Source: an uncultured Fidelibacterota bacterium (GTDB lineage: Bacteria > Fidelibacterota > Marinisomatia > Marinisomatales > UBA1611). Taken from it: DNA of 51,702 nt. The stretch spans positions 109,382 to 161,083 of the forward strand of contig CACEHW010000001.1 in NCBI GenBank assembly GCA_902559415.1, in the 5' to 3' direction. The notes below the pieces were generated by a model. The model did no database searches and was not told where the DNA came from. It was given only the letters and a program-made list of their open reading frames with translations. Made by a program: the position numbers and the translations under genes. How positions within the stretch are numbered: position 1 is the first letter of the stretch; every line of letters starts with the position of its first letter. Positions 1-51,702 of the stretch are shown here, one piece after another.

Positions 1-1883
1 ATTTCATTAATTAAGTTTGATAGCTCTTTAAACTTCTCAGCTAAATCTGGTAAAAATAGATTATGCTTTTCACTTTCTTCTATCAATTGTTCCATGGCCT
101 TCGCTATGTTTTTTATTCGATCCAATTCATCTTTTGCTTTTGTAACCATTTCTTTTATTTTTTGTTGGTCTTCCCATTTTAATTCATCTTCAGTCTTTAA
201 TACATCTAGTTCCATTTTTTCAATTTGTTCCTTTAAGTCTGCTAGTTTTTCAATGCTTTCATTAAATTCATCTTCAATATTTTCTTCTTTCTGTTCCATA
301 TCTTGATATAGGTCTGCAAGAGAAGGGATTTTTGCTATAAATTTTTCTGATATAGTCTTCTTGGGTCCTGAGATGTTATCATTATCTGTTAATTCAAAAT
401 GGTAGTGTACTTCATCATCAGGCATCAACATTATTTCAGATAGATTCCAAGGTGTTTTAATATGTTGTTTTGTGGTATCTCTTATTAAATCTGGGATGAT
501 AAACATTGATATGTATGGTTCTACATTTAAATAATCAGGTCTAATTATTTCATAAGCTAGTTGAAGGTTTTCAAATCCAAAATCATCTTCAATTTCTATG
601 TCAAATCCAATTATTTGATTATTCCCAAGTGTAATAATTGGTGCTGGTTTAATTACATTGATAATTGGTTTGTAGTCCGGAAGAATATTTATTCTATAAG
701 GGATGGGGTCTCTATTTGTAATGCCGCGCGGGTCTACTAAATGAATTGAAAATTCTCCTTCTTCCCTTATAATGAAACTTCCAGAACCTTTATTCCCCAT
801 GGTGCTTAAATATTGTATTGAATCATTTTTTTTGATAAAACTGGACTTTAACTTTCTATTACTTGATAAATTAATTTTTACTTTTGAGCCTTTGAGGCCT
901 TGTACTGCAGCAATACTTCCATCATGCCCCTCTGTAGGCAATCTAGAATATGAAGGTGGAATTATTAAAATTTCAAACTTTTCTAGTTTTGGTCTATCGG
1001 TAACAAAGATTGTATCAGGTTTTGATTTTACAACCTCCCAAGCTTCATAAAAATATTTCGCATTTACTATAGCACTATATTCGTAATCTTGAAAGAGCTC
1101 TGGCAATTTAAATTGATAGAATCCATTAACATCTCTTGCTGATTTTAAAGATATTTTTAATGAGTCTCGTTTTTTTGTTGATATTTGAGTCGGTGATAAT
1201 TTTAGATGCACAGTATCTGGAGAAGCACCTTCAGATATAATTGTAATTGATGATTTTTCACCTCCTAAAATATGGTGATTTTTTGTTAAGCTGATTAATT
1301 GAAAAGGTTTTGGTGCATAAAATATTTCATCATGGTTTTTCCACCGATAAAAAGAATTGGCACTTTGTCTTGAAAAAATTGACAGTAAAACAATAGAAAG
1401 AAGCATCACTGAGACAGTAGCTATCTTAATATTGAAAAGTGGTTTTTTGTCTAGAAGGTCTTTTGGATTATAATCTTGAATTTTTTTTGCAATACCTGAA
1501 GTAAAATTATTGGCTAATTCGTTAGATTGATTTTCATCACTATTTGTTTCTATTTGGAGTGCATTTAAGGCTGTATCTGAATTTTTTGGGAATATGTTTT
1601 TACCAATGATTTTTGCTAGAGTCGATCCTGAATAATTTTTGAAATATTCTTTATTTATCAGTAGTAAAAATAAGCCTACTAATAAAATCATTAAAAATAA
1701 TAAAGAAAAAAAGGTTATTAATATCGTTTTTTTTGTAGCAGGGGAAAAATAAAAAACTGCTTCAAACAGTAATAATGAAACTATGATTCCAATAATTGAA
1801 ATAATAAATAAAAATAGCAGACTAAATAAATCTGTTTTTACTTTTTCTAATCTTAATAATTTTATATAGTTTGAAATTTTCAT
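1..1883 (-). CDS. DUF4175-like large membrane protein (5' part; runs off the window)
   Basis: I translated this frame from the ATG at 1883; it stays open for 627 codons to the left edge, so only the N-terminal part is present. Two long hydrophobic segments lie at about residues 19-46 and 52-77 and a third at about 147-165. A long, beta-rich, presumably extracytoplasmic region follows, and then a Glu/Lys-rich coiled coil from about residue 520. This layout matches DUF4175-type proteins, which in FCB bacteria are large membrane proteins of unknown role encoded beside DUF4159, DUF58 and MoxR genes. The start is one base after the stop of the DUF4159 gene, which implies co-transcription and coupled translation. 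The family call rests on layout and neighbour rather than a catalytic motif. Confidence 0.6.
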   Translation of the reverse strand, partial: MKISNYIKLLRLEKVKTDLFSLLFLFIISIIGIIVSLLLFEAVFYFSPATKKTILITFFSLLFLMILLVGLFLLLINKEYFKNYSGSTLAKIIGKNIFPKNSDTALNALQIETNSDENQSNELANNFTSGIAKKIQDYNPKDLLDKKPLFNIKIATVSVMLLSIVLLSIFSRQSANSFYRWKNHDEIFYAPKPFQLISLTKNHHILGGEKSSITIISEGASPDTVHLKLSPTQISTKKRDSLKISLKSARDVNGFYQFKLPELFQDYEYSAIVNAKYFYEAWEVVKSKPDTIFVTDRPKLEKFEILIIPPSYSRLPTEGHDGSIAAVQGLKGSKVKINLSSNRKLKSSFIKKNDSIQYLSTMGNKGSGSFIIREEGEFSIHLVDPRGITNRDPIPYRINILPDYKPIINVIKPAPIITLGNNQIIGFDIEIEDDFGFENLQLAYEIIRPDYLNVEPYISMFIIPDLIRDTTKQHIKTPWNLSEIMLMPDDEVHYHFELTDNDNISGPKKTISEKFIAKIPSLADLYQDMEQKEENIEDEFNESIEKLADLKEQIEKMELDVLKTEDELKWEDQQKIKEMVTKAKDELDRIKNIAKAMEQLIEESEKHNLFLPDLAEKFKELSNLINE

Positions 1884-1884
1884 T

Positions 1885-2532
1885 TTATTGAGTTAATGCG
1901 AAGTAAATAATATTCACACCCATTTTTAATGATTTTTCTCTTAGTTCCCATGAATTGTTATGAACCGCTTCATCTTCCCAGCCATCACCTAAATCTGTTT
2001 CATATGTATATAAAACAACTAACATTTCCTTTTCAAAAATTCCAAATGCTTGAGGAGGTTTATTATCATGTTCATGAATTTTTGGCAGTCCATTATTAAA
2101 TTTAAAATATGATGAAAAAATAGGGTGGTCATGAGGGAGCTCGATAAAATCTTTATTTGGGAAAACTTTTTTCATTTCTCTTCTAAAAGAATTATCCATG
2201 CCATAATTATCGTCGGCATGTAAAAACCCTCCATTTGAAAGGATTGATCTTAATGAAATGACTTCGTCTTCCGAAAAGTTGATATTACCATGCCCAGTTA
2301 GGTATAGATATGGGAAGTGTTTTGCATCATTATCTGTTAGTTTTATTCTTACTTCTTTACCCGCTTTCTTCATTGGTGTATATGTCCTTAGATAATCTAA
2401 TAAATTTGGTAAGCTGCTTGGATCAGAGTACCAATCACCTCCGCCACTATACTGAATTCTTGCAATATTAAACTTCTGGGAGAATAAAATATTGGTTAGA
2501 ATGAAAACGGCTATAAAATGTCTTTTATACAT
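1885..2532 (-). CDS. DUF4159 domain exported protein
   Basis: The 215-residue product has an N-terminal signal peptide with a predicted cut before Gln19 (LFS|Q). The rest matches DUF4159: an early GGGDWYSDP stretch, a central LYLTGHGN motif, then a GGFLHADDNYG motif and a PHDHPIF motif. The family has a glutamine-amidotransferase/ThuA-like fold and no established reaction. Family members commonly sit with DUF4175, DUF58/BatA and MoxR genes, and here the DUF4175-like gene follows one base after the stop. The gene is the first of a leftward unit and diverges from the 2614 gene across an 81-base spacer. Family assignment is good; function is unknown. Confidence 0.82.
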   Translation of the reverse strand: MYKRHFIAVFILTNILFSQKFNIARIQYSGGGDWYSDPSSLPNLLDYLRTYTPMKKAGKEVRIKLTDNDAKHFPYLYLTGHGNINFSEDEVISLRSILSNGGFLHADDNYGMDNSFRREMKKVFPNKDFIELPHDHPIFSSYFKFNNGLPKIHEHDNKPPQAFGIFEKEMLVVLYTYETDLGDGWEDEAVHNNSWELREKSLKMGVNIIYFALTQ

Positions 2533-2555
2533 AGTAAAATAACTTAGAATTTAAG

Positions 2556-2585
2556 AGTATAATATACCTAGTCTCTTATTGTAAA
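2556..2585 (-). promoter_or_regulatory. Candidate sigma70-like promoter for the DUF4159 operon
   Basis: On the minus strand a TTTACA box (2580-2585) is followed after 18 bases by TATACT (2556-2561). This would start transcription about 15 bases before the ATG at 2532. It lies in the 81-base divergent spacer. The match is by eye in AT-rich DNA, where chance matches are common. Confidence 0.3.
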
Positions 2586-2613
2586 TGATATATGAATACT
2601 TAAATTTGTATCA

Positions 2614-4464
2614 ATGATAAAACAAAAAATATTTAATTGGATATTATTAGTTTTTATAATGACCACGAGTCTTAGTTCTCAAATTAAAATGAAACAAGAA
2701 CCGAAGAGCTACCTATGGGGTCTAATTAAAATACCAAACGATAGCAAGAACGAAAAAGTTCCAATTTATGATAGAATTTTCCGGTATAGAGAGTTTGCTG
2801 CTCCATTAAATTATATGCCTATTGAAATAAGGTATGGGCTAGGTGTTAACGGTAAACTTTCAGGAAGCTCATCTTCCCCGTCAGCAAGTGACTTAGATAA
2901 TTGGATCTGGTTTGAAAATGATGTTACCCCTTTAGATCAAGGAATAGAAAATATTTTTGGAACTTCATTGGATATTGATTTTGGAATGATAAATATTCCT
3001 AATATTATAATGAATACCAGCTGGATGAATTTATTAACCGGGATAAATTATCGATCTAGTTCTATAATCTCTCCTAAAAGTATTCCTGATGATTGGAAAG
3101 TTGGTACGTCTCTAGAGCCTATTAACGTTCAGTTTAAACCGGAAGTCAGTGAATATTTAATAACAAACTCATTGCAATGGCAGCCTTTTGATTCCTGGTA
3201 TTTGAATTTTAGATATGGCTATGGTTTGGCATTTTCAAAATTTTATTTTGATAAAGATACGGAATCTATTGATAAGTCAATAAAAGGTAGCGGCACATCC
3301 ATGAATATAGGATTAGGATTTCGATATATTATTGATCCAGGTAAGTCAAATCGTTTTTCGATTGGCATTGATTTGAGGCATTCATATACAAAAGTAAATA
3401 AAATAAGTGATGATGAGAACATAGTTCCAATAACCAGGTTTGATCTTGCCAATTATGGAATATATTTTACCCTTGCAACATTTTATGGTGGCAAAAAGAC
3501 TATTGGAGATGAAGCGAAGAATATTTACTACAGTAAAGACTACTTAAGTGCAAAAAGTAAATTTATAGAATTTATAAATGCATTTCCAACTCACTCTAAC
3601 AAATATAGGGCAATGGAATTTATTGAAAAATGCGATAGAAAAATCCCATATCAAATAATGGAACAGGGTTTATATTTTGATGATATAGGTGAATCCGAAA
3701 AAGCTCTCGATAAATATATTAAGGCAAGAGCTAGAGTTATAACAAATGATACGTTAATTATTGAGTCCTTGGACTTTCGCATTAATGAGATTGCAAGAAA
3801 ATGGATTAATTCTGCTTATTTATTGCTTGATAGGGGCTTTTATAAAGACGCTCTAAAGCTTGCGCAGAAAGTTTCATCGTTTTCAGATGTAGATGAAAAA
3901 GTAATTAATAAATTTAAATCTTATGTAATTCTTGAGGAAGGGGAAAAATTACAATCAATATTAATTCTTGGGAAGGCAATAGAAAAGTACTCAATGGCTC
4001 TAGAGCTTAACGATGATTTAGAATCAAAAATAAAAGCCTTACAATATAAAGCTGGGATACAACTAGTAGAACTAGCTGACAAAGTAGATGAGCCTGATGA
4101 GATAATATTAGCTATTCAATCTCTTGAAGAAGCAAAAAAATTATCTACTGGTATAGGCTCTAGGAATGAGCAGTTGCTTAACGATTTAAATGAAAAATTA
4201 AATAGGTATAGTAATTATAAGTCTGATAAGATAATTGATTATGAAATGTCAAAAGCAAGATATTTACAAGCGCTCGCTCGCTCTCCCCGCTTGACTATAG
4301 GCATGACCCTTCCTTTAATAGAAGAACTACTTGGGAAACCACATGATACAATTATCTCTAATAATTTGAATCAAGAAGAACAGCTTTGGATATATTTTTT
4401 AAAAGATAAAAAACTAGAGTTATCATTTAAAGATTTTATTTTATTTAAGATAGAAGAATTCTGA
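2614..4464 (+). CDS. Exported protein: beta-rich N-terminal region, TPR-like helices and BamE-like C-terminus
   Basis: I do not recognise this 616-residue protein as a named family. A signal peptide ends before Gln23 (LSS|Q). Residues about 60-290 alternate in the manner of outer-membrane beta-strands (aromatic girdles, Gly-rich turns, LSIG/FRYGYG-like strands). Residues about 300-530 are helical and resemble TPR repeats (YYSKDYLSAKSKF, ALDKYIKA, AIEKYSMAL). The last 55 or so residues (IGMTLPLIEELLGKP, then WIYFLKDKKLELSF) resemble the SmpA/BamE fold. It may be an outer-membrane assembly or surface protein, but this is inference. It starts the rightward unit ahead of the EnvC-like gene. A GC-rich (CTCG)-type repeat lies near residue 553. 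Confidence 0.72.
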   Translation: MIKQKIFNWILLVFIMTTSLSSQIKMKQEPKSYLWGLIKIPNDSKNEKVPIYDRIFRYREFAAPLNYMPIEIRYGLGVNGKLSGSSSSPSASDLDNWIWFENDVTPLDQGIENIFGTSLDIDFGMINIPNIIMNTSWMNLLTGINYRSSSIISPKSIPDDWKVGTSLEPINVQFKPEVSEYLITNSLQWQPFDSWYLNFRYGYGLAFSKFYFDKDTESIDKSIKGSGTSMNIGLGFRYIIDPGKSNRFSIGIDLRHSYTKVNKISDDENIVPITRFDLANYGIYFTLATFYGGKKTIGDEAKNIYYSKDYLSAKSKFIEFINAFPTHSNKYRAMEFIEKCDRKIPYQIMEQGLYFDDIGESEKALDKYIKARARVITNDTLIIESLDFRINEIARKWINSAYLLLDRGFYKDALKLAQKVSSFSDVDEKVINKFKSYVILEEGEKLQSILILGKAIEKYSMALELNDDLESKIKALQYKAGIQLVELADKVDEPDEIILAIQSLEEAKKLSTGIGSRNEQLLNDLNEKLNRYSNYKSDKIIDYEMSKARYLQALARSPRLTIGMTLPLIEELLGKPHDTIISNNLNQEEQLWIYFLKDKKLELSFKDFILFKIEEF

Positions 4465-4525
4465 TCTTAAAAATATAAATATTGTACATTGTAACCAGGC
4501 AAATAATCTAGCTAGTTTTAATCAG

Positions 4526-5722
4526 ATGAAAATATTAAATAAAATAATATTAGTTTTTTTATTCTTTGGAGCTGTTAATTCACAATCTTCAAAAAGAGAT
4601 TATAGCGAGGAGCTTCGATATCAAAATGATGCTATAAATAAAATGAAGAAGGAGATTGAGGAATTAAGTTCAAAATTAAGGAAAGCAAATATTAATGAGA
4701 CTACAACATCAAAAAGAATTACAAACTTAGATGAAGAGCTTGCGCTCGTTAATAAATTGATTCAATCTTTAAAGAAAGAAGAAAACTCAAACAGGACAAA
4801 AGTAAATAATCTAAAAGGTAGAATAAAAACAAAAGAAGATGAATTAGAATTACTTAGAAAAAGGTATGAGCAGAGGATTAGAAATACCTATCTAAAAGGG
4901 CGAATATCTGATTTAGAAAAAGTATTATCATCAACTTCTTGGAGACAAGCCGTATATAGAACGCAGTATTTAAAAATTATATCATCTATTGAACAAAAAA
5001 TGACGAAAGAAATTGAAGGTATCTTATTAGTAATAAACAAAGATAAGCTAAAGCTTGAATCATTATTGAGGAAAAGTATTGCTTTAAAAAGAGATAAGCA
5101 AAAGCAAATGACATCCCTCCGGAAAATGAGAATTAGAAGAGAAAAAGAGCTAAATAGAATCAGGCAGGATAAATCTGCATTAGCTAACTATATGCAAGAA
5201 AAATCTGTTGGTGTTAAACAGCTTGAGTCTATAATAAAAAAGGTCTTAGAAGATAAAGCTAGGTCTGAGAGAGAAGAACGTATCAGGCAGCAGCAGCAGG
5301 CATTAAAAACAAAAGAATTTAATTTACTAAAGGGCCAATTACCTTGGCCAACAGAGGGTAGAGTTATTTTAAAGTTTGGTAAACAATGGAATGCTCGCTT
5401 AAAGACTACGACTGACAATCCTGGTATTGATATAAAAGGTCAGCCTGGTTCTCCTATTAGGTCAACTATGAGCGGAGTAGTAACAACGATAACTTATATT
5501 CGGGGGTATGGAACAACTGTAATAATTGATCATGGAGGAGGTTTTTATACTGTTTATAGTCATGTGACTAATATCCAAACTCAGGTAGATAGTGAAGTAA
5601 GATCTGGGGATGTAATTGCATACATGGGAGATTCTGGTTCAGTCAATGGTTCTAAATTACATTTTGAAGTTTGGGGCAAAGGTCAAAAGCTTGATCCTGA
5701 GAAGTGGTTAATGAAAAAGTGA
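4526..5722 (+). CDS. envC: EnvC/M23-family murein hydrolase activator
   Basis: The 398-residue product has a signal peptide cut before Gln20 (VNS|Q), long coiled coils from about 25-110 and 140-265, and a C-terminal LytM/M23 domain from about residue 271. This is the layout of EnvC and NlpD, which activate amidases that split septal peptidoglycan. Active M23 enzymes bind zinc through H-x3-D, a His in the SH(V/L) strand, and HxH. Here the first His is replaced by Asn (NPGID, about 298) and the first His of HxH by Lys (KLHFE, about 377). Only D, H346 and H379 remain. It is therefore probably a non-catalytic activator, as EnvC is. It is followed after 4 bases by holB. Confidence 0.85.
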   Translation: MKILNKIILVFLFFGAVNSQSSKRDYSEELRYQNDAINKMKKEIEELSSKLRKANINETTTSKRITNLDEELALVNKLIQSLKKEENSNRTKVNNLKGRIKTKEDELELLRKRYEQRIRNTYLKGRISDLEKVLSSTSWRQAVYRTQYLKIISSIEQKMTKEIEGILLVINKDKLKLESLLRKSIALKRDKQKQMTSLRKMRIRREKELNRIRQDKSALANYMQEKSVGVKQLESIIKKVLEDKARSEREERIRQQQQALKTKEFNLLKGQLPWPTEGRVILKFGKQWNARLKTTTDNPGIDIKGQPGSPIRSTMSGVVTTITYIRGYGTTVIIDHGGGFYTVYSHVTNIQTQVDSEVRSGDVIAYMGDSGSVNGSKLHFEVWGKGQKLDPEKWLMKK

Positions 5723-5726
5723 TTTA

Positions 5727-6836
5727 ATGATAGCTGATATTACAAAAGCCCAGGCTCAGGCTTGGAAAAAGTTATCAAATATATCAAATTCAGATAAAAT
5801 TGGTAGTGCGTATTTATTTAATGGGCCTATCGGTTGTGGGAAAGAAGGATTATCTTTAAAATTTGCGCAATTAATAAACTGCAAATCTCATTCCAATAGT
5901 ATATGCTATACATGTGATTCATGTCTAAAATTCAATACATTACAGCATGAGCAATTAAATATTATTGTTCCGCTACCACCTCCAAAAAATACAGGTAGCA
6001 CGGAACTTATCCCAAAAGAATACTTTAACGCTTTGGATGATAAAGCAAGTGATCCTTTTTATAAAATCTCTCTTCCAAAAGCAACTCGAATATTGATTCA
6101 ATCAATTAGAGATTTAAAAAAGAAACTTTATTTTAAACATGAAAAAGATAGCGGTAGAACTTTTGTAATCATTTTTAATTCTGAGTTATTATGTTCAGGA
6201 CAAGGCGAATCTGGCAATGCTTTGTTAAAGCTGCTTGAAGAACCACCAAACAATACTACATTTATTTTAGTTACGGATCATAAGAAAATGCTTTTTGAAA
6301 CGATTATTTCTCGTTGTCAAAATTTTGATATACCAAGTTTATCAAATGATGATATTTATAAATGGTTAATTGAAAAAAAAACAACTCAAAATGACGCAGA
6401 ATTTATAGTTTCTATTTGTAGGGGTAATATCCATTTAGCTCGAGCTTTATCTCTTCAACCAGTTGAAGGAATAATTAATATAATAGAGAAATTAACCACA
6501 ACTGTAATGAGTAAAGACTCTAAAAAATGGCGTAATTTCACCTCTCATTATAGTCGTCTTTTTAATGCAAACCAGTTAGATTTTAACTATCATATGAATC
6601 TGATTATAATTTGGTTGAGAGGCGCGAATAGATTGAAACAAGGATTGAATAGTGGATTTGAAAAAACCAACTTGCATAATAGGATGATCTCTTTTAATGA
6701 CAAGTTTCCAAAGGCTAATATATATCAAGTCATTTTATGTATTGAGGAAGTTAAAAAGCAAGCACGTCAGAATTTACATATGCCACTTATCCTTTTAAAT
6801 ATGCTTTTAGACATACAAAAATTTGTTTATGAATAA
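5727..6836 (+). CDS. holB: DNA polymerase III delta' subunit
   Basis: This is the clamp-loader delta' subunit, an AAA+ protein related to DnaX. The N-terminus has a P-loop-like GPIGCGKEG at about residues 32-40, but the Ser/Thr that should follow the Lys is Glu, in line with delta' not hydrolysing ATP. A four-Cys zinc motif (C-x7-8-C-x2-C-x2-C) follows at about 53-68. The SRC motif that supplies the trans-acting arginine is present (IISRCQNF, about residue 195). The length of 369 is usual. The stop overlaps the metG start by 8 bases, a sign of translational coupling. Confidence 0.88.
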   Translation: MIADITKAQAQAWKKLSNISNSDKIGSAYLFNGPIGCGKEGLSLKFAQLINCKSHSNSICYTCDSCLKFNTLQHEQLNIIVPLPPPKNTGSTELIPKEYFNALDDKASDPFYKISLPKATRILIQSIRDLKKKLYFKHEKDSGRTFVIIFNSELLCSGQGESGNALLKLLEEPPNNTTFILVTDHKKMLFETIISRCQNFDIPSLSNDDIYKWLIEKKTTQNDAEFIVSICRGNIHLARALSLQPVEGIINIIEKLTTTVMSKDSKKWRNFTSHYSRLFNANQLDFNYHMNLIIIWLRGANRLKQGLNSGFEKTNLHNRMISFNDKFPKANIYQVILCIEEVKKQARQNLHMPLILLNMLLDIQKFVYE

Positions 6837-8283
6837 ATCGTTCTACATTACTACTCCAATATACTATGTTAATGATGATCCTCATATAGGAACAGCATAT
6901 ACAACAATTTTAGCAGATGTTCTATCACGTTATCAGGTTCAATTAGGGAATGATTCATTTTTTTTGACTGGATTAGATGAACATGGTCAAAAAGTCCAGG
7001 AGGCAGCAACAAAAAGAGGTTTAAATCCTAAAGATCATTGTGATGAAATGTCTAAGAGTTTTATATCACTTTGGGACAGGCTGCATATATCGAATAATGA
7101 TTTTATTCGAACGACTGAAGATAGGCACAAGGTTGTAGTAGAAAAAATATTAAAAACAGTATATGATGCAGGGGACATTTATGAGGATGAGTATGAAGGT
7201 CTTTATTCGGTAGCTGAAGAGAGATTTATAACAGAAAAAGAAGCTGACTCCGGTCAATTTGGAAATATAAAGAAGCTAAAAGAAAAAAATTATTTTTTTA
7301 AAATGAGCAAATATCAGAAGTCTTTAATTGATCATATTAAATCTAATCCAATGTTTCTACAACCAGAACATAGAAAAAATGAAATTCTTGGTTTTTTAAA
7401 TAAGCCACTAAATGATCTTTGTATTTCTAGGCCTAAGTCAAGGTTGAATTGGGGTATTGAGCTACCATTTGATTCGGACTACGTTACCTATGTCTGGTTT
7501 GACGCTTTAATCAATTATATAACAGCACCTGGTTTTTTAAATAATAAAACTTTATTTGATAAGTATTGGCCTGCTAGTATGCATTTGATTGGAAAAGATA
7601 TTTTAACTACTCACGCGGTTTATTGGCCAACAATGTTAATGTCTGCTGGTATTGAACTTCCGAAAACTATTTTTGCACATGGTTGGTGGTTAATGGAGGA
7701 CGAAAAAATGAGTAAATCGACTGGCAATGTAATCAACCCTATGGATTTAATTGATGAATATGGAGTTGATCCTGTTAGATATTATTTAATGAGAGAAATG
7801 GTACTTGGTCAAGATGCAAATTTTACTATTAAATCATTTATTAATAGGTATAATAGTGATTTAGCAAATGATTTTGGGAATCTTTTAAGTCGAGTTTCTA
7901 CGTTAATAAATAAAAATTATGATGGCGAGATTCCAGAGTTATCTAGCCTTTCATCCTATGATAAAAAAGTTGAAGATTCTTCAAAAGAAGCAGTGCAGAA
8001 TTTTGACAATTATATGTCCAATATGGCGATTAATGATGCTATTGAAGAAGCACTTCAATTTGTTCGAAGTATAAATAAATATTTCGAGCATAGTGCCCCA
8101 TGGAAAGTTGTAAAAGAAGATAAAGAATTAGCAGGAACTATATTGTACACTGGGGCAGAGGCGTTAAGAATTTCTGCAGTGTTATTATCTCCAATAATGC
8201 CTGAAAAAACTAAAAAGTTATTTCAAGTCTTAAATACAGATTCTAGAGATAGAAAATGGGGGGGGGCTGAAATCTGGGATTAA
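6829..8283 (+). CDS. metG: Methionyl-tRNA synthetase (apparent frameshift near the 3' end)
   Basis: This class I synthetase charges tRNA-Met in the cytoplasm. HIGH-type motif HIGT lies near residue 19 and KMSKSTGN near residue 300; the product has the short form without a C-terminal EMAP-like tRNA-binding domain. The zinc-knuckle cysteines of E. coli-type MetRS are absent (GLYSVAEERF replaces the Cys-containing stretch), as in zinc-free MetRS types. I chose the ATG at 6829 rather than the TTG at 6823 because MNKSFYITTPIYY fits the family start. The last residues (GGAEIWD) do not fit the family; the proper ending is in another frame after a G9 run (see 8268-8335). Confidence 0.93.
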   Translation: MNKSFYITTPIYYVNDDPHIGTAYTTILADVLSRYQVQLGNDSFFLTGLDEHGQKVQEAATKRGLNPKDHCDEMSKSFISLWDRLHISNNDFIRTTEDRHKVVVEKILKTVYDAGDIYEDEYEGLYSVAEERFITEKEADSGQFGNIKKLKEKNYFFKMSKYQKSLIDHIKSNPMFLQPEHRKNEILGFLNKPLNDLCISRPKSRLNWGIELPFDSDYVTYVWFDALINYITAPGFLNNKTLFDKYWPASMHLIGKDILTTHAVYWPTMLMSAGIELPKTIFAHGWWLMEDEKMSKSTGNVINPMDLIDEYGVDPVRYYLMREMVLGQDANFTIKSFINRYNSDLANDFGNLLSRVSTLINKNYDGEIPELSSLSSYDKKVEDSSKEAVQNFDNYMSNMAINDAIEEALQFVRSINKYFEHSAPWKVVKEDKELAGTILYTGAEALRISAVLLSPIMPEKTKKLFQVLNTDSRDRKWGGAEIWD

Positions 8284-8335
8284 GTTGGGAGTTCTTTCCG
8301 CTTTATTTCCAAGGATAGATTACCAGCATAAATAA
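8268..8335 (+). other. metG: G9 homopolymer and out-of-frame true C-terminus of metG
   Basis: Nine consecutive G residues lie at 8268-8276, unusual in DNA this AT-rich. Removing one G makes the metG frame read WGGLKSGIKLGVLSALFPRI and then DYQHK before a TAA at 8333-8335. The LFPRI ending is a hallmark of the MetRS C-terminus. The restored stop overlaps the ATG of the TatD gene as TAATG, a typical coupled junction. The observed frame instead stops at 8283. This is either a sequencing or assembly error, or a genuine slippage site. Confidence 0.85.
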
Positions 8336-9093
8336 TGTTGATAGATACACATTGTCATCTTTTTTTTGATGAGCTTAAAAAAGATTTAGCGGGAGTGCTT
8401 TCTAGAGCATCTAAGTTAGGCGTTACAAAATTCATTTGTGTTGGTACGAATATCGAAGATTCAAAAGAGAGTTATGATTTAGCGTTAAACTATGAAAATA
8501 TATTTTCAACTGCTGGCGTGCATCCGCATGATTCTGAAGGGGTCCCAAAAGATTATTTAAATCAAATAAAAGAACTTCTTAATAATCAGAAAGTGGTCGC
8601 TCTAGGTGAAATTGGGTTAGACTATTTTAGAAATATTTCTGATAGAAAAACTCAAAAAAAAATTTTTAGAGAACAATTAGAGCTTGCTCAAGAAACTAAT
8701 AAACCAATAGTATTTCATAATCGTGAATCCGATGATGACATCCTAAAAATACTATCAGATTATCCAGATGTTGTTGGTGTTTCTCATTGTTTTTCAAGCT
8801 CGTATGAAGTAGCGAAAAAGCTAATTGACATGGGGTTTTACATTTCTTTTTCTGGGAACTTGACATTTAAAAATAGTCATTTACCTGATGTAGCAAAAAA
8901 ACTTCCTATTAATAGTTTACTTGTTGAAACAGATTCTCCATTTCTAAGTCCGGTTCCATATAGAGGGGAAACTAATGAGCCTGGTAGAACGCGATTTGTA
9001 GCTGATTATTTAGCTCAATTATTTAATTTAACAATAAATGAAGTTGCTAATGTAACAACTGAAAATGCTAAAGCTATTTTTAATTTTTCCTAA
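8335..9093 (+). CDS. TatD family metal-dependent hydrolase/DNase
   Basis: The 252-residue TIM-barrel hydrolase belongs to the TatD/YcfH family of divalent-metal nucleases. Metal ligands are visible in order: DTHCHL at the N-terminus, EIGLDYF at about residue 92, FHNRE at about 127, SHCFSS at about 152 and ETDSPFL at about 200. YcfH-like members commonly lie beside metG and rsmA/ksgA, as here. Family members act as 3'-5' exonucleases and have been linked to repair and quality control; the substrate here is not known. The ATG probably overlaps the true metG stop by one base. Confidence 0.93.
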   Translation: MLIDTHCHLFFDELKKDLAGVLSRASKLGVTKFICVGTNIEDSKESYDLALNYENIFSTAGVHPHDSEGVPKDYLNQIKELLNNQKVVALGEIGLDYFRNISDRKTQKKIFREQLELAQETNKPIVFHNRESDDDILKILSDYPDVVGVSHCFSSSYEVAKKLIDMGFYISFSGNLTFKNSHLPDVAKKLPINSLLVETDSPFLSPVPYRGETNEPGRTRFVADYLAQLFNLTINEVANVTTENAKAIFNFS

Positions 9094-9108
9094 GTTATTT
9101 TTATTTTA

Positions 9109-9873
9109 ATGGGGAAATCACCACACTCATTTAGAAAAAAGTGGGGTCAGAATTTTCTAGTTGATCCAAATATTATTAATAAAATACATAATACAATAAA
9201 ACCGATAAGTAGTGATAATATTCTTGAAATTGGTCCAGGAGATGGCGCTTTAACCCAAATTCTTCTACCTGCTGTGAAGGATATGATTTCCGTGGAAGTT
9301 GATCCATTGCTTATTGAAAAATTATATGGGAATGAGAACTTAAGATCACTAAAAATAATTCATGATGATATTTTAAAAACTAATATTTATGATTTGGATA
9401 TCATTAACCCTGTGCGAGTTATTGGAAACATCCCTTATAATATTACTTCCCAGATTATCTTTTGGCTAATAGAACAATTAGACTTTTGGGAAGATGCATT
9501 TATTATGGTTCAAAAAGAAGTCGCTCAAAGGTTAGTTGCCAAGGCATCTACAAAAGAATATGGTAGGTTGACTGTCGTTGTTGGTGCCTATTTAGATGTT
9601 GAATATTGTTTTTCTATTCCGCCAACAGTTTTTATTCCTAGGCCAAAAGTAAATTCAGCCTTTATAAGGCTTACTAAGAAAAAACACGCATTAGTAGAAG
9701 ATAGTAAATATGTAAAATTTAATAATGTTGTAAGAGTGGCTTTTAATCAAAGAAGAAAAATGTTAAAAAACTCTCTTAAAGGTTGGGGTATCCCTAATAA
9801 AGTAAAAGAGAAAATTAATTTTTCAAGGAGGCCAGAGACTTTATCAATAGAAGAATTTGCAATGTTAGTTTAA
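9109..9873 (+). CDS. rsmA: 16S rRNA dimethyladenosine transferase (KsgA)
   Basis: RsmA dimethylates the two adjacent adenines of the helix 45 loop of 16S rRNA (E. coli A1518 and A1519) late in 30S assembly, using SAM. The product has the N-terminal KKWGQNFLVD motif, the SAM-binding EIGPGDGALT motif at about residue 40, the catalytic GNIPYNI motif at about 106, and FIPRPKVNSAF near 180. The length of 254 is normal. It lies 15 bases after the TatD gene with no recognisable Shine-Dalgarno. Confidence 0.97.
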   Translation: MGKSPHSFRKKWGQNFLVDPNIINKIHNTIKPISSDNILEIGPGDGALTQILLPAVKDMISVEVDPLLIEKLYGNENLRSLKIIHDDILKTNIYDLDIINPVRVIGNIPYNITSQIIFWLIEQLDFWEDAFIMVQKEVAQRLVAKASTKEYGRLTVVVGAYLDVEYCFSIPPTVFIPRPKVNSAFIRLTKKKHALVEDSKYVKFNNVVRVAFNQRRKMLKNSLKGWGIPNKVKEKINFSRRPETLSIEEFAMLV

Positions 9874-9876
9874 TAC

Positions 9877-9905
9877 TTGATTATATGACAATACACAATT
9901 AAGAT
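9877..9905 (+). promoter_or_regulatory. Candidate promoter for rpsU
   Basis: TTGATT (9877-9882) and TAAGAT (9900-9905) are separated by 17 bases, close to a sigma70 promoter. This would leave a leader of about 40 bases before the rpsU start. Its place, right after rsmA and before a gene with its own terminator, fits a separately transcribed rpsU. The match is by eye only. Confidence 0.35.
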
Positions 9906-9939
9906 TCGCAGCAATTTTAATGTACCACACTTGCACTTT

Positions 9940-9947
9940 AGGAGGTG
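9940..9947 (+). promoter_or_regulatory. rpsU: Near-perfect Shine-Dalgarno of rpsU
   Basis: The sequence AGGAGGTG is complementary to the 16S 3' end over eight bases and ends 6 bases before the GTG at 9954. It decides the start: an in-frame GTG at 9945 lies inside the Shine-Dalgarno itself and cannot be served by it. No other gene in the window has so complete a match. Confidence 0.85.
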
Positions 9948-9953
9948 AATATA

Positions 9954-10214
9954 GTGGTAGAAATACAAGTTAGAGATAAAGAATCTCTTGAAAGAGCCTT
10001 AAGGCGTTTTAAAAAGAAATGGGAAAGAGCGGGCATCCTTAGGGAGCTTCGTGGAAGAGCATTTTATATAAAACCTAGTGATGAAAAAAGAGAAGCTAGA
10101 AAAAAAGCTACTCGAAGAATGGCTAGGAATGCTAGAATAGAGGCTTTAAGGAATAATCCAAGAGGCGCTAGAAGAAGAAAAAAGCGCACAACGGATACAC
10201 GCCGCAGTCGATAA
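9954..10214 (+). CDS. rpsU: 30S ribosomal protein bS21
   Basis: The 86-residue product begins MVEIQVRDKESLERALRRFK and continues with the KKWERAGILRELRGR core typical of bS21, a late-assembling protein near the 16S 3' end and the anti-Shine-Dalgarno. It has a longer, very Arg/Lys-rich tail than the common 60-70 residue form. The GTG at 9954 is chosen because it is correctly spaced from the Shine-Dalgarno. The gene has its own candidate promoter and a strong terminator, so it is probably monocistronic. In Flavobacterium johnsoniae, rpsU has an exceptional Shine-Dalgarno used for autoregulation; a similar loop here is inference. Confidence 0.95.
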   Translation: MVEIQVRDKESLERALRRFKKKWERAGILRELRGRAFYIKPSDEKREARKKATRRMARNARIEALRNNPRGARRRKKRTTDTRRSR

Positions 10215-10246
10215 ACATAGTAACTTTAAAAAGTTATTAGATTATT

Positions 10247-10275
10247 AAGGGCTCGTTTTTCTGGGCCCTTTTTTT
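10247..10275 (+). terminator. Rho-independent terminator after rpsU
   Basis: Arms AAGGGCTC (10247-10254) and GGGCCCTT (10263-10270) pair over 8 base pairs with one T-G wobble, around an 8-base loop. The 3' arm runs into seven T residues (10269-10275). It lies 32 bases after the rpsU stop and 43 bases before glmM. Confidence 0.88.
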
Positions 10276-10318
10276 ATGTAAATGGTTAATATTATTTATT
10301 TATTTTTAGGAATCAATT

Positions 10319-11662
10319 ATGTTAATTAGAAGTATATCCGGTATAAGAGGTCTTGTAAATGAAGATCTAAAGGAAAATTCTATTATTAACTATGCAAATG
10401 CTCTTCATGAGTATCTTCCAGAAGGTGTTATTTATGCAGGAAGAGATAGCAGGCCCTCTGGGGGAGAAATTGCACAGTTAATGATAGATGAACTAATTAG
10501 ACTTGGCCGCACAATTATTTATTGCGGTATCGTTCCAACACCAACTGTCCAATATATGGTTCATATTAGTGAAGCAGTTGGCGGATTTATTATTACTGCT
10601 AGTCATAACCCAATTGAGTGGAATGGTATAAAATTTTTAAGAGAGGATAGCACTTTTTTTCATAAGGAAGATTGTGAAAAATTATTTGAAATAGCTGATA
10701 ATTTTTCCTCAATGAAAAAATACCCTAATGAAAAAGGTATGCTTTGGGAGGAAAAAAATGCTATTTACAAGCACTCTGTCAAATGTTCATCTTTGGAATG
10801 TATTGATTTAGATACCATCAGAAGTAAAAAATTTAAAGTTGTCATTGATTCTGTCAATGGTGCAGGTGCTGACGCATTGCCATCGATGTTAGATTTATTA
10901 GGATGTGAGATCATAGAATTAGATTGTGAGCCAACTGGTGTTTTTAATAGAGGCACAGAGCCTTTACCTGAAAATCTTATGGGGCTTTCAAAAGAAATAG
11001 TCAATAATAATGCTGACGTAGGTTTTGCTGTTGATCCAGATGCTGATAGATTAGCTGTAGTTGATGAAAAAGGTAACCCTTTAGGTGAAGAGTACACTCT
11101 TGTACTAGCTGCTGATGGTTACATAAATACACTTAAGGCAAAAGAAGAAATTTTTATTTCAAATCTTTCTACTTCTTTAGCATTAGACAAATTAGCATTG
11201 TTAAAAAGTTGCCAAGTAAAAAGATCTGCTGTCGGTGAGATAAATGTAGTGAATAAAATGAATGAAGTAGGGTCAAACCTTGGCGGAGAAGGAAACGGTG
11301 GAGTGATTTTAAGAGAATGTCACCTAGGCCGAGACTCATTAGTTGCGGCCACTATGGTTTTAAATCGAATGGCACAGTCTTTATCTCCGATTAGCGAGAT
11401 TTATAATTCTCTTCCTCAGTTTGAAATAGTTAAAGATAAGGTAAGTGTTAAAGGGATAAATAGTGATGACTTTCTATCAAAAGTAGATAAATACTTTCAG
11501 GATGGTGAGAAAAATAATATAGATGGATTAAAAATTACTTGGGATGAAAAATGGATTCACCTTAGGTCATCAAATACAGAACCCATTATCAGAATCTATG
11601 CCGAAGCTCCATCTAAAAAAGAAGCTGAGGACCTTGTTTTACAAGTTAAGAATTTAATTTAA
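10319..11662 (+). CDS. glmM: Phosphoglucosamine mutase-type phosphohexomutase
   Basis: This enzyme of the alpha-D-phosphohexomutase superfamily probably converts glucosamine-6-phosphate to glucosamine-1-phosphate for UDP-GlcNAc, feeding peptidoglycan and lipid A. The catalytic phosphoserine is in TASHNP (about Ser95), the metal loop is DPDADR (about 239-244), the sugar loop is GGEGNGGVI and the phosphate-binding loop is RSSNTEP near the end. The GGEGNGG sugar loop is the variety seen in Bacteroidetes and related GlmM enzymes rather than the GGEQSGH of E. coli GlmM. Phosphomannomutase activity cannot be excluded from sequence. An AGGA seven bases before the ATG is a weak ribosome site. Confidence 0.85.
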   Translation: MLIRSISGIRGLVNEDLKENSIINYANALHEYLPEGVIYAGRDSRPSGGEIAQLMIDELIRLGRTIIYCGIVPTPTVQYMVHISEAVGGFIITASHNPIEWNGIKFLREDSTFFHKEDCEKLFEIADNFSSMKKYPNEKGMLWEEKNAIYKHSVKCSSLECIDLDTIRSKKFKVVIDSVNGAGADALPSMLDLLGCEIIELDCEPTGVFNRGTEPLPENLMGLSKEIVNNNADVGFAVDPDADRLAVVDEKGNPLGEEYTLVLAADGYINTLKAKEEIFISNLSTSLALDKLALLKSCQVKRSAVGEINVVNKMNEVGSNLGGEGNGGVILRECHLGRDSLVAATMVLNRMAQSLSPISEIYNSLPQFEIVKDKVSVKGINSDDFLSKVDKYFQDGEKNNIDGLKITWDEKWIHLRSSNTEPIIRIYAEAPSKKEAEDLVLQVKNLI

Positions 11663-11721
11663 CCCTAATCTCGCAAAATTATATTAGTTGTATATAGCAA
11701 ATAAATCAAAATGGGGAAAAA

Positions 11722-13128
11722 ATGAGTGAGTCAATTATAGTAAAAAAAGGATCAGAGATTGAATTGAAAATTGAATCTCTAGCTTTCGGTGGAATGGGGT
11801 TAGCTAAATTAGATGACTTTGTTATTTTTGTAAAAAATGGAATCCCTGGGCAACATGTCAATGCTTTTATATATAAAAAGAAAAAAGGTTTTGCTGAAGC
11901 AAGGGTTACAAAAATTATTGATGAATCACCATATGCTACTGAATCAAAATGCAGTCATCATTGGATTTGTAGTAAACTTCAGGGTCTTTCTTACGAACAG
12001 CAATTAAAAGAAAAAGAGAAACAGGTTGAGGATGCCTTTAAGCGGCTTGGCGGATTTTCAGATTTTAAATTAAATGATATTAGAGGAGCTGAAAAGCTTT
12101 ATAATTATCGCAATAAAATGGAATTTACATTTTCTTCTCGCCGCTGGATTCTTGAATCTGAAGATGAAGGTGTAGATAGTTCGTTTGCTTTAGGCTTACA
12201 CATACCTGGAAGGTATGATAAGATATTAGATGTTGATGAATGTCATATCCAGCCAGAATTAGGAAATAAAATACTATCGATCGCTAAAGATGTATGTATT
12301 AATCATCGAGAATTAAAACCATATGATCCAAAAACAAACGTAGGTTTCCTCAGGTATTTAATGTTGAGGTTTGGGGTAAAAACTGGGCAGTTAATGGTAA
12401 ATATAGTCACTGCTTATGATGATATAAATAAATTATCTCCATTAATTGACAGATTATTAAAAGAGGTTCCAGAAATAACCTCAATGGTTAATAACGTCAA
12501 TACTCGTAAAGCAGATGTAGCATACGGAGAATTTGAAAATCTAATCTTTGGGAACAAGTATATTGAAGAAAAAATTGGAGGGTTAAAATTTGAAATATCT
12601 GCCAATTCATTTTTTCAGACTAATTCATATCAAGGTGAAGTTCTTTATGAGGAAGTGAAAAAAGCAGCCAACCTAAAAGGTGATGAAATTGTTTATGATC
12701 TTTATTGTGGGACTGGTAGCATTGCATTATATCTAGCAAGCCATGTGAAAGAAGTATATGGGTTTGAAGTAATTAGGTCATCATTAGAAAATGCAGAAAA
12801 AAATTCTGTTATTAATAAAATTGACAACGCTCATTTTTTGAAAGCGAATTTAGATACTTTTTTTAAGTCTGGACAGCTACCAAGAAAGGTGCCTAAGCCA
12901 GATATTGTTATTGTTGACCCTCCTCGAGCAGGGATGCATCCTGATATGTCAGGTTATCTACATAAATTGAAAGCTGATAAAATCATATATGTATCTTGTA
13001 ATCCATCAACTCAAGCAAGGGACGTTCAAATACTTTCTGAGTGTGGATATAAAATAATAAACACGGTAATGGTAGATATGTTTCCACATACTCCACATAT
13101 TGAGACGGTTATGTTACTTTCGAAGTAA
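11722..13128 (+). CDS. rlmD: 23S rRNA (uracil-C5)-methyltransferase, RlmD/RumA family
   Basis: The 468-residue product has an N-terminal TRAM RNA-binding domain (about 1-65), a central region and a C-terminal SAM methyltransferase with YDLYCGTGSIALYLA, the VDPPRAG motif and the catalytic Cys in VSCNPSTQARD (about 426). RlmD normally binds a 4Fe-4S cluster through C-x5-C-x2-C and one distant Cys. Here Cys77, Cys83 and Cys174 are present, but a two-residue gap removes the third Cys (ICSKLQ where CGGCxxQ is usual). The cluster may be altered or absent. The gene overlaps the convergent LolA-like gene by 15 bases. Confidence 0.9.
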   Translation: MSESIIVKKGSEIELKIESLAFGGMGLAKLDDFVIFVKNGIPGQHVNAFIYKKKKGFAEARVTKIIDESPYATESKCSHHWICSKLQGLSYEQQLKEKEKQVEDAFKRLGGFSDFKLNDIRGAEKLYNYRNKMEFTFSSRRWILESEDEGVDSSFALGLHIPGRYDKILDVDECHIQPELGNKILSIAKDVCINHRELKPYDPKTNVGFLRYLMLRFGVKTGQLMVNIVTAYDDINKLSPLIDRLLKEVPEITSMVNNVNTRKADVAYGEFENLIFGNKYIEEKIGGLKFEISANSFFQTNSYQGEVLYEEVKKAANLKGDEIVYDLYCGTGSIALYLASHVKEVYGFEVIRSSLENAEKNSVINKIDNAHFLKANLDTFFKSGQLPRKVPKPDIVIVDPPRAGMHPDMSGYLHKLKADKIIYVSCNPSTQARDVQILSECGYKIINTVMVDMFPHTPHIETVMLLSK

Positions 13129-13857
13129 TGCCTTTGAAAATCTAGAATCAGGAATTTTTTTATTAAATTGGATATTATCTATTATCCATTCTGTCCCTTT
13201 ACTATTTCTTTTTAACTCATCTTTATATACAAATTTTGAAGGGAACCATCGCCCTTCTATTTTTTTAATGCCCTCTAATGATGCAGTTTTAAGAAGTTTA
13301 CCACTCTTAGCATACAGTTCTTCTTTTTTGGGTAGTAGATATTCCTTATCAACCCAAGATCTTCTTTTTGGATAAGAGATCCCTTTCACTTTTGCATCTA
13401 ATACCATAATCCAGTGATCTCTACCATCTAACATAGTTGATCCTTCTATAGTTGCGCTATAAAGTTCTTCTATTGGGCGGTCTTCCATCATATCATTATA
13501 TGACATATCAGAGCCCATTACTGATTGTCTGAGCATATGACCAGAAATTTGGATAACTCGGTCAGTTTGAGGAGAATAGGTATACAACTTTTCTCCTATT
13601 TTCAACATTTTTGTTCCGGCTTCTCTTGGAGGAGATAGATATTCGGTGAATGCGAGTTCAGTGCCAACTACCCAATTTTTTGATTCAATTGTTCTATTAT
13701 TTCGCCTGCCTTTAACAACCATTTTACTAGTTATTATCCTAGACTCTGCATTGAGGTTTTGATCCATTGCTTTCATTATATCATCTGCGCTCATTTGATC
13801 AGATTGAGTGAATAAAAAAGAAGAGGAAAGAAAAAATAAAATCAAACCATTTTTCAT
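13114..13857 (-). CDS. LolA-like outer membrane lipoprotein-sorting family protein
   Basis: The 247-residue product has a signal peptide (LFT|Q) and matches the COG2834 LolA-like family: AESRIITSKMVVKG, the LSPPREAGTKMLKIGEKLYTYSP block and DRVIQISGHMLRQS. The family folds into an open barrel that carries hydrophobic cargo across the periplasm. Proteins of this subtype are often coded next to FtsX/MMPL-type transporters rather than acting as the housekeeping LolA. Here it ends a six-gene operon, its ATG overlaps the preceding permease stop by 4 bases, and AAGGAG precedes it. Its cargo is unknown: lipoprotein, lipid or another hydrophobic molecule. Confidence 0.82.
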   Translation of the reverse strand: MKNGLILFFLSSSFLFTQSDQMSADDIMKAMDQNLNAESRIITSKMVVKGRRNNRTIESKNWVVGTELAFTEYLSPPREAGTKMLKIGEKLYTYSPQTDRVIQISGHMLRQSVMGSDMSYNDMMEDRPIEELYSATIEGSTMLDGRDHWIMVLDAKVKGISYPKRRSWVDKEYLLPKKEELYAKSGKLLKTASLEGIKKIEGRWFPSKFVYKDELKRNSKGTEWIIDNIQFNKKIPDSRFSKALLRK

Positions 13858-15308
13858 GCTTCAAGCTCCTTAAATAATTGTGACATTTCACGCTTATAAA
13901 TAGCAAGACCAGCAAGCATTGTTCCTAGTACAGTTGCTAAAACGCCAGGGATAAACCCTATATAATACAATTCTGATGTTACTTTAGCATAGAAAACATT
14001 AGGTAATACCATTTCACTTGACATTTGATTTATAGCCTCTGAATAATCTATGCCAAACTCTTGTACGTAATAAGTAAGAGATACTCCTAAAATTGTTCCT
14101 AATAATGTTCCTACAAATCCAATAATTACTGCTTCAATTATCATTGATCGGTATACTTGCCCCTTAGACTCTCCTATTGCTAGGCGAAGCCCAAACTCAC
14201 CGTAGCGTCGTAAACCATTCATCAATCCCATATTCCATAAAACAACCATAACAATAACCAAAAATATTGCTGCCATGACGCTCATCGCTACATTACTAAA
14301 ATCAACCATACTTGCTAGTTGACTACTATCTCTTAGAGCAATCATTTTGGGGGAAAAGATAGCTGGGTCTTCTACAGATAAATCCTCCCATTCATCAATA
14401 TTGTCATACATCTGATTGTCAGATAATGCATCCGTTCTTTGTTTTGGTAGCTTTCTTTTTTCAGCGTTACTGATTTTATTCCATCCTGCCATATAAGATA
14501 GAGCATTATATGATTCTTCATTGCGAAGCATCTGTTCGATACTATCGCTATATGTTAAATTGAAATCACTTCGAATTCTTACTGCGTCTTCGTCATCATA
14601 ATAAAGAGAATTATGGTAGCCAAATATTTCTGAAGCGGCATCTTCCATATCAAGAGCTTGTCTTACGCCAGAAATATCAACTAGTATCATTTGCCTATCT
14701 GCTTGACCTTTATTCAAATTAAATGTTCCTACTACATTAAAATTATATGTAGTAAAAGCATTGTCCATCGTAGAACTAATTAGTGTTATTGCACTCCCAA
14801 TATTGACATTTAGTTGCTCAGCTAATTTTAAGCTAATTAGTGCATCATCTCTATCTTTAAGAAGATGACCACTTATCAGATATTTTTCAAGCTCCCATAT
14901 CTCTGCTTGACGAGATTTTTCTGAAAAAAAATCAATTCCAATTCCAAAAACTGGTGCTTGTTCTTTCGTTTCTCCATTTTCATTAGGGACATCTAGTAAT
15001 CCGCCAAATGTGATTCGAGGACTCCAAAAATAATTTGGGTACATATTATAAAGAGTTCGAATTATTTTATCAGTTTCAAATAGTGCAAGATCATTAGGTA
15101 GCTGGTTGCTTTCCTTTTCATATGCTTTTGTAACCACCTTTACATGACCACTTGAAATAACAGCAGTACTTTGTAGAAAATTATTCATCGCTCCTTCCAT
15201 AAACCCTATTCCAAATATGACAAGTGTAACAGTAATAACAATTGCTAATAATGGGAAAAGACTACGAGAGCGATCTCTGATTAATCCTTTTGCTAAAAAT
15301 TTTATCAT
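13854..15308 (-). CDS. FtsX/LolC-type ABC transporter permease (484 aa)
   Basis: It has an N-terminal transmembrane helix (about 17-38), a large periplasmic MacB-PCD-like domain, and three C-terminal helices; MGLMNGLRRYGEFGLRLAIGESKGQV is the conserved FtsX cytoplasmic loop. Type VII (MacB/LolCDE-like) transporters pass motion to the periplasm rather than moving substrate through the membrane. The periplasmic domain is long because of an acidic, low-complexity stretch around residues 280-320. It overlaps both neighbours by 4 bases and pairs with the 391-residue permease and the ATPase upstream. The two different permeases recall LolC/LolE; assignment as the true Lol system is not proven. Confidence 0.87.
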   Translation of the reverse strand: MIKFLAKGLIRDRSRSLFPLLAIVITVTLVIFGIGFMEGAMNNFLQSTAVISSGHVKVVTKAYEKESNQLPNDLALFETDKIIRTLYNMYPNYFWSPRITFGGLLDVPNENGETKEQAPVFGIGIDFFSEKSRQAEIWELEKYLISGHLLKDRDDALISLKLAEQLNVNIGSAITLISSTMDNAFTTYNFNVVGTFNLNKGQADRQMILVDISGVRQALDMEDAASEIFGYHNSLYYDDEDAVRIRSDFNLTYSDSIEQMLRNEESYNALSYMAGWNKISNAEKRKLPKQRTDALSDNQMYDNIDEWEDLSVEDPAIFSPKMIALRDSSQLASMVDFSNVAMSVMAAIFLVIVMVVLWNMGLMNGLRRYGEFGLRLAIGESKGQVYRSMIIEAVIIGFVGTLLGTILGVSLTYYVQEFGIDYSEAINQMSSEMVLPNVFYAKVTSELYYIGFIPGVLATVLGTMLAGLAIYKREMSQLFKELEA

Positions 15309-16480
15309 ACAGCTGCCCTCCCTCTTAGAGCATCTGTTGGTTTCATTTTTGTAATTTTCCTGGATGGTATATAGCTAACTACGAGTACGATAATTGATAT
15401 TAAAATTGTTGTTGAAATGATTAAGCTAAATGAATAAATAGGAATCAATCTTTTTGCAACTAGCATGCCCATTTCTGAGTAATCCATAGGTAAAGGGATA
15501 CCATTTTCCCCAAAGTAAAATAAAACTGGGCCAAACAAAATTATAGTAATTATTCCTGCTAATAATGCATTTAATCCTCCTTCAAGGGTAAAAAGCCCAA
15601 CCACCCTAGATCGAGTCATCCCTAGGGCCATGAGTGTTCCGATCTCTTTCCCTCTCCGAAATATTGATAATACCTGGGCATTAAAAATCCCCATGGCAGC
15701 TAGTGCTAGTAGTATTGAATACATAACCTGAGCGCCAGGCTCATCTGCTTTGATAATTGCCTCCATGTCTCTTATCATGTAGTCTATATCATGGTGAATC
15801 CAATCCTCAATATCTTTTATCGCTTCAAGATCTTTAGCGTATGTAACGTAGGTTGCCTGATTTTTCATAGCTAGCATTGACTGTGCTTTTGAAAGGGGTA
15901 TCCATATGTTTCCAAGATCAAGTTTAAAATTTTCTGTTTCCATAATATGAACAATGGTTCCCTCATCCGCATCGTATGTCCGGTCTGCATCTAACCAGCG
16001 TATTGTAAATGAATCTCCAACTTTAAGGTTTGCATTTTTTGCCATTCCGCTCCCTATAAGAACAGGAATAGCAATATCATTATGTTGATCAAGTACATTA
16101 GTAGGCATATTAACTATAGTTTGATCAGGGGTAATGCCTTTCATGACCACAGGCATTATACGGCCATTTGGATAGATAGATGCCTGACTAATAAGTACCC
16201 CGAAAGCATATTTTTGGTCTATTAATTTTTTGATTTGATTAGGGATAATTGAATGAGAGTCTTCAAATGTTCGAGGATCCATCGAATCATATCCTGGGTG
16301 CCAGTATGTTCCGCCGGCGACCTCGGTTTCTATCGTTATATTTTTTGCATATTCTCTCATTCCGTCATACATACCTGATATAAAAATAACTAAGAAAAAA
16401 GAAATCGATGTAACGAATACATTTAGGCTAGTTCTCAGCTTTGCTCCGAAAAGATTCTTTATTGCAATATTAAAAAGCAT
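15305..16480 (-). CDS. FtsX/LolC-type ABC transporter permease (391 aa)
   Basis: The product has an N-terminal helix (about 15-38), a periplasmic MacB-PCD-like domain and three C-terminal helices, with FRRGKEIGTLMALGMTRSRVVGLF as the FtsX loop and a C-terminal YIPSRKITKMKPTDALRGR typical of LolC/LolE/MacB permeases. It is the second half of a heterodimeric type VII exporter with the 484-residue permease, whose start overlaps its stop by 4 bases. The ATPase gene precedes it by 3 bases. Confidence 0.88.
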   Translation of the reverse strand: MLFNIAIKNLFGAKLRTSLNVFVTSISFFLVIFISGMYDGMREYAKNITIETEVAGGTYWHPGYDSMDPRTFEDSHSIIPNQIKKLIDQKYAFGVLISQASIYPNGRIMPVVMKGITPDQTIVNMPTNVLDQHNDIAIPVLIGSGMAKNANLKVGDSFTIRWLDADRTYDADEGTIVHIMETENFKLDLGNIWIPLSKAQSMLAMKNQATYVTYAKDLEAIKDIEDWIHHDIDYMIRDMEAIIKADEPGAQVMYSILLALAAMGIFNAQVLSIFRRGKEIGTLMALGMTRSRVVGLFTLEGGLNALLAGIITIILFGPVLFYFGENGIPLPMDYSEMGMLVAKRLIPIYSFSLIISTTILISIIVLVVSYIPSRKITKMKPTDALRGRAAV

Positions 16481-16483
16481 TAT

Positions 16484-17194
16484 TTATGTAGATTTTGGGT
16501 TAGATATTTTTTCATCATTAATAATTTTTCCATCTTCTAAATGGATAATCCTTCTAAGGTAGCCCATAATTTTTTCATCGTGTGTTGCAAACACAAAAGA
16601 GGTTGATATTTCTGAATTAAGTTTGGATAATATTTTCATGATATTGTGAGAGTTTTCTGCATCTAGGTTCGCTGTAGGTTCATCTGCAAGCAATAATGCT
16701 GGTTCATGCACAATGGCTCTTGCTATCGCTGTACGTTGGCACTCTCCACCACTCATATCAGCTGGCTTTGAGTTTATTTTATCTTTAAGGCCTACCCATT
16801 CAACTGCTTGGGTTACTTTTTTTTCTCTTTCAGCTTTTTCCATATTATTTAGAACTAAAGGGAGTTCTACATTTTCATATACTGTGTATACTGGGAGCAG
16901 GTTATAGCTTTGAAAAATAAACCCCATATGTTTTCGTCTAATTATCGCTCTTTCATTGTGAGATGTATTATCCATTGAATTTCCAAGAACGCTTACGCTA
17001 CCTTCCGTCGCTGAATCTAAACCGCCAATAATATTCAAAAGAGTTGTTTTTCCTGACCCTGATGGGCCAACCAAGCCAATAAATTCGCCTTCAGAAAGTT
17101 TTAAATCTATGTTTTGCAGTGCTGTGAAATAATTTCCTCCAACCGGAAATTGTTTAACTAAATTTTTTATGTTAATTACGTTTTTGTTTTCCAT
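16484..17194 (-). CDS. LolD/MacB-type ABC transporter ATP-binding protein
   Basis: The 236-residue ATPase has Walker A GPSGSGKTT (about 43-51), the Q-loop FIFQSYNLLPVYT, signature MSGGECQRTAIARA, Walker B LLADEPTANLD and a switch His in FATHDE. These are the features of the LolD/MacB/FtsE subfamily. It should power the two FtsX-type permeases just downstream. AAGGAG lies 9 bases before its ATG. LolD is the best guess for the class, but the co-encoded beta-barrel and HMA/MauE protein suggest a dedicated exporter rather than general lipoprotein sorting. Confidence 0.92.
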   Translation of the reverse strand: MENKNVINIKNLVKQFPVGGNYFTALQNIDLKLSEGEFIGLVGPSGSGKTTLLNIIGGLDSATEGSVSVLGNSMDNTSHNERAIIRRKHMGFIFQSYNLLPVYTVYENVELPLVLNNMEKAEREKKVTQAVEWVGLKDKINSKPADMSGGECQRTAIARAIVHEPALLLADEPTANLDAENSHNIMKILSKLNSEISTSFVFATHDEKIMGYLRRIIHLEDGKIINDEKISNPKST

Positions 17195-17207
17195 TAATTA
17201 AAACTCC

Positions 17208-18290
17208 TTAGTGATTGTAGATAAACATAAATTGTATTCCTGTACCAAAATTTGATAGAGATTTAGGTAGCGATTCTGAGGGTATATCATATTGCTTTCG
17301 TTTCGGATTTATAGAAACAATAATATTTAAGCTATAAGTATCATATGTGCTACTCCAACGTAGGTATTGATAGGTTTTATCTTTTTCCCAATCTATTTGA
17401 GAAATATACATTATTTGGTGAATCATACCAATCGGTAAGCTTACCATGAAAGCTGAAAGAGTTTGATTCGATTTTAAATTTTTAATTTTGTTTTGGATAT
17501 ACATTGATTCTGTCATAATTAAAATTCCATTAAAAAATGGTAAGGTGTAGTCCGCGCCAATAGAAATCAGATTAATATTTGATGTATTAGATTTAATTAT
17601 TGCACTTTCATTCCAAAATCCAATGAAGCCGTCAAATCTATAATCGAATGCTATTCTTTGATGAGAATTTATAATGGGGCTACCTATCTGCCCAATTAGT
17701 TGTCTTGATTTTGAAGGGTCTTTATGATATGTAAATCCAAAATCGCCAAGTGAAGTAGTAAATTCACCTCTCCCTCCAAACGTAAGTGTATCCAGCTTAT
17801 TATTTATTATCCATGAAGATAATCCAACATCATTAGATGGAAACCACCGAAGCCTAAGTGCTTCAACGCCGTTAGTCTGTCCAGTAGGGTCTTTCAAGTC
17901 AAACGTGTCAAACCATGATAGAGGTCGGAGTATTTGTGTAGGCCCAAAAACAATTTTTTGAAGTCCAAAACGTGCTTCTATTTTATCATATGAGTATCTA
18001 ATCCATAAACGATGGTTATTTTCATTATTATTATAAAGTGAATCACCAACATAGTACCTTTTTAGATTGTAAGCCCATTCGAAATCAAAAAGCTTATTTG
18101 TTGAGGTTTCTTTTTTTAAAGATAGTGTAGGCAAATAACCCAATATAGATTCATGAGTATGCCAATTATCTAGAGCATCATTATTTGTTAAAACGCTAGT
18201 ATTGAACTGCCCTTTAAAATTTGAATTTTGTGATGGTAAAAATGAATGAATTAATAATAAAACTTTTAAACAAAGAATTATTTTATACAT
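17208..18290 (-). CDS. Predicted outer-membrane beta-barrel protein
   Basis: The 360-residue product has a signal peptide (LPS|Q) and then alternating, aromatic-rich strands throughout, with no hydrophobic helix after the signal. A conserved-looking block reads RFGLQKIVFGPTQILRPLSW followed by FDLKDPTGQTNGVEAL, resembling porin-like proteins coded with Lol-like exporters; I cannot name the family. It lies between the HMA/MauE gene (8-base overlap) and the ATPase (13 bases), so it is probably the outer-membrane partner of the exporter. The C-terminus FMFIYNH is not a perfect beta-signal. Confidence 0.7.
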   Translation of the reverse strand: MYKIILCLKVLLLIHSFLPSQNSNFKGQFNTSVLTNNDALDNWHTHESILGYLPTLSLKKETSTNKLFDFEWAYNLKRYYVGDSLYNNNENNHRLWIRYSYDKIEARFGLQKIVFGPTQILRPLSWFDTFDLKDPTGQTNGVEALRLRWFPSNDVGLSSWIINNKLDTLTFGGRGEFTTSLGDFGFTYHKDPSKSRQLIGQIGSPIINSHQRIAFDYRFDGFIGFWNESAIIKSNTSNINLISIGADYTLPFFNGILIMTESMYIQNKIKNLKSNQTLSAFMVSLPIGMIHQIMYISQIDWEKDKTYQYLRWSSTYDTYSLNIIVSINPKRKQYDIPSESLPKSLSNFGTGIQFMFIYNH

Positions 18291-18999
18291 ACATATTTAT
18301 AAATGAAGCTATAGCCATTAAGATCATAATCCCATTTTCAATCAGGGTTGCAACTGTCATTGGTAATTTGATAGCTGTTCCTAAACATGCGCATTGAATT
18401 TCTTTTTTGTTTCTTAGAGTTTTAATTACACCATAAGTAGTTATGCTAAGTAAAAATATTGTTATAAGAATAGCAGTAAATAATTGAAACCGAAAAAGAA
18501 ACATTAAACCTAAGATGGTCTCAATTATCGGATAAAACCAACCGTAAATAGGAATCAACTTTGCTAGCGGGTCATACATAGAAAATGACTTTGGAAAGCT
18601 TTTGTAATCAAGAAATTTAAAAAAACTAAATATAATAAAAAATATCCCCATAAAATCTATCATAAGATCTTCAAAATTTGATTCCCAATTCATTATAATA
18701 GCCGTTGTGCTAATGTAGAATAAAATGAGAATCAATGGATATAATTGAGAAAAATAAGACGGTTTTTTCTCTGCAGTTTTAATTTCATAAGGTGTATGAT
18801 TATTAGCTTTAAATTTACTTGGTAGAGCTGATTTAATCTTTTTCAAAGGAATAGGATCTTTTGCTTCAATCTCTGCAGTGCCACTTTCTAAAGACACCTC
18901 AACTTTAATCACCTCATTAATTGTTTCAATAGAATTTGTAACAGTCTCTACGCAACTAGAACATGTCATTCCAGATATTTTTATTTTAAAGCGTTCCAT
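18283..18999 (-). CDS. HMA domain fused to MauE/DoxX-like membrane domain
   Basis: Residues 1-66 form a heavy-metal-associated domain with the metal-binding GMTCSSC motif. After a linker come about five hydrophobic helices (from about residue 84) resembling MauE/DoxX-type redox membrane proteins, with a CACLG motif between helices 4 and 5. Related fusions occur near copper or heavy-metal genes. Its place as first gene of the exporter operon, overlapping the beta-barrel gene by 8 bases, suggests that the operon responds to or handles a metal or a thiol-redox cargo. That link is inference. Confidence 0.8.
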   Translation of the reverse strand: MERFKIKISGMTCSSCVETVTNSIETINEVIKVEVSLESGTAEIEAKDPIPLKKIKSALPSKFKANNHTPYEIKTAEKKPSYFSQLYPLILILFYISTTAIIMNWESNFEDLMIDFMGIFFIIFSFFKFLDYKSFPKSFSMYDPLAKLIPIYGWFYPIIETILGLMFLFRFQLFTAILITIFLLSITTYGVIKTLRNKKEIQCACLGTAIKLPMTVATLIENGIMILMAIASFINMYV

Positions 19000-19090
19000 A
19001 TGTTTTTATAAAATCAATGCCTCTAATAGATTAAGTACGAGCAGAATAATTTAAATAAAGTTAATATTTATACCTCATTGGTAAAATAAA

Positions 19091-21724
19091 ATGTCAAAAA
19101 CATCGCTAGATAATAAATATAATTCATCATCAGTAGAAGATAAGTGGTATAAGCATTGGCTCAAAAAGAAATATTTCCATGCTGATGCTAGTTCAGATAA
19201 AGAGCCTTATACTATAGTAATTCCACCGCCAAACGTAACAGGGATGCTTACAGTTGGACACGTTTTAAATAACACTATTCAAGATGTTCTTATAAGAAAA
19301 GCTAGAATGGAAGGTAAAGAAGCTTGTTGGATTCCTGGTACAGATCACGCTTCCATAGCAACTGAAACAAAAGTAATAAAAATGCTTGAAGAGCAAGGTA
19401 TAAGCAAAAATAATTTATCAAGAGAAGAGTTCTTAAAGTATGCTTGGGAATGGAAAGAAAAATACGGTGGTATAATTATTAATCAGCTTAAAAAGCTTGG
19501 ATGTTCTTGCGATTGGGATAGAGAAAAGTTTACAATGGATGAAGGTTATTCTAATGCTGTGTTAGAGGGTTTTGTGAAACTTTATGATAAAGGCCTTATC
19601 TATAAAGGTCATAGGTTAGTAAACTGGTGCCCAATTTCAAAATCAGCAATTAGTGATGAAGAAGTAATTCATAAAGAGGTAGATGGTCATCTCTGGTATT
19701 TTAAATATCCTATAAAAGATGAAGATGAATATTTAATTGTTGCAACTACTAGGCCAGAAACTATGCTTGGTGATTCAGCAGTTGCTGTTAATCCAAATGA
19801 TAGTAGGTATAATGATCATATAGGAAAGAAAATAGTTTTACCTTTAATCGGTCGAGAAATACCTATTATCTCAGATGACTATGTAGATCCAGAATTTGGA
19901 ACTGGTTGTGTAAAAATCACACCGGCTCATGACCCTAATGACTTTTTAATTGGGGAGAGGCATAATTTAGAATTTATTAATGTTATGAATGAGGACGCTT
20001 CCATGAATGGAAATACTCCTCCTAAATATCAAAATAAAGATAGGTTCATCGCTCGAGCAGAAATAGTAAAGGACCTAAATGAATTAAATCTTTTACATAA
20101 AATAGAAAATTATAAAAATAAAATCGGGTATTCTGAGAGAGGCGATGTCCCAATAGAATTTTTTATGTCTAAGCAATGGTTTATGAAAATGAAAGATATT
20201 GCTAAGCCGGCAATTAATGCTGTCGATTCTGGAGAAATTAGATTTCATCCTGAACATTGGGTTAAAACATATAATCATTGGATGAAAAACATTAAAGACT
20301 GGTGTATAAGTAGGCAGCTAATATGGGGACACCAAATTCCAGTATGGTACCACAAAGAAGATAATTCAAAATTACATGTTTCTGTTGACGGGCCAGAAGA
20401 TATTGAAAATTGGGTTCAAGAAAAAGATGTCTTAGATACTTGGGCTAGTTCTTGGCTTTGGCCTCTTGGCGTCCATGATTGGCCAGATAGAAGTAAAGAT
20501 TTAGACAAGTTTTTTCCAACTAATACATTAGTAACAGGTCCTGATATTATCTTTTTTTGGGTAGCAAGAATGATTATGACTGGGTATGAGTTTTTAGGCA
20601 AAAAACCGTTCTCAGATGTTTACTTCACATCGATTTTGAGAGATGATACAGGTAAAAAATTAAGTAAGTCACTTGGAAATTCTCCAGACCCGCTAGATCT
20701 TTTTGAGGAGTATGGCACAGATGCGGTTCGATTTGGTATTATGTTGATGGCGCCACAAGGATTGGATGTTCTTTTTTCAAAAGATAGACTTGAAATTGGT
20801 AGAAACTTTATGAATAAGTTGTGGAATGCATGCCGATTCATTGAAATGAATACTCCAGAAAGTTGGAATGATGACCTTGATGTAGAACAAGGTGGCCTAG
20901 AATTAGCAGATAAGTGGATTCTTAATCAATTATTTAATTCAATTGAAAAATATAATAAACAGCTTGATCGGCTTCACTTTAATGAGGCTGCAAAGGTCCT
21001 TTATGACTTTGTATGGAATGATTTTTGCGATTGGTACATTGAAATCGCTAAGACAAGATTTTATTCTGAAAATGTTGAAAGTAAAATGATCACCTACAGC
21101 ACATGTTTGAAGTGTATTAGAATAATTTTGCCATTAATGCACCCTTTTACTCCTTTTATTACTGAGGAGCTGTGGTCCTTTTTTAAGGATAAAAACCAAC
21201 CTGATTTAATTGTTTCAATGTGGCCAAATGGGGATTATGATTTTGATGATGATGTAGATGGTGCAATGACAGTACTACAAGATTTAATTACATCGATTAG
21301 AGCAATAAGAAGTAGAATGAATATAGCGCCTTCAAAAAATGTTAATTTAAAAATTAAGTGTAGTAAAGATCAGAGTGATTTAATTTCACAAAATAAAAAA
21401 CTATTTATGGCGCTAGCGAAGATTGACTCTTACGATTATGGATCTTCCATGGAAAAGCCTCCTCAATCAGCCACGGCGGTTGTCCATGGTATGGAGCTTT
21501 ATATCCCTCTTGATGGGTTAGTGGACTTAGATAAAGAGAAAATGCAGTTAGAAAAGAGGAAAATTAAAATTGAAGGACTTCTTATCGGAATCGACAAAAA
21601 ATTGTCAAATAAGCAATTTATAAATAATGCTCCTAAAAATGTTGTAGATGGAGAAAGAAAAAAAGGAGTTAATTTAAGAGATGAGTTAACAAAGATTAAT
21701 TCTAATCTTGAAATATTATCATGA
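19091..21724 (+). CDS. valS: Valyl-tRNA synthetase
   Basis: The 877-residue class I synthetase shows PPPNVTGMLTVGHVLNN near residues 45-62 (HIGH box variant GHVLN), the editing-domain TTRPETMLGD motif near 219, WCISRQLIWGHQIPVW, and the KLSKSLGNSPDP signature loop near 525. The C-terminus has the ValRS coiled-coil arm (about 815-877). It starts the rightward unit after a 91-base divergent spacer and ends in an ATGA overlap with the next gene. Confidence 0.98.
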   Translation: MSKTSLDNKYNSSSVEDKWYKHWLKKKYFHADASSDKEPYTIVIPPPNVTGMLTVGHVLNNTIQDVLIRKARMEGKEACWIPGTDHASIATETKVIKMLEEQGISKNNLSREEFLKYAWEWKEKYGGIIINQLKKLGCSCDWDREKFTMDEGYSNAVLEGFVKLYDKGLIYKGHRLVNWCPISKSAISDEEVIHKEVDGHLWYFKYPIKDEDEYLIVATTRPETMLGDSAVAVNPNDSRYNDHIGKKIVLPLIGREIPIISDDYVDPEFGTGCVKITPAHDPNDFLIGERHNLEFINVMNEDASMNGNTPPKYQNKDRFIARAEIVKDLNELNLLHKIENYKNKIGYSERGDVPIEFFMSKQWFMKMKDIAKPAINAVDSGEIRFHPEHWVKTYNHWMKNIKDWCISRQLIWGHQIPVWYHKEDNSKLHVSVDGPEDIENWVQEKDVLDTWASSWLWPLGVHDWPDRSKDLDKFFPTNTLVTGPDIIFFWVARMIMTGYEFLGKKPFSDVYFTSILRDDTGKKLSKSLGNSPDPLDLFEEYGTDAVRFGIMLMAPQGLDVLFSKDRLEIGRNFMNKLWNACRFIEMNTPESWNDDLDVEQGGLELADKWILNQLFNSIEKYNKQLDRLHFNEAAKVLYDFVWNDFCDWYIEIAKTRFYSENVESKMITYSTCLKCIRIILPLMHPFTPFITEELWSFFKDKNQPDLIVSMWPNGDYDFDDDVDGAMTVLQDLITSIRAIRSRMNIAPSKNVNLKIKCSKDQSDLISQNKKLFMALAKIDSYDYGSSMEKPPQSATAVVHGMELYIPLDGLVDLDKEKMQLEKRKIKIEGLLIGIDKKLSNKQFINNAPKNVVDGERKKGVNLRDELTKINSNLEILS

Positions 21725-23052
21725 AACTATTAATACTTATATTTCTAACAAATTTTATTTATGCCCAATCATCAAAAGAGTCAGTAATAACTGTTTATAA
21801 AGATGGTACAGCCTTAGTAAAGCAACAGATAGTTTGGGATGCGGTATCTAAAGGGGAAAGTACTTTAGATTATGATGATATCCCCAAAAGTATATATAAA
21901 GATACGCCTTTTATTAGTATCGAAAATGCTCAGGTTTTAAGTCAAAAATTTGTAGAGAAGGTTTTTTCTTCTGACGAATATTTTTCTTCAAAAAAAGGGA
22001 CACCCATAACAGTAAAATTAAAAAATGAAAAAGCTGTTAGTGGGAGTCTATTAGAAATTTCAAGTAAACGAATTACCATCCAATCTAAATATAGTGTACG
22101 AAGTTTTAATAGAGATAACATTGAGTATATTGAAACAAAAGATAACTTGAGCAATCCAAATTTTTCGCCTTATCTTAGTTGGGAAGTCAAAAACAATAGA
22201 GCTGGTAAGCTAAAAGCAAATTTAGTTTATAAGCTTAGTAACATTTCTTGGGACGCGATATATAGGCTGACAACAAATGGGCAGACAAAAGGAGATCTTG
22301 TTGTGGAAGCCGTTATCTCAAATAATTCAAATAAAGATTATTTGGATACCCGTATTAATCTTGTAGAAGGGAAAATAAATAATATTAAAACTGAACAAGT
22401 GAATAATTATAGTAAGTTATCAATGTCGCGTAGTGTAGCGTCACAAAGTGCCTCCACTGAGTTAGGCGATTATCATATATACTCAGCAGGGGGAGTAAAG
22501 AATTTGACTTCAAAGGAGAATATTACTGTAGGAATTTATGGCCCATTAAATGTCAATTATGAAAAGATATATGTGTTTGAAAATTTTGAAAGGCAACAGA
22601 AAGATGAGCCTTTAAAAGTTGAATATACACTTTCAAATACTGAAAAAGATGGATTAGGAATAGTTCTTCCAGCTGGTAAAGTTGATATATATACCAGTTC
22701 AAATAAAGGTGGGTTTGAGTTTATAGGTTCAGATAAAATGGGCCAAGTTCCAAAAGGCGAGTCCTCAAAAATCCAAGCTGGTTATGCATTTGATATAATT
22801 GGTAAAAGAAAAGTATTGAACTATGATCGGCAGAGAAAAAGTGAAGAGGCTGTAATTGAAATAACTATAAATAATACGAAATCAGAACCTTCTTCCATAA
22901 AATTAATTGAGCATATAAATGGAGATTGGGTAATTAAAGAACAATCTCATGACTATATAAAAGAAGATGCTTCTACAATACATTTTATAATTGAAGTTGA
23001 GGCGGGTAAAAAAGAATACATAACATATACCTACAGAAAAGAATGGAAATAA
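21721..23052 (+). CDS. DUF4139-like exported protein
   Basis: The 443-residue product has a signal peptide (IYA|Q). Residues about 170-230 carry the DUF4139-like block: KLKANLVYKLSNISWDAIYR, then VVEAVISNNSNKDYLDTRINLVEG. Residues 250-440 are beta-rich, with repeated Gly and Asp turns. DUF4139 proteins have no settled function. Its ATG overlaps the valS stop (ATGA), so it is translationally coupled to a tRNA synthetase, probably by genome compaction rather than function. Confidence 0.72.
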   Translation: MKLLILIFLTNFIYAQSSKESVITVYKDGTALVKQQIVWDAVSKGESTLDYDDIPKSIYKDTPFISIENAQVLSQKFVEKVFSSDEYFSSKKGTPITVKLKNEKAVSGSLLEISSKRITIQSKYSVRSFNRDNIEYIETKDNLSNPNFSPYLSWEVKNNRAGKLKANLVYKLSNISWDAIYRLTTNGQTKGDLVVEAVISNNSNKDYLDTRINLVEGKINNIKTEQVNNYSKLSMSRSVASQSASTELGDYHIYSAGGVKNLTSKENITVGIYGPLNVNYEKIYVFENFERQQKDEPLKVEYTLSNTEKDGLGIVLPAGKVDIYTSSNKGGFEFIGSDKMGQVPKGESSKIQAGYAFDIIGKRKVLNYDRQRKSEEAVIEITINNTKSEPSSIKLIEHINGDWVIKEQSHDYIKEDASTIHFIIEVEAGKKEYITYTYRKEWK

Positions 23053-23091
23053 AGCAGCTTTTTTAAAAAGTTGTAAACTTAGGTTAGAGTT

Positions 23092-25167
23092 ATGAAAAGC
23101 TTTGATATTGAAGACACAATAACAAAGTTAAATCAAGTTAGTACCAAACGTGCTGAAGTCTTTATTGATCATCAAATTAGCTCCCTTAATGATTTATTAT
23201 ATTATTTTCCTAGAAAACATTTAGATCGATCAAATATTACAAAAATAAAAGACGTTCAGCCCGGTAATAAGTACAATATAGTTGGCAAAGTAGAAACCTG
23301 CGGAGAAAAAAGAACAAGGTTTAAAAAGATTTTTCAGGTTATTATCACAGACGGAACAGGAATTTTAACTTTAACTTGGTTTAATTCATCTAGATTCATA
23401 AAAAGTTTAGTAAAGAAAAAAGATCAAATTGCTGTTCACGGTAAAGTAGAATGGTACAATGGTTTTTCAATAAGTCATCCTGAATTTGATGTCCTTGACC
23501 AGAATGTAAATTCTCTTAATACTGGAGCTATTATCCCAATTTATCCATTGACAAATGAATTTAAAAAAGTTGGAATTGAACAGCGTTTAATTAGAAAATG
23601 CATGAAAGAAATAATTGAAAAAGTAAGCTCATATGATGAAATATTAGATGATAAAGTTATATCATCTTATAATTTGTTGAATATCAAAGATGCTTTAAGT
23701 CAATTGCATTTCCCAGAAAATTCAGATTTATTAAGTAATGCTTATTATCGATTAAAGTTTGATGAGCACTTGATACTTCAGATTTTTTTAGCTTTAATTA
23801 AATTAAATATCAAGCATTCCAGCTCTAAGTCTTTTAAAGATATAGGTCCTTATTTCCCAATCATTAGAGACAGTTTGAAATTTGAGTTAACAAATGCACA
23901 AAAAAGAGTTATTGCTGAAATTCATGGAGATATGAAAAAAAAATACTCAATGAATAGACTCCTTCAGGGCGATGTAGGGTCAGGTAAGACTATAGTTGCT
24001 ATATTGTCTGCTTCTTTAGCGGTAGGTAATAATTCACAAGTTGCAATAATGGCACCCACTGAAATTTTAGCTAGTCAGCATTTTAAATCATTCAAAGATG
24101 AATTGTCTCAAGCAAGAATAACTTGTTGTTTACTTGTTGGTAAAATGAAAAAAAAGGATAGAACGGATGTGTTATCTAATCTTGAGAATGGGAATATTTC
24201 AGTTGTTATAGGTACTCATGCGCTAATTCAGGAGGATGTAGTTTTTAAGGAGTTAGGCTTAGTAATTATTGATGAACAACATAGGTTTGGAGTGGAGCAG
24301 CGAAATAAGCTTACAAGTAAAGGCTCTAATCCTCATTTGTTATCAATGACTGCTACACCTATACCCAGAACACTTTCAATAACATATATGGGAGATATGG
24401 ATTTATCAATAATTGATGAGTTACCTAAAAATAGGATCCCGGTAACAACAAAAATAATTGAAAAAAGTAGACTCCCAAAAGTTTACTCTTTTATGAAAAA
24501 ACAGATTGATTTAGGTTTGCAATGTATGATAGTGTATCCTCTAGTTGAAGAATCTGAAAAAAGTGACTTAGCAGCCGCTGTCGAGATGTACGAAAAACTT
24601 AAAACTAGTACTTTTTCTAAGCATCAAATTGGCCTAGTTCATGGGAAAATGACTCCTGAAGAAAAAAAAGAAGTCATGCAGAAATTTCAAAAAAATAAAG
24701 TCAAAATTATTGTTTCTACAACAGTGATTGAAGTAGGTATTGATGTGCCTAATGCGACGGTGATGTTAATAGAGCATGCAGAGCGATTTGGGTTAACACA
24801 GTTACATCAGCTAAGAGGAAGAGTTGGTAGAGGCAAAGAAAAAAGTTATTGCATACTAGTTAACAGAGGTTCTAATGATTTATCATTATCAAGGTTAGAA
24901 ATAATGGAAAAAACTAATGATGGGTTTAAGATTGCAGATGAGGATTTAATATTAAGAGGACCTGGAGATTATGTTGGCTATCAGCAAAGTGGATTTGTTA
25001 AGTATAAAATAGCGAATATGATTACGGATGGTGCTATAATTAGAAAAGCAAGAGTTTTAGCAGCTGAATTAATAAAAGAAGATCCTTTATTAGATAATCA
25101 TCATAAACTGAAAGAAAGGGTTTTGAATGATTATAAAAATAATTTGAATCTTGTGAATTTAAATTAA
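23092..25167 (+). CDS. recG: ATP-dependent DNA helicase RecG
   Basis: The 691-residue superfamily 2 helicase remodels stalled replication forks and branched DNA. The N-terminal wedge/OB domain lies at about 60-150. Walker A is GDVGSGKT (about 293), Walker B is DEQHRFG (about 393), motif III is SMTATPIPRT, and motif VI is QLRGRVGRGKEKSYC. The TRG-type C-terminal segment GPGDYVGYQQSG follows. Length is normal. It begins 40 bases after the DUF4139 gene. Confidence 0.97.
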   Translation: MKSFDIEDTITKLNQVSTKRAEVFIDHQISSLNDLLYYFPRKHLDRSNITKIKDVQPGNKYNIVGKVETCGEKRTRFKKIFQVIITDGTGILTLTWFNSSRFIKSLVKKKDQIAVHGKVEWYNGFSISHPEFDVLDQNVNSLNTGAIIPIYPLTNEFKKVGIEQRLIRKCMKEIIEKVSSYDEILDDKVISSYNLLNIKDALSQLHFPENSDLLSNAYYRLKFDEHLILQIFLALIKLNIKHSSSKSFKDIGPYFPIIRDSLKFELTNAQKRVIAEIHGDMKKKYSMNRLLQGDVGSGKTIVAILSASLAVGNNSQVAIMAPTEILASQHFKSFKDELSQARITCCLLVGKMKKKDRTDVLSNLENGNISVVIGTHALIQEDVVFKELGLVIIDEQHRFGVEQRNKLTSKGSNPHLLSMTATPIPRTLSITYMGDMDLSIIDELPKNRIPVTTKIIEKSRLPKVYSFMKKQIDLGLQCMIVYPLVEESEKSDLAAAVEMYEKLKTSTFSKHQIGLVHGKMTPEEKKEVMQKFQKNKVKIIVSTTVIEVGIDVPNATVMLIEHAERFGLTQLHQLRGRVGRGKEKSYCILVNRGSNDLSLSRLEIMEKTNDGFKIADEDLILRGPGDYVGYQQSGFVKYKIANMITDGAIIRKARVLAAELIKEDPLLDNHHKLKERVLNDYKNNLNLVNLN

Positions 25168-25239
25168 GTTTTTAATTCATTTTTTGTATTAATAGTATCA
25201 TATAAATTCGCGTTTTAAAATTCACCAAAAATAATATCT

Positions 25240-25557
25240 GTGAAAAAAGACATTTTATCAAAAAAGGAACAATTATTTCTTTACCTCGTTGGAACTTTTC
25301 ATTCTAGTGCTAGGATTGCACTTGGAAAAACTAAAAACCCAGTGACAAAGTCAACTGATATCAATATAGAGCAGGCAACATTTTATGTTGACCTTCTTGA
25401 TTTAATTCAAGAGAAGACAAAAGAAAACCTTAGTGATTATGAAGAACAAATGCTCATTAACACGATTAGTGAGTTAAAGTTAGATTTAATTAATGAGAAA
25501 AAAAGTGAACACAAAAATAGGCAGTCAAAAACTGAAGAACCAAATGAGAAAGATTAA
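25240..25557 (+). CDS. DUF1844 protein
   Basis: The 105-residue product starts at GTG and has the DUF1844 core: LFLYLVGTFHSSARIALGK, then INIEQATFYVDLLDLIQEKTKENLS, ending in a charged tail. The family is small, cytosolic and of unknown function, and is common in Bacteroidetes, Acidobacteria and Deltaproteobacteria. It ends three bases before the GTG of the DUF2723 gene. Confidence 0.85.
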   Translation: MKKDILSKKEQLFLYLVGTFHSSARIALGKTKNPVTKSTDINIEQATFYVDLLDLIQEKTKENLSDYEEQMLINTISELKLDLINEKKSEHKNRQSKTEEPNEKD

Positions 25558-25560
25558 GAA

Positions 25561-28500
25561 GTGCTAAATAATAATTATATAAATACTAATAGATTGATTG
25601 CGTTATTTATTTTTCTATTAACTTTTGTTGTTTACTTTGATACAATGGCTCCAACAGTCTCCTACTGGGATTGCGGGGAGTTTATTGCGGTATCTCACAC
25701 GCTAGGAGTTCCTCATCCGCCTGGGAGTCCATTTTTTCTTCTTTTGGGTCGCATATTTTCGATGTTGCCCTTTAGTGAGGATATAGCGTTTAGAGTCAAT
25801 ATTATTTCTCCTCTAGTCAGTGCTCTGGCAGTAATGCTTTTATATCTTTCAATAGTTAAGGTAGTTACTCATTGGCGTGGTGAAATAAAAAATATTTCAG
25901 ATAGTTTAATAGTTTTTGGAGGAGGAGTCTCTGGGGCACTTGCTTTCGCATTTACCGATAGTCATTGGTTTAATGCAGTTGAGGCGGAGGTTTATGCTTT
26001 CAGTACTTTTTTTACTGCAATTGTGGTCTGGCTTATTCTTTTATGGAATGAAAAAGCTGATCAAAAAGGGCACGAAAGATACTTGTTAATAATTGCTTAC
26101 ATGATTGGTTTAGCATCAGGGCTTCATTTATTAAACCTTTTAGCAATTCCTTTTATTACTCTGATTATTTATTTTAGAAAATATAAGGTTGAGTGGAAGT
26201 CTTTTGGGATTAATGTTTTGATCACTGCTGTAATATTTTTTGTTATCCATAATGGTATCATCAAAGGCTTGCCTAAAATGGCAGCTGGGTTCTTAGGTGT
26301 TTGGGGAACGGCATTTCTAATTCTTTCTATTTTTGGTCTAATGGTATGGGCCATTTTAAATAAACAACATCTTATTAGCTTTACAGCAACATCTTTGGTT
26401 TTAGTTCTATTGGGCTATTCTACTTACACTATGATATTCATACGTTCAAATCAAGACCCAACAATTGATGAAAATGACCCTGAGACTGTTGAAGCAATGA
26501 TTTCTTATCTTGAAAGGGAGCAATACGGTAGTGTTGGACAATTCCCCAGGAGGTTTAAGGGTCTTCGACAAATGTATGAGGTAGTGGGGCCTCCAGCAAG
26601 TAATGGAGAATATTCTTCAAGACAAAAATCTCAGTACAGAAAAATTGAGATGAGTAAGCAATGGGATTTTTTCTGGAATTACCAGATTAAGAAAATGTAT
26701 AATCGATACTTTTTGTGGCAATTTGCTGGGCGAGGCCCATCAACAGAAAGTGGCGTCACAGCAATGGGTGCAAATAGTAGAGAAGATGGAGTACATTGGT
26801 CTCAATTTGGGCTTCCATTGGCTTTAATTATTGGTTTAATTGGTATGTTTTACCATGGTAGTAAAGATCAGAGGATGTCATTTTCTGTTATGTCTTTATT
26901 TATATTAACTGGATATGCTATAATTATATACTTAAATCAAGATGACCCTCAACCTAGAGAAAGAGATTATTCTTATGTAGGTAGTTTTTTTGCTTTTTCT
27001 ATTTGGATAGGTGCTGGTGTTTCTGCAATTGGCGAATTCATTGAGAAAAAAATAGGTGAGACTAATCTTAGGAATAGATTATTATCTATTATGTTGGTTT
27101 TAGTAATTGCCTTCATGCCTGGCGTTATGATGAGTGTAAATTATCATTCTCATGATCGGTCAGGTAATTATGTAGCATGGGATTACAGTTATAATATTTT
27201 GCAGTCTGTGGGCCCCAATGGGGTATTATTTACGAATGGAGATAATGATACTTTCCCACTATGGTATCTTCAGGAAGTAGAAAATGTAAGGAAAGATGTA
27301 GCAGTAGTAAACCTTAGTTTGTTAAATACACCATGGTACATTAAGCAGTGGAAAGAAGCGAGGCCTGAAAATACAAAGTTTATTAATCTTTCCGATAATC
27401 AAGTAGATGCTATTACTTCTAGGCTCCAACGGTGGGAAGAAAAGAAAGTACAAGTACCTGTTAATAATGATCCAAAAAATGATCAGGGGTACATTGAGTG
27501 GAATTTAAAACCTACTTTTGCCGGGCAAGCTTTGAGAGTCCAGGATATAATGATCCTTAGAATTATTAAAGATGCGAATTGGAAAGTACCAATATATTTC
27601 GCTGTTACAGTTTCTCAGTCAAATAGAATTGGATTAGATTCTTATTTAGATATGCAGGGTTTAACTTTTCAGCTTAAGAGTCATAAGACAGAGCCTGTGG
27701 ACCAAGATATGATGTACAAGAATTTGATGACTCAAATAGGTCCTGATAATTGGTCAACTGGGTTTGATATTTCAGAATTTAGATCCGATGTAAATGAAGA
27801 AAATATTAATTGGTCTAGAGATTATCAACCAGGGTATATGTATCGTAATCTGGGGAATGAAAAAATATATTATAATGATCAAATTATCCGACTTCTTCAG
27901 AATTATCGTAGCGCCTATATGCAACTAGCAGTCACGTATTATATGGATTATCAAAAAGAAAAAAGAAAAAAGAATCCTGATGATTATATACTCGCAGATC
28001 TTAGTTCAAAATCTGTTGCTGTGTTAGACCAAATGCGTTTCAATATTCCTGAGGAAACTATACCAATTACCTCTGAGGATTTGCATTACCAGGTTGCAAG
28101 GTTGTACGGAGATTTAAATCGAAAAGAATCTATGGAAAGTATTATAGAAGATCTTATCGCGATGGAAGGTGTGTCTCCAAGTAATAAAGTAGAGTATGCT
28201 AATGTTTATTACCGTGAGCTTGATGATCCTGAAACCGCTGTGAGCATACTTTCTGATTTACAAAACGAGTATTCTAAAATTGAAAACATGGTAAAAATTA
28301 AAGGCCTTTCTTCTATCTCAAGTAATAGCTGGAAAAAATGGCAAAAAGCCTTCCCCGACATAGTTTCATCTTTGGTTTATATATACAAATCAACAAATCA
28401 AAATAATGAGGCTGAGGGAGTATTGGTTGACTGGATTTCTCGATTTCCTAACGATTCAAATGCGAAAAAATTATTAGAAGAAGTTCGCAATCCTGATTAG
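25561..28500 (+). CDS. DUF2723 multi-pass membrane protein (GT-C-like)
   Basis: The 979-residue product starts at GTG. About twelve hydrophobic helices fill residues 12-540, followed by a soluble domain and a C-terminal TPR-like region (about 780-979). The first loop carries the DUF2723 signature: PTVSYWDCGEFIAVSHTLGV followed by HPPGSP. The family is related to GT-C glycosyltransferases and to the eukaryotic TMEM260 O-mannosyltransferase, so a lipid-linked-sugar transferase acting at the outer face of the inner membrane is likely. The GT2 gene just downstream fits a glycosylation role, though substrates are unknown. Confidence 0.9.
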   Translation: MLNNNYINTNRLIALFIFLLTFVVYFDTMAPTVSYWDCGEFIAVSHTLGVPHPPGSPFFLLLGRIFSMLPFSEDIAFRVNIISPLVSALAVMLLYLSIVKVVTHWRGEIKNISDSLIVFGGGVSGALAFAFTDSHWFNAVEAEVYAFSTFFTAIVVWLILLWNEKADQKGHERYLLIIAYMIGLASGLHLLNLLAIPFITLIIYFRKYKVEWKSFGINVLITAVIFFVIHNGIIKGLPKMAAGFLGVWGTAFLILSIFGLMVWAILNKQHLISFTATSLVLVLLGYSTYTMIFIRSNQDPTIDENDPETVEAMISYLEREQYGSVGQFPRRFKGLRQMYEVVGPPASNGEYSSRQKSQYRKIEMSKQWDFFWNYQIKKMYNRYFLWQFAGRGPSTESGVTAMGANSREDGVHWSQFGLPLALIIGLIGMFYHGSKDQRMSFSVMSLFILTGYAIIIYLNQDDPQPRERDYSYVGSFFAFSIWIGAGVSAIGEFIEKKIGETNLRNRLLSIMLVLVIAFMPGVMMSVNYHSHDRSGNYVAWDYSYNILQSVGPNGVLFTNGDNDTFPLWYLQEVENVRKDVAVVNLSLLNTPWYIKQWKEARPENTKFINLSDNQVDAITSRLQRWEEKKVQVPVNNDPKNDQGYIEWNLKPTFAGQALRVQDIMILRIIKDANWKVPIYFAVTVSQSNRIGLDSYLDMQGLTFQLKSHKTEPVDQDMMYKNLMTQIGPDNWSTGFDISEFRSDVNEENINWSRDYQPGYMYRNLGNEKIYYNDQIIRLLQNYRSAYMQLAVTYYMDYQKEKRKKNPDDYILADLSSKSVAVLDQMRFNIPEETIPITSEDLHYQVARLYGDLNRKESMESIIEDLIAMEGVSPSNKVEYANVYYRELDDPETAVSILSDLQNEYSKIENMVKIKGLSSISSNSWKKWQKAFPDIVSSLVYIYKSTNQNNEAEGVLVDWISRFPNDSNAKKLLEEVRNPD

Positions 28501-28518
28501 TAAATAATAAATATTATA

Positions 28519-29562
28519 TTGTCTGACTCTATACCAAAAGTTAGTATTGTCATACCACATTGGAATAATGTAGAGATTTTATCTGAATGTTTAAAATCGA
28601 TTGACTCTACAACCTATCCTGATTTCGAAGTAATTGTAGTTGATAATGCATCAACAGATAATAGTGTTCAATATGTTAAGTCTAATTTTCCTGATGTTAA
28701 GCTAATTGAAAACGATAGAAATGATGGATATGCTGGCGGTTGTAATATTGGTGCAGATTTAGCTCAAGGAAAATATTTAGTGTTTTTAAACAATGATACA
28801 ATCCAGAATCCAAATTGGATATCCTCATTACTTTCTACAATAAAATCAAATTCTCAAATTGCTGCGGTGCAGCCAAAAATTTTAAATTATTTTGATAGAA
28901 AAATTTTTGATTATGCTGGTGGGTCTGGAGGGCATATGGATGTTTATTGTTTTCCTTTAGCTCGCGGCAGATTATTTAATCATCAAGAAAATGATGAAGG
29001 TCAATACGATAATAAAGAAAAATGTTTTTGGTCATCAGGCACATGCTTTATGGTAAGGAAAAAATTATTTTTTGAGGCTGGGGGATTTGATAATTCTTTC
29101 TTTGCACATATGGAAGAGGTAGATCTTTGTTGGAAATTACAAGCTATGGGATATGAAGTTTGGGTAGACCCAGAAGCAATCGTTTATCATAAAAACGGAC
29201 TAACTCTCCCCATGTATTCTCATAAAAAATATTATCTTAATCATAGGAATTCATTATTGATGTTATTTGGAAACTATTCATTGGAAAATATACTTTTAAT
29301 TGGCTCAGTTCGATTAGTTTTTGAAATTATTGCTTTTTTCTATTCAATTATTATACTTGATTGGAAACACGCCACAGCAATAATCAGATCTCTGTTTTGG
29401 ATTATATCCCATCCTCATATAATATTAAAGAAAAGAGCTCGTTTTTCAAGAATTAAGAAAATAAATGATAAAATAATAATGGGAGGTATGATCAGAACCT
29501 CTGTTGTTCTAAAATATTATATTCAAAATAAAAAAACCTACTTTGGCATTTTGTCCAAGTAA
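28519..29562 (+). CDS. Family 2 glycosyltransferase
   Basis: The 347-residue product starts at TTG and has the GT-A fold of GT2 rhamnosyl/galactosyl-type enzymes: VSIVIPHWNN at the N-terminus, VVDNASTDNS, FLNNDT in place of DxD, and the acceptor-site block HMEEVDLCWKLQAMGYEVW. A C-terminal hydrophobic stretch (about 255-280) suggests membrane attachment. It follows the DUF2723 gene by 18 bases and may supply or extend a lipid-linked or protein-linked glycan. Its 3' end overlaps the convergent DUF4835-like gene by 25 bases. Confidence 0.9.
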   Translation: MSDSIPKVSIVIPHWNNVEILSECLKSIDSTTYPDFEVIVVDNASTDNSVQYVKSNFPDVKLIENDRNDGYAGGCNIGADLAQGKYLVFLNNDTIQNPNWISSLLSTIKSNSQIAAVQPKILNYFDRKIFDYAGGSGGHMDVYCFPLARGRLFNHQENDEGQYDNKEKCFWSSGTCFMVRKKLFFEAGGFDNSFFAHMEEVDLCWKLQAMGYEVWVDPEAIVYHKNGLTLPMYSHKKYYLNHRNSLLMLFGNYSLENILLIGSVRLVFEIIAFFYSIIILDWKHATAIIRSLFWIISHPHIILKKRARFSRIKKINDKIIMGGMIRTSVVLKYYIQNKKTYFGILSK

Positions 29563-30386
29563 AGTTTGTAAAGTTCATTGTTATCATGATCTAATTGTTT
29601 TAAATCGATTAGCAGATCTCTTCTTCCGAGTTTGCTAAATGTTTCAGCTAAAAATCCAGAATGAATCTTCATGAAATATTGAGTTGATTGCTCTCTCCCA
29701 AAATCAGTATAGCTTTTTTCCAGGTAATCTAACATGCTATTGAATTCTTTTATTGATTCTTCAATATTACCCTCATTTAAAAGGTCCTTCCCAATATAGT
29801 ATGATAATCGAGCATCTCTTAATCCTGAATTTTTACTTATGTCATCAACTAATGACATCCTTGAATTCCAACCTTTTTGATATTCTGATGAAGCTCCCCG
29901 AAGACCTATCTCTCTAGCAACTTCATATGCTGCATTTCCCCCTCTATAATCATATGTGTCAATAACACCTGCTAAAATTAAATGTGCATAAAAAGCTAAA
30001 AATGCTGATAGGGGTTCGAAAAGTACAAGGTCAAAATATAAACTTGACCCTGGGCTATAGAAAAATTGAGCTCCAGTATCAAAATATCTAAGCTCACTGC
30101 CATTAGAAAAAAGAGCTTTACAAAGGTATGTTTTTACATTTCCTTTAGATGCGGCTCCCTCAAAAACTATTTGAATATGAAGAGGAATATTAAGATCAGA
30201 ATAGTCTTTGTCCCAGGCTGTATTAATGAAAAATTGGCGAATGTCTTCTTTGAGATTTATCAAATCATATTTTTCATCGCTTCTTAAGAGCCTATCGTCA
30301 AATTCAATTTTTACAGATCCAAACTGAGCGCTCAATGATGTAGATAAGAGAGCTATTATAATGATTAAGTAGTGGAGTTTAGACAT
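29538..30386 (-). CDS. DUF4835/PorD-like exported protein
   Basis: I chose the ATG at 30386 because it starts a clean signal peptide (MSKLHYLIIIIALLSTSLSA|Q); a TTG at 30410 would add eight residues before it. The 282-residue product has the landmarks of DUF4835: a DLINLKEDIRQFFINTAW region, the PLSAFLAFYAHLILAGVIDTY block with YRGG following, KGWNSRMSLVDDI and then RLSYYIGKDLLNEG. In Bacteroidetes this family includes PorD, linked to type IX secretion. Similarity is judged by pattern, so a role in such secretion is only a suggestion. Confidence 0.62.
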   Translation of the reverse strand: MSKLHYLIIIIALLSTSLSAQFGSVKIEFDDRLLRSDEKYDLINLKEDIRQFFINTAWDKDYSDLNIPLHIQIVFEGAASKGNVKTYLCKALFSNGSELRYFDTGAQFFYSPGSSLYFDLVLFEPLSAFLAFYAHLILAGVIDTYDYRGGNAAYEVAREIGLRGASSEYQKGWNSRMSLVDDISKNSGLRDARLSYYIGKDLLNEGNIEESIKEFNSMLDYLEKSYTDFGREQSTQYFMKIHSGFLAETFSKLGRRDLLIDLKQLDHDNNELYKLYLDKMPK

Positions 30387-30475
30387 TAATGAAAGATAGA
30401 TTAAAGCCAATCCTGTTTACAAGTCATTTCTAGTACTTATTTTTGTTATAGTTTTTTATGATTTAATTTTAATGA

Positions 30476-31891
30476 ATGGAAAACATAGAAAAATTAATAA
30501 CCCAAGATAAATACAAACATATTTTTGACATGGCTAAAAAAGCTGGTGATCTAGGTCTAAAAGAAGGATTGAAGGTTTATATTGTTGGTGGTGTAGTAAG
30601 AGATCTTCTACTAGGGAGAGATGTTCAAGACCTAGATTTAATGGTAGAGGGAGATGGAATATATTTTGCTAAAAAATTAGCTGACAATATAGGTGTTCGA
30701 AAAATTGTGCCGTTTAAAAAATTTGGTACTGCTTTAATACCCCATAGAGATTTTCAAATTGAAGTTGCTAGCTCAAGATCAGAGTCCTACGAAAATGATT
30801 CTAGAAGTCCTAAAAAAGTTGTATTTACAAGTTTAGAAGAAGATCTAAAGAGGAGAGACTTCACAATTAATGCTATGGCTATGGACACGCATCCTGAAAA
30901 TTTTGGTAAAATTTATGATCCTTTTAACGGGCAAGATGATTTATCAAATGGATTATTAAAAACACCTCTAGATCCTAAGAAAACTTTTTCTGATGACCCT
31001 CTAAGGATGATGCGAGCAGCCTATTTTTCTTCTAAGTTGAATTTCAAACTTGATTCTGACTGTAGAGCAGCTATAAAAGATAGTTCTAAAAGGATAAGTA
31101 TTGTTTCATGGGAAAGAATACGTGATGAATTAATTAAAACATTATCCACAGCGAAACCTTCTATTGGTTTAGTTATTATGCAAAAAACTGGATTGTTAGA
31201 AACAGTATTCCCTGAAATTGATGTTATGTATGATATGGATCAATCTCCTGAATGGCATCATAAAGATATTTTTGCTCATACTTTACAAGTAGTAGATAAT
31301 GCTGCAAAGTTGACTAATAAAATGGAAATTAGGTTTGCTGCTTTAGTGCATGATATTGCAAAGCCTACAACAAGGAAAATAGACCCCGTAAAAGGATATA
31401 CTTTCCATGGGCACGATGCTATAGGTGAAAGAATGTTACATAAAGTTGCCAAAAGACTTAGGTTATCAAATCAGTTAGCAAGCTATATCAAAAAATTGAC
31501 TTTATTACACCTTAGGCCAATAGCTATAGCTAAGTCTGAAGTTTCAGATTCAGCGGTTAGGAGGTTAATGGTAGCGGCTGGTGAGGAAATTGAAGACCTT
31601 ATGACTTTATGTCGTGCAGATATAACTACAAAAAACCCTAGTAGAGTAAAAAGATATTTAAAAAACTTTGATCTTGTTGAAGAAAAAATGAAAACAGTAA
31701 TGGATAAAGATTCAGCAAAAAAATTTCAAAGCCCTATTCGAGGAAAAGAAATAATGAAAATTTTTAAGATAAAAGAGGGCAAGCCTGTTGGAGAGTTAAA
31801 AAAATCTGTAGAAGAAGCTATTTTAGAGGGCGTCATTGAAAACACATATGATGCAGCTAAACAATTTTTAATTGACAAAAAACTTTCATAA
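30476..31891 (+). CDS. cca: CCA-adding/poly(A) polymerase-type tRNA nucleotidyltransferase with HD domain
   Basis: The 471-residue class II nucleotidyltransferase has VYIVGGVVRDLLLGRDVQDLDL (about 34-55, GG motif and catalytic DxD), the RRDFTINAMAMD motif near 128, the DPLRMMRAAYF motif near 177, and a C-terminal HD phosphohydrolase-like domain (EWHHKDIFAHTLQV and ALVHDIAKP). It should add or repair the 3' CCA of tRNAs. It diverges from the DUF4835-like gene across 89 bases. CCA versus poly(A) activity cannot be told with certainty from motifs. Confidence 0.9.
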   Translation: MENIEKLITQDKYKHIFDMAKKAGDLGLKEGLKVYIVGGVVRDLLLGRDVQDLDLMVEGDGIYFAKKLADNIGVRKIVPFKKFGTALIPHRDFQIEVASSRSESYENDSRSPKKVVFTSLEEDLKRRDFTINAMAMDTHPENFGKIYDPFNGQDDLSNGLLKTPLDPKKTFSDDPLRMMRAAYFSSKLNFKLDSDCRAAIKDSSKRISIVSWERIRDELIKTLSTAKPSIGLVIMQKTGLLETVFPEIDVMYDMDQSPEWHHKDIFAHTLQVVDNAAKLTNKMEIRFAALVHDIAKPTTRKIDPVKGYTFHGHDAIGERMLHKVAKRLRLSNQLASYIKKLTLLHLRPIAIAKSEVSDSAVRRLMVAAGEEIEDLMTLCRADITTKNPSRVKRYLKNFDLVEEKMKTVMDKDSAKKFQSPIRGKEIMKIFKIKEGKPVGELKKSVEEAILEGVIENTYDAAKQFLIDKKLS

Positions 31892-32008
31892 AAGTATTCA
31901 TCAATATTTTAAAAATCTTTTTTGTAACCTTAAAACTATTTCTTTTAAATTCAATTGATTGGAATCATAAAAAATTTTAGAAACATAGATTTATAATTAG
32001 GAGAAAAT

Positions 32009-32311
32009 ATGACTTATATTATTGCTGAACCATGCGTTAGCACTTGTGATACTGCCTGTGTTGAAGTTTGTCCGGTTGATTGTATTCATGGACCAGATGA
32101 CAAAACTGGTGCAGGTGCTGAGGCTAAAGAACCAGGGTTTGACCCTGAGGGAAAACAATTATATATTAATCCAGAAGAATGTATAGACTGCGGAGCATGT
32201 GAACCTGAATGTCCGGTTGAGGCTATTTTTGAAGAAAGTGAAGTCCCAGAGGAGTGGAGCAAGTTTATTCCGCTTAACTATGAGTATTTTGATCAAGAAT
32301 ATTCTGGATAA
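32009..32311 (+). CDS. 7Fe-type ferredoxin (FdxA-like)
   Basis: The 100-residue product begins MTYIIAEPC. Cysteines 9, 17 and 21 plus 58, 61, 64 and 68 match the ligand set of the [3Fe-4S][4Fe-4S] FdxA family. Thr12 stands where the second Cys of a full CxxC would be, which favours a 3Fe cluster. The loop between the halves (about residues 29-52) is longer than in Azotobacter FdI. AGGAG lies 5 bases before the ATG, one of the few good ribosome sites here. A strong hairpin follows. Electron partners are unknown. Confidence 0.92.
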
Positions 32312-32332
32312 AAGTTAATAACATAGATTATT

Positions 32333-32360
32333 AAAAACGGCTGCTAAAGCAGCCGTTTTT
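32333..32360 (+). terminator. Strong palindromic hairpin between ferredoxin and mrp
   Basis: Thirteen-base arms AAAAACGGCTGCT and AGCAGCCGTTTTT are exact inverted repeats separated by two bases (an effective loop of four, TAAA). The T-run of the 3' arm makes it a typical rho-independent terminator on the plus strand, and the A-run allows the same on the minus strand. It lies 22 bases after the ferredoxin stop and only 15 bases before the mrp ATG. Confidence 0.9.
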
Positions 32361-32375
32361 CATTTAAAAAACTAT

Positions 32376-33506
32376 ATGGATAAAAATAAAGTAAAAGAAA
32401 TTCTGTCTAAAATCAACTATCCTGGATTTAATAGAGATATTATCTCTTTTGGCATGGTTAGTGGTATTGAAATCAATTCTGATGAAATAATGATAAACCT
32501 TAGTATTACATCTCAAAATGATGAAAAAAAATCTTTATTAGTTGAAGATATCAAAAAGCAGATGGGTGAACATTTCTCTTTGGTCCATGTAAATATTCTA
32601 GAAAAAGAAACTAATGCTCCTTCACCTGGGGTTCAAGTCCCTACGCCAAAACCTGTACTGCCTAATGTAAAGCACGTTATTGCTATAGCTAGTGGCAAGG
32701 GAGGGGTTGGAAAATCAACAGTTGCTTCTAATGTTGCTTGTGGATTAAGTAAAAAAGGATATAAGGTTGGTTTGCTAGATCTTGATATTTATGGCCCATC
32801 ATTACCTATTATATTAGGCATAAATGAGCAACCAGAAATGACTAATAATAAAACATTAGTGCCTCTAGACATATATGGTTTAAAGGTTATGAGTTTTGGT
32901 TTTATCAGTGGTAATGATACACCTGTAATATGGAGAGGTCCTTTAGTTTCAAGAATGACGGAACAATTTTTTAAAGATGTTGAATGGGGCAATCTTGATT
33001 ATCTTATTTTAGATCTTCCGCCAGGGACAGGGGATGTACAGCTTACTCTTACTCAAAAATTACGTATGTCTGGAGCAATTATTGTTACCACGCCCCAAGA
33101 CATAGCTCTTTCAGATGTCCGCAAAGGTGCAGATATGTTTAAAAAAGTAAAGACTCCAATTCTAGGTGTTGTTGAGAATATGTCGGGTTTAGTTATAAGT
33201 GGTAAGATTAAAGACTTAAATGGTAATTATATTAATGGTGGTGCAATTACTACAGATTTTAGTTCTAATTGCGAAATAAATAGTAATGGAGAGTTTGAAA
33301 TGAATTTAGATTTATTTAAAAAAGGCGGAGGACTCTCTGAAAGTGAACGATTGGATATTCCTTTATTAGGGCAAGTACCTATATCTAATGATATTGTAAG
33401 CGCAACAGATAATGGTGAGCCACTGATTCGTATAAAGCCAGATCACAAAGCATCAAAGGTATATAATGCTATTATTGATAAAATGGTATCAATCCTAGAT
33501 CAATAA
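32376..33506 (+). CDS. mrp: Mrp/ApbC/NBP35-family iron-sulfur carrier ATPase
   Basis: The 376-residue product has an N-terminal DUF59/MIP18 domain (about 1-90) and a deviant-Walker P-loop domain with ASGKGGVGKST (about 105-115) and LPPGTGD. The family inserts or carries Fe-S clusters as dimers, normally through a C-terminal CxxC that follows VENMS. Here VENMSGLVISGKIKD has no CxxC; instead about 45 extra Asn/Gly-rich residues precede GGGLSESE. The only nearby Cys is single (SSNCEIN). Cluster binding by the usual route is doubtful. It lies 15 bases after a terminator-like hairpin. Confidence 0.88.
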   Translation: MDKNKVKEILSKINYPGFNRDIISFGMVSGIEINSDEIMINLSITSQNDEKKSLLVEDIKKQMGEHFSLVHVNILEKETNAPSPGVQVPTPKPVLPNVKHVIAIASGKGGVGKSTVASNVACGLSKKGYKVGLLDLDIYGPSLPIILGINEQPEMTNNKTLVPLDIYGLKVMSFGFISGNDTPVIWRGPLVSRMTEQFFKDVEWGNLDYLILDLPPGTGDVQLTLTQKLRMSGAIIVTTPQDIALSDVRKGADMFKKVKTPILGVVENMSGLVISGKIKDLNGNYINGGAITTDFSSNCEINSNGEFEMNLDLFKKGGGLSESERLDIPLLGQVPISNDIVSATDNGEPLIRIKPDHKASKVYNAIIDKMVSILDQ

Positions 33507-33609
33507 AATTTTGGAACTATTAAATAATCCTCTAAGTATAAATAGTCTATAACTCCTATACTTCACTCTGAATATTTGATTATTTTTTAAATATTCTTTA
33601 CCTATAATC

Positions 33610-34359
33610 ATGGAAATAGAAAACATTAATAGAAGTCATTTAAAAAATGTTCCAAAGCATATTGCTATCATTATGGATGGTAATGGAAGATGGGCTAAAG
33701 AAAGAGGTCTTCCTAGAATTGCTGGACATCGAGAAGGAATAAATTCAGTTCGTGAAATAACTCGGATATGCGGCGAGATTGGGGTTAAATATTTAACGTT
33801 ATTTACTTTTTCTACTGAAAATTGGAATAGACCAAAGAGAGAAGTGAAAGCTTTAATGACATTATTGTTATCTACTATTAAAAAAGAAATAAAAGAGCTA
33901 CATAAAAATAATGTTAAGTTTTCAACAATTGGTGATATATCTATTCTGCCTAAGAGTACTGAAAAAGGTATTAAAGAGGGTATAAAGCTCACATCTAATA
34001 ATTCAGGCTTAAACCTAATTCTTGCTTTAAATTACGGTAGCCGACAAGAGATATTATCGGCTGTAAACAATATTATTAGCGACATAAATAAAAAAGACAT
34101 TGAAATTGATTCAATTGATGAGAATATATTTTCTTCATATTTATATACAAATAATTGCCCAGACCCTGACCTTTTAATTCGAACAAGTGGTGAGTTGAGA
34201 ATTAGTAATTTTTTATTATGGCAGTCCGCATATACTGAAATGTATTTAACAGATACATACTGGCCCTCATTCCGTGAAAATGAATTATTCCAAGCTATAT
34301 TTGATTTCCAGAATAGGGAGAGAAGGTTTGGTAAAACAAGTGAGCAATTAGATAGCTAA
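33610..34359 (+). CDS. uppS: Isoprenyl transferase (undecaprenyl diphosphate synthase)
   Basis: This cis-prenyltransferase builds undecaprenyl diphosphate, the lipid carrier for peptidoglycan and O-antigen. The N-terminal block HIAIIMDGNGRWA (catalytic Asp about 23), GHREG, LFTFSTENWNRP, and the C-terminal DLLIRTSGELRISNFLLWQ and RERRFG motifs are all present. Length 249 is normal. It opens the envelope cluster; bamA follows with only one base between. cdsA, its usual neighbour in proteobacteria, is absent. Confidence 0.97.
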   Translation: MEIENINRSHLKNVPKHIAIIMDGNGRWAKERGLPRIAGHREGINSVREITRICGEIGVKYLTLFTFSTENWNRPKREVKALMTLLLSTIKKEIKELHKNNVKFSTIGDISILPKSTEKGIKEGIKLTSNNSGLNLILALNYGSRQEILSAVNNIISDINKKDIEIDSIDENIFSSYLYTNNCPDPDLLIRTSGELRISNFLLWQSAYTEMYLTDTYWPSFRENELFQAIFDFQNRERRFGKTSEQLDS

Positions 34360-34360
34360 A

Positions 34361-36766
34361 ATGAAAAAAGTTATATTTTTAATCTCAATTTTTAGTGCTC
34401 TTTTCTCCCAAGCAAATCAAGAGTTCATTTTAAAAGATGTTAAAGTAGAGGGGAATATTGTCTCAACTGAGAATACAATTATCTTTACTTCTGGTCTTAG
34501 AAAAGGATTAAAGGTCTCCTTATCTGAATTTCCTAGAGCGATTAAAAGGTTATGGCAATTAGGATTATTTGATGATGTTCAAATCAAATATGAAGAAGAA
34601 GGTAATGAGATTAGCATCACTCTATTGGTAATCGAATCAAAAGTAATTGGTGATGTTAAGTATAAAGGGAACCGAAAAATTAAAGCCAGTAAGTTTAATG
34701 AAGAACTTGAAATCACTACTGGACAAAGAATTAAGCCTAATATGATTCATGAAAAAATAAAAAAGATGAAATCACTCTATGCTGAAAAAGGATATTTGAA
34801 AGTTGATATTAGAGCAGATTTAGTTGATTCAAAAAATAAGCAAAATATTTTTGATGGGAAGGCTAAGAGTATCACAAAAGATATTGTTTTTACAATCGAA
34901 GAAAATGAAAAAATTAAATTAAGAAATATTTATTTTGAAGGTAATGAAGTTTTTTCAGATTTAAGATTGAGAATGCTAATGAAAGAGACAAAGCAACAAA
35001 GGTGGTATTATTTTTGGCGTACAGCATTTGACAAGGAGAAACTTGAGCTAGATAAAGAAAAAGTAGTTGAATTTTATCATAATAAAGGTCACAGAGACTT
35101 TTCTATTTTATCTGATTCAATTATTTATGATGGCAAAAGTAATTACTTGGATATAGTACTTAATGTTAATGAAGGTGCAAAGTATAAATACAGAGATTTT
35201 ACATTTGAGGGTCAATCATTATACTCTGAAGAAATTTTAGCCAGAGCATTAGGTCTATCTCCTGGAGACAATTATAGTGAAGAAGATTTTTCAAGGGCCG
35301 TTTATGATAGAATGCAAAGTCTTTATATGGACAAAGGTTATATATACAGTAGAATCGAACCAGAAATCACTCCCGTTGGTGAAGATTCTCTTGATGTTCA
35401 CTTTGTAATTGCTGAAAATCATAAAGTTTATATTAGAAATATTGCTATTAGGGGTAATGATAGAACTAGAGAAAATGTAATTAGAAGAATTATGCGGATA
35501 TATCCTGGTGATGTTTTTAATAAAGAAAGACTTTTAAGAACGCATCGTGAAATAATGATGTTGAATTATTTTTCTAACGTGGTTCCTGATGTGGTCCCAG
35601 TTGATGATGACCAGGTTGATATAGAAGTAACTGTTGAAGAGAAATCATCTGGTCAAGCCAATATGAATATGGGTTTTAGTCAAGCTTATGGTGTAACAGG
35701 GGGTGGTGGTTTTTCACTACCAAATTTTAGAGGCAAGGGTCAACATCTAGCTTTGTCTTTTGAGGTCGGAGCAGCTAATTATAATAATACCTATTTTGGT
35801 AGTAGTTATAAACCCCAAAAAAGAGAACGAGCAACAATTAGTTTTACAGATCCAATGGTTAACGATACTAATAATTTATTGAGCGGATCTTTATTTTATA
35901 GTTTTTCTGGAAGGTCTTCAATGTACTATGCTCCTTTAGATATGATAACAAAAGGAGGAAGTTTTAGATGGGGTAGAAGATTTAAATGGCCAGATGATTA
36001 TTTTCGAGGTAGTTGGTCCTTTACAGCACATCAAAGAATTTATGAAGCTGATAACGAAGAGCAACTACAGTTATACACTGGTGGTTTAAATGAAACAGTA
36101 GGTGTAAGTATAACACAATCTATTAGCCGGGATAGTAGAGATCATCCGGAATTCCCAACAATTGGTTCTTTAATGGCAATCAGTAGTAGTATCTCTGGTG
36201 GACCTTTAGGCGGGAATGAAGATTTTCACAAGCATGTATTAAATCTTGAGTGGTACACACCAACAGTTTGGAAATTTGTTTTGATGAGTTCCGTAAAAAT
36301 TGGTGGAATAAAAACATTACCATCTGGTGATAATGAGAGGTCAATGGTGCCATTTAATGAACGTTTTATAATGGGCGGAAGTGGTATGGTATATGGGAAT
36401 CCATTAAGAGGTTATGAAGATAATAGGGTTGGGCCATTAACATCTAGCGGTGGGCCTTTTGGTGGTAATGCATTAATGAAAGTGACATCAGAATTTCGAA
36501 TCCCTTTTTCTGAAAATCCTGTCGTTTATGGAATGCTGTTTGCTGAGATGGGAAATGTATGGATTGAATCTCATTTGCAAGAGAAGTTTAACTTAGCTAG
36601 AATTGGGCCATTAGATTTAAAACGTTCTGCAGGAGTAGGGATAAGATTTTTTATGCCAATGATTGGGAAGCTTGGGTTTGATTTTGGTTATGGATTTGAT
36701 GATCTTAATGGTGATGGCCAAGCGGAAGGATGGAAGTCATCAATTACTATAGGACAACAATTTTAA
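34361..36766 (+). CDS. bamA: Outer membrane protein assembly factor BamA
   Basis: The 801-residue Omp85 protein has a signal peptide (LFS|Q), about five POTRA repeats (about 20-420) and a C-terminal 16-strand barrel. The loop 6 motif appears as NPLRGYED (VRGF/Y type) and the protein ends in Phe (TIGQQF), as a beta-signal should. BamA folds and inserts outer-membrane proteins. The gene is followed by skp after 17 bases. Confidence 0.95.
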   Translation: MKKVIFLISIFSALFSQANQEFILKDVKVEGNIVSTENTIIFTSGLRKGLKVSLSEFPRAIKRLWQLGLFDDVQIKYEEEGNEISITLLVIESKVIGDVKYKGNRKIKASKFNEELEITTGQRIKPNMIHEKIKKMKSLYAEKGYLKVDIRADLVDSKNKQNIFDGKAKSITKDIVFTIEENEKIKLRNIYFEGNEVFSDLRLRMLMKETKQQRWYYFWRTAFDKEKLELDKEKVVEFYHNKGHRDFSILSDSIIYDGKSNYLDIVLNVNEGAKYKYRDFTFEGQSLYSEEILARALGLSPGDNYSEEDFSRAVYDRMQSLYMDKGYIYSRIEPEITPVGEDSLDVHFVIAENHKVYIRNIAIRGNDRTRENVIRRIMRIYPGDVFNKERLLRTHREIMMLNYFSNVVPDVVPVDDDQVDIEVTVEEKSSGQANMNMGFSQAYGVTGGGGFSLPNFRGKGQHLALSFEVGAANYNNTYFGSSYKPQKRERATISFTDPMVNDTNNLLSGSLFYSFSGRSSMYYAPLDMITKGGSFRWGRRFKWPDDYFRGSWSFTAHQRIYEADNEEQLQLYTGGLNETVGVSITQSISRDSRDHPEFPTIGSLMAISSSISGGPLGGNEDFHKHVLNLEWYTPTVWKFVLMSSVKIGGIKTLPSGDNERSMVPFNERFIMGGSGMVYGNPLRGYEDNRVGPLTSSGGPFGGNALMKVTSEFRIPFSENPVVYGMLFAEMGNVWIESHLQEKFNLARIGPLDLKRSAGVGIRFFMPMIGKLGFDFGYGFDDLNGDGQAEGWKSSITIGQQF

Positions 36767-36783
36767 AATTAATTAAGGAGTAG

Positions 36784-37311
36784 ATGGGTATAATGAAGAG
36801 AATAATAATATTATGCGTATTACTAACTGGTATGACCGCTAGTTTAAGTGCGCAATTAAAAATTGGATACATATTGTCAGAAAGAATTCGTGGAGAATAC
36901 GAAGAATTTAAAGAGGCAGAATCTCAGTTACAGCTTGAATATCGAAAAGTACAATTTGAGTTTGACCAAAGGGTTAAAAAACTTGATAGTTTAAAACAAG
37001 ATTATGAAGTTAAAAGGCTTATGTCACTTGATAAAGGTGAGAGTATTAAACAAGAGATAGAGCAGACTGAAAAACAAATCCAAACTTACCAGGCTGAGAA
37101 AGTTGGGCCGCAAGGGGAATTGATGCGCAAACAAGCACAAATGGAATATGATATACTTGGTAAAGTAAAAAAAGCTGTCGATAAAGTAGCTATTAATGGT
37201 GGCTATGATTATATAATTGATGCATCAGTTGGGTTACTATATTATAAACCTAAATATGACCTTACAGATGATGTTCTTCATGAGCTTAGAAAACTAGATA
37301 CAGCAAAATAG
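36784..37311 (+). CDS. skp: OmpH/Skp-family periplasmic chaperone
   Basis: The 175-residue product has a signal peptide cut before Gln (LSA|QLKIGY), a central coiled coil (about 45-125, many Glu, Lys and Gln) and the C-terminal YDYIIDAS block of OmpH. Skp trimers hold unfolded outer-membrane proteins for BamA. AAGGAG (36775-36780) precedes it; ATG at 36784 is close (3 bases) and an in-frame ATG at 36793 is far (12 bases), so either could be used. Confidence 0.88.
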   Translation: MGIMKRIIILCVLLTGMTASLSAQLKIGYILSERIRGEYEEFKEAESQLQLEYRKVQFEFDQRVKKLDSLKQDYEVKRLMSLDKGESIKQEIEQTEKQIQTYQAEKVGPQGELMRKQAQMEYDILGKVKKAVDKVAINGGYDYIIDASVGLLYYKPKYDLTDDVLHELRKLDTAK

Positions 37312-37318
37312 ATAGTAA

Positions 37319-38332
37319 TTGAAGTTTAGTTTAAATGAAATTGCTATGTTCATTAATGGAGCTGTTTATGGCGACTCTACCATTGAGATTTTTGAAGTAG
37401 CTGAAATACAAAATGCTAAAAAAGGCAGTATTACGTTTCTAGGAAATAAGATGTATAATAAATATCTTGAAACTACTTCTGCATCTGCAATGATTGTATC
37501 AGACGAAAAACTAATTAAAGGAAAGAATGGGATAGTAGTAGACAATCCTCAATTGGCGATTGCAAAGGTATTAACTATGTTTTTTCCTGAACAATCTTTT
37601 ATAAAAAAAGTTCATCCTAAGTCTATTATTGATTCATCCGTGAAAATTGGTAAGGATGTAACAATAGAAGCTGGTGCGGTTATAGAAGCTGGAGTGGACT
37701 TAGGAGAAAATACTTTTATAGGTGCTAATGTTTTTGTTGGAAAGAATTCAAGAATTGGGCCTGATTGTAAAATATTTCAAAATGTGGTTATTTATGATAC
37801 TACAATCATTGGAAAGCGCTCAATTATACATGGTTCTGTAGTTATTGGATGTGATGGGTTTGGGTTTGTTCCTGGGGATAATGAACATTTTAAGATACCT
37901 CAAACAGGTAGAGTTATTATAGGGGACGATGTTGAAATTGGAGCTAACACAGTAATTGATAGGGCCACTATTGGAGAAACTATAATAGGAGATATGAGTA
38001 AAATTGATAATTTGGTTCATATTGGCCATAATGTTCAAATTGGTAAAGGATGTTTAATTACTGCTCAAGTTGGTATAGCTGGTAGCACTAAAGTAGGAGA
38101 TAATTGCAAAATGGGAGGGCAAGCAGGGATTGTCCCACATGTTGAAGTTGGTTCAAACTCAATTATTGCAGCTAAATCAGGTGTTACAAAATCCCTTAAA
38201 GGAAATCAAATGTATGGCGGCTATCCAGCTAGGCCAATTAGAGAGCAACATAAAAGAGATGCAGTACATAGTGAAGTTTTATTAATAAAAAAGAAGTTAA
38301 ATAATTTAATTCAAAATTCTAGAAGCAATTAA
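37319..38332 (+). CDS. lpxD: UDP-3-O-acylglucosamine N-acyltransferase
   Basis: LpxD adds the second hydroxyacyl chain in lipid A synthesis. The 337-residue product starts at TTG with MKFSLNEIA, as expected, has the N-terminal uridine-binding domain and then left-handed beta-helix hexapeptide repeats, and carries the catalytic His in NLVHIGHNVQIG (about 240). The C-terminus has GGYPARPIREQHK. No ribosome site is visible; the TTG lies 8 bases after the skp stop. Confidence 0.95.
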   Translation: MKFSLNEIAMFINGAVYGDSTIEIFEVAEIQNAKKGSITFLGNKMYNKYLETTSASAMIVSDEKLIKGKNGIVVDNPQLAIAKVLTMFFPEQSFIKKVHPKSIIDSSVKIGKDVTIEAGAVIEAGVDLGENTFIGANVFVGKNSRIGPDCKIFQNVVIYDTTIIGKRSIIHGSVVIGCDGFGFVPGDNEHFKIPQTGRVIIGDDVEIGANTVIDRATIGETIIGDMSKIDNLVHIGHNVQIGKGCLITAQVGIAGSTKVGDNCKMGGQAGIVPHVEVGSNSIIAAKSGVTKSLKGNQMYGGYPARPIREQHKRDAVHSEVLLIKKKLNNLIQNSRSN

Positions 38333-38335
38333 AAT

Positions 38336-39280
38336 ATGCACAGAAGACAAAGAACTATTAGTACTTCAAAGTCCTGTAAAGGCGTTGGTTTACATACTGG
38401 AGTTGATAGTGTTATAACATTTCACCCTGCTCCTGAAAATTACGGAATTAGGTTTGTGCGGTCTGACATAAGAGATTCACCTGAAATAAAAGCAGATATA
38501 GATCATGTTGTTGATATTTCAAGAGGAACAACTATTGAACAAAATGATGTGCGTATTCACACCGTTGAACATGCCCTTGCAGCAGTTAATGGTTTAAGAA
38601 TTGATAACGTTATGATAGAACTCAATAATAAAGAAACGCCTGTGATGGATGGAAGCGCTAAAGATTTTGTTGGTGCATTATTGGATGCTGGTATAAAAAA
38701 ACAGAAAGAAAAAAGAAAAGTTTTAAAGATAACACGTGCTGTTAATTATACAGATTACTACAGAGACATAGACATTCATGTCATACCCAGTGATAACTTT
38801 AGAGTCACTTTTTTAGTTGAATATCCTTTACCTGCATTAGGTACACAATATGAAGCAATTTATAATATGGAAGAAGATTTTGCTTTCGAAGTTGCTCCGG
38901 CAAGAACATTTTGTTTTTTAAGTGAAATAGAGATGCTTAAAGAACAGGGACTAATAAAAGGTGGAGGATTAGATAATGCTCTAGTAATTATTGATAAAAA
39001 AATTGATAAAATTGAAATTAATCGATTGCGAGATTTATTCGGTATAGAGGAAGCAATAGCCAAAGGCTCTAATGGTCTTTTAAATGGTAAGATTCTTCGT
39101 TTTAAAAATGAACCTGTTCGCCATAAAACTCTTGATTTAATTGGAGATATGGCCCTTCTTGGTGTTCCAATCATTGGTCATATAACTGCTGCAAGAGCTG
39201 GGCATGCGAGTAATGTTGAATTTGTAAAAAAATTAAAAAAAGTTTATGCTAAAGAATTAGAAGAATTAGGAAAAAGGTGA
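38336..39280 (+). CDS. lpxC: UDP-3-O-acyl-N-acetylglucosamine deacetylase
   Basis: LpxC is the zinc deacetylase for the first committed step of lipid A. The 314-residue product has VGLHTG near the N-terminus, the zinc-binding HTVEHALAA motif (His about 79), GGLDNALVI, the second zinc site HKTLDLIGD (about 263-271) and GHITAARAGHASN with the catalytic His. It begins 4 bases after the lpxD stop. Unlike the LpxC-FabZ fusion of most Bacteroidetes, fabZ is a separate gene 6 bases later. Confidence 0.97.
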   Translation: MHRRQRTISTSKSCKGVGLHTGVDSVITFHPAPENYGIRFVRSDIRDSPEIKADIDHVVDISRGTTIEQNDVRIHTVEHALAAVNGLRIDNVMIELNNKETPVMDGSAKDFVGALLDAGIKKQKEKRKVLKITRAVNYTDYYRDIDIHVIPSDNFRVTFLVEYPLPALGTQYEAIYNMEEDFAFEVAPARTFCFLSEIEMLKEQGLIKGGGLDNALVIIDKKIDKIEINRLRDLFGIEEAIAKGSNGLLNGKILRFKNEPVRHKTLDLIGDMALLGVPIIGHITAARAGHASNVEFVKKLKKVYAKELEELGKR

Positions 39281-39286
39281 TAAGGT

Positions 39287-39751
39287 ATGAGTGAAAGTTT
39301 GATTAAAAATGCCTATAATATTCAAGATATTATTAAAATTCTGCCTCACCGGTATCCTTTCGTATTAATTGATAGGATTGATGAAGTAAAACAAGGTGAA
39401 TACGTTAATGCGATTAAGAATGTCACGATTAATGAACCTTTTTTTCAAGGACATTTCCCAGGACAGCCTGTTATGCCAGGAGTTTTGTCTCTAGAGTCGA
39501 TGGCTCAAGCTACAGCATTTCTTATGTTGCATGAATTAGATGACCCTCTTAAAAAAAACATGTTTATCTCGGGGGTAGATAAAGTGCGTTATAGACGCTT
39601 GATTGTCCCTGGTGATACTCTTAACATAAATATTAGGTTAGTATCAAAGAAACTTACCTTATATAAATTTGATGGTACTATAAAAATTAATGGTCAGTTA
39701 GCTGTACAAGCAAAAATATCATCAAATTTAGTTGATCGTGTAGAGGTTTAA
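39287..39751 (+). CDS. fabZ: 3-hydroxyacyl-ACP dehydratase FabZ
   Basis: The 154-residue hotdog-fold enzyme dehydrates hydroxyacyl-ACP and competes with lipid A synthesis for its substrate. LPHRYPFVLIDR holds the catalytic His and GHFPGQPVMPGVLSLESMAQ holds the catalytic Glu. An AGGTGA is well spaced from the ATG. It is between lpxC and lpxA, and its last codons (GAGG at 39743-39746) appear to serve as the ribosome site for lpxA. Confidence 0.96.
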   Translation: MSESLIKNAYNIQDIIKILPHRYPFVLIDRIDEVKQGEYVNAIKNVTINEPFFQGHFPGQPVMPGVLSLESMAQATAFLMLHELDDPLKKNMFISGVDKVRYRRLIVPGDTLNINIRLVSKKLTLYKFDGTIKINGQLAVQAKISSNLVDRVEV

Positions 39752-39752
39752 T

Positions 39753-40526
39753 ATTTCACAAAATATTCATTCTACAGCTGTTGTTGATTCTACAGTCCAA
39801 CTAGGTGAAAATATTTCTATTGGAGCATTTACAGTAATTGAACCTGGGGTGGTGATTGGAAGAGGCACATCTATTGGCAATAATGTAACAATTTCAACAG
39901 GTACTACAATTGGAACAGATTGTACTATTTTTCATTCTTCATCAATTGGTGCCATCCCACAAGATTTAAAGTATAATAATGAAGAAACTTTTTTACATAT
40001 TGGTGATCGTACTGTAATAAGAGAATTTGTTACGGTAAATAAAGGTACCTCAGCATTAGGTAAAACAGTTATCGGTTCAGATTGCTTATTAATGGCCTCT
40101 GTACATGTAGCTCACGATTGTATCGTTGGTAATCATGTAATCATGTCTAACCTCACTACGCTAGGTGGGCATGTAAACATTTCTGATTGGGTTATTTTAA
40201 GTGGTGGCGTTTTAGTACACCAGTTCTGTAATGTTGGGGCACATGCTTTTGTGGGCGCCGGTGGTTTAGTAACACAAGATGTTCCTCCTTTCATTTTAGC
40301 TGCGGGGTCTCCTCTAGAATATAGTGGTATTAATAATGTTGGGTTAAAACGAAGAGGATTCTCTATGCAAGATAGAAAAGATATTAAGAATATTTACAAT
40401 ATCTATTTCAGATCAAAAAGTAATCGCAGCGATAATTTGGTAAAGATAAAAAATGAATTGAGTTCTCAAAAAAACTCCGAAACCATAATCAATTTTATTA
40501 AACATAGTGAAAGAGGAATAATATAA
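39753..40526 (+). CDS. lpxA: UDP-N-acetylglucosamine acyltransferase (probable ATT start)
   Basis: LpxA starts lipid A synthesis by O-acylating UDP-GlcNAc. Hexapeptide repeats run from the first residues, with catalytic His in VHVAHDC, VHQFCNVGAHAFVG and a C-terminal GLKRRGFS. The first ATG/GTG/TTG in frame is a GTG at 39849, which would remove about 32 residues and the first helix coils. The frame is open back to a TAG at 39741. An ATT at 39753 gives (M)SQNIHSTAVVDST, matching usual LpxA N-termini, gives 257 residues (family about 255-262), and has GAGG six bases upstream. I therefore annotate the ATT. Confidence 0.9.
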   Translation: MSQNIHSTAVVDSTVQLGENISIGAFTVIEPGVVIGRGTSIGNNVTISTGTTIGTDCTIFHSSSIGAIPQDLKYNNEETFLHIGDRTVIREFVTVNKGTSALGKTVIGSDCLLMASVHVAHDCIVGNHVIMSNLTTLGGHVNISDWVILSGGVLVHQFCNVGAHAFVGAGGLVTQDVPPFILAAGSPLEYSGINNVGLKRRGFSMQDRKDIKNIYNIYFRSKSNRSDNLVKIKNELSSQKNSETIINFIKHSERGII

Positions 40527-40530
40527 AATA

Positions 40531-41214
40531 ATGAAAACCATATTAGGGTTTTTTTGTTTTTCCTTTTCGATAATTTTTTGTCAGAGTGCCAATTTTAGTT
40601 ATGAAGAGATTGCTGAACAGAACATACGAGGACACGCTGAAAAAGTTGCGACGTCTTCTTCTTTATGGCTTTCAGGCCACATTAATATTCTAAGATTAAA
40701 TAAATACAAATTATATTTAAAGTATGGTCAATCTTTATTTTTAAAAGAGATCAATGGTTTAAATTGGGTTTTACCTAGTTTTCAGTTTGGTTTAAAACCT
40801 ACAGATAATTTAATGGTATCAGGAAAGTTTTTTGGGGTTCACTTGGATGAAGAATCTCCTCAAATAATAGGGGCCGGCTTACATTATATTTCTGGCGAAG
40901 ATCAAGATTGGGTTGTTTCATTTCAAAAATCCGCATTAAACGGTATTAATGATTTTAGGGTGGTATCAACTTTGTTTCATATTGATAAACGATTGCAAAA
41001 ATCTTTCTATGATATTTTTTTAGGGTTCGGAATTAATTATTACATTAGTAACTCATATTTTTCTTCAATTGAATTACCGAAAAAAATTGAAGGAGATTTA
41101 AACTGTATTAGTATAGCTATCATTATTCCTTATAAAACTTTTAATGTATCTGCATCATCACAGATAAGTTCAAAGAATCAACTTTTTCAATTAGCTTTAG
41201 TTAAAGGTTTTTAA
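40531..41214 (+). CDS. Unrecognised exported beta-rich protein in the envelope cluster
   Basis: I do not recognise this 227-residue protein. It has a signal peptide (IFC|Q) and beta-rich alternation in the mature part (LKYGQSLFL, FQFGLKPTDN, GAGLHYI, FLGFGINYY), with C-terminal Phe (LVKGF). This resembles a small outer-membrane beta-barrel. It lies between lpxA (4 bases) and dxr (2 bases), so it is co-expressed with lipid A and isoprenoid genes; the position suggests a role in the outer membrane, but nothing in the sequence shows what. The Cys at the predicted -1 position is not a lipobox. Confidence 0.68.
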   Translation: MKTILGFFCFSFSIIFCQSANFSYEEIAEQNIRGHAEKVATSSSLWLSGHINILRLNKYKLYLKYGQSLFLKEINGLNWVLPSFQFGLKPTDNLMVSGKFFGVHLDEESPQIIGAGLHYISGEDQDWVVSFQKSALNGINDFRVVSTLFHIDKRLQKSFYDIFLGFGINYYISNSYFSSIELPKKIEGDLNCISIAIIIPYKTFNVSASSQISSKNQLFQLALVKGF

Positions 41215-41216
41215 TA

Positions 41217-42362
41217 ATGAGAAAAATATCAATATTAGGTTCAACTGGTTCAATAGGTGTAAATGCTCTTAGTGTGATAAGGAATATGCCAGAGAAGTTT
41301 AAGATTGTACACTTAACGGGAAACCTTAATTACACAAAAATGATCGATCAGGGGAAAGAGTTTTTACCACAAACCATTACAATGATAGATGAAGAAGCTG
41401 CTGAAAAAGTTAAAATAGGATTGCAGGGTTTTAATATTAATATATTTTCAGGCAGAAATAAGTTATTAGATCATTCTGGAGATAGACAGGTGGATCTTGT
41501 ACTAAATTCATTAGTAGGAGCATCTGGAATGGAGCCAACTCTCGCAGCATTGCAAAATGGTATTGATGTAGCTTTATCAAATAAAGAAAGTTTAGTTGTC
41601 GCAGGCGATCTTATTTACAGTGCAATGAAAGAATCAGGTGCAAATTTATTCCCAGTTGACAGTGAACACTCAGCTATATGGCAATGTTTATTTGGTGAAA
41701 ATGAAAAAGATATAGAAAAAATAATTCTCACTGGGAGTGGTGGCCCATTTAGAACAAGACCAATTGATACATTTTCATCAATTACTAAAAATGATGCTCT
41801 AAAGCATCCAAATTGGGTAATGGGTCAGAAGATAACTATTGATTCAGCGACAATGATGAATAAGGGTTTAGAAGTGATTGAAGCCCATTGGTTGTTTAAT
41901 ATAGATTCTTCCAATATAGAAATTGTTGTTCATCCGCAATCAATAATCCATTCAATGGTGCAATTTAAAGATGGTTCAGTTAAAGCACAATTAGGTGTGC
42001 CTGATATGAAAATTCCTATACAATATGCTTTAACGTATCCTAGACATTTCTCATCAAATTGGGAAAGGTTAGATTTTAAAGAAGTTAGTGATCTAACATT
42101 TGAAGCTCCAAACTTTGAGCGATTTCCTTGTCTTTCACTAGCCTATGATGCTTTAGAAAAAAAAGGATCTTCCCCAGCTGTTTTGAATTTTGCTAATGAC
42201 TATAGTGTATTTAGATTTCTTAAAGATGAAATTAAATTTACAGATATCCCAAAGATAATAGAGTCAGCTATGAAAAATCATGAATGGGATGAAAACCCAA
42301 ATCTAAGTAACCTTAAAGACCTTGATTTTTGGACGAAAGATTTTGTAAAGAATTTTGATTAA
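41217..42362 (+). CDS. dxr: 1-deoxy-D-xylulose 5-phosphate reductoisomerase
   Basis: Dxr makes MEP from DXP with NADPH, feeding isoprenoid and undecaprenyl synthesis. The 381-residue product has the NADPH-binding ILGSTGSIG (about 5-13), ALSNKESLV near 120, the metal/substrate site VDSEHSAIWQCL near 150, GSGGPFRT, and DSATMMNKGLEVIEAHWLF. It lies 2 bases after the unknown barrel gene and is followed after 37 bases by rseP, the order seen in many bacteria. Confidence 0.98.
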   Translation: MRKISILGSTGSIGVNALSVIRNMPEKFKIVHLTGNLNYTKMIDQGKEFLPQTITMIDEEAAEKVKIGLQGFNINIFSGRNKLLDHSGDRQVDLVLNSLVGASGMEPTLAALQNGIDVALSNKESLVVAGDLIYSAMKESGANLFPVDSEHSAIWQCLFGENEKDIEKIILTGSGGPFRTRPIDTFSSITKNDALKHPNWVMGQKITIDSATMMNKGLEVIEAHWLFNIDSSNIEIVVHPQSIIHSMVQFKDGSVKAQLGVPDMKIPIQYALTYPRHFSSNWERLDFKEVSDLTFEAPNFERFPCLSLAYDALEKKGSSPAVLNFANDYSVFRFLKDEIKFTDIPKIIESAMKNHEWDENPNLSNLKDLDFWTKDFVKNFD

Positions 42363-42399
42363 TTTGGAACATCTCAACTAGATTACATTTGAAGATATT

Positions 42400-43569
42400 A
42401 TGATATTTATTTGGTCAACAGCTCTCGTTATCGGGATACTTGTTTTTGTACATGAATTGGGTCATTACCTTGCGGCGAGATCAGTTGGTGTAAGAGTAGA
42501 AAAGTTTTCTATAGGGTTTCCTCCTAGGTTTTTCACTATTACTTCAATTGATGGTGGGTTCGATATCACTTTTTTCTTTTTTCGGTATAAGGGAGGTAGT
42601 TTAAAATGGCTTCCTATCTTTAGTACTCACCTTGGAATCAAAGGAAGAAAAGGAACGAATACAGAATATGTAATTGCATTAATACCGCTTGGTGGATATG
42701 TTAAAATGGCTGGATCGCTTGATGAAAGTTTTGATACTGAGATTACTGGTTCTTCAGACGAGTTTTCTAGTAAAACGGTACTTCAAAAAATATGGATATT
42801 GAGTGCAGGAGTTATAATGAATATTATAACTGCATTTGTGATTTTTACAGGGATTACTTTATTTCAAGGAATCCCTGAAGCAAATGAAGGATCATTTATA
42901 GGCGCTTTTGCTCAAAATAGTCCAGCTAAAATAGCTGGTTTAGAGATTGGAGATGAAATCACAAGTATTAATGGTATTGAAGTATATAATTGGAGCGACT
43001 TAGTAAAAATATTAAGACCAATTCCAAATACAGGAGTAGAAATTGAAGTTCTTAGAGGTGATAAAAATTTTAATTTTTCTTTTGATACATACGAAATACC
43101 GATACCAAGTGAGAGCGGTATAGATACTATCGGAGGTATTGGTATTTCACCTCAGTATGTTTATTTACCAGCCTCATTCAATAATTCTGTATCAAGAGGA
43201 TTTTTTAACACGATTAGAAGTTTTGGATTAATAACACTCACATTTAAAATGCTAGCTAGTGGCCAAGCAACACTAAAAGATCTTGGTGGTCCAATTATGA
43301 TTGGACAAATCGCTGGTGAGACGGCAAGAGCTGGATGGATACCTCTCTTTAATTTTATGGCACTTATTAGTATTAACTTAGCATTTCTAAATATTCTGCC
43401 AGTACCTGGTCTAGATGGTGGTCATATATTTATAATTTTAATAGAAACGATAATTAGGCGTCCTCTAAGTATTAAGTCCAGGATGGTGATTCAGCAAATT
43501 GGTATGGTTCTATTATTAGGGCTAATGTTCACGGTAATGTTTAATGATATAGGAAGGCTATTTAATTAA
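42400..43569 (+). CDS. rseP: RseP/site-2 metalloprotease
   Basis: This M50 intramembrane protease has HELGH (about 19-23) in the first helix and the third ligand motif NILPVPGLDGGH near 335. A single PDZ domain lies at about 165-240, one fewer than E. coli RseP, which fits the shorter length of 389. It cleaves signal-anchored proteins such as anti-sigma factors. It closes the envelope cluster and its stop overlaps the convergent DUF3108 gene by 8 bases. Confidence 0.95.
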   Translation: MIFIWSTALVIGILVFVHELGHYLAARSVGVRVEKFSIGFPPRFFTITSIDGGFDITFFFFRYKGGSLKWLPIFSTHLGIKGRKGTNTEYVIALIPLGGYVKMAGSLDESFDTEITGSSDEFSSKTVLQKIWILSAGVIMNIITAFVIFTGITLFQGIPEANEGSFIGAFAQNSPAKIAGLEIGDEITSINGIEVYNWSDLVKILRPIPNTGVEIEVLRGDKNFNFSFDTYEIPIPSESGIDTIGGIGISPQYVYLPASFNNSVSRGFFNTIRSFGLITLTFKMLASGQATLKDLGGPIMIGQIAGETARAGWIPLFNFMALISINLAFLNILPVPGLDGGHIFIILIETIIRRPLSIKSRMVIQQIGMVLLLGLMFTVMFNDIGRLFN

Positions 43570-44251
43570 CTTCTTCTAATTCAAGATTTAACGACCCAAA
43601 CTTCATTTTTAAATTTATAATTATTGGTAGTTTATCCTTATCAGAAACCCATATAGTTATTTTACCAGCATTTTTAAATGGTTCCCCATTTATTTTTTTT
43701 GGCCAAATCTTATTAGCATAAAATTTACCAAACGCAGTTTCTACCTCTACTTTTTTGTCAGTGAAAAATTTTAACGGTGTCACTTTTTTATTATCGACGA
43801 CTTGAATTTTATAATTTGAATCAGAAGGAAAATCTAGCGTTCTAAAATAATATATTAACGAATATGGGTTAAATATCTCACCTTCATAGGATATGCTATC
43901 TTTCTTATAAATGAAAATATTATTTTTATGATCAAAAGAGGAAAGAGAATTCTGTTTATAACTCCCCTCTCTTATTTTTTTTTCAACTTTCAGTGGTTGC
44001 CATGTATTTAAATCAACATCAACAATTATTTTATCATTTATTGGGAAAATATATTTCAATGATGGTTTTGATTTAGCTTTGAATTCAATTCTTAGAATGT
44101 CTTGGTTTTCGATGTTTTTAATTTTTTTTGATTTTAGAGTTGCTGTAGCAACATCTATGCCACCAAAAGAAGCGCTATAGAGCAACTTTTCATCCCATGA
44201 TCGATCATTTGCAAAAATAGCCGAAAAAATTAAAAGAAATAAAATCCTCAT
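43562..44251 (-). CDS. DUF3108 exported protein
   Basis: The 229-residue product has a short signal peptide with predicted cut IFA|N, followed by a DUF3108-type beta-rich body (EKLLYSASFGGIDVATATL, FNPYSLIYYFRTLDF, and a WVSDKDKLPI end). The family is exported and of unknown function. Its start overlaps the tsaC stop by 4 bases, and its 3' end overlaps rseP. Confidence 0.8.
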   Translation of the reverse strand: MRILFLLIFSAIFANDRSWDEKLLYSASFGGIDVATATLKSKKIKNIENQDILRIEFKAKSKPSLKYIFPINDKIIVDVDLNTWQPLKVEKKIREGSYKQNSLSSFDHKNNIFIYKKDSISYEGEIFNPYSLIYYFRTLDFPSDSNYKIQVVDNKKVTPLKFFTDKKVEVETAFGKFYANKIWPKKINGEPFKNAGKITIWVSDKDKLPIIINLKMKFGSLNLELEEVN

Positions 44252-44814
44252 CTGATATTTTTTAAACCATCAGTGTCATATATATAAATTTTTGAAGCTG
44301 CATTAATTAAATCTCCATCTTCAATTATTAGGTCTATCTCCGTAGGAAAAGAATTAAGAATTTCATCCACATTATTTTTTGGAGATTCTCCAGTCCTATT
44401 AACGCTTGTAGTTGTAATTGGTGCATTGCATGAATTTGATATTAAATTGCAAAATGGATGGTTTGGGATTCTAATGCCAAGCGTGTTATTGGGACCCATA
44501 ATTTTCTCATGAACAATATTTTTTCTCACCGGGTATATTATTGTATTTTGAGCATTCAAATGACTAGTAGCATGTAGCTTTTCTTCTTCTTTAACGTTTA
44601 GCCAAGTTGATACAGTTTCTCTACTTGGTGCAATTACGCTAATTGGCCCTGTCCTATTTTTAATAGTATTTAACTTATCAATTGCGATCGGATCTTGTGC
44701 ATTCACGCCAAATCCATAAATAGTGTCGGTTGGGTAGACCAAAACTCCTCCACTATTAATAATTTTTGAAGCAATTTTTAGCGCCTCTTTATCTTTCCAA
44801 TTAATTATTTTCAT
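44248..44814 (-). CDS. tsaC: L-threonylcarbamoyladenylate synthase (Sua5/YrdC)
   Basis: TsaC makes the threonylcarbamoyl-AMP used for the t6A37 modification of tRNAs. The 188-residue product has VYPTDTIYGFG (about residues 26-36), KNRTGPISV, the TTTSVNRTGESP loop and LGIRIPNHP. I chose the ATG at 44814 (MKIINW): an ATG at 44886 would add 24 residues that lie inside the upstream acyltransferase gene. The start is one base after that gene's stop. Confidence 0.92.
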   Translation of the reverse strand: MKIINWKDKEALKIASKIINSGGVLVYPTDTIYGFGVNAQDPIAIDKLNTIKNRTGPISVIAPSRETVSTWLNVKEEEKLHATSHLNAQNTIIYPVRKNIVHEKIMGPNNTLGIRIPNHPFCNLISNSCNAPITTTSVNRTGESPKNNVDEILNSFPTEIDLIIEDGDLINAASKIYIYDTDGLKNIR

Positions 44815-44815
44815 T

Positions 44816-45667
44816 TTATTGCTTTGTTTTCCATCTATTATGAAACCAAAAATATTGTTCCGGATATTTTTTAATAGATTGTTCAATTATAGTTGTATAA
44901 AGCTGAGTGATGTCTTCAGCAGATTTTTTATTTGGTTTTATAGGGATGAACTCAACTTGATATTTTTCTATATCTTTTTGAACGCATATGCCAAATATTA
45001 GTGAAGCATTTGTATTGAGATGAAATAAGGCTGCTCCTTTATGTGTTGAAGCCGGCTTATTAAAAAAATCTACGAAAACACCTTTCCCCCTTGCATCTTG
45101 GTCACTTACTAAACCTAGAATTTTGTTCGCATCTAAAATTTCATATAAAGAATCCATGCTTGATTTTCTATAGACTTGTTTAATTCCACTTAATTGTCGT
45201 TTTTCTTCAAAAAATAAATTGGCTCCTTTATTTTTTTGTTTTTGAGCGATGCCCACAAGAGGATAGTTATTTATTCCAAACCAATACCCTAAAATTTCCC
45301 AGGAACCAAAATGTGCAGAGACTAAAACAGTTCCATTATTTCCATTCATTGCATTATTTAAATATTTTTTACCAACAACTTCTATTTCAATAGATCTGGG
45401 GTCAAATGGGAATGCTAAGAATTGTAAAAAATTATAGGTAAAAAAACTATAACATTTTTTTAGCGTGGTATTTCTCCATTCATCTGATTTATCTGGGAAG
45501 GCTATTTTAAGATTTTTTAATGCAGTATTTTTCCGTTTAGGAATGTAGTTAAAAAGTATACTAGCAATATTTTGACTTATTATATGGAGCTTTCTCGCTG
45601 ACAATATTTTTAAAATACTACTCAAAACACTAAACGCGTTGTATGTTATTCTATGATATAAAGTCAA
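44816..45667 (-). CDS. LpxL/HtrB-family lipid A acyltransferase
   Basis: The 283-residue protein belongs to the lysophospholipid/Kdo2-lipid IVA acyltransferases. The catalytic H-x4-E appears as SAHFGSWE, and the second block LGLVSDQDARGKGVFVDFF is typical of LpxL-type enzymes. An N-terminal hydrophobic segment anchors it to the inner membrane. It starts at TTG (MTLYHRITYN); no ATG lies in the N-terminal third. It likely adds a secondary acyl chain to lipid A made by the nearby lpx genes. Confidence 0.88.
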   Translation of the reverse strand: MTLYHRITYNAFSVLSSILKILSARKLHIISQNIASILFNYIPKRKNTALKNLKIAFPDKSDEWRNTTLKKCYSFFTYNFLQFLAFPFDPRSIEIEVVGKKYLNNAMNGNNGTVLVSAHFGSWEILGYWFGINNYPLVGIAQKQKNKGANLFFEEKRQLSGIKQVYRKSSMDSLYEILDANKILGLVSDQDARGKGVFVDFFNKPASTHKGAALFHLNTNASLIFGICVQKDIEKYQVEFIPIKPNKKSAEDITQLYTTIIEQSIKKYPEQYFWFHNRWKTKQ

Positions 45668-45737
45668 AATGTTGTTTTATAATTTTTTAATGAATATTAT
45701 TAGACAAGTTGCATCATCTATAGTCAAATTTAAGTAT

Positions 45738-47144
45738 ATGAAACGTATTATAATTTATTTTTGCATAGCATCTGGTATATCTTTAGCAAATACGGTATAT
45801 CATATTCCTATTGAAGGAACAATTGATTTAGGGTTACCCCCATTCATTGAACGTTCAATTGCAGAAGCGGAAGAAAATAATGCAAAGGCCATTATTTTCG
45901 AAGTTAATACTTTTGGCGGTCGTGTTGATGCTGCCACGCAGATTAAAGATGCAATATTAGATTCAAAGGTTCCAACAGTTGCTTTTATAAATAAACGTGC
46001 AATCTCAGCTGGTGCACTAATTTCATTATCCTGTGAAAAAGTATTCATGGCTGGGGGTGCAACTATTGGGGCAACAACTGCAGTGGATATGCAGGGGAAT
46101 AAAGCTAGCGAAAAAGTTATTAGCTACATGCGTGAAGAAATGGCTGCAACTGCAGAAAAAAGAGGCAGAGATAAATATATTGCTAGAGGTATGGTTGATG
46201 AAGAATTAGAGTTTCCGAACAAGGTTATAAAAGAATTCATCAATGACGGTGAAGTTGTTGATACGATTAAGACAAAAGTATATTATCTTGTAATTAATGG
46301 TGATACGGTTACAGTAGATGATATTGAAGGTAGAAAGCAGGGTAACTTAATTACATTAACTACAGAACAGTCTTTAAAATATAAAATAGCTGATGCTTCA
46401 ATTGAAAATTTTGAAGCTGTTTTAGATACTTTAGGTTTCTCAAATTTAGTTGTAAATAAAACTACAGAGAATTGGTCTGAAAACTTTGTTCGTTTTCTTA
46501 CAAATCCTGTGGTTGCATCTTTGTTAACAACATTTGGTTTCTTAGGAATTTTGTTCGAGCTTCAAAGTCCAGGATGGGGGATCCCTGGCTCGGTAGGTCT
46601 GATTTGTTTAATTTTATCTCTTAGTGCTTCATACATAGCTGAATTAGCAACGATGAGTGATCTCTTAGTTGTACTATTGGGTATGTTTTTTTTAATGCTA
46701 GAGGCATTTGTATTTCCAGGATTTGGTGTTGCTGGAGTAGCGGGAATTATTTTTATTTTGTGGGGTCTTTACCTATTATTACTCCCTGATGTTCCTGTCG
46801 GAGAGGAAGTTTTGAGCCAAGCTTCAAATGGTTTAATTATTGGCATAATCGGAGGGTTGGTTGGATTAGTTTTACTTTTTAGAGCTATGACAAAAACGAA
46901 ATTTTGGAGGAATTTAACTTCTCCTGATATTCAGAAGAAAGAAGATGGTTATGTTGCAAGCTTTGGTTGGGAAAAATATGTTGGTGAAGAAGCATTGACA
47001 GAAACAGATTTACATCCATCAGGATGGATTAACGTAGGTAAAGAGAGGGTTTTTGCTCTAAGTGAGGGTAACTTCATTGATAAAAATGAAAAAGTAGTCA
47101 TACTATCTGTAGATGGTAATAGAGTTGTAGTTCGTAAAAAATAA
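45738..47144 (+). CDS. NfeD-family ClpP-class membrane serine protease
   Basis: I start this at the ATG at 45738, where a signal peptide begins (MKRIIIYFCIASGISLA|N); an in-frame ATG at 45669 adds 23 residues without a better start. The 468-residue product has a ClpP-class domain with Ser90 in KRAISAGALISL, then several membrane helices (about 265-400), and a C-terminal NfeD OB-fold. Such proteases are thought to process stomatin or flotillin partners, and the FloA gene follows after 31 bases. Confidence 0.92.
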   Translation: MKRIIIYFCIASGISLANTVYHIPIEGTIDLGLPPFIERSIAEAEENNAKAIIFEVNTFGGRVDAATQIKDAILDSKVPTVAFINKRAISAGALISLSCEKVFMAGGATIGATTAVDMQGNKASEKVISYMREEMAATAEKRGRDKYIARGMVDEELEFPNKVIKEFINDGEVVDTIKTKVYYLVINGDTVTVDDIEGRKQGNLITLTTEQSLKYKIADASIENFEAVLDTLGFSNLVVNKTTENWSENFVRFLTNPVVASLLTTFGFLGILFELQSPGWGIPGSVGLICLILSLSASYIAELATMSDLLVVLLGMFFLMLEAFVFPGFGVAGVAGIIFILWGLYLLLLPDVPVGEEVLSQASNGLIIGIIGGLVGLVLLFRAMTKTKFWRNLTSPDIQKKEDGYVASFGWEKYVGEEALTETDLHPSGWINVGKERVFALSEGNFIDKNEKVVILSVDGNRVVVRKK

Positions 47145-47175
47145 TAATTTATAGTATTTAAAATAAGGAGTTTAT

Positions 47176-48195
47176 ATGCCGTTAGTTCAAGGAGCTTTTT
47201 TAATTGTAATAATTTTATTTCTTGTCCTCTTCTTTTATTTTGTTCCACTTGGAATGTGGGTCCAGGCTGTTGTTTCTTTGGGGTTAGGAAGAATAAGAAT
47301 AGTTGATTTAATTAGAATGCGACTAAGAAAAATATCTCCTAGGCTTGTTGTTGATGGTGTAATAAATACTCATAAAGCGGGTTTAGATCATATAAGTACC
47401 GACATGTTAGAAACTCATTATTTAGCGGGCGGCAATGTGGAAAATATTGTTTCTGCCATGATTGCTTCTGATAAAGCAAAAATCCAATTACCTTTTGAAA
47501 TTGCTACAGCTATTGATTTAGCAGGAAGAGATGTTAAGTCTGCAGTTGAAACTAGTGTATATCCAAAAGTCATTAATGCTCCTGTAGATGGATATTTATC
47601 TGCTGTCGCTAAGGATGGGATTGAGCTTAAAGCTAGAGCTCGAGTGACTGTCCGAACAAATATTCCTGGACTTGTTGGTGGAGCAACTGATGACACAATA
47701 ATTGCTAGAGTAGGGGAAGGTATAGTTAGTGCTATTGGATCAGCTTTGACATATTCAGATGTATTAGAAAATCCAGATAGTATATCAAAGTCAGTATTAA
47801 ATAAAGGGTTAGACTCAGGAACTGCTTTTGAGATTTTATCGATTGATATTGCTGATTTAGATGTTGGGAAAAATATAGGTGCGTCATTGCAAGCAGATCA
47901 GGCTGAAGCAGACTTACGTGTTGCTCAAGCAAAAGCAGAAACTAGAAGAGCTATGGCAGTTGCAGAAGAACAAGAAATGCAAGCCAAGGTACAACAAATG
48001 AAAGCTAAAGTAGTTGAGGCAGAATCTGAAGTGCCAAAAGCAATGTCTCAAGCTTTTCGAGAAGGAAATTTAGGCATTTTTGATTACTACAATATGAATA
48101 ATATCAAAGCGGATACTGGGATGAGAGATTCAATAGCTGATTCTTCAACCAGAACAAATGATAGTGCTGAAGACTCTGGCGTTGACGATAAGTAA
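47176..48195 (+). CDS. floA: Flotillin-like protein FloA
   Basis: The 339-residue product has a membrane segment at about 7-30, then the SPFH/YqfA domain ([42 protein letters not shown]), and a C-terminal Ala/Glu/Gln-rich coiled coil (about 245-295). It organises membrane microdomains in Bacillus. AAGGAG lies 6 bases before the ATG. It follows the NfeD-type gene as in many genomes; the tail after residue 310 is acidic and Ser/Asp-rich. Confidence 0.95.
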
Positions 48196-48220
48196 ATCAT
48201 AATTGGCTGGATAAATTAAT

Positions 48221-48682
48221 ATGAGTAATTGGTTATTCTTAATGCTCCTATATGCTTTTTTTGGCTGGATGAAAAAAAAGCAAAGAGATAGGGCACGGGA
48301 TCAAATTGAAAGTCAAGATGATTGGGAGTCTGGAGGCATAGTAGATTTTGGAGAAGGAATTTTAGATGCCTTAATTGGTGACGATAATAAAAAACCGAAA
48401 GACAATACATTATCTTATGAGCAAGATATTATATCACCTCAAGATGATGAATTAATTCAAAATATTGAAGATGAACAGGTTGATGTCCCCGTTCAAGCTC
48501 CCATTAAAAAGGTTGAAGGTGAGGTGACTTTTTCACCATCTCAAACACTAAAGAAAAGAAAACATAAAAGCAGAAATAATAAACTAGCGAGATTGATTAA
48601 TTTAGAAGATCCTATAAAAACAGGAATAGTTTTTAAGGAGATTTTTGATAAACCAAAATCTCTGAGGAGATATAAAAAATAA
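48221..48682 (+). CDS. Small membrane-anchored protein of unknown function
   Basis: The 153-residue product has one hydrophobic segment at residues 2-17, then a highly charged, probably disordered body with acidic and Lys-rich parts, and a C-terminal block LEDPIKTGIVFKEIFDKPKSL. Short proteins with such a tail (a conserved pattern of the type VIxxEIlxxPxxLR) are common in FCB genomes; I know no function. It lies 26 bases after floA, so it may be part of the NfeD-FloA unit. Confidence 0.7.
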   Translation: MSNWLFLMLLYAFFGWMKKKQRDRARDQIESQDDWESGGIVDFGEGILDALIGDDNKKPKDNTLSYEQDIISPQDDELIQNIEDEQVDVPVQAPIKKVEGEVTFSPSQTLKKRKHKSRNNKLARLINLEDPIKTGIVFKEIFDKPKSLRRYKK

Positions 48683-48684
48683 TG

Positions 48685-49278
48685 CTATATGATGGAATCA
48701 AAAACTTTTTTTGATTCTTGTTCAAGTGTTTTTAAATCTGCATTATTGTGGATAATATAATCTGCCAAATGCTCTTTATCTTCGTCTGACCATTGTAAAG
48801 ATACACGCTTAAGAAAATCATCTCTAGTAATATTATTCCTAGACATGACTCGCTCTGTTCTAAATCTAATTAGTGAAGTTACAACTATCACATAATCCAT
48901 ATGTGTGTCTGCACCGGATTCGTAAATAAGTGCGGCATCAACAACAAAACAATTATGTTTATTGTCTAATTTGATTTTTTCAAATACTTTATCAATTTTT
49001 CTAAAAACATGTGGGTGAATTATAGAATTTAAAGCTAGTTGATGAAATTCATCTTGAAAGGCAACTCTAGCTAGTTTTTGTTTGTCTATATTTTGATCTA
49101 GGTCGACTACATCGCTTCCAAATTCTTTAATTATTTCTTTCTGGGCATCTATATTATTTTTTATAATATCTTTGGCTTCTTTATCTGCATCAAAAATATA
49201 AGCACCCCAAGAATGAAAAAACTTACTAACTTCGCTTTTCCCTGATCCAATACCTCCAGTTAAACCAATTTTTAGCAT
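48685..49278 (-). CDS. coaE: Dephospho-CoA kinase
   Basis: CoaE phosphorylates dephospho-CoA in the last step of CoA synthesis. The 197-residue product has the P-loop GLTGGIGSGKSEV (about 5-17), the DADKEAKD motif near 31, and the late block RMSRNNITRDDF-like LID region. It lies 4 bases after adk. Its stop is 2 bases from the stop of the convergent small membrane protein gene. Confidence 0.96.
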   Translation of the reverse strand: MLKIGLTGGIGSGKSEVSKFFHSWGAYIFDADKEAKDIIKNNIDAQKEIIKEFGSDVVDLDQNIDKQKLARVAFQDEFHQLALNSIIHPHVFRKIDKVFEKIKLDNKHNCFVVDAALIYESGADTHMDYVIVVTSLIRFRTERVMSRNNITRDDFLKRVSLQWSDEDKEHLADYIIHNNADLKTLEQESKKVFDSII

Positions 49279-49282
49279 TTTA

Positions 49283-49846
49283 TTATATAGTATTTATGAT
49301 TCTTTTTGTTATTTCTTCTATTGTACCTAAACCATCAACTTCTTTTAACATACCTTTTCCCCTGTAGTGTTTTATAATTGGGGCAGTTTGATCCCAGTAT
49401 ACATCTTGCCGTTTTGAAATTATTCCTATAGCATCATCACTTCTGCCAGTATCTTTTCTTCGTTTAATTAATCTATTTATAAGTTCTTCTTTTTTTGCAG
49501 TAATGCTGATTGCAACGTCGATAGATTGATTTAATTTTTTTAATAATATTTCTAGGTCTTCAACTTGTTGAAGATTCCTTGGATAACCATCTAAAATATA
49601 TCCTTCCTTATTTTTAAATTTAATAAGGTAATCTTGAATTATTTCAATTAGTATTTCATCTGGGACGAAGAGTCCGTCATTAATATATTTTTTTGATATT
49701 TTTCCAATTCCAGAGTTCAATGCTATTTCTTTTCGAAGTATTTCTCCAGTTGATATATGTGGTATTTCATAATGGTCCTTTAAGATTGATGCTTGTGTCC
49801 CTTTTCCAACGCCAGGAGGGCCCATTAGTATTATTTTAAAAGACAT
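49283..49846 (-). CDS. adk: Adenylate kinase (short-LID form)
   Basis: The 187-residue product interconverts ATP+AMP and two ADP. The P-loop is GPPGVGKGTQAS, the AMP-binding and lid-side motif is LDGYPRNLQQ, and the LID is short (RRKDTGRSDD) with no Cys zinc-binding insert. I use the ATG at 49846; an ATG at 49885 would add 13 residues that lie in the transporter gene. The start is two bases after that gene's stop. Confidence 0.95.
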   Translation of the reverse strand: MSFKIILMGPPGVGKGTQASILKDHYEIPHISTGEILRKEIALNSGIGKISKKYINDGLFVPDEILIEIIQDYLIKFKNKEGYILDGYPRNLQQVEDLEILLKKLNQSIDVAISITAKKEELINRLIKRRKDTGRSDDAIGIISKRQDVYWDQTAPIIKHYRGKGMLKEVDGLGTIEEITKRIINTI

Positions 49847-49848
49847 TT

Positions 49849-51069
49849 TTAAATTATTATCCCCACAATGGAAGCCGTTAACCAAGAGGCAATCGCCCCT
49901 CCAAGCATAGCCTTAAAAACTATCCTTGATAAATCTTTTTTGCGTTCAGGAGCCATCGAGCCAATTCCACCTAATTGGATACCGATAGAACCAAAATTTG
50001 CAAACCCGCATAAAGCATAACTTGTGATAATAATAGATCGTTCTGAAAGAATATTTTTTGTAACATAATCGCTTAGATCTCTAAAAGCAATGAGCTCAGT
50101 GAGTACTATCTTTTCACCCATTAAAGTACCTACTATTTCTGCATCTTTCCATGGGATTCCCATAGTCCATGCCAGAGGTTTAAATAGTAGTCCTAATATC
50201 TCTTGCATTGAAGTTCCTAATAAACCAAGTACAAAATTAATCATTGCAACCATTGAAATAAAAGCAATTAACATTGCGGCAACATTCGCTGCAAGCTTAA
50301 GACCCTCCGTTGCCCCTCTGCCAACAGCATCTACAATATTATTATCATTTGACTTCAAATTAATTTTATTAGAATTAATGGTTTTTAGTGACTTGGTTTC
50401 AGGGTAAATAATTTTGGCTACCATTAATGCGGCAGGAGCTGACATTACAGAGGCAGCTAATAAGTGACCAGCTATATCTGGAATATTATTAAGCCAGGCA
50501 ACGTAAAGCGCCATTACACTTCCGGCAACTGTTGCAAACCCACCTACCATAACAGCCATTAACTCTGATTTAGTCATTAGTGATATATATGGTCTTATCA
50601 AAATAGGAGCCTCAGTTTGACCGACAAAAATATTTGCGGATATACTTAGTGTCTCTGCTCCACTTGTTTTCATAGTTTTTTCCATCAAAAGAGAAATATT
50701 TTTTATAACAAATTGAATTATTCCTAGATGGTAAGTAACAGCTATTAAACTAGAAAAAAATATTATTACGGGTAAAGCTCGAAAGGCAAAATTAAGTAAT
50801 GCCTGATCATACCCTACTTCAGGGATGAATGATGTAAATAAAAAATCACTCCCAGCGTCAGCAAAACTAATTAGTTTTACGATGAAAATATTAAAGTAGA
50901 AAAATAATCTTTCTCCAAATGATGTTTTTAATATTATAAATGCAAAAGAGAATTGTAACCCTAATCCCCAAAAAATTATATTTTTGTCAACTAAGGATCT
51001 ATTATTAGAAAGTAAAAATGAAATACTCAATAATACTATAATTCCTAAAATACCTGTGTATTGTTCCAT
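49849..51069 (-). CDS. Concentrative nucleoside transporter (CNT family)
   Basis: The 406-residue product has about ten hydrophobic helices and the CNT signature GGFATVAGSVMALYV and GQTEAPILIRPYI, with C-terminal YALCGFANFGSIGIQLGG. It imports nucleosides using an ion gradient. Its place between tdk and adk fits a nucleoside salvage set. It starts 3 bases after the tdk stop. Confidence 0.94.
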   Translation of the reverse strand: MEQYTGILGIIVLLSISFLLSNNRSLVDKNIIFWGLGLQFSFAFIILKTSFGERLFFYFNIFIVKLISFADAGSDFLFTSFIPEVGYDQALLNFAFRALPVIIFFSSLIAVTYHLGIIQFVIKNISLLMEKTMKTSGAETLSISANIFVGQTEAPILIRPYISLMTKSELMAVMVGGFATVAGSVMALYVAWLNNIPDIAGHLLAASVMSAPAALMVAKIIYPETKSLKTINSNKINLKSNDNNIVDAVGRGATEGLKLAANVAAMLIAFISMVAMINFVLGLLGTSMQEILGLLFKPLAWTMGIPWKDAEIVGTLMGEKIVLTELIAFRDLSDYVTKNILSERSIIITSYALCGFANFGSIGIQLGGIGSMAPERKKDLSRIVFKAMLGGAIASWLTASIVGIII

Positions 51070-51072
51070 AGT

Positions 51073-51633
51073 TTATACGCTTGGAGGATTAAAACAACTT
51101 CTACAACGAGCTTCATATGTATCAGTTTCTCCAATAACAACTTGTTGAGTTTGTTTGGTGATTCTTTGGGTATATGTTGCGTCTTTTCCGCATTGCATAC
51201 ATATAGCTGTTAATTTATCTAAATAATCAGACTCGCACATAATTAGTGGCATTGGACCAAAAGGTAACCCTTTATAATCGGTGTCTAAACCTGCAACAAT
51301 AACTCTGGTTTTATTTTTTGCTAAGTTTTTACAAGTATTAAGTAGGTCATCACTAAAAAATTGTGCTTCATCTATACCAACAACGTCATACTCTGATCCC
51401 ATATCAAATAATGTTTTTGTATTTTCAACAGCAATGGAATCCAAAGAATTTTTATCGTGGCTTACAATCATATTTTTACTATAGCGATTATCAATTTTTG
51501 GTTTGAAAGCAATTACACTAAGTTTTGCAATCCTCGCTCTTCTTAGTCTTCTTAAAAGCTCTTCTGTTTTTCCACAAAACATACTTCCACAAATTACTTC
51601 TAGAGATCCAGTTTCGATTGGTTTTTGATGCAT
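51073..51633 (-). CDS. tdk: Thymidine kinase
   Basis: The 186-residue type II thymidine kinase has P-loop GSMFCGKTEEL, the Mg site GIDEAQFF, and four zinc-binding cysteines arranged as CMQC and CRSC near the end. It phosphorylates imported thymidine, matching the nucleoside transporter next to it. The ATG lies 10 bases after the end of another leftward gene. Confidence 0.97.
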   Translation of the reverse strand: MHQKPIETGSLEVICGSMFCGKTEELLRRLRRARIAKLSVIAFKPKIDNRYSKNMIVSHDKNSLDSIAVENTKTLFDMGSEYDVVGIDEAQFFSDDLLNTCKNLAKNKTRVIVAGLDTDYKGLPFGPMPLIMCESDYLDKLTAICMQCGKDATYTQRITKQTQQVVIGETDTYEARCRSCFNPPSV

Positions 51634-51643
51634 TGTAATAAAT

Positions 51644-51702
51644 TTATTTTCTTAATAAATCAATTTTTTTAATAACGCTATTAGCAGAATCTACAATATC
51701 CA
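51644..51702 (-). CDS. 3' end of an unknown leftward gene (partial)
   Basis: One minus-strand frame is open from the right edge to a TAA at 51644-51646 and encodes DIVDSANSVIKKIDLLRK at its end. The fit with tight spacing to tdk (10 bases) suggests a real upstream gene of the same operon. Nineteen codons are too few to name it, and chance is possible in AT-rich DNA. Confidence 0.4.
   Translation of the reverse strand, partial: DIVDSANSVIKKIDLLRK

Follow-up and report, generated by a model that had tools for sequence, protein, structure and literature searches.

The window analysed here, a stretch of 51,702 nucleotides from an uncultured Fidelibacterota bacterium, carries an operon whose products, assigned with NCBIfam, run in the order BamA, Skp, LpxD, LpxC, FabZ, LpxA, the product of an unassigned open reading frame (ORF), Dxr, and RseP. 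The ORF (40531–41214, forward strand) opens with an ATG and encodes 227 residues ending in LVKGF. It begins 4 bases beyond the end of lpxA at 40526 and stops 2 bases short of the dxr start at 41217, a spacing given by a first-pass annotation of this DNA and confirmed from the coordinates. The features of the locus are as follows.

34361–36766, forward strand: bamA, by NCBIfam
36784–37311, forward strand: skp-like chaperone gene, a weak match (31.2 bits to NF008047, under its equivalog cut-off)
37319–39751, forward strand: lpxD, lpxC and fabZ, which with lpxA make up the block missing in a clade without lipid A genes
39747–40526, forward strand: lpxA (open frame), by NCBIfam, with a likely ATT start near 39753
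40531–41214, forward strand: gene for a putative outer-membrane barrel protein of 227 aa, from the ORF, its homologues and a structural model
40531–40584, forward strand: signal peptide, residues ~1–18, from a helix at 2–16 in the model, with a putative cleavage site
40615–40671, forward strand: N-terminal helix, residues 29–47, from the model, with a probable location in the lumen
40711–41211, forward strand: predicted ten-strand transmembrane beta-barrel, residues 61–227, from the model, structural matches and hydrophobicity alternation
41217–42362, forward strand: dxr, the most constant downstream neighbour of the barrel gene
42400–43569, forward strand: rseP (M50 site-2 protease), by NCBIfam

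Beyond the operon, a gene for a DUF3108 protein (43562–44251, reverse strand) lies convergent with rseP.

Scans of the 227-aa protein against Pfam and NCBIfam returned no family match, and the protein is as nameless as the first-pass annotation had it. Literature searches in PMC found no paper on the gene, a search of viral contigs gave no result, and within its own genome, ~65% complete, the ORF has no second match. It is nonetheless a real gene, because homologues occupy the same place in other genomes and its dN/dS is 0.12–0.22, compared with 0.06–0.14 for LpxA and Dxr over the same three unsaturated pairs. Identity to three congeners amounts to 55–56% for the barrel protein versus 75–78% for LpxA and Dxr. 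Judged from these comparisons, the barrel protein is changing faster than its neighbours, yet under purifying selection, and such fast evolution is as expected for surface proteins.

The first-pass annotation had staked its proposal on conservation of the gene at this position in relatives, and such conservation was found. Homologue and genome searches covered the window's phylum, and a scan of public contigs reached close relatives only, at 12 loci. A single-protein search gave matches in 47 of 61 genomes, the window's own counted in, and in the 30 loci fetched first the ORF is flanked by lpxA and dxr in every case where the contig extends far enough; the exceptions, one locus without lpxA and one without dxr, are both contig ends, and the homologues that the annotation had suggested seeking at the same locus are thus in place. 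A profile search recovered the family in 85 of 130 genomes of the order and in 66 of 199 genomes sampled across the phylum. Gene coordinates, a more sensitive test of position than a profile match, were read wherever lpxA and dxr lie on one contig and strand, which made 113 genomes of the order assessable. The interval between the two genes measures 550–1369 bases in 92 of these (nearly all 650–870; the 1369 of G089 is an overestimate, as the dxr match is partial there) and is closed to 9–21 bases in 21. Thirteen of the 92 interval-bearing genomes lacked a profile match, and all 11 intervals fetched from among them hold an exported-looking ORF of 222–250 aa. Outside the order, a gene-sized interval occurs in 69 of the 70 genomes that have both lpxA and dxr coordinates among the matches listed, on the same contig (500–900 bases in 60, more in 9, and 51 in 1). 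The fetched intervals hold exported-looking ORFs of ~190–260 aa, with the sole exception of one f16 locus (L102), where the interval contains no ORF of at least 150 aa. The C-terminal Phe to which the first-pass annotation drew attention is present in the window protein and common within the order, where the last residue of some members is His, Arg, Tyr or another; it is not universal in the family, many members outside the order ending in Leu. In f19 and f24, an additional gene separates lpxA from the barrel gene (L108 989–1804, L115, L138, L139), and the insert in L108 is a lipoyl ligase by Pfam.

Whether the products found at this position form one family was judged from profile–profile comparisons. 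The window family matched members from f22, f25, f27 and f28 with a probability of 98.4% (E 4e-15, 213 columns); by group, links were strong to f25, f27, f28 and f19 and fair to f18, f22, f24 and f17, and f16 showed a short link to the order (40 columns, probability 55.2%). Pooled profiles joined f16–f18 (96.4%), f24 (95.6%) and f21/f26 (87.1%) to the main group, as well as f23 at 78.9%, or 93.9% once f29 was added, with a PorV-like control at 1.1% or below. On these profiles, the order and several other families are firmly homologous and the remaining ones probably so, with the identical gene position as added help for the latter. The f23 protein is linked to the order's family by pooled profiles, position and predicted layout, without direct sequence similarity, and half of the dissociation from lipid A genes described below depends on this link. 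This is a phylum-wide, fast-evolving and unnamed family representing a known kind of protein, and a widespread, mostly uncultured phylum gains with it a conserved, previously unannotated, predicted outer-membrane protein family.

An AlphaFold model built from 43 aligned sequences (pLDDT 90.7, pTM 0.85) comprises a signal helix, a helix at residues 29–47, and ten strands, and so provides the barrel that the first-pass annotation had suggested looking for by structure prediction. Gln18, at the end of the signal peptide, is the residue in 34 rows at its alignment column. Along the strands, the in/out alternation of hydrophobicity reaches 1.75 against a shuffled mean of 1.08, with 26 of 5000 shuffles as high as the observed value, and small and polar residues are more frequent at inward than at outward positions. 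The earlier description of a 227-residue exported, beta-rich protein is borne out by the model and this alternation. With a signal peptide, an even-stranded barrel and alternating hydrophobicity all present in the prediction, the protein has the marks of an outer-membrane beta-barrel, and the conserved barrel at the lpxA–dxr position is probably an outer-membrane protein.

The nearest solved structures include a designed barrel, TMB10_163 (Z 15.9, rmsd 2.2, 133 aligned residues), OpcA (Z 14.4, rmsd 3.3, 165 aligned) and the omptin Pla (Z 13.6, rmsd 3.5, 172 aligned). OpcA, the omptins OmpT and Pla, and designed TMB10 share the strand number of the window protein and superpose on its barrel, but they differ from it in that the extra N-terminal helix belongs to the window protein. 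OpcA has 9% identity to the window protein in the structural alignment, and when PDB sequences were searched with the family profile, none matched at E up to 10. Omptin proteases have conserved catalytic Asp and His residues. The window family has the ten strands of an omptin but conserves no such residues, and an assignment to these proteases was rejected; across the 43 aligned rows no position is an invariant His, Ser, Asp or Glu. Asn93 alone is invariant there, in a turn predicted to be periplasmic, and this argues against a fixed active site.

The helix finds its counterpart in autotransporters. In the barrels of NalP, EspP, Hbp and EstA, helix and barrel superpose together with those of the window protein; NalP aligns over residues 28–227 (193 residues, rmsd 3.5) and EspP over 27–227 (200 residues). 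Autotransporter barrels such as NalP and EspP hold a helix in the pore, and because helix and barrel superpose on them jointly, the helix at 29–47 probably lies inside the barrel lumen, as judged from the alignment ranges. A second model, of the ORF from a clade designated g69 (signal helix, helix, ten strands; pLDDT 85.8, 13 sequences), aligns on autotransporter barrels from residue 22 and has the same nearest structures as the window protein. Autotransporter translocator barrels have twelve strands and a passenger domain; the window protein, with ten strands and no passenger domain, was not assigned to them.

PagL, PagP and LpxR resemble the window protein in being small outer-membrane barrels but have 8, 8 and 12 strands, respectively, which sets them apart from its ten. 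These lipid A deacylases and acyltransferases have invariant catalytic His or Ser residues. None of the 43 family members gave a Pfam match to PagL, PagP or LpxR at E up to 1, and this identity was rejected on that count, on the absence of invariant His or Ser, and on the independence from lipid A genes. DUF6588 (PF20230) was matched by 1 of the 43 members, at 25.8 bits over residues 57–214 against a cut-off of 27 bits, and the window protein itself has no Pfam match. This assignment too was set aside, as the best member falls under the cut-off and the profile–profile probability is 1.5%, and at most 5.8% against the pooled groups. DUF6588 proteins are longer, about 300–400 aa, and are encoded by a separate gene within the same genomes as the barrel family. 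This uncharacterised, larger, exported protein occurs in none of the five listed genomes from the window's family and in 55 of 120 sampled phylum genomes (L141, L142, L148–L176).

Whether a genome has the barrel gene appears not to depend on the neighbouring lipid A genes. Lipid A genes are kept and the barrel gene is lost, with the interval closed, in all 19 assessable f15 genomes and both g32 genomes, all within the order, and in G131 (f20, outside the order), which retains lpxA and dxr; lpxC is present in all four gene-loss genomes checked (G056, G083, G085 and G131). The f15 genomes are small, at 0.4–1.0 Mb assembled. In a Dxr tree, g32 groups with a genome of f7 that has the gene (support 99/92) and f20 with f25 and f28, which also have it (support 98/86), and the g32 and f20 losses are separate because the tree places each next to gene-bearing relatives; f15 lies on a long branch, and the count of separate losses comprises g32 and f20 only. 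Losses in these three lineages show that the barrel gene is dispensable, and such clean losses, with lpxA and dxr kept, contradict the essentiality that the first-pass annotation had read into the neighbourhood.

The converse is seen in clade g69 of f23. In all 10 of its genomes, which are 66–93% complete, lpxA has no match among the matches listed and lpxC has no match. In seven (L178, L180, L182, L183, L184, L185 and L186) BamA, Skp, the ORF and Dxr are encoded on one contig, and from that place lpxD, lpxC, fabZ and lpxA are all missing. As to the others, only the end of the ORF is seen in G169, at a contig edge; the contig of G198 begins inside dxr; and G194 has lost the ORF as well, ~209 bases being left between skp and dxr. 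In this last remnant (L179 2626–2834), a terminator-like hairpin and T run follow skp where the barrel gene would be, and dxr may there be uncoupled from bamA–skp. Two further genomes without an lpxA match among those listed were left out of the evidence, G175 carrying part of lpxC at the end of a contig and G185 a contig that begins inside dxr. On its gene content, the g69 clade looks like an LPS-less lineage within f23. The constant neighbours of the barrel gene are, on its upstream side, BamA/Skp and, on its downstream side, Dxr; lpxA is an optional one. As the gene is lost where lpx genes are kept and kept where they are gone, the role of the barrel does not need lipid A. The first-pass suggestion of lipid A transport or quality control fails on the same observations, 21 genomes of the order and G131 having lost the gene and g69 having kept it without lpxA and lpxC. 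Of the conserved envelope role proposed there, the envelope part stands, as a probable outer-membrane barrel at a conserved position, and the lipid A part does not. The neighbourhood alone was misleading, in that lipid A genes surround the barrel gene, yet its retention and loss follow a course separate from theirs.

Computation establishes the gene, its conserved position, its predicted fold and its dissociation from the lpx genes. The best explanation of them, to which we give a probability of about 0.5, is a ten-strand, helix-plugged, BAM-assembled barrel that is independent of lipid A and serves at the surface or in stabilising the membrane. The protein would be produced alongside the BamA/Skp assembly machinery, directed to export by its signal peptide, and presumably folded by BAM into the outer membrane, where the N-terminal helix would most likely be tucked into the lumen, leaving the barrel plugged rather than freely open. 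There it may have a surface or membrane-stabilising role, would neither act on nor need lipid A, and could be dropped from streamlined genomes. A narrow channel and an adhesin are also conceivable for a ten-strand barrel, and OpcA, second among the structural matches, is an adhesin.

A small diffusion channel or substrate-specific porin gated by the N-terminal helix is a tentative alternative. The inward side of the barrel is more polar and charged, and porins figure among the structural matches (NanC, KdgM and a COG4313 channel); however, a ten-strand pore is narrow and is probably filled by the helix, and the named operon neighbours include no substrate-related genes. Also possible, if doubtful, is a phylum-specific, LPS-independent factor in outer-membrane biogenesis or stability, a ten-strand barrel corked by its helix and made along with BamA and Skp. 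Such a barrel would support the outer membrane with or without LPS and for that reason would survive the loss of the whole lpx block from a clade. An OpcA-like surface adhesin or receptor under host or phage pressure seems unlikely: both models match OpcA at Z 14.4 and the sequence changes fast, but the predicted inter-strand loops of the window protein are short, and a constant place in a housekeeping operon would be unusual for an adhesin. Least probable is a factor for the transport, modification or quality control of lipid A, such as a deacylase or acyltransferase barrel, which the tight placement directly 3' of lpxA in most of the phylum had favoured and which the double dissociation, together with the lack of an invariant His, Ser, Asp or Glu, largely refutes.

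For the preferred lipid A-independent barrel, the double dissociation and the clade that appears to have given up lipid A synthesis are the part that specialists might follow. That clade, without lpxA and lpxC but with BamA, Skp and the barrel, offers a natural system in which to ask how an outer membrane holds together in the absence of LPS. The phylum has a cultured member, Fidelibacter multiformis IA91T (PMC11652737), and localisation is therefore directly testable.

A minor observation concerns the start of lpxA. No ATG, GTG or TTG lies near its proper start (window 39747–39765), the GTG at 39849 being internal. An ATT at the expected start is kept in five of six genomes of the genus (L001–L004 and L006 compared), and the start codon of lpxA may, from this comparison, be ATT.
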